In this document: positions 1 to 45,412 of the stretch, in pieces
How the letters are laid out: every line of letters starts with the position of its first letter
How positions within the stretch are numbered: the stretch's first letter is position 1
DNA from: an uncultured Bacteroidota bacterium
GTDB taxonomy: Bacteria; Bacteroidota; Bacteroidia; Flavobacteriales; Flavobacteriaceae
Direction: 5' to 3'
NCBI GenBank assembly: GCA_903839195.1
Contig: CAIMBK010000096.1
Coordinates: 1 to 45,412 of the forward strand
DNA: 45,412 nucleotides
Made by a program: the position numbers and the translations under genes
The notes under the pieces: generated by a model
Told to the model about the DNA's origin: nothing
Seen by the model: only the letters and a program-made list of their open reading frames with translations
Database searches by the model: none

Positions 1-162
1 ATAGAATCAAATACAAATGTAATGGAATAAGTCCATAAAAATAGCAACTATTTTATTAGAAAGCCAATTGAAAATTTAGTATTTCTATTTTTACTTTTAA
101 AATAATTTTTATTTATATTTGTTAATATTAAAAAAAAACTAATCTATTTAATTTATTATCAA

Positions 163-570
163 ATGAAACATTTATTATCAACCATTATTGTTTTAGGATT
201 AACTTGTACTTCGGCAGTTGCTCAAGAAAAAGAAAGTGCAAAAGTAGTTACCGAAGTTTCGGCAACATTAAAAAGTAAAGAATCGGTAAAAGACAAAAAA
301 GAAGCTGATTTAGTGGCGGCTTTCAAAGCGGCTGGCGTAACGGCTGAAGAAGAGCAAAAAGTGAGAGCAATTTTGGCAGAAAGTGCTGCTTTTTACAAAA
401 CCCTAAAAGCAGATGCATCACTTGATGAAGAAGCGAAAAAAGCGCGTTCAAAAGAATACAGCACCGTTCGAAATAACAATTTAAAAGCGGCATTAGGCGA
501 AGACAAATACAAAGCGTTCAAACAAATTCAAAAAGAACAAAAAGAAGCTGCTGAAGCTACAAAACAATAA
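163..570 (+). CDS. Small secreted Lys/Glu/Ala-rich helical protein, unknown function
   Basis: ATG ORF with N-terminal signal peptide (MKHLLSTIIVLGLTCTSAVAQ), followed by a terminator hairpin; no family recognised. Confidence 0.6.
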   Translation: MKHLLSTIIVLGLTCTSAVAQEKESAKVVTEVSATLKSKESVKDKKEADLVAAFKAAGVTAEEEQKVRAILAESAAFYKTLKADASLDEEAKKARSKEYSTVRNNNLKAALGEDKYKAFKQIQKEQKEAAEATKQ

Positions 571-585
571 TTTTTTATCAAATAT

Positions 586-622
586 AAAGCCCTTTCAATT
601 CTAAAATGAAAGGGCTTTTTTA
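586..622. terminator. Rho-independent terminator between convergent genes
   Basis: AAAGCCCTTTCA...TGAAAGGGCTTTTTT hairpin with T-run. Confidence 0.8.
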
Positions 623-644
623 TGTAAAAATTTAAGGTTAACCC

Positions 645-3272
645 TTATTTTATATAGTCAATTGCTTTCTCTAAAGCTTCCGAAATTCCAGCTGAATTTT
701 TTCCTCCTGCAGTTGCGAAAAATGGTTGTCCCCCTCCACCACCTTGGATGAATTTTCCTAAATCTCGAACTACATTTCCAGCATTTAATCCTTTTTCGGT
801 TACCAATTCTTTGGAGATATAACACGTTAACATTGGTTTATCTTCCTCTGCTGTGGCAAAAACCAAAAACAAATTTGTACCTAAATTTCCTAATTCGTAA
901 GCCAAATCTTTGGCGCCATCAGCGTTCAAATCGACGCGCTTGGCTAGAAATTGAACCCCATTTATTTGTTGAATTTCAGGAGTTAAAACAGCTTTTAAGT
1001 TTTTTACTTTATCTTTTACGAAAGCTTCAATTTGTTTAGCAAGTTTGGTGTTTTCGTCTTGCAAGGAATGAATGGCTTTTAAGACATCTTGTGGATTTTT
1101 CAGCACTTCTTTCACTTCATTTAAAGTGTTTTCGTAGGAAGCAAAATGCGCTTTTACCGCATCGCTCGTAATGGCTTCAATACGACGAATTCCAGCAGCA
1201 ACGGCGCCTTCCGAAACGATTTTGAAATGCCAGATTTCTGCCGTGTTTTGGACGTGAATTCCGCCACACAATTCCATGCTTTCGCCAAATTTGATTGCGC
1301 GAACCTCATCGCCATATTTTTCACCAAAAAGCGCCATGGCTCCTTCCTCCAAAGCTTGTTGAATGGGAATACTTCTTCGTTCGATTAATGGCAATTGTTC
1401 TTGGATTTTATCATTGACAAAATCTTCCACTTGTTGTAATTCGGATTCCGTCATTTTTGCAAAATGAGAGAAATCGAAACGCAAATAATTTGGATTTACC
1501 AAAGACCCTTTTTGTTCGACATGCGTTCCTAAAATGGTTCGCAAAGCTTGGTGCATCAAATGTGTCGCCGAATGATTTCGGGCAGACAAACTTCTTAAAT
1601 CCGTATTGACTTTGGCGACAAAAGAGGCATTTATGTTTTCGGGTAATTTTTTTGCCAAATGCAAAATCAAGTTATTTTCTTTTTTGGTATCAACAATTTC
1701 AATTGAATCATTGGCAGAAACCAACGTTCCTTTATCGCCAACTTGCCCACCACCTTCTGGATAAAACGGAGTTGTATTTAAAACGATTTGGTATAACAAA
1801 CCCTCTTTTTTACTATCAATTTTACGAAAACGCGTTATTTGCACTTCATTTTCAGTTTGATCATAACCTACAAAAGTTTCTGTATTTCCTGGAACTAAAA
1901 TTACCCAATCTTCTGTAGAAACTTCGGAAGCCGCTCTAGAACGGGTTTTTTGTTCCAGCATCGCAGCATCAAAACCGGCTTCGTCTAATTCGAATCCGCG
2001 TTCTCTTAAAATCAAAGCGGTCAAATCGATTGGAAACCCAAACGTATCGTATAATTCAAATGCTTTTTGTCCTGAAACCAAATTGCCTTTGGTGGCATTT
2101 ATTACATTTTCTAATAATTGTAATCCTTGATCCAAAGTTCTTAAAAACGAATTTTCTTCTTCGCGAATTACGTTCATTACCAACGTTTTTTGTGAGGAAA
2201 TTTCTGGAAAAGAACTTCCCATTTGGTCGCTAAGTGTTTCCACTAATTGATATATAAATGCTTCTTTGGTATTCAAGAACGTAAAACCATAGCGAATAGC
2301 GCGACGCAAAATTCTTCGAATTACATAGCCTGCGCCCGTATTGGAAGTCAATTGTCCATCGGCAATAGCGAAAGCAACGGCGCGAACGTGATCGGCAATA
2401 ACACGAATCGCGATGTTGATTTTTTCTTCGGCATCGTCTTTGGCTTTGATGGTATATTTTGCCCCAGTGATGGATTCAATTTTAGTAATTAATGGCGAAA
2501 AAACATCGGTATCATAATTGGATTGAACGTGTTGTAAAACCATACACAAACGCTCAAAACCCATTCCTGTATCGACGTGTTGCGCTGGAAGTTTTTCAAG
2601 CGAACCATCGGCTTTTCGGTTGAATTCCATGAAAACATTGTTCCAAATTTCTACCACATGCGGATGGTCATTGTTTACTAAATCTTTCCCAGGGAATTTT
2701 GCTTTTTCTTCCTTGGAACGAATATCGACATGAATTTCAGAACATGGACCACACGGACCTTGATCGCCCATTTCCCAAAAATTATCTTTTTTATTTCCTA
2801 ATAAAATGCGGTCTTCAGAAATTAATGTTTTCCAAATATCATAGGCTTCTTGATCGAACGGAACGTTTTCTTCTTTGCTTCCTTCGAAAACCGTAACGTA
2901 GAGAATGTCTTTGTCGATTTTATAAACTTCGGTCAATAATTCCCAAGCCCAAGTAATGGCTTCTTTTTTAAAATAGTCGCCAAAAGACCAATTTCCGAGC
3001 ATTTCGAACATCGTATGATGGTAGGTATCAATTCCAACTTCTTCCAAATCGTTGTGTTTTCCTGAAACGCGAAGGCATTTTTGGGTATCGGCGATTCGGG
3101 GGCTTTTTGGAGTTCCGTTTCCGAGAAAATATTCTTTGAACTGTGCCATTCCTGAGTTGTTGAACATCAAGGTGGGGTCGTTTTTGAGTACAATTGGTGC
3201 TGAAGGAACAATGGTATGTCCTTTACTTTGAAAAAAATCTAGAAATTGTTTTCTAACGTCTTGTGATTTCAT
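645..3272 (-). CDS. alaS: Alanyl-tRNA synthetase
   Basis: 875 aa; starts [40 protein letters not shown] and CGGIHV motifs, C-terminal Gly-rich [14 protein letters not shown]. Confidence 0.98.
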
Positions 3273-3355
3273 TGTTCTTGTTTATTCGGTTATTTGGTTA
3301 ATTTGTTAATTGGTTTTCGAATCAACGAATTTCCAATTAAAAAATTAACTTTTTT

Positions 3356-3497
3356 GCCCCAGATGGTAGTGGAAAGCTTCGAAGTTTAGAATTTTATTTT
3401 TTCTTGTGGCGGCAGAGCGACCAAAGGAAGCTCCTGCTGGCGCGTAGAAAAAAAGAATTCAAAACGAGAACTTGCAACGAACAGCTGGATAAGGCTC
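3356..3497. repeat. Structured interspersed element, copy A (flavobacterial type)
   Basis: GATGGTAGTGGAAAG ... long AT stem (gaattttattttttct / agaaaaaaagaattc) enclosing a GC-rich head ... TTGCAACGAACAGCTGGA; same two-part consensus as 10137-10221. Confidence 0.5.
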
Positions 3498-3616
3498 ATA
3501 AAATTGTATTAAATTGTAAGGTAAACTGAAAAAACATTTATTAAATTTGTTCGCCATGTAATTTATAATTCTAAGAATCTTATCTTGCAAGGTGCAAAAA
3601 TAGCATATTTTAAAAC

Positions 3617-4594
3617 ATGTCGAAGGTAAAATATTATTACGATTCTGAAAATTTGGCTTATCGGAGGATAAACAACCTAAAACGGAGGAAATTTGGCATG
3701 ATTGCTTTGTTTTTATTATCGGCGGCATTGTTTGGACTTTTGAGTTTTATTTTGTTGTTGAATACGTCATTTTTGGAAACGCCAAAGGATAAGTTTTTGA
3801 CTCGAGAATTGGATGTTTTGAAGATTCAATATTCGATTTTGAATAAGAAAATGGATCAAGTGGATGATGTAATTGGAAGTATTGAGGATCGAGATAATAA
3901 TTTATATCGGGTTTATTTTAATACTTCTCCGATTCCAGAGGAGCAGCGAAAAGCGGGTTTTGGCGGAGTTAATCGGTATAAAGAATTGGCTGGATTTGAC
4001 AATTCGGAATTGGTGATAAACACAACAAAACGGGTGGATGTTTTATCAAAAAGATTGGTGATTCAATCGAAATCATTGGATGAAATTTTGAAATTGGCCA
4101 AAGAAAAAAGCAAATTATTAGCGGCAATTCCAGCTATTCAACCTGTTCGAAATGAAAATTTGAGACGAGTAGCTTCTGGGTTTGGTTACCGAAGTGATCC
4201 GTTTACAAAGATTCGGAAATTTCATGAAGGAATGGATTTTTCTGCCAAAACAGGAACGCCTATATTTGCCACTGGAGATGGTGTTGTAGCCCGGGCTGAC
4301 AACTCCGCTTCTGGGTTTGGCAATCATATTGTGATTCGGCATGGTTTTGGTTATGAAACACTTTACGGCCATTTGAGTAAATACAAATCACGAGTGGGAC
4401 AGCGCGTTAATCGGGGCGATATTATTGGATATGTTGGTAGTACGGGACGTTCGGAAGCGCCACATTTGCATTATGAAGTTCACAAAAACGGTGAAGTCGT
4501 AAATCCGCTGAATTTTTATTATGGCAATATTTCGGCCGCCGAATATGTTGCAATTTCAAAAATTGCGAACCAAGAAAATCAATCGCTGGATTAA
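3617..4594 (+). CDS. M23 family metallopeptidase (membrane-anchored)
   Basis: One N-terminal TM segment; LytM motifs FHEGMDFSAKTGTPIFATGDGVV, YGHLSKY, GRSEAPHLHYEV. Confidence 0.93.
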   Translation: MSKVKYYYDSENLAYRRINNLKRRKFGMIALFLLSAALFGLLSFILLLNTSFLETPKDKFLTRELDVLKIQYSILNKKMDQVDDVIGSIEDRDNNLYRVYFNTSPIPEEQRKAGFGGVNRYKELAGFDNSELVINTTKRVDVLSKRLVIQSKSLDEILKLAKEKSKLLAAIPAIQPVRNENLRRVASGFGYRSDPFTKIRKFHEGMDFSAKTGTPIFATGDGVVARADNSASGFGNHIVIRHGFGYETLYGHLSKYKSRVGQRVNRGDIIGYVGSTGRSEAPHLHYEVHKNGEVVNPLNFYYGNISAAEYVAISKIANQENQSLD

Positions 4595-4788
4595 GGATTT
4601 GGGATTGAGGATTTGGGATTAAGGATTTGGGATTGAGGATTTGGGATTGAGGATTTAGGATTGAGGATTTGGGATTGAGGATTTGGAATTGAGGATTTGG
4701 AATTGAGGATTTGGAATTGAGGATTGAGGATTTGGAATTGAGGATTGAAGATTGAGGATTGAGGATTTGGGATTCAGGATTTGGGATT
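4595..4788. repeat. Imperfect tandem repeat, about 14-bp unit GGATTTGGGATTGA
   Basis: Repeated GGATTTGGGATTGA / GGATTTGGAATTGA / GGATTGA units, starting just after the M23 gene stop codon. Confidence 0.9.
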
Positions 4789-4848
4789 TTTTAAATTGAC
4801 AATTCATAATTTAAAATTCATAATTTATAATAAAAATAAGTTAATACT

Positions 4849-5181
4849 ATGCATATAGAACTTTCAAAAGACAAAAGATATTTCAGCATTGGCGAATTGG
4901 CAAAAGCCTTTGATGTCAACGCTTCTTTGATTCGGTTTTGGGATAAGGAATTTGATATTCTTAAGCCCAAAAAGAACGCCAAAGGCAATCGAATGTTTAC
5001 GCCAGAAGACGTAAAAAATCTTCAGGTAATTTATCATTTGGTAAAAGAACGCGGATTCACTTTGGAAGGAGCACGAACACATTTGAAAGAAGGCCAAAAG
5101 AAAACGCTCGATAAATATGAAATTATTAGCAAGTTAGAATCCATCAAAGTACAATTGGTGAATTTGAAAACTGGATTATAA
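4849..5181 (+). CDS. MerR family transcriptional regulator
   Basis: YFSIGELAKAFDVNASLIRFWDKEFDILKPKKNAKGNRMFTPEDV, a MerR helix-turn-helix. Confidence 0.92.
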   Translation: MHIELSKDKRYFSIGELAKAFDVNASLIRFWDKEFDILKPKKNAKGNRMFTPEDVKNLQVIYHLVKERGFTLEGARTHLKEGQKKTLDKYEIISKLESIKVQLVNLKTGL

Positions 5182-5240
5182 TTTTTTAATTGATAATAAA
5201 TAAATAGATAAATAAACATTAATACTTAAATTAAACAAAC

Positions 5241-5834
5241 ATGGATTTTAAAAAATTTTTACCTTGGATTATTGCTGCAGTTGTTATTTTTGGTGGTTAT
5301 TCCTGGATTAAAGGAATCAACAACACTGCGGTGGTTTATGAACAAAACATCAACGAAGCGTGGGGAAATGTTCAAACTTCTTATCAACGAAGAAATGATC
5401 TTATTGGCAATTTAGTAAACACTGTAAAAGGTGCTGCCGATTTTGAAAAAAGCACTTTAACTGCTGTAATTGAAGCAAGAGCTAAAGCAACAGCGGTAAC
5501 TATTGACCCAAAAAATATTTCACCAGAACAATTGATTCAATTCAACCAAGCCCAAAGTGGCGTAAGTTCCTCTTTGTCAAGATTATTGGTTTCTGTGGAG
5601 AAATATCCTGATTTGAAGGCCAACGAGAATTTCTTGAAATTACAAGACGAATTGGCCAGTACAGAAAACCAAATTTTAACGTCAAGAACCCGTTTTAATG
5701 AAGCGGTAAAACCTTACAATTCTCATATCAAAACGTTCCCGAATTCTCTTTTCGCAGGAGCATTTGGATTTAAAGAAAAACCATACTTTGAAGCAACAGT
5801 TGGCGCTGATAAACCCGTTGAAGTAAAATTCTAA
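5241..5834 (+). CDS. LemA family protein
   Basis: N-terminal TM helix then NEAWGNVQTSYQRRNDLIGNLVNTVKG and RFNEAVKPYNSHIKTFPNSLFAGAFGFKEKPYFEA. Confidence 0.95.
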   Translation: MDFKKFLPWIIAAVVIFGGYSWIKGINNTAVVYEQNINEAWGNVQTSYQRRNDLIGNLVNTVKGAADFEKSTLTAVIEARAKATAVTIDPKNISPEQLIQFNQAQSGVSSSLSRLLVSVEKYPDLKANENFLKLQDELASTENQILTSRTRFNEAVKPYNSHIKTFPNSLFAGAFGFKEKPYFEATVGADKPVEVKF

Positions 5835-5843
5835 TCACTAAAG

Positions 5844-6281
5844 ATGTCTAAAACAACTGCTTTTTTATCCCAAACAGACGAACAAGAAATTGTTGAAGCC
5901 ATTCGTTTGGCCGAAAAAAACACGTCGGGGGAAATACGAGTTCATATTGAAAATTCTTCAGAAATTGCTCCTTTTGAACGTGCCAAAATCGTTTTTTCGG
6001 AACTAAAAATGGACCAAACCGAACTCAAAAATGGCGTCTTAATTTATCTTGCAGTTGCCGATAAACAATTTGTTATTTGTGGCGATAAAGGCATTAACGA
6101 TATTGTTGGTGATGGTTTTTGGGAAAGCACCAAAAACATTATGGCTTCCCATTTCAAAAAAGGGGATTTCAAGCAAGGTTTTGTTGAAGGCATTCAAAAG
6201 GCGGGCGAACAACTAAAAAAACATTTTCCTTGGACAGAAGGTGATACGAATGAATTGTCAAACGAAATCTCTAAAGGGTAA
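5844..6281 (+). CDS. TPM domain-containing protein
   Basis: AIRLAEKNTSGEIRVHIENSS...GVLIYLAVADKQFVICGDKGIN; downstream of LemA. Confidence 0.88.
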   Translation: MSKTTAFLSQTDEQEIVEAIRLAEKNTSGEIRVHIENSSEIAPFERAKIVFSELKMDQTELKNGVLIYLAVADKQFVICGDKGINDIVGDGFWESTKNIMASHFKKGDFKQGFVEGIQKAGEQLKKHFPWTEGDTNELSNEISKG

Positions 6282-7075
6282 TGAAAAAGCAACTATTTAA
6301 AATAAATTTTAGCATTTTATTACTTTTTTTAATGCTTTCGCAAATGGGTTTGGCACAATTTACCATTCCAGAAAAACCTGATTTTCAATCAAGTGTTTAT
6401 GATTATGCCGGTTTATTGAACGAAAATGAAAAAGCGCAATTGGAAGAAAAACTAATTCGCTATTCAGATTCCACTTCAACACAAATCGTGGTCATAACAA
6501 TAGAAAGTCTAAAAGGCGAAGACATTGGGATTTTAACACCAAAATGGGCTCATCAATGGGGGCTTGGCCAAGCCAAAGAAGATAATGGCGTTTTGATTTT
6601 GGTTGCCAAAGGCGAAAGAAAAATCTGGATTTCTGCGGGTTATGGTCTTGAAGATCGATTAACTGCGGGAATTGGTGGCGAAATCTGCCGAAATATCATC
6701 ACACCCGAATTCAAAGCTGGAAGTTATTACAACGGATTAGACAAAGGAGCCGATGCTGTTTTTAGTGTTTTTAAAGGAAAATACAAAAGCGAACGAAAAC
6801 AATCCAAAGACGAGGAATTGCCCGTATTACCCTTCATTATCCTTTTCATTATAATTCTAGTAATTCTATCAAAAATTAAAGGCGGTGGAAACGGAAATTC
6901 TGGAAATTCAGGGGGAGGTCCAAGTTTTATGGACGTACTAATTCTGAGTAGTTTGGGTCGTGGTTTTGGCGATAATTCTGGAGGTGGCTTCGGAGGAAGT
7001 TCTGGTGGCGGCGGCTTTGGTGGTGGATTCGGCGGTGGAGGTTTCTCCGGCGGTGGTTCTGGTGGCAGCTGGTAA
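6281..7075 (+). CDS. TPM domain protein, YgcG-like, with Gly/Ser-rich C-terminus
   Basis: Signal peptide, VYDYAGLLNENEKAQLEEKL...STQIVVITIESL, TM helix, GGGFGGSSGGGGFGGGFGGG tail; start overlaps preceding stop. Confidence 0.93.
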   Translation: MKKQLFKINFSILLLFLMLSQMGLAQFTIPEKPDFQSSVYDYAGLLNENEKAQLEEKLIRYSDSTSTQIVVITIESLKGEDIGILTPKWAHQWGLGQAKEDNGVLILVAKGERKIWISAGYGLEDRLTAGIGGEICRNIITPEFKAGSYYNGLDKGADAVFSVFKGKYKSERKQSKDEELPVLPFIILFIIILVILSKIKGGGNGNSGNSGGGPSFMDVLILSSLGRGFGDNSGGGFGGSSGGGGFGGGFGGGGFSGGGSGGSW

Positions 7076-7117
7076 ATATTCAATTCAAATTAAGAAATAA
7101 AAGTCTTTTTTTAGCCC

Positions 7118-8662
7118 ATGTCAAACCATCCGAAAGATAATTTGTTGGTACTTATTCGATCGCTTTCCAAGTCGGAAAAGCGGCATTTCAAACTTTATGT
7201 GAATCGTTTGGATGTGAATAGCGATGCCAAATTCTTGATGCTTTTCAATCTTTTGGACAAAATGAACGAGTATGACGAAGCGCTAATTCTAAAAAGCAAG
7301 ATAGTTACCAAACAACAATTATCGAATCTTAAAGCGCATTTATACAAGCAAATCTTAATCAGTTTGCGATTGAATCCGGTGAATCAAAATATCCGAATTC
7401 ACATTCGAGAACAATTGGATTTTGCCACTATTTTATACTACAAAGGACTTTACAAACAAAGTCTGAAAATATTAGAAAAAACAAAAGTATTGGCTGTTGA
7501 AAACGAGGAGAAAAACATCGCCTACGAAATAGTCGAATTAGAAAAAGTAATTGAATCCCAATACATTACACGAAGCATTCATGGTCGCGCCGACGAATTG
7601 ATTCTCCAATCAAAGGAATTGAGCCGGCAGAATGGCATTGCGAGTGAACTTTCCAATTTATCGCTTCAATTGTATCGAATTATGCTTAAAAGCGGTTATG
7701 CCAAAAGCGATTTGGAGATGAAAATTATTACGGACGACTTTCATAAAAACATGCCAAAATACAAAATTGAAACGCTTGGATTTCGAGAAAAATTGTGGTT
7801 ATATAAAGCCAATTTGTGGCATAGTTTTTTAATTCAAGATTTTCTTTCCTGTTATAAATATGCCAAAAAATGGGTGAATTTATTTCATGAAAATGAACAA
7901 ATGATTTACTTGAATCCCGTTTGGTTTATCAAGGGAAACAACTATTTATTAGAATGTTTGTATTTGATAAAACACAAATCCTATTTCAAAAATACACTTG
8001 AAAAACTGGAACAAAGCTTTGATTCTGATTTGTTTCCAAAGAATGAAAATTTAAATTCCTTACGCTTTTTATGTGTTTCGAATAGCAAATTAAACCTTCA
8101 TTTTTTAGAAGGCGATTTTGAAGGCGGAATGTATTTAGTTGCTTCCATTTTGAAAAACATGAAAGTTCACGAAGACCGAATTGACGAACATCACGTAATG
8201 GTTTTGTATTACAAAATCGCTTGTTTGTATTTTGGAAATGGCGACAATAAAAAATGCATCGACTATTTGAAAAAAATCATCGATAATAAATCCTTAAGCA
8301 TGCGGGAAGATTTGATGTGTTTTGCGCGTGTTTTAAGTTTAGTGGCTCATTTTGACGCTGGTTTGGATTATCATTTGGAAAAACAATTGAAAAGCACCTA
8401 TACTTTTTTGATTAAAATGAATGATTTACACGGAGTTCAAAAAGAAATGATAAAGTTTCTAAAAAATCTAGGTTCAATATATCCGCAAGATTTGAAATCG
8501 GAATTTCGAAAACTCCATGCAAGGTTGCAAGTGTTTGAAAATCACCCTTATGAAAAAAGGGCCTTTTTGTATTTGGACATTATTTCTTGGCTTGAAAGCA
8601 AGATTGAAAACAAACCGGTTGCGCAAATTATTCGGGAAAAATCGTCTAAAATATTGCGCTAA
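7118..8662 (+). CDS. Conserved hypothetical protein, helical repeat-like
   Basis: 514 aa ORF; MSNHPKDNLLVLIRSLSKSEKRHFKLYVNRL; helix-rich, no catalytic motif recognised. Confidence 0.7.
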   Translation: MSNHPKDNLLVLIRSLSKSEKRHFKLYVNRLDVNSDAKFLMLFNLLDKMNEYDEALILKSKIVTKQQLSNLKAHLYKQILISLRLNPVNQNIRIHIREQLDFATILYYKGLYKQSLKILEKTKVLAVENEEKNIAYEIVELEKVIESQYITRSIHGRADELILQSKELSRQNGIASELSNLSLQLYRIMLKSGYAKSDLEMKIITDDFHKNMPKYKIETLGFREKLWLYKANLWHSFLIQDFLSCYKYAKKWVNLFHENEQMIYLNPVWFIKGNNYLLECLYLIKHKSYFKNTLEKLEQSFDSDLFPKNENLNSLRFLCVSNSKLNLHFLEGDFEGGMYLVASILKNMKVHEDRIDEHHVMVLYYKIACLYFGNGDNKKCIDYLKKIIDNKSLSMREDLMCFARVLSLVAHFDAGLDYHLEKQLKSTYTFLIKMNDLHGVQKEMIKFLKNLGSIYPQDLKSEFRKLHARLQVFENHPYEKRAFLYLDIISWLESKIENKPVAQIIREKSSKILR

Positions 8663-8666
8663 AAAA

Positions 8667-8683
8667 AGCCCTTAAAAAGGGCT
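8667..8683. terminator. Bidirectional terminator between convergent genes
   Basis: AGCCCTTAAAAAGGGCT hairpin flanked by A-run and T-rich sequence. Confidence 0.7.
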
Positions 8684-8688
8684 AATTA

Positions 8689-9999
8689 TTATTTTTCTCT
8701 AATATAAATATCGATTGGAACTCCCGAAAAATCCCATTTTTCACGAATTTTATTTTCTAGGAAACGCTTGTAGGCTTCTTTGACATATTGCGGCAAATTG
8801 GCAAAAAACACAAACTGAGGCGTTGGCGTTGGCAATTGCATACAATATTTAATTTTCACATATTTTCCTTTCAAAGCGGGTGGTGGATAACCTTCGATGA
8901 CTTTCAACATATAATCGTTGAATTTGGATGTTGGAATTCGTTGTTTTCGGTTTTCAAAAACCTGAACCGTTGCTTCCAAAGCTTTCAACAAACGTTGTTT
9001 GGTTAATGCGGAAACGAAAAGAATAGGCACATCGGTAAATGGCATTAATTCTTTTCTGATTTTTTCTTCGTAATCACGCGTCGACATGGTGTCTTTTTCG
9101 ACCAAATCCCATTTATTTACAAGGATTACAACTCCTTTTCTGTTTTTTTCAGCAAGCCAAAAAATACTTTGATCTTGACCTTCAAAACCTCGAGTGGCGT
9201 CAATGATTAAGATACAAATATCGGCGTGTTCAATGGCGCGAACGGAGCGCATTACGGAGTAAAACTCCAAATCTTCTTTTACTTTTGCTTTACGACGAAT
9301 TCCAGCGGTATCGACCAAGTTGAATTCGAATCCAAAACGGTCAAATTTGGTGTCAATGGCGTCGCGCGTTGTTCCTGCAATATCGGTTACGATGTATCGA
9401 TCTTTGCCAATTAAGGCATTTATGAAACTCGATTTTCCAGCATTTGGTCGACCTACAACGGCAAAACGTGGTAATTCTAATTCTTCTTGTGTTGGTTCTG
9501 GTTTGATAGGGAAAGCATCAATTAAGGCGTCTAATAAATCGCCGGTTCCGCTTCCAGAAATACTGGCAAACGTATAATATTCGCCTAAACCTAAATTATA
9601 AAACTCGATGGCGTCTTTTTCGCGCATGGAATTATCTACTTTGTTTACGGCTAATAAAACGGGTTTGGTTACTTTTCGTAATAATCGTGCTACGGCGTCA
9701 TCCATTGGGGTTATTCCTTCTTCGACATCTACGACAAAAATAATTACGTCGGCTTCGTCGATGGCTAATTCGACTTGTTTGCGAATTTCTGCTTCAAAAA
9801 CGTCGTCGGAACCGCGCACATAGCCACCAGTATCAATTACTGAAAATTCTTTTCCATTCCATTCGCTTTTTCCGTAATTTCTATCACGGGTTACGCCCGA
9901 AACTGAATCTACGATAGCTTCTCTTCGTTGAATCAATCGATTAAAAAGGGTTGATTTCCCTACGTTTGGTCTTCCTACGATTGCGACAATATTATTCAT
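8689..9999 (-). CDS. der: Ribosome biogenesis GTPase Der (EngA)
   Basis: Two tandem GTPase domains ([14 protein letters not shown] and [14 protein letters not shown]) and a KH-like C-terminus. Confidence 0.98.
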
Positions 10000-10136
10000 A
10001 TTATAATTTTAGATTGTGGATTTTAGATTTTGGATTTTGGATTACCAAAAAAGAATTTCTAAAAAACACTAATAACAAAGCATTTTAATTTTTTGCAAAG
10101 GTACGCTATTATTTTTGTTATGCTACCATCTTGATT

Positions 10137-10221
10137 GCGTGAAGGATAGTAGTGGAAATCCTTTGTTGCCCTTTTTTGGCAACAAAGATTGTAGCGAATA
10201 GCCTGACCCTTGTGGTCACGC
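10137..10221. ncRNA. Structured interspersed element, copy B (candidate small RNA)
   Basis: Outer stem GCGTGA (10137-10142) / TCACGC (10216-10221); inner perfect 10-bp stem CTTTGTTGCC (10161-10170) / GGCAACAAAG (10178-10187). Confidence 0.5.
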
Positions 10222-10228
10222 CCAAAAT

Positions 10229-11110
10229 TTATTGATTATAGCCAAAGCGTTTTAGCATATTTGCGTTGCTTCGCCAGTTTTTGTTGACTTTTACATACAA
10301 TTCGATGTGAATTTGTTTGCCAAAAAATTTCTCCAAATCGGCTCGTGATTCGACGCCAACTTTTTTTAATGCAGCGCCTTTGTGTCCGATAATGATACCT
10401 TTTTGGGTGTCGCGTTCGACCATGATTAGGGAGCGAATTCGGATGATGTTTTCGTCTTCAAAGAATTCTTCGGTTACGATTTCGACGGCGTAGGGAATTT
10501 CTTTGCTGTAATTGAGGAGGATTTTTTCGCGAATGGTTTCGTTTACAAAAAAACGTTCGGGTTTGTCGGTGAGTTGGTCTTTTGGATAATAGGCTGGCGA
10601 TTCGGGTAAAAGTTCAATAATTCGACTGAACGTTTCGGGAACATTAAAGTTTTGAAGGGCAGAAATCGGAAAAATTTCGGCATTTGGAACTTTGGCAGCC
10701 CAAAAAGCAACTTGTTCTTCGAGTTGTAATTGATTGGAATTGTCAATTTTGTTGAGTAATAATAAAACGGGGATTTTGGCGTGAATTATTTTATTGAAAA
10801 ACGCTTCGTCTTTTAGTTCTTGTTCGCCAATTTCGACCATATAAATCAAAATATCGGCATCTTCGAAGGCCGATTTGACGAAGTTCATCATTGATTCCTG
10901 CATTTCGTAGGCCGGTTTTATGATTCCTGGCGTGTCGGATAAAATTAATTGAAAGTCATCGCCATTTACGATTCCGAGGATTCTGTGGCGGGTGGTTTGG
11001 GCTTTGGAGGTGATTATGGACAGTCTTTCGCCAACGAAGGCGTTCATTAAGGTTGATTTTCCGACGTTTGGATTACCAATTATATTTACAAAACCTGCTT
11101 TGTGTACCAT
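10229..11110 (-). CDS. era: GTPase Era
   Basis: [36 protein letters not shown] plus C-terminal KH domain (IIIGHKGAALKKVG). Confidence 0.98.
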   Translation of the reverse strand: MVHKAGFVNIIGNPNVGKSTLMNAFVGERLSIITSKAQTTRHRILGIVNGDDFQLILSDTPGIIKPAYEMQESMMNFVKSAFEDADILIYMVEIGEQELKDEAFFNKIIHAKIPVLLLLNKIDNSNQLQLEEQVAFWAAKVPNAEIFPISALQNFNVPETFSRIIELLPESPAYYPKDQLTDKPERFFVNETIREKILLNYSKEIPYAVEIVTEEFFEDENIIRIRSLIMVERDTQKGIIIGHKGAALKKVGVESRADLEKFFGKQIHIELYVKVNKNWRSNANMLKRFGYNQ

Positions 11111-11225
11111 TTACTAATTTATTTAAGGTTCAAAGGTAATCATATCAAGTCAATAGATAAAATAAAAAAAAATGAATATATTATTGAGAATATGGAATTT
11201 TATTGTAAATTTGCCCTCGAAACAT

Positions 11226-11298
11226 CGCGGGATAGAGCAGTAGGCAGCTCGTCGGGCTCATAACCCGAAGGTCACAGGTTCGAGTCCTGTTCCCGCTA
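11226..11298 (+). tRNA. tRNA-fMet(CAT)
   Basis: 73-nt cloverleaf, anticodon loop CTCATAA on a TCGGG/CCCGA stem with three G:C pairs, T-arm ACAGG-TTCGAGT-CCTGT, 1-72 mismatch typical of an initiator. Confidence 0.93.
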
Positions 11299-11310
11299 CT
11301 AAGTTGAACC

Positions 11311-11345
11311 AAAAACGGCTAAAAGAAATTTTAGCCGTTTTTTTT
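11311..11345 (+). terminator. Terminator downstream of the tRNA
   Basis: AAACGGCTAAAA-GAAA-TTTTAGCCGTTTTTTTT. Confidence 0.9.
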
Positions 11346-11558
11346 ATGATATTTTCTCAATAAAAAATTCCATAAATTCTAACATTTGATTTGAGGTTAA
11401 ATCAATGTCTCATTTTAGTTCCAAAAAACTTCTGGTGAAACTCAATAATTTTTTCAATTAATATTTCACTATATTTGATATAAATATTGGTTGTTTAGAA
11501 AGCATCAAGGTGCTTAATTTCATTCTATTGCTAAATATATGCAACATTTTATAAATTA

Positions 11559-11581
11559 AATAAACGCACCGAACGTTTATT
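11559..11581. promoter_or_regulatory. Inverted repeat upstream of the SASA esterase gene, candidate operator
   Basis: AATAAACG-caccgaa-CGTTTATT, 8-bp perfect arms, 35 bp before the ATG. Confidence 0.4.
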
Positions 11582-11615
11582 AGTTTATTTTTAATAATCA
11601 TAACAATCAAAATAA

Positions 11616-13565
11616 ATGAAAAAACATTTTTTTTTATTAGCATTCTTTTTTACTATTTATACCACTGCTAATATTCATTTGCCAAAGATTTTTGCAGATG
11701 ATATGATTTTACAACGGAATAAGTTAATTCCTATATGGGGCTGGGCTGATGCCAATGAAAAAATTGAAGTTCGATTTAATAAGCAAATTAAATGGACAAA
11801 AGCAGATAAAAATGGCAAATGGACGTTACAATTAGATTCTGAAATAGCAGGAGGTCCATACGAACTAATTATTAAGGGTTTCAATAAAGTTACTTTTAAA
11901 AATGTTTTAGTTGGTGAAGTTTGGATTTGTAGTGGGCAATCCAATATGGCATTTTCAGTTAACGAAGTTGCAAATTCTAAAGAAGAAATTAGCAAGGCTA
12001 ATTATCCGTTAATTAGACATTTTACTGTTTCTAGAGATATGAGTTCTTTACCTTTAGACGATTTGAAATCCGGAAAATGGGAAGTTTGCAGCCCTAAAAG
12101 CGTTGGAAATTTCACTGCAATTGGATATTTTTTCGCAAAGAAAATATATGAAGAATTAAAAATCCCAATAGGTTTGATAAATACATCTTGGGGAGGAACA
12201 GTTTCTGAAACCTGGACAAGTAGAGAGGGATTTGAAAGTAGTGACGAATTTAAAGATATGATTGCAGAAATGCCTCACATAAATTTAGATTCTATTTCTA
12301 AAGTTTTTAATACGATAATCTCAAAAAGGGTAGAAATACTTCAAGGCTCAAAAATATCGGAGTCTAATGTTACTAAATTTAAAGACGTAAAACAATTTAA
12401 TGTTAGTTGGCCCGAAATGAATGAGCCTGAATTATGGGAATCTCAAGCATTAGGAGAATTTGATGGTGTAGTTTGGCTTAGAAAAACAATCCAAATTGCA
12501 ACTTCTGACCTAGGAAAACCAGCAGTTCTTGAACTTACTAAAATTGATGATGAAGACATTACCTATGTCAATGGTTTTGAAGTTGGAAGTAATCTTAATT
12601 GGGATGGCATTAGAAAATATAATATTCCGACAGGAATATTAAAAGAAGGCGATAATACTATACTAATTCGAGTTGTTGATAATGGGGGCGGAGGTGGAAT
12701 TTATGGAGAAGCTTCGGATTTTAGACTCACAATAGGAGATCATTTTATACCATTAAGCGGGAAATGGAAATACCAAGTTGAGTCGGTTAAAAGTGATATT
12801 GGACCAAATAGTTATCCGTCATTATTGTTCAATGCAATGGTAAATCCATTAATACCTTATTCTTTTCAAGGCGTTTTATGGTATCAAGGAGAGTCAAATG
12901 CAGGACGAGCATTTCAATACAGAAAAGCATTTCCTTTATTAATTGAAGATTGGAGAAAAAAATGGAATCAAGGAAATTTTCCGTTTTATTTTGTTCAATT
13001 ATCCAGTTTTAATGAAGCAAATGGAAATAGTAATGCTGGAAGCACTTGGGCTGAACTCCGAGAGTCACAAACCCAATCTCTGCGATTGCCAAATACTGCA
13101 ATGTGTGTTACTACTGATATTGGGATTCCAAACGACATCCATCCTACAAACAAACAAGACGTTGGTAAAAGATTGGCGGCTATTGCTTTAAATTCTATTT
13201 ACAATATAAAATGTGTAAGCAGAGGACCTGTTTTTAAAAATTTAGAAATCAGAAACAATCAAATTATTGTAACTTTTGAAAACTGTGAAAACGGTTTAAC
13301 AACACCTGACAAATATGGGAATTTGAGAGGATTTGAAATTGCTGGAAAGGATAAAATATTTCATTATGCCACAGCTTATATTAGTGATAATAAAGTTGTT
13401 ATTTTTAGTGAAAAAGTAATAAACCCAATTGCAATTCATTTTGGATGGTCGGATGATGCCAGTGAATCAAACCTTTATAATAAAGATGGATTTCCAGCGG
13501 AACCTTTTCGAACAGATGATTGGAAGACGATAACACAATCAGAAAAATACAAAATTGTAAAATAA
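11616..13565 (+). CDS. Sialate O-acetylesterase-like (SASA/DUF303) esterase
   Basis: Signal peptide; VWICSGQSNMAFSV, QGVLWYQGESNAG and DIHPTNKQDVGKRLA motifs; internal jelly-roll-like insertion. Confidence 0.93.
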   Translation: MKKHFFLLAFFFTIYTTANIHLPKIFADDMILQRNKLIPIWGWADANEKIEVRFNKQIKWTKADKNGKWTLQLDSEIAGGPYELIIKGFNKVTFKNVLVGEVWICSGQSNMAFSVNEVANSKEEISKANYPLIRHFTVSRDMSSLPLDDLKSGKWEVCSPKSVGNFTAIGYFFAKKIYEELKIPIGLINTSWGGTVSETWTSREGFESSDEFKDMIAEMPHINLDSISKVFNTIISKRVEILQGSKISESNVTKFKDVKQFNVSWPEMNEPELWESQALGEFDGVVWLRKTIQIATSDLGKPAVLELTKIDDEDITYVNGFEVGSNLNWDGIRKYNIPTGILKEGDNTILIRVVDNGGGGGIYGEASDFRLTIGDHFIPLSGKWKYQVESVKSDIGPNSYPSLLFNAMVNPLIPYSFQGVLWYQGESNAGRAFQYRKAFPLLIEDWRKKWNQGNFPFYFVQLSSFNEANGNSNAGSTWAELRESQTQSLRLPNTAMCVTTDIGIPNDIHPTNKQDVGKRLAAIALNSIYNIKCVSRGPVFKNLEIRNNQIIVTFENCENGLTTPDKYGNLRGFEIAGKDKIFHYATAYISDNKVVIFSEKVINPIAIHFGWSDDASESNLYNKDGFPAEPFRTDDWKTITQSEKYKIVK

Positions 13566-13591
13566 TTTTCACTTTTATATTTACTAAAGCT

Positions 13592-13619
13592 AAAAATGCA
13601 AGAAATTCTTGCATTTTTT
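13592..13619 (+). terminator. Terminator
   Basis: AAAAATGCAAGAA-ATTCTTGCATTTTTT. Confidence 0.8.
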
Positions 13620-13687
13620 ATAAATAAATTAGCGCAATATGACGATTACAATACGCATTTTTCTATTATTGAATTTTTGATTTTAAA

Positions 13688-13695
13688 TAACTTTG
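13688..13695 (+). promoter_or_regulatory. Candidate -7 box for the nagB-PIG-L gene
   Basis: TAACTTTG matches the Bacteroidota TAnnTTTG consensus, 54 bp before the ATG. Confidence 0.35.
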
Positions 13696-13748
13696 TAAGT
13701 AAGTTAATAAAAAAATTAATCTCGTCAAAAACGAATATTCAATCATAA

Positions 13749-15671
13749 ATGCAAAAAAATAAAGTATCGATATCCTTTAAGGAACCTGGTCAATTTGAAG
13801 AAACCAGATTTGAGAAAATTCACAATGTAATTGTCAAATCTTCTGAATTTGGTTCTAAAATTGTAGCTCGGGAAATTGCAGATTTAATTTTACAAAAGCA
13901 AGCAAACAGCGAAACCTGTGTTTTAGGTTTAGCAACAGGTTCTTCCCCTATAAAAGTTTATGACGAATTAATTCGTATTCATCACGAAGAGGCATTGAGC
14001 TTTTACAACGTTGTTGCTTTTAATTTGGATGAATATTATCCAATGGAGGTTGACGATACTGAAAGCTATCATTATTTTATGCAAGAAAATCTATTCAAAC
14101 ATATTGATATTAACCCTATGAATATTCATATTCCTGACGGAAAAGTTTCTCAAGAAAATCTGAATCAATTTTGTTCGGATTATGATTCGAAAATTCTGGA
14201 AGCTGGAGGTCTTGATTTTCAACTATTAGGAATAGGGAGAACAGGACATATCGGTTTCAACGAACCTGGCTCGCATTCCAATTCTGGAACAAGAAGTATA
14301 ACGTTAGACCACATTACTAGGGTAGATGCCTCCACGTCTTTTATGGGAATTGAAAATGTCCCAAGAAGAGCAATAACAATGGGAATAGGGACAATTAAAA
14401 AAGCAAAAAGAATTGTTCTTTTAGCTTGGGGAGAAAATAAAGCAACAGTAATCAAGGAAACTATTGAAGGGGAAATTTCTTCTGAAGTACCTGCAACCTA
14501 TCTGCAAAGCCACACAAATACTACTTTTGTCTTGGATGAATCTGCTTCCTCAGAACTCACTAGAATTAAAACACCTTGGTTAGTTTCTACTTGTTTATGG
14601 ACGGAGGAATTAAAAAGTAAATCGATAGTTTGGTTGTGTGGAATTGCCAATAAATCCGTTTTAAAATTAACGGATAAAGATTACAATGATAATGGGATGT
14701 CTGGATTACTTGCCGAAGAGGGTCCTGCGTATGACTTAAATATAAAAATGTTTAATAAACTTCAAAAAACAATTACGGGTTGGCCGGGTGGAAAACCTAA
14801 TGCTGATGATCAAAACAGACCAGAAAGAACTTTCCCTAATTCTAAAAGAGTTATCATTTTTAGTCCGCATCCCGATGACGATGTAATTTCAATGGGAGGA
14901 ACATTTGACAGATTAGTTGAACAAGGGCATGAAGTGCATATTGCCTATCAAACTTCAGGAAATATTGCAGTTTCTGATGAGGAAGCTTTAAAATATGCCG
15001 AAGTTGCTCTAGAAGTTTCATCAGACAATAATGGAGAAACTATTAAAGCAATCCAAGCCTTGCAAACGGGTGTCTTTAATAAAAAGACTGCTTTATATAT
15101 TCGTAAGATTAAAGGATTGATTCGTCGTAAAGAATCTTTGGGAGCTACTCGTTTTTTTGGGCTTCCAGACAATCAAGTTCATTTTTTAGACATGCCTTTT
15201 TATGAAACGGGAACAGTAAAGAAAAATAATTTAGAAAATATTGATATAGAAATTGTAAGTAATTTAATCTCTAAAATTAAACCACATCAGATTTTTGCAG
15301 CAGGTGATTTAGCAGACCCACACGGAACACATAAAGTATGTCTTGATGCGCTATTTACAGCAGTAAATAAATTAAAACCAGAACCTTTTATGAAGGATTG
15401 TTGGTTTTGGTTATACCGAGGAGCTTGGCATGAATGGGAACTGCATGAAATTGAAATGGCGGTTCCGATGAGTGAAAATCAAGTGCTCAAAAAGAGAAAA
15501 GCTATTTTTTATCACCAATCTCAAAAAGATAATGTGATGTATCAAGGTGAGGATTCAAGAGAGTTTTGGGTCCGAGCAGAAGAACGTACTAAAAAAACTG
15601 CCGAAAAATACAATGCTTTGGGTCTTGCAGAATACATGGCAATTGAAGCATTTAAAAGATTTTGTTTTTAG
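13749..15671 (+). CDS. nagB: Glucosamine-6-phosphate deaminase fused to PIG-L (LmbE-like) deacetylase domain
   Basis: N-terminal NagB (GLATGSSPIKVYDEL, AFNLDEYYPM, GIGRTGHIGFNEPGS); C-terminal PIG-L (VIIFSPHPDDDVISMGG, DLADPHGTH); no signal peptide. Confidence 0.93.
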   Translation: MQKNKVSISFKEPGQFEETRFEKIHNVIVKSSEFGSKIVAREIADLILQKQANSETCVLGLATGSSPIKVYDELIRIHHEEALSFYNVVAFNLDEYYPMEVDDTESYHYFMQENLFKHIDINPMNIHIPDGKVSQENLNQFCSDYDSKILEAGGLDFQLLGIGRTGHIGFNEPGSHSNSGTRSITLDHITRVDASTSFMGIENVPRRAITMGIGTIKKAKRIVLLAWGENKATVIKETIEGEISSEVPATYLQSHTNTTFVLDESASSELTRIKTPWLVSTCLWTEELKSKSIVWLCGIANKSVLKLTDKDYNDNGMSGLLAEEGPAYDLNIKMFNKLQKTITGWPGGKPNADDQNRPERTFPNSKRVIIFSPHPDDDVISMGGTFDRLVEQGHEVHIAYQTSGNIAVSDEEALKYAEVALEVSSDNNGETIKAIQALQTGVFNKKTALYIRKIKGLIRRKESLGATRFFGLPDNQVHFLDMPFYETGTVKKNNLENIDIEIVSNLISKIKPHQIFAAGDLADPHGTHKVCLDALFTAVNKLKPEPFMKDCWFWLYRGAWHEWELHEIEMAVPMSENQVLKKRKAIFYHQSQKDNVMYQGEDSREFWVRAEERTKKTAEKYNALGLAEYMAIEAFKRFCF

Positions 15672-15860
15672 GGTTATGTTTAGTTTTTTAATTGTTTTCC
15701 CTGGAGGTTTAAAAACTTTCAGGGATTTTTTTAAAACAAAATTACTAGTAGCATAAGTTATGGGTTATTTAAAATAATAAATACAAGAATATTATTAAGC
15801 AGCAACTTAATTTAGTACTTTTAATAAACATAAAGTGGTAAAAAAATCAATTTATTTAAA

Positions 15861-18479
15861 ATGAAAATACATTTAAAACCGTTAATTATATTAATAATTT
15901 TTATTGCCTCACAAAACTTCTTAGCGGCAACAAAACCGAATGTTTCAAGGAAAATTGTTCTGATTGACAATTGGAAAGTGCAACAAAACGGAAAAGTTAT
16001 GAAAGATGGAAGCGCAATTTCTTCAAGCAAAAATGATTGCAAAAATTGGTATAAAGCTACTATTCCTTCCACGGTTATAGGGGTTTTGACTGCAAATGGA
16101 CTCTATAAAGATCTATTTATGGGGGACAACTACAAACAAGTAGATAAAAAACAATTTGATGATTCATGGTGGTATTCAACTAAATTTGATTTGCCAAATT
16201 TAGTTCCAGAAAATACAATTTCCCTAAATTTTGATGGTATAAATTATTATGCAAATATTTGGCTAAATGGAAAATTAATAGCCTCAAGAACAATCATTTA
16301 TGGAACTTTTCGACAGTTTAAATTTGACATTTCATCTTTGGCTAAAAAGAAAGGAAATGTCCTTGCTGTTGAACTTTTTAGAGCTCAGCCAGGAGATTTT
16401 AATTTAGGTTTTGTAGATTGGAATCCTAGACCTTTAGATGAAAACATGGGTATTTGGCGTCCTGTATACATTAAAATTCATGGAAAAGTGGGAATGAAAA
16501 ACACAGTGGTTCAATCAAAAGTTAATACGACTTCTTTAAACGAAGCTTGGTTGACCGTTAAAACAGAACTTCAAAATAATAGTTTGGATGGGGTTTCAGG
16601 AACATTAATTGGAACATTTGACAAAGTTGAATTTAGATATCCAATTAAATTAAGAGCAAACGAAAACAAAAACATAACATTAACATCGAAGGAAATTGCT
16701 GCATTGTATATCAAAAACCCGAAACTTTGGTGGTGTAATAATTTAGGCAATCCAAATTTACATAAACTTTCACTTCGTTTTGAAACTGATATAAACATTA
16801 CAGATTCTGATGAAATCACTTTTGGAATCAGGGAAATTGAAACTTATTTCACTGATGAAGGCCACAAAGGATTTATTCTAAATGGAAAAAAGATATTAAT
16901 TAAAGGCGCTGGTTGGACGGATGACATTTTTCTTAGAGACACCAAACAAAGTTTGGAAACACAAATCCAATATGTGAAACACATGAATCTTAATACATTA
17001 CGTTTTGAAAGTATTTGGGGAACATCTCAAAACCTGTATGATTTGTGTGATAAATACGGGATATTAGCAATGGTTGGTTGGAGTTGCCAGTGGGAATGGG
17101 ATGAATATTTAGGAAAACCGTGTGATGCTTTTGGTGGAATTCAAACAGAATCGGATGTAAATCTGGCGCTATCTTCTTTAAGCGATCAAATATATTGGTT
17201 ACGAAATCATCCAAGTATTTTCGTTTGGTTTTTAGGAAGTGATAAACTCCCGAAGCCAGAATTAGAAATTAAATATAAAAATCTAATTGAAAAAATTGAT
17301 AACCGCCCCTATTTATTAACTGCAGGAACTAGAACAAGTGAAATTAGTGGTCCTGTTGGAGTGAAAATGAATGGACCATATGAGTATGTTTCCCCAAATT
17401 ATTGGTATGAAGATACAAAAAATGGTGGGGCATTTGGTTTCAATACAGAAACATCACCAGGGGCACAAATTCCAACATTTGAATCCATAAAAAAAATGAT
17501 TCCTTCTGATAAATTATGGCCTATAAATAAGGACTGGGATTATCATTGCACTCATTCAGCAGTTGCGTTCAAAAATTTAGATGTCAATACATTAATGATT
17601 GATAAACGGTATGGGAAAGCTTTGGATTTAAAAGATTATCTGATGAAATCTGATGTTCTTGGATATGAAGCAATGAGCGGAATGTTTGAGGCTTTTAGAG
17701 CAAATATTCCTAAATCGACTGGAATTATTCAATGGATGTTAAACTCGGCGTGGCCTTCTTTTTATTGGCAATTATATGATTATTATTTATTACCAACTTC
17801 AGGTTATTATGCGACGAAAAAGGCAAATGCAGTAAATCAGTTGGTTTATGATTATGCTAAAAATGAGGTTATTGCTGTAAATGAAGCGTTAAATCCATTA
17901 AAAAATTATAAAGCACATATTTCAATTTTGGACTTTAATTCTAAGATATTAAAAAGTGAAATAGTTCCTTTTGATATTGAATCAATCCAATCAAAATCTA
18001 TTTTTATATTAGATAATTATGCTGATAATGTATTTCTTGATTTAAAATTATTAGATGATAAAGGAGCTATTATTACAACTAATTTTTATTGGTTATCAAA
18101 TAAAAAAGATGTTTTTGATTGGGATAAAACTTTTTGGGGAAATACTCCAATAAAAGAATATGCAGATTATAACAAACTTCATGATTTGCCTAAATCAAAT
18201 ATTAATGCATTTGTTTCGACAAAAAGCTTAACAAGTTCCACGGAATTAAGTGTTCAAATACAAAACACTACTTCTAAAGTAGCCTTTTTTGTTAATTTAA
18301 ATATTTTGGATAAATTTGGTAAAACTATTTTTCCTGTATTTTGGAATGAAAATTTCGTTAGTATTTTACCCAATGAAAAAAGAACTATAAAATGTATTAT
18401 TCCCAATAACGTTAAGAATTCCAAGAAAAATTTAATAATTTCAGGATGGAATATAAAAACTCAGAACATCAATTTTTAG
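15861..18479 (+). CDS. GH2 exo-beta-D-glucosaminidase (CsxA-like)
   Basis: Signal peptide; LRNHPSIFVWFLGSDK, VKMNGPYEYVSPNYWYEDTKNGGAFGFNTETSPG and WMLNSAWPSFYWQLYDYY closely resemble Amycolatopsis CsxA, including its catalytic Asp and Glu. Confidence 0.88.
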   Translation: MKIHLKPLIILIIFIASQNFLAATKPNVSRKIVLIDNWKVQQNGKVMKDGSAISSSKNDCKNWYKATIPSTVIGVLTANGLYKDLFMGDNYKQVDKKQFDDSWWYSTKFDLPNLVPENTISLNFDGINYYANIWLNGKLIASRTIIYGTFRQFKFDISSLAKKKGNVLAVELFRAQPGDFNLGFVDWNPRPLDENMGIWRPVYIKIHGKVGMKNTVVQSKVNTTSLNEAWLTVKTELQNNSLDGVSGTLIGTFDKVEFRYPIKLRANENKNITLTSKEIAALYIKNPKLWWCNNLGNPNLHKLSLRFETDINITDSDEITFGIREIETYFTDEGHKGFILNGKKILIKGAGWTDDIFLRDTKQSLETQIQYVKHMNLNTLRFESIWGTSQNLYDLCDKYGILAMVGWSCQWEWDEYLGKPCDAFGGIQTESDVNLALSSLSDQIYWLRNHPSIFVWFLGSDKLPKPELEIKYKNLIEKIDNRPYLLTAGTRTSEISGPVGVKMNGPYEYVSPNYWYEDTKNGGAFGFNTETSPGAQIPTFESIKKMIPSDKLWPINKDWDYHCTHSAVAFKNLDVNTLMIDKRYGKALDLKDYLMKSDVLGYEAMSGMFEAFRANIPKSTGIIQWMLNSAWPSFYWQLYDYYLLPTSGYYATKKANAVNQLVYDYAKNEVIAVNEALNPLKNYKAHISILDFNSKILKSEIVPFDIESIQSKSIFILDNYADNVFLDLKLLDDKGAIITTNFYWLSNKKDVFDWDKTFWGNTPIKEYADYNKLHDLPKSNINAFVSTKSLTSSTELSVQIQNTTSKVAFFVNLNILDKFGKTIFPVFWNENFVSILPNEKRTIKCIIPNNVKNSKKNLIISGWNIKTQNINF

Positions 18480-18489
18480 ATTCTTTAAA

Positions 18490-19272
18490 ATGATAAAACT
18501 AATTTCAATATTGGCTTTGGGACTTTTTGTTTTTGGATGTTCATCATCAAAAAAAACAATTACTTTTTCAAAAAATCAAGTAATTGCGCACCGTGGAGCA
18601 TGGAAAAAGAAAGGATTTCCACAAAATTCAATTGCTTCATTACATCAGGCTATTGCATTAAAATGTGCTGGATCTGAATTTGATGTGCGAATGACCGCTG
18701 ATGATTCATTAGTAATAAATCACGACTCGGTATATAATTCACTTCAAATTGAAAAAACTAAGTATCAAGATTTATTAGCTTTTAAACTTTCAAATGGCGA
18801 GAAATTACCTACATTGAGAGAATATATAATGGCAGGAATTAAAAATAATAGCACCACAAGATTAGTTTGCGAAATTAAACCGTCTGATATAAGTAAGGAA
18901 AGAGGTGAAATTATTGCTTCCAGAGTAATCCAATTAGTTCAAGAACTAAAAGCAGAGAATTGGATGGTATATATTAGTTTTGATTTTCAAATTTTAAAAG
19001 AAATTATAGCTTTAAATCCAACAGCAAAAACACAATATTTAGAAGCTAATAAAACTCCCGAACAATTAATGGTTGAAGGAATTTCTGGTGCGGATTATTA
19101 TTTTTCGGATTTCAAATTACATCCCGAGTGGATTAAAAGCGCTAAAAAAAATCAAATTTTATTAAATGCTTGGACAGTTAATGATTCAGTTGAAATGGAT
19201 TGGTTTTTATCGAATAATTTTGATTTTATTACTACAAATGAACCGGAAATGTTGTTGGAAAAATTGAAATAA
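18490..19272 (+). CDS. Glycerophosphodiester phosphodiesterase family lipoprotein
   Basis: Lipobox (LFVFGCSSS); VIAHRGAWKKKGFPQNSIAS, GSEFDVRMTADDSLVINHD, AWTVND motifs. Confidence 0.92.
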   Translation: MIKLISILALGLFVFGCSSSKKTITFSKNQVIAHRGAWKKKGFPQNSIASLHQAIALKCAGSEFDVRMTADDSLVINHDSVYNSLQIEKTKYQDLLAFKLSNGEKLPTLREYIMAGIKNNSTTRLVCEIKPSDISKERGEIIASRVIQLVQELKAENWMVYISFDFQILKEIIALNPTAKTQYLEANKTPEQLMVEGISGADYYFSDFKLHPEWIKSAKKNQILLNAWTVNDSVEMDWFLSNNFDFITTNEPEMLLEKLK

Positions 19273-19359
19273 AGTTCTAATTGAATCTATTAATACCAAA
19301 TTAATCCAAAAATAATAATTATTTTTACATCAATCCACTCATATAAATAGCTTTAAGGA

Positions 19360-20523
19360 ATGTATAAAATAATTTTACTAATTGATTTTACCGAAGATTA
19401 CGGGAAAAGTCTTTTAAGAGGGATTACAAGATATTCAAAAGAATCGGGTCACTTTTTATTTTGTAGAATGCCTTTGCATTTTAGGGAAAACCTAAATATG
19501 GATCAAATAATAAATTTTGCTAAAGAGTGGAAAGCAGATGGAATCATAGGGCAGTTTTATAATAATTCTGACATTCAAAAATTAATTGACACTAAAATTT
19601 CAATTATTGCAGAAGATTTCAAAGAAAGGTTTGATGAATTCTCAAATATTTCAGGTGCTTATTTTGAAACAGGGCAAATGGGAGCCAAGTATTTTATAAA
19701 TAAAGGCTATTCAAATTTTGCTTTTTATGGTTTTAATAATATTGTTTGGTCAAGGGAGCGTGCGGATGGATTTGAAGATTCTGTTGTAAAACATGGTAAA
19801 AAAGTGCATTTTTTTAATCCTAAGAAAATGGCATCACGTGAATTATGGCATTATAAACCTTCGGCATTGAATAATTGGCTTCTCTCTTTGCCTAAGCCAA
19901 TTGCAATAATGGCTTGTGATGATGAACGAGCTCAAAATATTACTGAAGCCTGCCGGCTTTCTAAAATTAAAATACCTGAAGAAATTGCTATTTTAGGGGT
20001 TGATAATGACGATGTTACTTGTAATTTGGCCGATCCCCCTTTGTCGAGTATTGGTTTAGGAATTGAACAAGGTGGTTATGAAGCGGCAAAATTGATGCAC
20101 TTATTAATTGAAAATAAAGACCAAAAACCGTACAACATAATTGTGAAACCAACTTCTGTTTTTACACGACAATCAACAGATATCTGTGCAACAACAGACA
20201 ATCAAATTGCAAAAGCATTGAATTTCATCCATCAGAACATTGAGAATAACATCAATGTGGATGATGTTTTGAAAAAAGTTTCTATTTCTCGAAGGGCATT
20301 AGAAAAAAGATTTTTAGAAGTTACAGGTTCTGCGATTTATAAATATATCTGCGATTTAAGAATTCAAAAATTTTCAATAAAATTATTGGAATCCGATAAA
20401 TCAATATATGAAATAGCTATAGAACTTGGTTTTTCTGACAATAAAAATATTTCAAGATTGTTCAAACAAGTAAAAGGGTGCACTCCGTTGCAGTACAGAA
20501 AGTCAAATGCTATTATTCTTTAG
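19360..20523 (+). CDS. XylR-type transcriptional regulator (LacI-like sugar-binding domain plus AraC HTH)
   Basis: N-terminal periplasmic-binding-like fold (GVDNDDVTCNLADPPLSSIGLG) and C-terminal AraC domain (SIYEIAIELGFSDNKNISRLFKQVKGCTPLQYRK). Confidence 0.93.
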   Translation: MYKIILLIDFTEDYGKSLLRGITRYSKESGHFLFCRMPLHFRENLNMDQIINFAKEWKADGIIGQFYNNSDIQKLIDTKISIIAEDFKERFDEFSNISGAYFETGQMGAKYFINKGYSNFAFYGFNNIVWSRERADGFEDSVVKHGKKVHFFNPKKMASRELWHYKPSALNNWLLSLPKPIAIMACDDERAQNITEACRLSKIKIPEEIAILGVDNDDVTCNLADPPLSSIGLGIEQGGYEAAKLMHLLIENKDQKPYNIIVKPTSVFTRQSTDICATTDNQIAKALNFIHQNIENNINVDDVLKKVSISRRALEKRFLEVTGSAIYKYICDLRIQKFSIKLLESDKSIYEIAIELGFSDNKNISRLFKQVKGCTPLQYRKSNAIIL

Positions 20524-23067
20524 TTATTGATTTTCTATTTTTGTTAATTTGCTTTTTCTGCCATTTGATGAAAAGGCACAAAATGTAATTTTCCCTTTTG
20601 TATTTATTGGATTGGAATATATTTTACTTTTTAAATTAGGTTCAGACCCATCAGTTGTATATCTAATTGTAAATCCAGGCATTTGAATATTAGCACTTAT
20701 TATTCCATTTTGAATTGTTGTTCCAACTGGAGGTATTCGATATTTATAGCCTCCAAAATAATAATCCAAAAGAGGCAATTCTTTTTTTCCAAGTACATTT
20801 ACAAAAATTGACCAATCTTTATTGTATAATAATTCACTTTTAGCTTCATCTTTTTCGGTTACCCAAGTCGGATTTTGAACCCAATTTCTTTCCGCTAAAG
20901 CCAATAATTTTGGAAACAATAAATACTCTAAAATGGTTGTATTTCGAACATTTTCACTAAATAATTGTCCTTGAATCCCAAGGATATTTGATTCTCCAAA
21001 AGCTGTTAATCGTTCTTTTCCTATAAATAAGCTAGGCTCAATAGGATTTCCACCCGTATCTTCTTTAGTGTTTTTATAATAATTAAAAGGAATAAAATAG
21101 AATGGTTTATCAATATTATTAAAACCACCCCAATAATAACCTGGTTCATCTGCTGCTTTTTCATAAGCCAAATCAAAATATAAATTGCTGACACAAGAAA
21201 GCACCACTTTATATCCGGCATTTGCTAATTTATAAGGCAAGTCTTCAGAACCCCATCCAATTCCGTTATTCCATACGTGAGCACGAAACCCTTTGTTAAT
21301 AAAATCTAAATTTGGAATATATTTTTTCTCCCCATTAATAATTGTTTTTCGCATTGCAATTTCTTCCCAACCAGAAAGTTTTAGTTTCCGTTTGCTTAAA
21401 ATCGACTCCATTTTCTCAAAATAATAATACCATAAATCATCAGTTGATTTAACAGTTTTATTTTCAGCTATTAATTTTGTACATAATGGCGATAATTCCC
21501 AAGTACCTGAAGGAACTTCATCACCACCGAGGTGGATCGTTTCTATTGGTGCATTTGCTTCTTTATATAGATTTAAAATCTCATCAATAACTTTTTCCAA
21601 AAAAGAATAAGTAGATGGTAACGCAACACACATCACGTTATCTGTCCAAAGTTGTGCCGATGTGTGAATTGATTTGTCATTAATATCTCTAAGTAAATAG
21701 CGCTCAGCTTCTTCCTGATTTCCTAATTTCATATAATATTCATACCTCGAATCCATCGCTTTTATAGCTGCACGACTGTGTCCAGGGGATTCTATTTCAG
21801 GAATTACTTGGATATGTCTTTCAGTTGCGTATTTTAATATTGCGATAAAATCTTTAGTGGAATAATAGCCACTTCCTGGATAACTTCCAGTATTAGGACC
21901 GCTTCCATACGAAGGTAATAAGTAATTGTTAGTATTTACGGAATGTCCTCGCTTTCCTCCAATTTCAGTTAACTCAGGTAATGATGGTATTTGAATTCTC
22001 CAACCTTCATCATCACTAAAATGAAAGTGAAAAGCATTCATTTTATACAATGACATGGCGTCCAAAATTTTAAAAATGGTTTCTTTGTTTTGGAAATTAC
22101 GCGCTACATCAATCATAAAGCTTCTAAATTCAAAACGAGGTTCGTCTTTTACGTAGCAATTTTTAATGACAATTGAAGGTGATATTTTCTTCCAAACAGC
22201 AATAGGTAATAAAGATTTTATCGATTGAATACCATAAAAAATTCCGCTTCCTGTTTTGGCATTTATTTCAATTTTATCCGCTTTAACACTAAGAATATAT
22301 TCTTCGGAATTTAAGTTTTCGCCTTTAATCAGGATTTCTTTTTTGCCTTTTACTAATGGATTTACTGCAATTTTGACCCCTGTAATTTTAAAAATTTCTT
22401 TAGATAAATACTTGGCCTCTGATAAAAAAGCAACTTCAGAAGTAATACTAACGTTTGAATCTAAAATAAATTCTCCTGTATTTTCTTTGAAATATTTTGG
22501 AGTGGGAAAAATTTTTGGCAGTTTTTCAATCGGAATATTATCAATTTTATTATTATTTTTAAAGGTATCTTCAGGTGTAATGAAATTTACCGTTGGGTCT
22601 AAAATTGGTTTTAAATTGTAATTTTCCACGGTAATCCCATTGTTCAAATTACTATCCCAAACCAAGTAAATACCAGAAGGAGCAGCTGTTAAATTTAGGA
22701 TAGAACCTTCCGAAACAAATTTTATTGAAGCGCTCTGATTACTTTTAATACCTTTAAAATCTGCAGAAGGTTTTATTTGAAATAAATCGCCATTTATATG
22801 TGAAATTGAAAAATCTGTATTTTCTAATATAGGATAAATCTTACGATTATAATTAAAATAAAGTGTCCATCCGCTTGAAGGAAAATCTATTTTGCTATTA
22901 TTAATAAATTTTAAAACGCTTGATGCTTTTTCTTCTTTATTGTAATTGTTTGTAATTAATTCCCAATTAATTTGAAGTTTTTTGACGTCAAAAAAATGTG
23001 TTTCTTGAGAATAACATACTACCGTGCTGAAATACAAAAGAATATATATATATATTGAACGTTTCAT
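20524..23067 (-). CDS. Beta-N-acetylhexosaminidase, GH20
   Basis: CHB_HEX-like N-terminus, KMNAFHFHFSDDEGWRIQI, IHLGGDEVPSGTW catalytic motif, C-terminal TTDGSEP chitobiase-type domain. Confidence 0.96.
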   Translation of the reverse strand: MKRSIYIYILLYFSTVVCYSQETHFFDVKKLQINWELITNNYNKEEKASSVLKFINNSKIDFPSSGWTLYFNYNRKIYPILENTDFSISHINGDLFQIKPSADFKGIKSNQSASIKFVSEGSILNLTAAPSGIYLVWDSNLNNGITVENYNLKPILDPTVNFITPEDTFKNNNKIDNIPIEKLPKIFPTPKYFKENTGEFILDSNVSITSEVAFLSEAKYLSKEIFKITGVKIAVNPLVKGKKEILIKGENLNSEEYILSVKADKIEINAKTGSGIFYGIQSIKSLLPIAVWKKISPSIVIKNCYVKDEPRFEFRSFMIDVARNFQNKETIFKILDAMSLYKMNAFHFHFSDDEGWRIQIPSLPELTEIGGKRGHSVNTNNYLLPSYGSGPNTGSYPGSGYYSTKDFIAILKYATERHIQVIPEIESPGHSRAAIKAMDSRYEYYMKLGNQEEAERYLLRDINDKSIHTSAQLWTDNVMCVALPSTYSFLEKVIDEILNLYKEANAPIETIHLGGDEVPSGTWELSPLCTKLIAENKTVKSTDDLWYYYFEKMESILSKRKLKLSGWEEIAMRKTIINGEKKYIPNLDFINKGFRAHVWNNGIGWGSEDLPYKLANAGYKVVLSCVSNLYFDLAYEKAADEPGYYWGGFNNIDKPFYFIPFNYYKNTKEDTGGNPIEPSLFIGKERLTAFGESNILGIQGQLFSENVRNTTILEYLLFPKLLALAERNWVQNPTWVTEKDEAKSELLYNKDWSIFVNVLGKKELPLLDYYFGGYKYRIPPVGTTIQNGIISANIQMPGFTIRYTTDGSEPNLKSKIYSNPINTKGKITFCAFSSNGRKSKLTKIENQ

Positions 23068-23094
23068 AAATGGATTTAATAAATAATTATTTTC

Positions 23095-24063
23095 TTAAAA
23101 TGCAGAGTAGCAAGCACCTAATTCATTTTTAGAACTGTTAATATAGCTATTGTAAATGGATAAGGACCATTTTTTACCTGTAATCATATCTGCTAAATAC
23201 AAATCGTATTCTCCTTTTCCTCCATTGCGTGTACTTGATAGTAATACCGTGTGGCTGTTAACTGGGTATGCATCAGAAAAATCGGAATCGGATTCATTGA
23301 AAGGTAGTTTTTGCGAAAGTGTTCCGTCAAAATACCCTAAATAAACTTGGTCACTACTTGTTGATTTTGAAAATAAATATGAATTTGCATCAATGACAAT
23401 TGGGTAATATTCATTGATATTTATTATAGCAGCTAATGATTGTGTGGTACCATCTGTTATTGAATATTTGATAATATCGGCTGTAGAATTATTGGGTTCG
23501 CTTCCTGAATATATAATACTATTTCCGTCAGAACTATAATACGGCATAGATGCTTCGGTATTGGGTACTACAAAATTCCTCAAGTTATTTCCTGAAGTAT
23601 CCATTTCGGTTAAAATTCCATTTCGTTTGAATATTATTTTACTTCCATCAAATGAAAATTTCGGGTCTTCATCACGTCCAAGTGAATTTTCAGTTAGATT
23701 TTGTGGTTGAGCGGTTGTTCCTAAAGTATAAATATAAATATCCCAACTGTTTGTGATTTGTGATATTCCCATAAATGCAATTGTTGTTCCATCAGCTGAA
23801 AAATGAGCATTCATAGCATTTGTAATTGCCCAATTTTGACTTAAATTAGTTCTTTCTTTTGAGCTAAAATTGTATAGAAACAATTGAGAGTCGTTACAAT
23901 TGTAGCAGGAATAGGTGTGGTAAATTAATCTCCCTGTTAAAACAGGTGCAGGTGTGTTGTCAATTGGTACAATTGGAATTTCAAAATTTAAACTTGAGCT
24001 TGTACAAGAACTTACTAAAAGAAGCATAGTAAAATTTATAAAAAAGGCAAAGTAGATTTTCAT
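23095..24063 (-). CDS. PD40/TolB-like beta-propeller lipoprotein
   Basis: Lipobox (LLVSSCTSS); repeats such as HFSADGTTIAFMG, KFSFDGSKIIFKRNG, YYSSDGNSIIYSG. Confidence 0.85.
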   Translation of the reverse strand: MKIYFAFFINFTMLLLVSSCTSSSLNFEIPIVPIDNTPAPVLTGRLIYHTYSCYNCNDSQLFLYNFSSKERTNLSQNWAITNAMNAHFSADGTTIAFMGISQITNSWDIYIYTLGTTAQPQNLTENSLGRDEDPKFSFDGSKIIFKRNGILTEMDTSGNNLRNFVVPNTEASMPYYSSDGNSIIYSGSEPNNSTADIIKYSITDGTTQSLAAIININEYYPIVIDANSYLFSKSTSSDQVYLGYFDGTLSQKLPFNESDSDFSDAYPVNSHTVLLSSTRNGGKGEYDLYLADMITGKKWSLSIYNSYINSSKNELGACYSAF

Positions 24064-24091
24064 GTTTCCAATTTATATATTGCATAAAAAT

Positions 24092-24129
24092 AAAGAATAC
24101 TTCGAAGAAAATCTCCGAAGTATTCTTTA
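24092..24129. terminator. Terminator after susD
   Basis: Perfect 13-bp stem AAAGAATACTTCG / CGAAGTATTCTTT with flanking A/T runs. Confidence 0.85.
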
Positions 24130-24167
24130 TTTTTGAATTATTCAAAAAACTAATTTATTTGTTTCTA

Positions 24168-25679
24168 CTAATACCCAGGATTTTGAGTTAAATTAGGATT
24201 TGCGTCTCTTTCTAATTGAGGTATTGGACATAACCATTTTTCAGTTGTACAATTGTAGTTGATGTTTATTGGCGCACTTGGTGTTCCACCTCCACAAGTA
24301 TATTTAACCTCATTTAAGTTATTCATAGTAGATGTAGCAATACCTGCACGAACTAAGTCGTCCCAACGTTGACCTTCAAAAGCCAATTCTAATCTTCTTT
24401 CATTTAAAATTTTAGCTTTTAAATCTGATTTTGAAGAAGCTGTAATCGGAGTTAACCCTACCCTTGCGCGAATTTGATTAGTTGTAGATAAAGCACCTCC
24501 TAAATCATTTAATTCATTTTGAGCTTCTGCTTTTAATAATATTACATCCGCAAGACGCAATAAATACAAATGATCACCACTATTCCATCCGTCTGGATGT
24601 TTTTGTTTGTAGTTGAAAGGTGCAGCAATTGCTGGGTCTCCGCATGGATTCCAGTTTTCGTCTGTCCAAGGAAGATTATTCCAAAAGATTATATTTGCAT
24701 TTTTACGAACCATATCATTTTCAGTTGTATAGGCCGCAACTAAATTTTTAGAAGGAATACAATATTTTTGCCATCCATCTTCAGGTGCTAAATACAATTG
24801 AACTGCCCAATTAGAAACATCCCAATTTCCACCTTGAAAAGAAATTTCAAGAATAGATTCATTGTTCATATAATTACTACCGTCGAATAAATCAGCATAA
24901 TTTCCCAAAAGACTATATCCTGCTTGACTATTTATTACAGCATTTGAATATTGTAAAACTTTAGAATAATCTCTATCGCTTCTTTGAGCCCAAATTTTAG
25001 CCAATAAAGCATTTGCTGCGCCTTTTGTAGCTCTAACTTTATCTTCCATTAAACCGCCAGGGTAATTGTCTGGTAAATTAGCAACCGCAACTTGAAGATC
25101 TTCATTAATTTGATTGTAAACTTCCGTTTCTGAAGCACGAGGTAAGTTAATTGCAGATGCATCTGTGGAATTAGAATTCAGTTCTAAAGGAACTCCGCCG
25201 TAGGTTTTCACTAATTGATAATAGTGAAAGGCACGTAAAAAACTAGCCTGTCCAATTATTTTTTCTTTTAAGTTATCAACTCCTAAAGCAGGATCGTTTA
25301 CGCTATTTATTTTTCCCAAAATAATATTACAACGAGCAATCCCTTTGTAGAGCGCAACCCAATTGGCGAACATTCGGCTGTTTCCAGTTGAAATATCCAA
25401 ATTATCATAGGCTACAATTGGAGCGTCACCTCCACCTCCTGCATATGCATTATCTGATCGAACATCTTGTAAAAGTACATTATCCCATTGATAATATTCT
25501 TCATAAAAAATTCTATAAGCTCCAGTTAACGCATTGTCTAAGTCTTGCGCTGAATTATAGGCATTTCCTGTGGTAAGTGATGATTCTGGTTTTAAGTCTA
25601 AAAAGTCGCTACAAGAGCTAAGTGTTAAGAATAGTAGTGACAAACATACTAATCTGATTTTGTTATTTTTATTTTTCAT
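24168..25679 (-). CDS. SusD/RagB family nutrient-binding lipoprotein
   Basis: Lipobox LTLSSCSDFLDLKPES; RADVILLKAEAQNELND, NERRLELAFEGQRWDDLVR. Confidence 0.97.
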   Translation of the reverse strand: MKNKNNKIRLVCLSLLFLTLSSCSDFLDLKPESSLTTGNAYNSAQDLDNALTGAYRIFYEEYYQWDNVLLQDVRSDNAYAGGGGDAPIVAYDNLDISTGNSRMFANWVALYKGIARCNIILGKINSVNDPALGVDNLKEKIIGQASFLRAFHYYQLVKTYGGVPLELNSNSTDASAINLPRASETEVYNQINEDLQVAVANLPDNYPGGLMEDKVRATKGAANALLAKIWAQRSDRDYSKVLQYSNAVINSQAGYSLLGNYADLFDGSNYMNNESILEISFQGGNWDVSNWAVQLYLAPEDGWQKYCIPSKNLVAAYTTENDMVRKNANIIFWNNLPWTDENWNPCGDPAIAAPFNYKQKHPDGWNSGDHLYLLRLADVILLKAEAQNELNDLGGALSTTNQIRARVGLTPITASSKSDLKAKILNERRLELAFEGQRWDDLVRAGIATSTMNNLNEVKYTCGGGTPSAPININYNCTTEKWLCPIPQLERDANPNLTQNPGY

Positions 25680-25689
25680 AATGTTATAT

Positions 25690-28623
25690 TTAAAAAGTAA
25701 GATTTATACCAAAAATTATATCTCTTGTTTGTGGATAAGTACCATAATCAACTCCTGGGGCAATATTTTTGTAGGAGTTGTTTGTATTATTTCCGTAAAC
25801 ACTAACTTCTGGGTCTAAACCTGAGTATTTGGTAATTGTGAAAAGGTTTGTTCCTGTTACATAGAAATATACTTTTCCTATATTAAACCTATTAGCAATT
25901 GTATCAGATAATGAATATCCAAGAGTAAGTGATTTTAATCTTATGTATGACCCGTCTTCAATGTATCGAGAAGATATCTTGGTATTATGATCGACTCCAT
26001 AATTAATTCTTGGCATATCAGTAATTGTATTGGTTGGTGTCCAATGGTTTAATACTGTTGTAAGTTGGTTGCCTTCATCAAACATTCCTTCTGTTTCAAT
26101 TCTACTTGCATTAAAAACATCATTACCTTGAACTCCTTGTAAAAAGAAGTTTAATGACCAATTTTTGTAACTAAAATTATTAGTAATTCCAAAAGTATAA
26201 TCAGGATTTGCTTTTCCAATGATAGTTTGGTCACCATCACTTAAATCGCCACTTCCATCAATGTCTCTGTAAATAATATCTCCAGTTACTGGGTCAACTC
26301 CGTCAGAAATATAACCGTAAAAAGTACCTAATTCTTCCCCTTCTTTTGCAATTGCAACCATTCCTCTATCGGAGATACTTCCTAATTTAATACTCCCGCC
26401 TGGCAAACTTGTAATTTTACTTTTATTAAAAGCAATATTAAAATCGGTATCCCATTTTAATTCGTGTATTAAATTTTTTGAACTTACTTGAAATTCAAAT
26501 CCACGATTTTCCATTGCTCCAACATTTAACAGTGCATCTGTAAAACCTGTACTTGAAGGTATTTTTTTATTTAGAAGCATTTCGCTAGTTTTCTTGATAT
26601 AAAAATCACTGGTAATAGATAAACGGTTGTTTAATAATGAAACATCGATTCCAAAATTGGTTTGTTTTGTAGTTTCCCATTTAAGTTCTGGATTTTCTAA
26701 TGTAGAAGATGTTGAACCAGGAACTACATTTCCATTAAAAACATAAGGAGATCCCGGATTTACTAATCCGTAATGAGAATAATCGCCTACCTGACCATTT
26801 CCAACAATACCCCAACCAGCTCTAAGTTTCAAGTCGTTTACTACTTTTACATCTTTAAAGAAGCTTTCTTTTGAAATTCTCCATCCTCCTGAAAACGAAG
26901 GAAAATAACCCCATCGGTTAGATTTTCCAAAACCTGAAAAAGCATCAGCACGGAAATTTGTTGTTAAATAATAAGTGTCTTCATAGCTATAATTTACTCT
27001 TCCAAAATAAGCTAAATTTCTTCCTTTAGAACTATCATATCCGGCTGTTCTAATGGAACCTCCATTTACAGTATGAACGGCTGAACTACCAAATCCTTTG
27101 GCATCAATTGAAGAGGTTGAATACTCTTTTTCGGATGCAATAGTTCCTAATAATGCAGAGATAATATGCTTGTTGTAGGCTTTATTGAAAGTAACTGTGT
27201 TTTCAGAAATCCAAAAAGTATTTTGAGAATTACTCAAAGATGCCATTCCTTTAAATCCTCTACCTTCCTTACTTCGATATGGGTCAACCCAAGAGTTATA
27301 AGTGCTGTTGAATTGTTCAAATCCAAGCATTGTTTTGAATTTAAAGTTATTCAAAAAAGAAACTTCGCCATAGGCACTTCCATTAAATCTATAATTTTGA
27401 TAGGCATGCTCATTCTTTAAAATTAAAGCAATTGGATTTTCTAAATCTTGAATAAAAGGATTTACTCCAAATGTTCCGTCAGCATTGTAAACAGAATTTA
27501 CAGGTGCACCAGTCATAAGAGCCAAAACCGCTCCGTATTTACGGTTTTCATTAACATCTATATCTTTCCATTTATTATAAGAAATGCTTGTACCTACTTT
27601 AATTTTATCTGAAATTTTATGATCAAGATTTAATTTATATGTAAATCGTTCCAATTCATTAGTAATAACAACACCCTCTTGTTTAAGGATGGTACCAGAC
27701 ATATAATAATTGGTTTTAGAATCTCCTCCAGAAACTCCTAACTGATAATTAGTGGTGTTAGCAGTTCTAAATGCTTGGTCTTGCCAGTTGTTGTCATTAG
27801 GATACAAACTCCAGTTGATAGTTTGTCCCATTTCGGTCATATAATTTTTATATTGTGACGCATTTAATACATCCAATTTTTTAGAAACATTAGAAAAACC
27901 AGTATACGTATTAAATGTTACTTTAGTTTTTTGATTTCCGCCTCGTTTTGTCGTTATAAGCACAACACCATTTGCACCTGAAGCTCCATAAATTGCAGCA
28001 GAAGATGCATCTTTAAGAACGGTTAATGTTTCAATATCGGAAGGACTAATTTCATTAATTGATTCTGTTGGAACACCATCTACAATATATAAAGGTTCGC
28101 TTCCAGCAGTAATTGTTGAGGTTCCCCTCACTCTAATTGAAAAGCCGCCTTGTGGCTGACCAGAAGGTCTAATAATTTGAACTCCCGCCATTTTTCCCTC
28201 AAGTGAGTTTGCAAATTGTGCATTTGCTTTTCCTTCAAACTCCTTAGATGTTACAATTGCAACTGCACCGGTAAGATCTTTCTTTTTGGTAGATCCATAC
28301 CCAACAACTACTACTTCCTGTAAAGAAATATCTTGTAAAATTAGCATAATGTTAATCGTAGTTTGTGTATTCACTTTCACAGATTGAGAAGCAAATCCAA
28401 GGTAACTAAAATTTAAAACAGCATTTTTCGGCAAATTGCTTAAAGTGTATTTTCCATTAACATCTGTTTCTGTTTTGATATTGGAATTTTGAACCTGAAC
28501 ATTTACTCCTGGAACACTCCCAGAAGAGTCGGTAACTTTACCAGTAACCGTTTGCGCGTGACTTAATCCGTTTAATAACAGTAATACTGCAATGAACAGA
28601 CTTTTTTTTAGAGTTTTAATCAT
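25690..28623 (-). CDS. SusC/RagA family TonB-linked outer membrane protein
   Basis: Carboxypeptidase-like N-domain (TGKVTDSSGSVPGVNVQV), TonB box region, plug PLYIVDGVPTESINEISPSDIETLTVLKDASSAAIYGASGANGVVLITTKRG. Confidence 0.98.
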   Translation of the reverse strand: MIKTLKKSLFIAVLLLLNGLSHAQTVTGKVTDSSGSVPGVNVQVQNSNIKTETDVNGKYTLSNLPKNAVLNFSYLGFASQSVKVNTQTTINIMLILQDISLQEVVVVGYGSTKKKDLTGAVAIVTSKEFEGKANAQFANSLEGKMAGVQIIRPSGQPQGGFSIRVRGTSTITAGSEPLYIVDGVPTESINEISPSDIETLTVLKDASSAAIYGASGANGVVLITTKRGGNQKTKVTFNTYTGFSNVSKKLDVLNASQYKNYMTEMGQTINWSLYPNDNNWQDQAFRTANTTNYQLGVSGGDSKTNYYMSGTILKQEGVVITNELERFTYKLNLDHKISDKIKVGTSISYNKWKDIDVNENRKYGAVLALMTGAPVNSVYNADGTFGVNPFIQDLENPIALILKNEHAYQNYRFNGSAYGEVSFLNNFKFKTMLGFEQFNSTYNSWVDPYRSKEGRGFKGMASLSNSQNTFWISENTVTFNKAYNKHIISALLGTIASEKEYSTSSIDAKGFGSSAVHTVNGGSIRTAGYDSSKGRNLAYFGRVNYSYEDTYYLTTNFRADAFSGFGKSNRWGYFPSFSGGWRISKESFFKDVKVVNDLKLRAGWGIVGNGQVGDYSHYGLVNPGSPYVFNGNVVPGSTSSTLENPELKWETTKQTNFGIDVSLLNNRLSITSDFYIKKTSEMLLNKKIPSSTGFTDALLNVGAMENRGFEFQVSSKNLIHELKWDTDFNIAFNKSKITSLPGGSIKLGSISDRGMVAIAKEGEELGTFYGYISDGVDPVTGDIIYRDIDGSGDLSDGDQTIIGKANPDYTFGITNNFSYKNWSLNFFLQGVQGNDVFNASRIETEGMFDEGNQLTTVLNHWTPTNTITDMPRINYGVDHNTKISSRYIEDGSYIRLKSLTLGYSLSDTIANRFNIGKVYFYVTGTNLFTITKYSGLDPEVSVYGNNTNNSYKNIAPGVDYGTYPQTRDIIFGINLTF

Positions 28624-29072
28624 AAATTTAATTTTTGGTTTTTTATTAGTTAATACTGAATTTCCTCTTTTTATTAGGATACTTCGATAGCGAAGTTAAT
28701 TAAACCGTATTTTTAATAGATGACAATTGCGTATAATAATCTTCAAATTGCGTTATGGATTGTTTTGTTAATTGGAAAACAATAGAAAATCAATAGAATG
28801 TTTTCTGATTCAATTTTAATAGATATACTTATTGGGATTAATTAGATTATTTTAATATAACCTTTTTGATAGATTAACCCCAAGTGATTCAAAAAAAACA
28901 GTGTTTTCATCGAGCGTTGTGTATTTTAACTTTATTCCAGATATAAACTCTTTTTTGGCCTATTGAAGTATATAAATTATTTTTTTATTTAATTTATTGA
29001 TCTGTTTCATTCCATCTCTAAAAAAATAAATAATTAAATAAATATATCCTTTGATTTGAAGTTAAATCAATA

Positions 29073-29190
29073 TCAAACAATGTCCTGCCAAAATCCTCTA
29101 TACTTCTCATAATCTTCCAGCAAATTGTTCGAGATATCGTCCGGACAGGCTACTAAAAAAGCTTCAGAGAAATCTGAAGCTTTTTATTTT
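29073..29190 (-). other. Start-less open frame with protein-like sequence, possible gene relic or overextended repeat
   Basis: Minus-strand frame reads KASDFSEAFLVACPDDISNNLLEDYEKYRGFWQDIV*, no ATG. Confidence 0.25.
29156..29185. terminator. Terminator downstream of the OmpA/PorP operon
   Basis: AAAAAGCTTCAGA-GAAA-TCTGAAGCTTTTT with T-rich tail on both strands. Confidence 0.85.
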
Positions 29191-29260
29191 TATATAATTT
29201 AAGAAGAAAAACAAGTATTAAAAACAACTGGATTTATATATTGCGCAATTCTGTTTCGAG

Positions 29261-31213
29261 TTACAGCTTCGTAATTATAAATTCGGATCTTCTATTTTCT
29301 TGATGTTGTGCATCGGTACAAGGAGACTCATTAGTTGGCTCACAACCGCAGTCATTGACAAGTTGGGATTCCCCATATCCTTTTGCCGTAATTCTTGATT
29401 TATTTATGCCTTTGAGTAGTAACCAAGCTTTGGTTGATTTCGCTCTTCTATCTGATAATGCTTTGTTGTATTTTGCAGTTTGACGACAATCGGTATGCGA
29501 GCGTACATCAATTTCCATGGTAGGATATTGTTCTAAAACATCTAGAATTTTAGCTAATTCTATCTCCGAGTCCATGCGAATGTTTGATTTGTCTAAATCA
29601 AAGTAAATTTGTTTAATATTAAATGCTTTGAATAAATCATCACCAATTTTTACCACTTTAACTTCTTTTTCAAGAGCCAAAGTCACTATTGTTTCTCCTG
29701 ATTCATTTGGAATAGATACTGTTTTTTCGTCAGTTGTATAATCCGTTTTATCGGCTTTTACATAGTAATTAGAATCACAAACCACGTTGCCAAAATTGAA
29801 TTTTCCTTCGCCATCTGTTGTCATTTCTTTGAGCATTTTATAATTTGCATCCGAAAAGGTTACTTTTGAATTGGCGAGTGGTTGTCCGGTTGTTTTTTCG
29901 GTTACCACTCCTTTTAATAATTGTTCGCAAGGGTATTCAATTTTTTTGTTTTCTTTAAATTTATATATATCATCACTTCCTATTCCGCCTTCTCTATTGG
30001 AGGTAACATATCCATCGCGGGAATTTTCATTGATTACAAAACCAAAATCATCCTGAGCACTATTAATTGGTTCGCCAACATTAACTACATATTTATAGTT
30101 TCCGTCTTTTTCAATTTTAGAAACAAAAACATCTAATCCGCCAAGTCCCGGATGCCCGTCGGAAGCAAAATAGATTTCGTTTTCTGAAGTCACTGTTGGG
30201 AATGTTTCTCTTCCTTCGGTATTAATTGTATTTCCTAAATTTATTGGTTTTCCAAAGCTGCCATCTTCATTTATTGCAACTTTATACAAATCGGATTGGC
30301 CCAATGAACCTGGCATATTGGATGCAAAAAATAATGTTTTTTCATCGGAACTTAATGCAGGATGTGCCACATTATATTCGTCACTATTAAAGGGCAATTC
30401 GGTTATATTATTGAATTTAGAATCGGTTATCGTTGCTTTAAATATTTTTAATAAAGTTGATTGTTGTGCATCTTTTCTTTTTTTACCATTTAAATAATTA
30501 TTTCTAGTAAAATAAACTGTTTTTCCGTCTTTAGAAAAAACAGGTGTTGACTCATGAAATTTGGAGTTTAGATTCGCTCCAAATTTGGCTGGTTTTAATT
30601 TTGAAACATTTGAAAGGGTATCGGAATTGTATAAATTTGTGAAACTTTCTCCTGTCCAATCGTGTTTTCGGATAATCATTTCTCCGTTATCTCTAGCAGA
30701 AGCAAAGATGATTTTATCTTTATAAAATGCACTTCCGTAATCGGAATATTTAGAATTAATTCCGGCATTATTTATAGTAAATCGCCCCGAATTTTTTTGA
30801 ATTTGATTTAAATAATCCTTTTGTGAGTTGGCTAATTTAGCTCTTAAATCGGTGCCGTTTTTTTGAAAAAATTGTGCCAATATTTCATCTGCTTTGCTGT
30901 AATTTTTTGTAGCTTTTAGAGCTTGGGCATAGCGATAATAATATTCGGAATTTATTTCCTGGGTGAATATAAACAATTCGCCATACCATTTTGCGGCAGT
31001 AATTAAATCGCCTTTAAAATAATAGGAATCGCCTATTTTTTGCAATATGTCTTTTGATTTATATCCTTTTGCGAAAATTCGTTCGTAGGTTTTAATGGCG
31101 TTTACATAAGCAAACTTTTCAAATTGTTTATCTGCTTTTACTTCTTTCGATTGGGCATTACTGTTTATAGAAACTATACATGCCAGAACAAGGTATTTTA
31201 GTTTGTTTTTCAT
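29261..31213 (-). CDS. OmpA family protein with TPR-like N-terminus, PD40 repeats and CarboxypepD-like domain
   Basis: C-terminal OmpA (IYFDLDKSNIRMDSEIELAKILDVL, DVRSHTDCRQTAKYNKALSDRRAKSTKAWL); PD40 (ALSSDEKTLFFASNMPG). Confidence 0.95.
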   Translation of the reverse strand: MKNKLKYLVLACIVSINSNAQSKEVKADKQFEKFAYVNAIKTYERIFAKGYKSKDILQKIGDSYYFKGDLITAAKWYGELFIFTQEINSEYYYRYAQALKATKNYSKADEILAQFFQKNGTDLRAKLANSQKDYLNQIQKNSGRFTINNAGINSKYSDYGSAFYKDKIIFASARDNGEMIIRKHDWTGESFTNLYNSDTLSNVSKLKPAKFGANLNSKFHESTPVFSKDGKTVYFTRNNYLNGKKRKDAQQSTLLKIFKATITDSKFNNITELPFNSDEYNVAHPALSSDEKTLFFASNMPGSLGQSDLYKVAINEDGSFGKPINLGNTINTEGRETFPTVTSENEIYFASDGHPGLGGLDVFVSKIEKDGNYKYVVNVGEPINSAQDDFGFVINENSRDGYVTSNREGGIGSDDIYKFKENKKIEYPCEQLLKGVVTEKTTGQPLANSKVTFSDANYKMLKEMTTDGEGKFNFGNVVCDSNYYVKADKTDYTTDEKTVSIPNESGETIVTLALEKEVKVVKIGDDLFKAFNIKQIYFDLDKSNIRMDSEIELAKILDVLEQYPTMEIDVRSHTDCRQTAKYNKALSDRRAKSTKAWLLLKGINKSRITAKGYGESQLVNDCGCEPTNESPCTDAQHQENRRSEFIITKL

Positions 31214-31225
31214 CCTAAATATATA

Positions 31226-32137
31226 TTAAAAAAATCTTGGTGAAACGATTCGGTTTATATGTTTAATAAACTCATAACGCAAAAATATTTCGTGGGATCC
31301 TGAGTTATAATGTGCTAGTTTAGTAGTATCTAAATCATACCCATAGCCAATATATAAGCCATCGCTTACTTGAAATCCCGCCAACAAACTTCCTACCGCA
31401 TCCCATCTGTAAGCAGCTCCAAGCATTAATTTTTCATTGAATAGTAGATTTCCGGATAGATCCAATTGTAATGGAGCGCCTTCAACCGTTTTTACTAAAA
31501 ACGCGGGTTTAAACTTTAGATTAGGAGAAAAATTCATCACATAACCCCCAATAAAATATATATTCATTCGCTGGGTGTAAACTGCATATTCGTTGTCTTG
31601 ATACATTTTAGAATGAAAAAAATTAGGAACAGATAACCCTAAGTACATTTTATTCGAATGTAGGTAAACTCCAGCGCCAAGATTTTGGCTAAAATAATTA
31701 TTTAAACTGCCTAAAGTAGGGTCTGTAATTGCTTGCGGGTTAAGTTTGTCTTTAAAGAAATTAAAGAAATTTGCGGTTCCTTTTAAACCAAATGATAATT
31801 TATATTCTTCTGAAGTTCTAATAGTATAAGATAAATCTGCGGATATAGAATTACTTACTGTTGGCCCTATTTCATCATTCAGGACTGTTAATCCTACTCC
31901 AATATTTGAATTTTCAATTGGAGCATTAATGGAAAAGGCACTTGTTTTGGGCGCACCGGCAAGACCTACCCATTGCGTTCTGTATAATCCAAATATACTT
32001 AAAACGCCACGAGATCCAGCATAAGCCGGATTGATCGTTTCTGTATTATACATGTATTGTGTATATTGAGCATCTTGTTGGGAATAACTCACAAGCCCAA
32101 TTAGCGACATCACCAATAAAATTATTTTTGTTTTCAT
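31226..32137 (-). CDS. Type IX secretion system PorP/SprF family membrane protein
   Basis: QQDAQYTQYMYNTETINPAYAGSRG...LYRTQWVGLAGAPKT motif. Confidence 0.96.
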   Translation of the reverse strand: MKTKIILLVMSLIGLVSYSQQDAQYTQYMYNTETINPAYAGSRGVLSIFGLYRTQWVGLAGAPKTSAFSINAPIENSNIGVGLTVLNDEIGPTVSNSISADLSYTIRTSEEYKLSFGLKGTANFFNFFKDKLNPQAITDPTLGSLNNYFSQNLGAGVYLHSNKMYLGLSVPNFFHSKMYQDNEYAVYTQRMNIYFIGGYVMNFSPNLKFKPAFLVKTVEGAPLQLDLSGNLLFNEKLMLGAAYRWDAVGSLLAGFQVSDGLYIGYGYDLDTTKLAHYNSGSHEIFLRYEFIKHINRIVSPRFF

Positions 32138-32142
32138 ATTTT

Positions 32143-34698
32143 TTACTTTATTGTAATATATAAATAACCTGTTTTTTGAATAGTACTGCCGTTAGATTTG
32201 GTATAATTTAGAATATAAAAATAGGTCCCCTCTGGTAGTTTAGCATTTGAATTTATAGTGAATCTTCCTTCGGAAATCCCTTTAAAAACATTTGTGCTAT
32301 TATTATAACCTTCAATTTTATAAACTAATACACCCCAACGGTTGACTATTTCGATTGTATTCTTCGGATATCTTTCAATTCCTTCAATGTGTAAATACTC
32401 GTTAGTGTCATCTGAATTTACAGAAATATAATTATTAATAATTACGTCACATTCTTCTAGTGTTACAAGAACTTGGCTTCTAATTTCACTTTCACATCCA
32501 TCAATAGTTTGACTGGAATAATAAGTAGTTCCAAAAACAACATCAGTTTCTAAATCTAATGGCATGCCACCGGAATCTGATGAAAACCATTGAATATTTT
32601 GCCCAACAGATACAATATCTTTTATTTTTATGGGATTGCAAAAGGATTGGTTGATTTCTTGAATTGGGTTTTCTGGAACATTTAATGTAATGGTTACGGG
32701 TGTTTTAATTGACTCACACATATTTGATCCATTACTTGTAGCATAATAGGTAGTTCCTGAAATTAATTCGGTATTTATTGGCAATGGCATTGTTGATGTT
32801 AACGAATTATACCATTGTATAGAAACACCATTAATAATAATATCAGAAAGCACTGCTTGGTTGCAAAATGATTGGTTTTCAATCACTTGTGGTTGTTGAA
32901 ATTTTTGCAAAACATTAACGGTATTGGTAATAAAATTAAAACAACCTAAATTTGTTGTAACAGTTAATGTAACAACATACGACCCAAAAGTAGAATAGGT
33001 ATGAGTTGGGTTTGTTTCAATACTAGTAGAACCATCTCCAAAATCCCATAAATAACTAGTAATTGAGGAATTGTTATCATTTGATACAGTTGACAAATTA
33101 GTGAATTCAGTATTAATTCCCTCGCAAACTTCTGTAATACTAAATTGAGCTATTGGTGTCGGATTTCTAATTATTGAAAAACTATTTGGTAATTCAGAAG
33201 GAATAAATGAGTATGCATTTCCTACAATACCATCATTTGATCCCCAAGAAATGCCATTTCCATCATTTGTTAAACCATGAATACCCTGGGCAACACTTAT
33301 GTTTAATGCTACAATTCCAGGAGTGTTATAAAAAATAATTCCTCCGCCTCCGCCTCCGCCTGGCCCATGATGATCTGAACTTGAATTTAATGCATTACCT
33401 CCATTACCTCCTAAAGCTATTAAATTTAAGTTGTTTGCGGAGTTGTTTTGTAATGTTTGTACTAGAATTGTGCCACCTGCACCGCCACCGCCTGCGCCAT
33501 CGGGTGCCCCTCCTAAATTACCTGGTTGTCCGTTCGAACCATTTGAAATAATAGAACCTGATCCAATGATTTTATTTGCTTTAACTAAAATTATGCCGCC
33601 GCCTACACCTCCTTTTACTCCAGACAATGCATTATTTGCATCGCCTCCGCCTCCGCCTCCGCCCATTATAATTCTAGAAATTATATTAGGTACCGAACTA
33701 CCTGGCCTTCCTCCATTTGGAAAAGTTGATGGGCCACCTGCTCCTTGCCATCCATTTCCGCCTACACCTCCGCTTCCGCCATTTCCTCCACCTCCACCTC
33801 CAGCATTATGAATATTACCACCTCCGCCAGCATTTCCTGCCGCACCTCTACCAAAATCACCTCCTGGGTAACCCATCCAATTAATTCCGTTATCAACTTG
33901 ATTTAATCCATCCCACATAAACCTGGGTGAACCGCAAATACCTTCCGCTTTACTTGCCGAAATATTTAAATCTGTAGAAACTTCTATATTAGTATTATCA
34001 TTTGATGGTCTAACATTCATATAACTACCTCTAAATCCCTTTCCGGTTGCATTAATTGATTTATTATTGATGTCTAGATTTCCATTTACGTCTACGACAA
34101 TTACCCCACCAACTTTTCCATTCCATGCTGATGTAATAATATCATTAGAAAGTGTTAAATTATTAAAACTTGGAACTCTAATTACTTGGAATCTTTTTTG
34201 AACATTTGTATCTGTATGTTCTTGATTATAATAATTATTTAACACACCTCCATTAGAACAAGCTCCAATAATATTTAACAATCCGCCTGATAATGGAACA
34301 TAGTTTTGAGCAACAACATATTCGTATAACCCTACACTATTAATATTGGTATAACCTGTAGCTCCTAAAAAATCAGGTCCTGAATTTGAGATTCCTGCTC
34401 CATATAATTGGCTATTGTCCGAATTAAAATCGGCTCCTTGCATTTGAATAATTAACAATAAATCTCCAGGAGAAATAGGGGTAGTTCCATAGGAGTTACC
34501 GAAAATATCATTAACGGGAACAGACTCTAATGGAATTGATGTTTGTCCAACATTTAAAATAAAATCATTTGCAACTGGATAATAGGTATTGATTAAATTT
34601 TGAGCAGTCTGACTTGTTTCCAAAGAAACGCAACATTGTGAATAACAATTAAATTGAATAAATGTTAAGGTGTAAAAAATAAAATAGTAAATTTTCAT
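32143..34698 (-). CDS. Gly-rich, PKD-containing surface protein with gliding-motility (T9SS type-B) C-terminal domain
   Basis: Signal peptide, poly-Gly region, PKD (SYLWDFGDGSTSIETNPTHTYSTFGSYVVTLTVT), CHU_C-type end (NTIEIVNRWGVLVYKIEGYNN...GTYFYILNY). Confidence 0.93.
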   Translation of the reverse strand: MKIYYFIFYTLTFIQFNCYSQCCVSLETSQTAQNLINTYYPVANDFILNVGQTSIPLESVPVNDIFGNSYGTTPISPGDLLLIIQMQGADFNSDNSQLYGAGISNSGPDFLGATGYTNINSVGLYEYVVAQNYVPLSGGLLNIIGACSNGGVLNNYYNQEHTDTNVQKRFQVIRVPSFNNLTLSNDIITSAWNGKVGGVIVVDVNGNLDINNKSINATGKGFRGSYMNVRPSNDNTNIEVSTDLNISASKAEGICGSPRFMWDGLNQVDNGINWMGYPGGDFGRGAAGNAGGGGNIHNAGGGGGGNGGSGGVGGNGWQGAGGPSTFPNGGRPGSSVPNIISRIIMGGGGGGGDANNALSGVKGGVGGGIILVKANKIIGSGSIISNGSNGQPGNLGGAPDGAGGGGAGGTILVQTLQNNSANNLNLIALGGNGGNALNSSSDHHGPGGGGGGGIIFYNTPGIVALNISVAQGIHGLTNDGNGISWGSNDGIVGNAYSFIPSELPNSFSIIRNPTPIAQFSITEVCEGINTEFTNLSTVSNDNNSSITSYLWDFGDGSTSIETNPTHTYSTFGSYVVTLTVTTNLGCFNFITNTVNVLQKFQQPQVIENQSFCNQAVLSDIIINGVSIQWYNSLTSTMPLPINTELISGTTYYATSNGSNMCESIKTPVTITLNVPENPIQEINQSFCNPIKIKDIVSVGQNIQWFSSDSGGMPLDLETDVVFGTTYYSSQTIDGCESEIRSQVLVTLEECDVIINNYISVNSDDTNEYLHIEGIERYPKNTIEIVNRWGVLVYKIEGYNNSTNVFKGISEGRFTINSNAKLPEGTYFYILNYTKSNGSTIQKTGYLYITIK

Positions 34699-34704
34699 AT
34701 CGGT

Positions 34705-35040
34705 TTAGTCTTTAGATAAATAAATAACCTTTTTTTGAATATTTCTGCAGTTATATTTGGTATTACTAAGATTAAATAATTTGCCTTGAACAACTGAAAG
34801 AGTAGTTATTAGAATTCCGTTACTTGATTTCACGGCTACATTTAAAGGAGTTGTACTAGAAGTGTAAACAATAAGTTCATTTGTTTGATCGAAACAATAA
34901 CATGGAGCAGGAGCGATATAATGGGTTTTCGAAAATTGTGCGTTGATCTTTATTCCAATTTGAAACAAAAAGAAAAGAAATATAAATAGTGATTTTTTAT
35001 TATACATAGGAAAAACTATTTGTAAATGGATAATTAACAA
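34705..35040 (-). CDS. Small secreted hypothetical protein
   Basis: ORF with hydrophobic signal (KKSLFIFLFFLFQIGIKINAQ) immediately upstream of the type-B CTD gene; real start may be the ATG of MYNKKSLF. Confidence 0.6.
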   Translation of the reverse strand: MLIIHLQIVFPMYNKKSLFIFLFFLFQIGIKINAQFSKTHYIAPAPCYCFDQTNELIVYTSSTTPLNVAVKSSNGILITTLSVVQGKLFNLSNTKYNCRNIQKKVIYLSKD

Positions 35041-35240
35041 GTAATTACAACAAATATATAATATATTTTCTAAGAATCTTATCTAAAGATAGTTAAGACA
35101 TTAATTTATTCAATAACAACACATATACTCTGGTTAAAAAATATATTTTATTGATAAAACCAGAGAACTAAATATGTCAAAATACTATTCGAAAAAATAT
35201 TAAAATAGCACTAAAATTTATAAGTAAATTGTTCTGGGTT

Positions 35241-35642
35241 TCATCTAGAAATACTGCTGAAAAAAGCCAGCACTTGTTTTTCTGAAATAGGTTTTAATAA
35301 AATGGCTTGACTGGCGTCTAACAAATACATTGTTGGCGTGCCGAAAACACAGTAATCAATTGCGACTTTGGAATCCCAACCTTTATAGTCGCAACTGGAA
35401 ATCCATGGAAAAATCGAGGTGAAATTGATGAATTTTTCAGGTGCGGTGTCTAATGATACAAAGACGATTTCTAAATCATATTTGGTTTTCCAATCTTTGT
35501 AATATAGAATCAGTTTTGGTATTTCTTCTTGACATTTATTACACCAACTGGCTCCAAAAACTACCAATCGGTATTTTGATTTAATATCGAATAATTTGGA
35601 AAAAGGTTTGGTGGCATTTTCAAAAATAATATTATGTAAAAT
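35241..35642 (-). pseudogene. 5'-truncated TlpA-like thioredoxin gene
   Basis: GASWCNKCQEEIPKL redoxin motif and FGTPTMYLLD; frame continues upstream (ILHNIIFENATKPFSKLFDIKSKYRLVVFGASWC) to a stop without an ATG or signal peptide. Confidence 0.65.
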
Positions 35643-35868
35643 TTAACTGCAATACTATAGATAGTTTTATTATAAAAAAATGGTAGTGTAAAAATTTAGA
35701 AAAGTTGACAAGAGTTTTTAATGTTTTGACAAATAATTTTTTAGATAATTTAGTGTATGTATTTTAATATAAATTAAAAAATAATAATTAACTCAAATTG
35801 GGTATTGATATTTTTAAAGTAGGAACTATAATTAGAAGAACAAAAAAATTCTAAAACACTGTTTTGCA

Positions 35869-35886
35869 ATATGATATTTGTCATAT
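35869..35886. promoter_or_regulatory. Crp/Fnr-type palindrome upstream of the Crp/Fnr gene
   Basis: ATATGA-tatttg-TCATAT; TAnnTTTG-like box TATTTTTG at 35907-35914. Confidence 0.7.
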
Positions 35887-35932
35887 ATATTAATAAAGAA
35901 GACCTCTATTTTTGGAATACTATTTTGATATT

Positions 35933-36526
35933 ATGAATATAGATTTGGACTTACTTTTTTCTTGGGGCGCAATAGCTAAAAAATACAAAAAAAATGAATT
36001 AATTTTTGATGAAGAAGAAACGGCACATTTCTATTTTCAAATTATTGAAGGTTCCGTTCGTATGTATAATTCTAACGATGACGGGAAGGAATTTACAGAA
36101 GATTTTTATCACAATGGCGATAGTTTTGGAGATTATTCTTTGTTAATTGATAAATCCTATTCGTCAAAAGCAACTACGCTAAAAGACACTACGATTGTTA
36201 AATTATCAAAAATAAAATTTTTGAAAATTATTGAAGATTATCCACTCCTGCGTAATCAGTTTATGATTTCACTTGCTCAAAAAATTTATTCCAAATCAGA
36301 AACATCCAAAGTGATTATTAATCAGAAGCCCGAATTCAGAATTGTTGCGTTTTTAAATACATTTAAAAGAAAGTCGGAAGTGTGTGCTGATCGAATATTG
36401 GTTCCATATACTCGTCAAGAAATCGCAAATTTTACTGGTTTAAGAGTTGAAACAGTAATTAGAGTATGCTCCAGAATGAACGATTCCAACAAAGTAAAAA
36501 TTATCAATCACAAATTATATTATTAA
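35933..36526 (+). CDS. Crp/Fnr family transcriptional regulator
   Basis: cNMP-binding fold (FYFQIIEGSVRMYNSNDDGKEF...NGDSFGDYSLL) and HTH (YTRQEIANFTGLRVETVIRVCSRM). The ORF track starts at TTG 35912; ATG at 35933 is more likely. Confidence 0.93.
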   Translation: MNIDLDLLFSWGAIAKKYKKNELIFDEEETAHFYFQIIEGSVRMYNSNDDGKEFTEDFYHNGDSFGDYSLLIDKSYSSKATTLKDTTIVKLSKIKFLKIIEDYPLLRNQFMISLAQKIYSKSETSKVIINQKPEFRIVAFLNTFKRKSEVCADRILVPYTRQEIANFTGLRVETVIRVCSRMNDSNKVKIINHKLYY

Positions 36527-37759
36527 ATGAAATTAAATATAAAATTTTGGTTGAAATTTTCTTTAATAAATCTATGTATCGTTGCTCTTCTTGGAGTTTT
36601 GATGCGCTATAAAATTGGATTTGCATTTCCATACCTCGAACAAAAAAACCTACAACATTCGCATTCACATTTTGCGTTTTCTGGATGGGTTAGTCATACA
36701 TTAATGACCGTTATGATTTATTATCTTCAAACAAAAATTGAAGCATTTAATGGCGAAAAATACAAAAAAATAATTGTTGCAAATTTAATTTGCTCCTACG
36801 GAATGCTTGTGTTTTTTATTGTCCAAGGATATGGATTAATATCAATATTGTTCTCTTCAGCATCCGTATTTGTGTCGTATTTTTTTGCCTATCAATTCAA
36901 TAAAGATCTAAAACTCTTGAACCCTGATTTATTGTCTAAAAAATGGTTTAAAGCAGCCCTTTTTTTTAATATAATATCTTCTTTTGGAACCTATTATCTA
37001 GCTTTTATAATGATAACAAAAAAATTTGTTCAAGAAATTTATTTGTCTTCAGTGTATTATTATTTGCATTTTCAATATAACGGATGGTTTTTCTTTGCTT
37101 GTATGGGCTTGTTTATCGGGTTTTTAAATTTAAAAAAAACAGATCATCCATTTTTTGAAACAACATTTAAACTATTCGCAATCGCTTGTTTTCCTGTTTA
37201 TTTTCTATCCTTACTTTGGCTTAATTTACCGCTTTGGTTATCTGTAATCACTATAACTGGGGCAAGCATTCAAGTTTTTGCTTGGTTTGTGTTTTTATAT
37301 ATTTTAATAAAAAGCAAAAAAATAGATTTACTTCATTTAACTCCCTTATTGACTAAAATATTACTATTTATCTGTATTGGATTGAGTATAAAATTGCTGC
37401 TTCAATTGGCCTCCACGGTTCCTTATGTGAGTCAGTTGGCTTTTGGCTTTCGCCCAATTGTTATTGCCTATTTACATTTGGTTTTACTTGCCGTTATTTC
37501 CTTATTTCTAATTTTTTACACTAAAGCAAATCGTTTGTTTTTTAGTACAAAAAAACTAAAATTTGGTATTTTTATTTTCTTAATTGGTGTTATATTAAAT
37601 GAAACTGTCCTTGCATTCCAGGGCATAACGTCCTTAAATTACTCTACTATTCCCTATGTCAATCATTTCCTTTTTGCTATCGCCATTTTGTTATTTGTGG
37701 GTATCGTTATTACAACCTATTTTTCATTAATAAAAGATAAAAATAATCCTCCTTTATGA
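36527..37759 (+). CDS. Multi-TM protein resembling heme-copper oxidase subunit I
   Basis: About 12 hydrophobic helices; conserved-looking histidines in NLQHSHSHFAFSGW, YYYLHFQYNGWFFF and VIAYLHLVLLAV; starts directly after the Crp/Fnr stop. Confidence 0.7.
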   Translation: MKLNIKFWLKFSLINLCIVALLGVLMRYKIGFAFPYLEQKNLQHSHSHFAFSGWVSHTLMTVMIYYLQTKIEAFNGEKYKKIIVANLICSYGMLVFFIVQGYGLISILFSSASVFVSYFFAYQFNKDLKLLNPDLLSKKWFKAALFFNIISSFGTYYLAFIMITKKFVQEIYLSSVYYYLHFQYNGWFFFACMGLFIGFLNLKKTDHPFFETTFKLFAIACFPVYFLSLLWLNLPLWLSVITITGASIQVFAWFVFLYILIKSKKIDLLHLTPLLTKILLFICIGLSIKLLLQLASTVPYVSQLAFGFRPIVIAYLHLVLLAVISLFLIFYTKANRLFFSTKKLKFGIFIFLIGVILNETVLAFQGITSLNYSTIPYVNHFLFAIAILLFVGIVITTYFSLIKDKNNPPL

Positions 37760-37772
37760 TTTCGCTCATAAA
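37753..37772. promoter_or_regulatory. Crp/Fnr-type palindrome upstream of the fasciclin gene
   Basis: TTTATGA-tttcgc-TCATAAA, 7-bp arms, overlapping the previous stop codon; TAAATTTG box at 37792-37799. Confidence 0.72.
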
Positions 37773-37827
37773 ATAAATAATGGTATCCTATTAAATTTGT
37801 ACTATAAAAATTAAGATAATTAGTATT

Positions 37828-38382
37828 ATGAAAAAAACAACCCTATTTCTATTAGCTATTAGCTTTGTAGGTTTTTTAAGTTGCAAACAAAATAGCGAAA
37901 CTTCAACAGAAAACAACGCGGATTCTGAAGCACAAGTTGGAACTGGACAATCCGGTGTGGTCGATGAAAATTCAGCTCCAAACATTGTTCAAGTGGCGTC
38001 CAAAAGCAAAGATCATACAACCCTTGTTGCTGCTGTAAAAGCCGCATCACTTGTTGATGCCTTAAGTAATGCTGGACCATTTACGGTTTTTGCACCAACA
38101 AATGCTGCTTTTGACAAATTACCAGCTGGAACTGTTGAAGGTTTGTTGAAACCCGAAAGCAAAGATGCCCTTGTTGATGTTCTGGGATACCACACTTACG
38201 TTGGGGTTCTAAAACTTGAATACATGCAAGATGGCCAAGAGTTTGGCATGGTTAATGGAAAAAAAATAAAAATCACTAAAAAAGAGGACAAAGTGTTTGT
38301 AAATGGTTCTGAAATTATAGTTTCTATACCAACCTCAAATGGGATCATTCATGTAATTGGTGATGTTTTACTTCCTAAATAA
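37828..38382 (+). CDS. Fasciclin domain lipoprotein
   Basis: Lipobox (FVGFLSCKQ); ALSNAGPFTVFAPTNAAFDKLPAGTVEGLL...LGYHTYVG, SNGIIHVIGDVLLPK. Confidence 0.94.
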   Translation: MKKTTLFLLAISFVGFLSCKQNSETSTENNADSEAQVGTGQSGVVDENSAPNIVQVASKSKDHTTLVAAVKAASLVDALSNAGPFTVFAPTNAAFDKLPAGTVEGLLKPESKDALVDVLGYHTYVGVLKLEYMQDGQEFGMVNGKKIKITKKEDKVFVNGSEIIVSIPTSNGIIHVIGDVLLPK

Positions 38383-38411
38383 TAGTTAATTAATTCGAGT
38401 TTTTTAGTTTG

Positions 38412-38442
38412 AAAAAAGCATAAGAAAATCTTATGCTTTTTT
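38412..38442. terminator. Terminator between convergent units
   Basis: AAAAAAGCATAAGA-AAA-TCTTATGCTTTTTTT. Confidence 0.85.
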
Positions 38443-38454
38443 TAGTGATAAAAT

Positions 38455-38706
38455 CTAACGCAGTGTTTTATGAATAATGGCTGCAGAAATATTTAATCCT
38501 CTATTTTTTATTTCTATTGCTTTATCGCCTTCAAATAATTTGTCAACACTTTCCTCAAAAATTTGGTTCCAATGATGTAATTTATCCCAATCCGATTGTT
38601 CCATTTTGTTAAAAAAGTAACCGATAGATTGGTCTTTGTTTACTTTTAGATAAAAGTGATATACTAATTTTTCAATGTCTACTCGATTTTTAATGTCTGT
38701 TTTTAT
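38455..38706 (-). pseudogene. Relic of a group III truncated hemoglobin (lost start, internal deletion)
   Basis: In-frame (I)KTDIKNRVDIEKLVYHFYLKVNKDQSIGYFFNKMEQSDWDKLHHWNQIFEESVDKLFEGDKAIEIKNRGLNISAAIIHKTLR*; first codon ATA where ATG is expected. Confidence 0.75.
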
Positions 38707-38735
38707 ATTTTAATTTATTTACAATTAAAAAATAT

Positions 38736-39503
38736 TTATAAATCTATTTTTTTAAATTTTATCATTGATACGATCATTGGAATTACAATCCATAAGCACA
38801 GTAATATAAAGGAAATTATTAATCCCAAATAGGTTCCGAAAAAATCTTTAAAAATAGCGCCGGTATAGCCCATCATTGCCGATTGATCCAATTGCAAAAG
38901 AATTTGTATGCGGGCTAAATCAATTGGGCTAAAAGCGGTAACTCCTACCATTGCTTTTTCAATTGGATATTCCGAAAATTGAAACAACAAAAACAAAACA
39001 ATCCCGTCAAATAGCATTGCAAAATACAACCAAGTCAAAATAGCAATTCCGATTCCTTTTGCTTTATCTCGGGAAAGTATTGTGCATAAAAAAGCTAGCG
39101 AAACAAAAACAACAGAAATCAAGCAACCTACTATAAACATTAGCACTCCAACCGTTTCGGGTGCATTGAGTAAAAGTGGAATGCCAGCGCCAATGAAAAA
39201 TGCTAAAATCAAGGAAAGTGAAAGTCCGATAAATAAACTCATCCAGATTTTTTTTCTTTTAATGGGTTGGCTCAATAATAGTTCAATGAATTCTGCGCTA
39301 TTATAGAGGTAAATTGTTGCAAAAAGTATTGAAAATAAAGGAACCGTAAATAATATTACATTCAATAGGGTTAATAATCCTTTGGCTGAATTGTCTTCTA
39401 ATGCAAATGCGCTCCATGACAAAAGAGCCAATAATAAGGTATAAACTAAAATAATTTTATTCCTAACTATATCTATAAAAATGATTTTAATTATACGATT
39501 CAT
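38736..39503 (-). CDS. nosY: NosY-type ABC transporter permease
   Basis: Six-helix membrane protein, overlapping the ATPase gene in a nos cluster. Confidence 0.9.
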   Translation of the reverse strand: MNRIIKIIFIDIVRNKIILVYTLLLALLSWSAFALEDNSAKGLLTLLNVILFTVPLFSILFATIYLYNSAEFIELLLSQPIKRKKIWMSLFIGLSLSLILAFFIGAGIPLLLNAPETVGVLMFIVGCLISVVFVSLAFLCTILSRDKAKGIGIAILTWLYFAMLFDGIVLFLLFQFSEYPIEKAMVGVTAFSPIDLARIQILLQLDQSAMMGYTGAIFKDFFGTYLGLIISFILLCLWIVIPMIVSMIKFKKIDL

Positions 39504-40209
39504 GGCTGCTGGTTTTTAGAATTTGTGCAATTGCTTTTGATATTTTTTGTTCTTTGGTGTTTTCTAATAGTGTAGAAATATTTTTATGAAATTGAACTTT
39601 TCCATCTTGCATATAAATAATTTGGGTAATTAAATCATCCAATTCACTTAAAAGATGGGAAGTAATCAGAATTAATTTGCCTTTATTTTTTTCACGAATA
39701 ATCTTTTCTTTTAATATTTCGGATGCTAGAGGATCTAATCCCGCGGTGGGTTCGTCAAGGATAAGCACATCGGGATTAAATAAGAACGCTAAAGTTGCGC
39801 TTACTTTTTGTGTAGTTCCGCCAGAAAGCGTACGCATAGGTTTGTCAAATATTTTTTCTAGTTCAAATTCTCTTATTAATTCCTCGTCCAAATTTTGATT
39901 TGAATTTCGGATAGTTTTCATCATTTTCAAAATTTGTCCAATGCTCATATAATCCGGATACTTGCCTATTTGGGGCATATATCCAATTTTTTCCCGATAA
40001 TCAAATTGTCCTAATATTGATTTATTTTGAAATAAAATGTCGCCTTTCGTAGGAATAACCATTCCCAAAATACTTTTAATTAAGGTAGTTTTTCCACAGC
40101 CATTTGGTCCAATAAGCGCAATGCATTCTCCTTTGTTAAATGTCAAGTTTAGATTATTTAAAACAGTCGATTTTCCAAAAGTTTTTGAAATATTTTTTAT
40201 AGTAATCAT
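39487..40209 (-). CDS. nosF: NosF-type ABC transporter ATP-binding protein
   Basis: Walker A GPNGCGKTTLIKS, signature LSGGTTQKVSA, Walker B VLILDEPTAGLDP. Confidence 0.95.
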   Translation of the reverse strand: MITIKNISKTFGKSTVLNNLNLTFNKGECIALIGPNGCGKTTLIKSILGMVIPTKGDILFQNKSILGQFDYREKIGYMPQIGKYPDYMSIGQILKMMKTIRNSNQNLDEELIREFELEKIFDKPMRTLSGGTTQKVSATLAFLFNPDVLILDEPTAGLDPLASEILKEKIIREKNKGKLILITSHLLSELDDLITQIIYMQDGKVQFHKNISTLLENTKEQKISKAIAQILKTSSHESYN

Positions 40210-41438
40210 AATGATAATGAGTGTGTTAAAGGAAAATTATCTATGAAATTATCGGGCGTAATGCTGGGTAATATTTTCTCGGATTTATCCAAAAGCGTGA
40301 TCATAAAACTTCTAAAAAGCAACATTGCCGAAGGATTTTTTTCTGTTAAAACTGCGAACAAACTTAAAGGATGAAATGGCACATCTCCTACTCCATTTTT
40401 ATTCAAATCATAGCCCTCGTATTTGTCCCAATAATTGCCATTAAAACAATTAAGAACCAAACTCCCATTGGTGCTAATGTCAAAAGTATTTCCTACAAAA
40501 TTATTTTCTCTTATTGTATTATCCATACAACTTGCTTGGATTTTCATTCCCCAACCATTGGATTCAAAGATGTTTTTTTCAACCAAAATCCGATTGGTTC
40601 CTTCCATATAAATTCCAGAAGTGTTTTTGTCAAATTTGTTTCCAATAATAAAACTATCCGAAATTTCTTTAAGTAAAAGTCCGTAGGCGGCATCGCCCCA
40701 GTTTTCTTCAAAATAATTGTTAAACATTTTGACTCTTTTTGTAAACATAACTGCAACACCTGCGCCATTGGATTTAAAAATATTAGAAATATAGGCATCA
40801 TCGTTTGAAAACATAAAATGCAAACCATATCGAATATTTTGGGTCGAAATGTTCCTCCAAATTACAGAATTGGTTACAAATTCAAAATAAATTCCATCCC
40901 GATGCCCCGATATTGTATTCCCGATAATTTGAAGACTATCGCTTTTCCAACAATGAATCCCATTTCCTATTTGCTGTTCGTCTTTGCCAAAAGCGAGTAA
41001 TTTGTTGTTTTTTATGATGCAATTGGTTCCGTTTTGAATATATATTCCAAAGAAATTATCATCCAAAATATTATTTTGAATCACAACATGATTTCGATTA
41101 TACACTTTAATTCCACAAGGATCATCAAGCGTTGCAAAGCCCGATTTAATGATTTTAAAACCATCAACAATTACATTATCGGCTTTTATTGAAAGTACTT
41201 CAAATTTTTTCTGACCATCTAATACAGGGTGATTTTTGCCTATAAAAACAATTTTTTTATTAATGACAATAGTCCCCTCTTTATAAATTCCATAAGAAAC
41301 AATAATGGTGTCGCCGTCCCTTGACAAAGCGATTGCTTTCTTAATATTTTTAATGGGTTTGTTTGCACCAACTTCAATCACATTGGCATGAATAAATGTG
41401 GACAACAAGAATAGTAGATAAATTATTTTTTTTATCAT
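40206..41438 (-). CDS. nosD: Nitrous oxide reductase maturation protein NosD
   Basis: Signal peptide and parallel beta-helix repeats (NHVVIQNNILDDNFFGIYIQNGTNCIIKNNKL); nos context. Confidence 0.95.
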   Translation of the reverse strand: MIKKIIYLLFLLSTFIHANVIEVGANKPIKNIKKAIALSRDGDTIIVSYGIYKEGTIVINKKIVFIGKNHPVLDGQKKFEVLSIKADNVIVDGFKIIKSGFATLDDPCGIKVYNRNHVVIQNNILDDNFFGIYIQNGTNCIIKNNKLLAFGKDEQQIGNGIHCWKSDSLQIIGNTISGHRDGIYFEFVTNSVIWRNISTQNIRYGLHFMFSNDDAYISNIFKSNGAGVAVMFTKRVKMFNNYFEENWGDAAYGLLLKEISDSFIIGNKFDKNTSGIYMEGTNRILVEKNIFESNGWGMKIQASCMDNTIRENNFVGNTFDISTNGSLVLNCFNGNYWDKYEGYDLNKNGVGDVPFHPLSLFAVLTEKNPSAMLLFRSFMITLLDKSEKILPSITPDNFIDNFPLTHSLSL

Positions 41439-41478
41439 TTGAATAAATTGCTTTAATAAAAACTAAATTAACAGCCTC

Positions 41479-42495
41479 CTAATTATTCAAAATTGAATTC
41501 CAAGTAATTGTTTTGGCTTTGTATTTTTTATTCACTTCATTTTTGATGTTTTCATTTGAAAAAGCAATAATTCCGCCTCGCATTGGGCTGTGAATAGCAT
41601 CGCTTGAAAGAAAATAAGCCGATGAAGCTGGAATTAATATATTTTGTTTGGAATAATCATGAACAAAATAGGCCGCAATTGAATTTTTGGGATTTTCTTT
41701 GCAATAATTTACCATACATATAATATCGTCAAATTTATACGCTCTTCCTTTTTCAGTAATAATTTCTGAACCAAATTGTCCGTCAGAAATTCCCATCGAA
41801 CAATAATCGCAATTGTCTTTATTTAAATTGATTGGTATTGCATTAGAATTGGAACACGAAAAAAAAGTGAATGAAAAAAATAGCAAACACACTACTGTTG
41901 TTTTTCGGATACTGAATTTTAATACCCATTTAGAATCATTTATTACAATAAAAAATAAAATTATAGCCGCTAAAATAAGCAACCAGCCACCAATATCAGG
42001 AATCGAATAGGCACCGAAATTAAGAAGTTGCTTGTATCCAATTAATGGCGGTTGATATGCCATTCCGGGTACGACAATTGCAGCATTTGGATCAAGATTA
42101 TGTCCATATTCATAGTTCCATCTGTAGAAATCCACACCTGCCAAAACTCCAAAAAGCAAAAAAGTGGATAACAGTATAATCACTCCTTTTCTTTTGGCCA
42201 CAAAAACCATTGATAAAGCAAATAATCCAAAAAAGACAAAAATGTAGGGTATTATTTGAAATTCAGGGAAATCTTCTTTATGTAGGGTTTTCATGCCTAT
42301 ATAATGATTTAAACCGTTTATAATATCAACGTCACCGCCAATTTTATTTGCGTATAATTGAAGGACTAATCCTTCCGGATATTGAGGAGCTGTTAATTCT
42401 ATTCGCCACATTGGGAATAATAACGACGAGAAAAACAATCCACTAACAACCAAAAGCAACACTTTTGAAAGCACCGGTATTTTTGAAATATTCAT
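41479..42495 (-). CDS. nosL: Membrane protein fused to C-terminal NosL domain
   Basis: N-terminal about 200 aa with TM helices; C-terminal lipobox-like FFSCSNS, DNCDYCSMGISDGQFGSEIITEKGRAYKFDDIICM typical of NosL. Confidence 0.9.
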   Translation of the reverse strand: MNISKIPVLSKVLLLVVSGLFFSSLLFPMWRIELTAPQYPEGLVLQLYANKIGGDVDIINGLNHYIGMKTLHKEDFPEFQIIPYIFVFFGLFALSMVFVAKRKGVIILLSTFLLFGVLAGVDFYRWNYEYGHNLDPNAAIVVPGMAYQPPLIGYKQLLNFGAYSIPDIGGWLLILAAIILFFIVINDSKWVLKFSIRKTTVVCLLFFSFTFFSCSNSNAIPINLNKDNCDYCSMGISDGQFGSEIITEKGRAYKFDDIICMVNYCKENPKNSIAAYFVHDYSKQNILIPASSAYFLSSDAIHSPMRGGIIAFSNENIKNEVNKKYKAKTITWNSILNN

Positions 42496-42581
42496 AAATA
42501 GTAAAGTAAAATTTATTTAAATCGGTAAAAACTATTTAACCCAAGTGACATTCAAATAAAATTAGAAAACATGGATTAAAA

Positions 42582-42609
42582 AAGGGAACCGTTTTATTGG
42601 TTCCCCTTA
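42582..42609 (-). terminator. Rho-independent terminator between nosZ and nosL
   Basis: Minus strand AAGGGGAACC-aataaaac-GGTTCCCTTTTTT, 12 nt after the nosZ stop. Confidence 0.85.
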
Positions 42610-42620
42610 TTGATTTCTAA

Positions 42621-44597
42621 CTATTTTGTCGAAGGTAGGTTTGTACCTAAACTAAATGTTAGCGGCACTTTGCTTCCTGCTGGTGAAACTCTTACATATC
42701 CTTGCATTTCTTGGTGCAAAGCACTACAGAAATCGGTACAATAAAATGGGAAGATACCTACTTTATTAGGAATCCATTTTAAGGTACTGGTTTCCCCTGG
42801 CATGATGAGCAACTCGGCATTGTCGGCTCCTTTTATAGCAAATCCGTGAGGAACATCCCAATCTTGTTCTAAATTAGTCACGTGAAAATACACTTCGTCT
42901 CCTACTTTTATTCCTTCGATATTATCGGATGCAAAGTGAGAACGGATAGAAGTCATATAAACATCGACTCTATTTCCTTTTCTAACTACCTTGGATTCTT
43001 TTTCTCCTTTGGTTACAAAAGGATGATTATTTTCCTCTATTTTATAGAATTTCAACTGCCCATTATTTCGAATTAAATCGGCTGGTGCTGCTTGTGCATA
43101 ATGCGGTTCTCCAATGGTTGGGAAATCTAAAATCAATTGCATTTTGTCACCGCTAATGTCAAATATCTGGGCACTTTGAGCTAATTCAGGACCTGTTGGT
43201 AAATATCTGTCTTTTGTTATTTTGTTGTAAGCAACCAAGTATTTTCCAAAAGGTTTTTTACTATCACCTCCAGGAATACACAAGTGACCTACAGAATAAT
43301 AAGTAGGAACTCTGTCTAAAACTTTCAAAGATTTGATGTCCCATTTCACCACTTCAGAAGAAACGAAGAAGGTAGTATAGGCATTTCCTTTTCCGTCAAA
43401 TTCAGTATGTAATGGTCCAAGACCCGGTTTTTTAACTTCACCGTGCAATGCCGCTTCATATTTAATTACAGGAATTCCTTCATATTCTCCGTCGAATTGT
43501 TTGTTTTTGATAGCATTTTGCATTTTATCGAAACTAAACACAGGAATCAAAGCAGCCAATTTTCCAGAACCTACAATGTATTCACCTGTTGGATCCACAT
43601 CACAACCGTGAGGCGATTTTGGACAAGGAATCATATAACAAATGTCTTTTAATTCTTTTGCACTTAAAACTAAAACTTGGGTTCTGATTTCAGATTTGGC
43701 AGTATGTGTTTTTTCGTCATAGACATTGTGAGCATATTTTGTAGCTACTTTTTTACCTTTTCCTGCTTTAACATATTCTTCGGCTTTTTTCCAATTGACA
43801 GCCATAATAAAATCTTTGTCTTTTTGAGAGGCATTCACTTCTAGCAACGTATTGGCTTGTTCGGTATTGTAACAAGAAAAGAAAAACCAACCATGCGATT
43901 TACCTTTACCAGCGTGACTTAAATCGAAGTTTACTCCAGGAGCTTCTATTTGGAAAGCAATATCCATTTCGCCTGCTTTACCCACTTTTACAAAACTTAA
44001 ATAACCTTTGAAATTTTCTTTGTAGGTATTAATTGGAACATCACCGTTTGCATTATCTGGCGGAACGCTAAAACGGGTTCCTGCCACAACATATTCTGTA
44101 TTTTCTGTGATGAAAGGAGAAGAGTGATTTCCTGCACTGTTTGGCAATTCGATAATTTCTTTTGTAGTGAATGTTTTTAAGTCTACACGAGCAATACGAG
44201 GCGTGTTGTTTGCATTGGCAAAAAGCCAACGACCATCAACTTCACCATTCGTTTGAGACAATTCGGTATGATGTTGGTCATCCCAAGGCACAAAACCGTG
44301 AGAGGTGTTTAACATAGGTTTTGTTTCTTCATTGTAGCCATAACCACTTTGAGGATCGGCAGAAAAAACAGGAATGACTCTAAAAAGTCTTCCGCTTGGC
44401 AATCCATAAACGCTTACTTGACCACTAAAACCTCCTGAAACGAAATTATAAAATTCATCGTATTTACCTGGAGCTACATATGCTTTTTGCGCGGCATCTC
44501 CATTTACAGCATCTTCTGAATTTTTTGGTTTACATGAGCTAAAAAATGCAGCTACCAAAACAATGGCTAATGTTGCTTTTAAAAATTTATTTTTCAT
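42621..44597 (-). CDS. nosZ: Nitrous-oxide reductase, clade II (Sec-type, lipoprotein signal)
   Basis: DDQHHTELSQTNGEVDGRWLFANANNTPRIARVD, CPKSPHGCDVDPTGEY, CuA motif FYCTDFCSALHQEM; signal AAFFSSCKPK, no twin Arg. Confidence 0.98.
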   Translation of the reverse strand: MKNKFLKATLAIVLVAAFFSSCKPKNSEDAVNGDAAQKAYVAPGKYDEFYNFVSGGFSGQVSVYGLPSGRLFRVIPVFSADPQSGYGYNEETKPMLNTSHGFVPWDDQHHTELSQTNGEVDGRWLFANANNTPRIARVDLKTFTTKEIIELPNSAGNHSSPFITENTEYVVAGTRFSVPPDNANGDVPINTYKENFKGYLSFVKVGKAGEMDIAFQIEAPGVNFDLSHAGKGKSHGWFFFSCYNTEQANTLLEVNASQKDKDFIMAVNWKKAEEYVKAGKGKKVATKYAHNVYDEKTHTAKSEIRTQVLVLSAKELKDICYMIPCPKSPHGCDVDPTGEYIVGSGKLAALIPVFSFDKMQNAIKNKQFDGEYEGIPVIKYEAALHGEVKKPGLGPLHTEFDGKGNAYTTFFVSSEVVKWDIKSLKVLDRVPTYYSVGHLCIPGGDSKKPFGKYLVAYNKITKDRYLPTGPELAQSAQIFDISGDKMQLILDFPTIGEPHYAQAAPADLIRNNGQLKFYKIEENNHPFVTKGEKESKVVRKGNRVDVYMTSIRSHFASDNIEGIKVGDEVYFHVTNLEQDWDVPHGFAIKGADNAELLIMPGETSTLKWIPNKVGIFPFYCTDFCSALHQEMQGYVRVSPAGSKVPLTFSLGTNLPSTK

Positions 44598-44637
44598 AAT
44601 ACTCTGTTTATTTAAGTGTTAATTTTATTTATAATGC

Positions 44638-45108
44638 TTATTTAATACCATCATTTTTACGCATATACTCTAATAAATTTCGTGCATCTGTATCAGAAAG
44701 CGATTGATTTGGCATACGAACCAAACATATTTCTAATAACGCTTGTAATTTTGGATCTTTATCAATCATTGGGTCTGGATTTGTAATAAAATTCATAATC
44801 CATTCTGGCTTATAACGAGAAATTACTCCTTTCCATCCAGGACCAACTAATTTTTCATCGGTCAATTTATGACACGCGGCACATTTTACAGATTGTATTT
44901 TTTCACCTTCTGCCGCCAATGATTCATTAAGTTTATCTCCTAAATCTACTGTGGTAAATTTTCCTATACCCCTATTCGGGTCATAAGTAGTTGGGTCAAT
45001 CGGTGTTTTTGATGTTTCATCACTTTTAGAAAAATCATCTGAATTTTTTTTGTTACCACATGAGGTAACCATTATTAATGCAGTAATAAACATAGCTAAT
45101 TTGTACAT
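44638..45108 (-). CDS. c-type cytochrome lipoprotein
   Basis: Lipobox (IMVTSCGN), one heme motif KCAACHK, distal PGWKGVI and RMPNQSLSDTDARNLLEYM. Confidence 0.95.
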   Translation of the reverse strand: MYKLAMFITALIMVTSCGNKKNSDDFSKSDETSKTPIDPTTYDPNRGIGKFTTVDLGDKLNESLAAEGEKIQSVKCAACHKLTDEKLVGPGWKGVISRYKPEWIMNFITNPDPMIDKDPKLQALLEICLVRMPNQSLSDTDARNLLEYMRKNDGIK

Positions 45109-45160
45109 AGAATTTGGTTTTAAAATTTCTTAGACAAATTTCCGAATTGAAATGCAGTTG

Positions 45161-45182
45161 AAATATGATTTAAATCATATTT
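45161..45182. promoter_or_regulatory. 22-bp perfect palindrome upstream of the cytochrome c-nos operon (Crp/Fnr-type site)
   Basis: AAATATGATTTAAATCATATTT; core ATATGA-N6-TCATAT identical in arms to 35869-35886; minus-strand GAAATTTG box at 45142-45135. Confidence 0.78.
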
Positions 45183-45224
45183 TGATAATTTGTTTAATAA
45201 TAAATGTCGACGGAAATTTTCACC

Positions 45225-45257
45225 AAAAAAATAGCGGCCTTAAAAGCCGCTATTTTT
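45225..45257. terminator. Terminator downstream of the partial OmpA gene
   Basis: AAAAATAGCGGC-cttaaaa-GCCGCTATTTTT. Confidence 0.85.
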
Positions 45258-45279
45258 GATATTCTATTTTGGTTGTAAA

Positions 45280-45412
45280 TTACTTCACGATTAAGAATTC
45301 TGCGCGTCGGTTTTGAGCGTGTTGTTCTTCGGTGCAGGTTTCTTTGCAGTCCGCTTTTGGTCCGGTTTCCCCGAAGCCTTTTCCTGTGATTCTGCTTGCA
45401 GCGATTCCTTTC
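45280..45412 (-). CDS. OmpA family protein, C-terminal part only (runs off the window)
   Basis: Minus strand KGIAASRITGKGFGETGPKADCKETCTEEQHAQNRRAEFLIVK*, an OmpA peptidoglycan-binding C-terminus. Confidence 0.85.
   Translation of the reverse strand, partial: KGIAASRITGKGFGETGPKADCKETCTEEQHAQNRRAEFLIVK

Follow-up and report, generated by a model that had tools for sequence, protein, structure and literature searches.

Two classes of Crp/Fnr-type palindrome as conserved candidate promoter switches at a flavobacterial nos locus

In Escherichia coli, FNR combines a recognition helix of the pattern VE..R with a TGAT-N4-ATCA core site and the class II position at -41.5. The control of Paracoccus denitrificans nosZ by FnrP and NNR, and the Crp/Fnr regulators NssA, NssB and NssC reported for clade II nos genes of Wolinella succinogenes (site TTGA-N6-TCAA), are both cited in PMC11539149, and the DNR, NnrR and HcpR regulons were described by Rodionov et al. 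2005 (PMC1274295). In the literature searched, we found no description of how the flavobacterial clade II nos operon is switched on and, subscription papers aside, none of the regulator or motif presented here in Bacteroidota. We analyzed a 45,412-nucleotide stretch of DNA from an uncultured member of the Flavobacteriaceae (the window), for which an earlier note had proposed that a Crp/Fnr regulator controls its own gene, a fasciclin gene and a nos operon as a local regulon, acting through three palindromes.

The regulator, here called REG (197 aa; 35933..36526, plus strand), is by its Pfam domains a member of the Crp/Fnr superfamily, with a cNMP-binding-like sensor domain and a Crp-type helix-turn-helix; PF00027 (E 4e-17), PF13545 (E 3e-7), and PF00325 (E 6e-5) were all above gathering scores. 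Its recognition helix, GLRVETVIR, was invariant in 41 sequences. REG shares with E. coli FNR the VE..R helix pattern, the TGAT-N4-ATCA core, and the -41.5 position, but the outer base of its sites is A rather than T, their inner T/A positions are constrained, and the REG alignment showed no N-terminal cysteine cluster; its only two cysteines vary and lie outside the N-terminal half. We ruled out REG as an oxygen-sensing Fe-S FNR because this cluster is absent. In the sensor domain of the alignment neither a His nor a Cys was invariant, and no hallmark of NO sensing could be recognized in REG. The stretch corresponding to the CRP cAMP-pocket Arg-Ser, matched to CRP by eye only, has no Arg. Against the NCBIfam CRP model, REG scored 52.6 bits (cut-off 266); DNR (3dkw) was one of many PDB profile matches (E 1.9e-17), below CRP. 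The Fnr paralogue of this genome (229 aa, contig C31) carries an N-terminal MSKCEQC, and the Fnr recognition helix read GTATESCIR in every readable sequence.

REG is followed by a gene for a 410-aa membrane protein with 12 transmembrane helices (36527..37759, plus strand), probably co-transcribed with it, and by a gene for a fasciclin-domain lipoprotein (37828..38382, plus strand; PF02469, E 5e-31). The 410-aa protein had no match in Pfam, NCBIfam or PDB sequence searches. Its AlphaFold model (pTM 0.86) has a predicted haem-copper-oxidase/NorB fold, matching best cbb3 oxidase and the catalytic subunit of NO reductase, with P. aeruginosa NorB as the top PDB fold match (TM 0.76); since only five histidines were invariant (H44, H46, H48, H181, and H317), the six-histidine set of haem-copper oxidases appears incomplete in this protein. 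The nos operon lies on the minus strand and begins with a c-type cytochrome lipoprotein gene (44638..45108; PF00034), followed by nosZ (42621..44597), which encodes a clade II Sec-dependent N2O reductase (TIGR04246, 938 bits against a cut-off of 625), a nosB-nosL fusion (41479..42495; PF05573 at the C-terminus), and nosD, nosF, and nosY (38736..41438; PF05048, PF00005, and PF12679), in an order conserved in relatives. In the fusion we found the LNHYIGM and YGHN motifs that PMC9697520 describes for F. azooxidireducens.

On re-reading the sequence, we found the coordinates and letters of all three palindromes to be exact. The REG promoter contains ATATGATATTTGTCATAT (TATGATATTTGTCATA) at 35869..35886 (plus strand) and the -7 box TATTTTTG at 35907..35914 (plus strand), also checked in letters and coordinates. 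Upstream of the fasciclin gene are TTTATGATTTCGCTCATAAA at 37753..37772 and the box TAAATTTG at 37792..37799 (both plus strand); the left half of this palindrome overlaps the stop codon of the 410-aa gene, and its right half is atypical. The 22-bp palindrome AAATATGATTTAAATCATATTT lies upstream of the nos operon at 45161..45182 (minus strand), with the box GAAATTTG, non-consensus in its first base, at 45135..45142 (minus strand). The distance from palindrome centre to the first base of the -7 box is 29.5 bp at all three promoters, just as had been reported. TAnnTTTG occupies -12 to -5 from published start sites in F. psychrophilum (PMC9723704), and this spacing therefore places the palindrome centres at a predicted -41.5 (approximately so for REG), the position of class II Crp/Fnr sites, which overlap the upstream core element. 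The class II geometry suggested by the earlier note is thus well supported, given also that the spacing is conserved among species.

TATGA-N6-TCATA occurred three times in the window (0.09 expected), a count reached in 0 of 100 dinucleotide shuffles, and ATGA-N6-TCAT with a -7 box at the exact spacing, allowing one mismatch, occurred four times (0.10 expected). In pattern searches of the 2.03-Mb genome, TAnnTTTG was located 7-37 bp downstream of ATGA-N6-TCAT in nine matches, five of which were at exactly N22, one of 31 possible spacings (binomial p ~4e-6). The core ATGA-N6-TCAT alone had 74 copies in the genome, roughly the number expected by chance from base composition, and one copy falls within nosZ at 44268; we therefore take the signal to lie in the outer TA/TA and in the -7 spacing, and dropped the core alone as evidence. 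The shuffles, together with conservation across species, ruled out a chance origin of the three sites. The copy inside nosZ and ORF-internal sites on contigs C42, C83, C116, C117, C118, C125, and C130 were taken as chance occurrences.

Orthologues of REG were present in ~80 of 400 same-genus genomes at 51-82% identity and in ~25 more at 46-48%; the named REG-bearing relatives were nearly all Flavobacterium. The gene order REG, 410-aa gene, fasciclin gene, and convergent nosYFDLZ-cytochrome c was kept in most of the 40 genomes examined. The conservation in orthologous promoters that the earlier note had wanted checked was found in dozens of Flavobacterium species, with all three sites and their spacing retained in ~30-40 (26-33 per promoter); the REG-bearing genomes form one lineage, so these site counts are not independent events. 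The palindrome centre was 33.5 bp from the start of TTTG in 32/33 nos promoters and in 26/26 fasciclin promoters (the fasciclin site being conserved in 26 genomes), and 33.5 or 34.5 bp from it in the REG promoters of 28 of 32 species. As nearly all Flavobacterium nos promoters examined had [GC]AAATTTG as their -7 box, GAAATTTG, which had been read as mismatched, is the conserved form. The fasciclin box was GTACTTTG or GTGCTTTG in many relatives. Eight other Flavobacterium nosZ loci (L228-L235), which encode another NosZ type (~67% identity), showed no site paired with the expected box inside 1.5 kb, and we did not use them.

We numbered the inner six bases of the palindromes N1-N6 and read the class of each site from N2/N5. 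The Fnr class, TGAYA-WW-TRTCA, had A/T at these positions in 28/28 fnr-ccoI sites of REG-bearing genomes; the regulator class, TGATT-NN-A-N-TCA, had T/A in 32/33 nos and 25/26 fasciclin sites. Score matrices correctly classed 31/32 nos sites and 27/27 fnr sites in leave-one-out. By log-odds, the window's fasciclin (+9.5 bits) and nos (+5.1 bits) sites belong to the regulator class, and its REG promoter site (-17.5 bits) to the Fnr class. A strict pattern, ATGATTNNARTCAT-N25-27-TTTG, gave 74 matches in 31 genomes and 1 when reversed, and its only match in the window genome was the nos site. We regard the three palindromes as conserved candidate promoter switches in two classes, one probably read by the general low-oxygen regulator and the other probably by the nearby REG, which is seemingly dedicated to NO and N2O respiration.

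In relatives, regulator-class sites were found, besides nos and REG, at genes for norC, RIC (Fe-S repair), an Rrf2/NsrR-like protein, a hemerythrin-like protein, and a 95-aa membrane protein, so that the predicted targets are largely an NO-stress and denitrification set. These predicted sites cover the nor, nos, and NO-damage genes of a DNR/NnrR-type regulon; those of the window genome cover only nos and fasciclin. Its norC-like and RIC sites are of the Fnr class, so the REG regulon may comprise only nos and the fasciclin gene there. REG resembles DNR, NnrR, and HcpR (PMC1274295) in having predicted targets in nor, nos, and NO-damage repair, no Fe-S cysteine motif, and an FNR-like site; Bacteroides HcpR2 in that study has the motif GTAACnnnnGTTAC and targets hcp, and the REG motif is ATGATTNNAATCAT. 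The Paracoccus regulators (cited in PMC11539149) offer a parallel in which nos is under both an O2-sensing and an NO-sensing Crp/Fnr regulator, the sensing being a prediction for REG; here, in contrast, the site classes can be separated by sequence, the promoter is the TAnnTTTG type of the phylum, and the nosZ is of clade II. The Nss system is likewise reported to place clade II nos under Crp/Fnr regulators via TGA-N6-TCA sites, but Wolinella belongs to another phylum, and the outer bases of the sites described here are A/T instead of T/A.

Could the cysteine-containing Fnr alone control all three promoters, with the two classes reflecting drift and REG having other targets? Both classes share TGA-N6-TCA, and in other genera of the family, whose members nearly all lack REG, 24 of 29 nos promoters had TATGA-N6-TCAT with TAnnTTTG or TAnnTTTA spaced as in the window. 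Under the Fnr matrix, the nos site of the window kept a score of 16.5 bits, and Fnr may thus bind it as well. The N2/N5 split is nevertheless complete within the same genomes, the fasciclin site scored only 2.4 bits under the Fnr matrix, and T/A occurred in 0/24 of the other-genus nos sites, yet is found beside REG and its homologues. We consider control by Fnr alone unlikely.

The reading of the earlier note, with REG as an autoactivator and the sole regulator of three local promoters, fits the adjacency of the genes, the shared TGA-N6-TCA, and the regulator-class site in the REG promoter of about one third of species. In the window, however, the REG promoter site is identical to the fnr-ccoI site of contig C31 and lies 17.5 bits toward the Fnr class, and the REG promoters of other species vary between classes (window included: 12 T/A, 10 T/G, 5 A/T, 3 T/T, and 2 A/A). 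Elsewhere in the genome the motif recurs, for the most part with unchanged spacing, in front of ccoS-ccoN, hemN, norC-like cytochrome, and CoA-transferase genes, as well as ccoI (one box mismatch, in the intergenic region shared with fnr) and a decarboxylase gene (one mismatch). These genome-wide matches ruled out a purely local regulon, and the motif extends across the family, mostly where REG is absent. Of the control proposed for REG, the part concerning nos and fasciclin has good support from conservation and site class, while self-control found no support in this genome; we give the three-promoter model as a whole only a slim chance.

The fnr-ccoI palindrome (contig C31, L160:500-516) is a single Fnr-class site for two divergent genes, kept in many relatives. 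Toward ccoI its spacing is that of class II, whereas the fnr -7 box is ~16.5-17.5 bp away, which suggests that Fnr activates ccoI and represses itself. Contig C71 holds a cluster of norC/norB-like, nadA, nadB, and RIC genes and an anaerobic ribonucleotide reductase with its activase (L162:2180-10295), with Fnr-class sites upstream of the norC-like and RIC genes; on the same contig, a 597-aa protein with no family assigned (L162:296-2166) is encoded behind the perfect Fnr-class site TATGACATATGTCATA.

Homologues of REG in other genera (~34-40% identity) share RVETVIR almost throughout, and sites near their gene starts had N5 = A in 18/19, typically as TATGATTCAAATCATA at -21 of the start codon. 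Helix and site class therefore appear linked outside the REG clade as well, and the position at -21 suggests autorepression there. That REG is itself a repressor, as this position outside class II would allow by analogy, is very improbable, since the nos and fasciclin sites are exactly at -41.5 and their -7 boxes ([GC]AAATTTG, GTACTTTG) have a non-consensus first base, as in activator-dependent promoters.

We think it likely that two Crp/Fnr-type activators operate in the nos islands of Flavobacterium, binding look-alike palindromes at -41.5 beside a sigma-A -7 box. The global Fnr would read TGAYA-WW-TRTCA at cco, hemN, nor-like genes, and, in the window genome, the REG gene, so that low oxygen would raise REG through Fnr. 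REG would read TGATT-NN-A-N-TCA through its RVETVIR helix, with TGATTNNAATCA as the predicted bound sequence, and would switch on both nos and fasciclin transcription through class II contact. A non-consensus first base in the -7 box is in keeping with such dependence on an activator. We infer the pairing of protein and site class from the company that helices and sites keep, and predict that REG is activated by a nitrogen oxide, most likely NO.

The ~47%-identity group had no such site in REG's own promoter. Downstream of REG, this group (L150-L154) has a site of the regulator class, or one related to it, and a convergent gene for a group III truncated haemoglobin, which stands there in place of the fasciclin gene and of the 410-aa gene that directly follows REG in the main clade. 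One Flavobacterium genome (G488, L346:11304) has a regulator-class nos site and a NosZ with 86% identity, but of REG only the distant homologue, which may do the job of REG there.

A broader reading, which we put forward tentatively as possible rather than probable, is that REG and its homologues form an undescribed flavobacteriacean family of Crp/Fnr activators that respond to nitrogen oxides and are kept separate from Fnr by T/A in place of A/T at inner positions 2 and 5. The REG lineage of Flavobacterium would then have taken clade II nos from ancestral Fnr control, and the 410-aa protein, related to NO reductase but non-catalytic, would serve the circuit in a role such as that of a haem or electron-transfer partner.

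Clade II nosZ carriers among the flavobacteria are recognized as N2O sinks. The two-class code and the fixed -41.5 geometry yield a testable prediction of which regulator acts at which promoters and through which bases. Here, two base positions seem to separate a pair of related regulators, and the operon seems to have come under a different regulator in different lineages.
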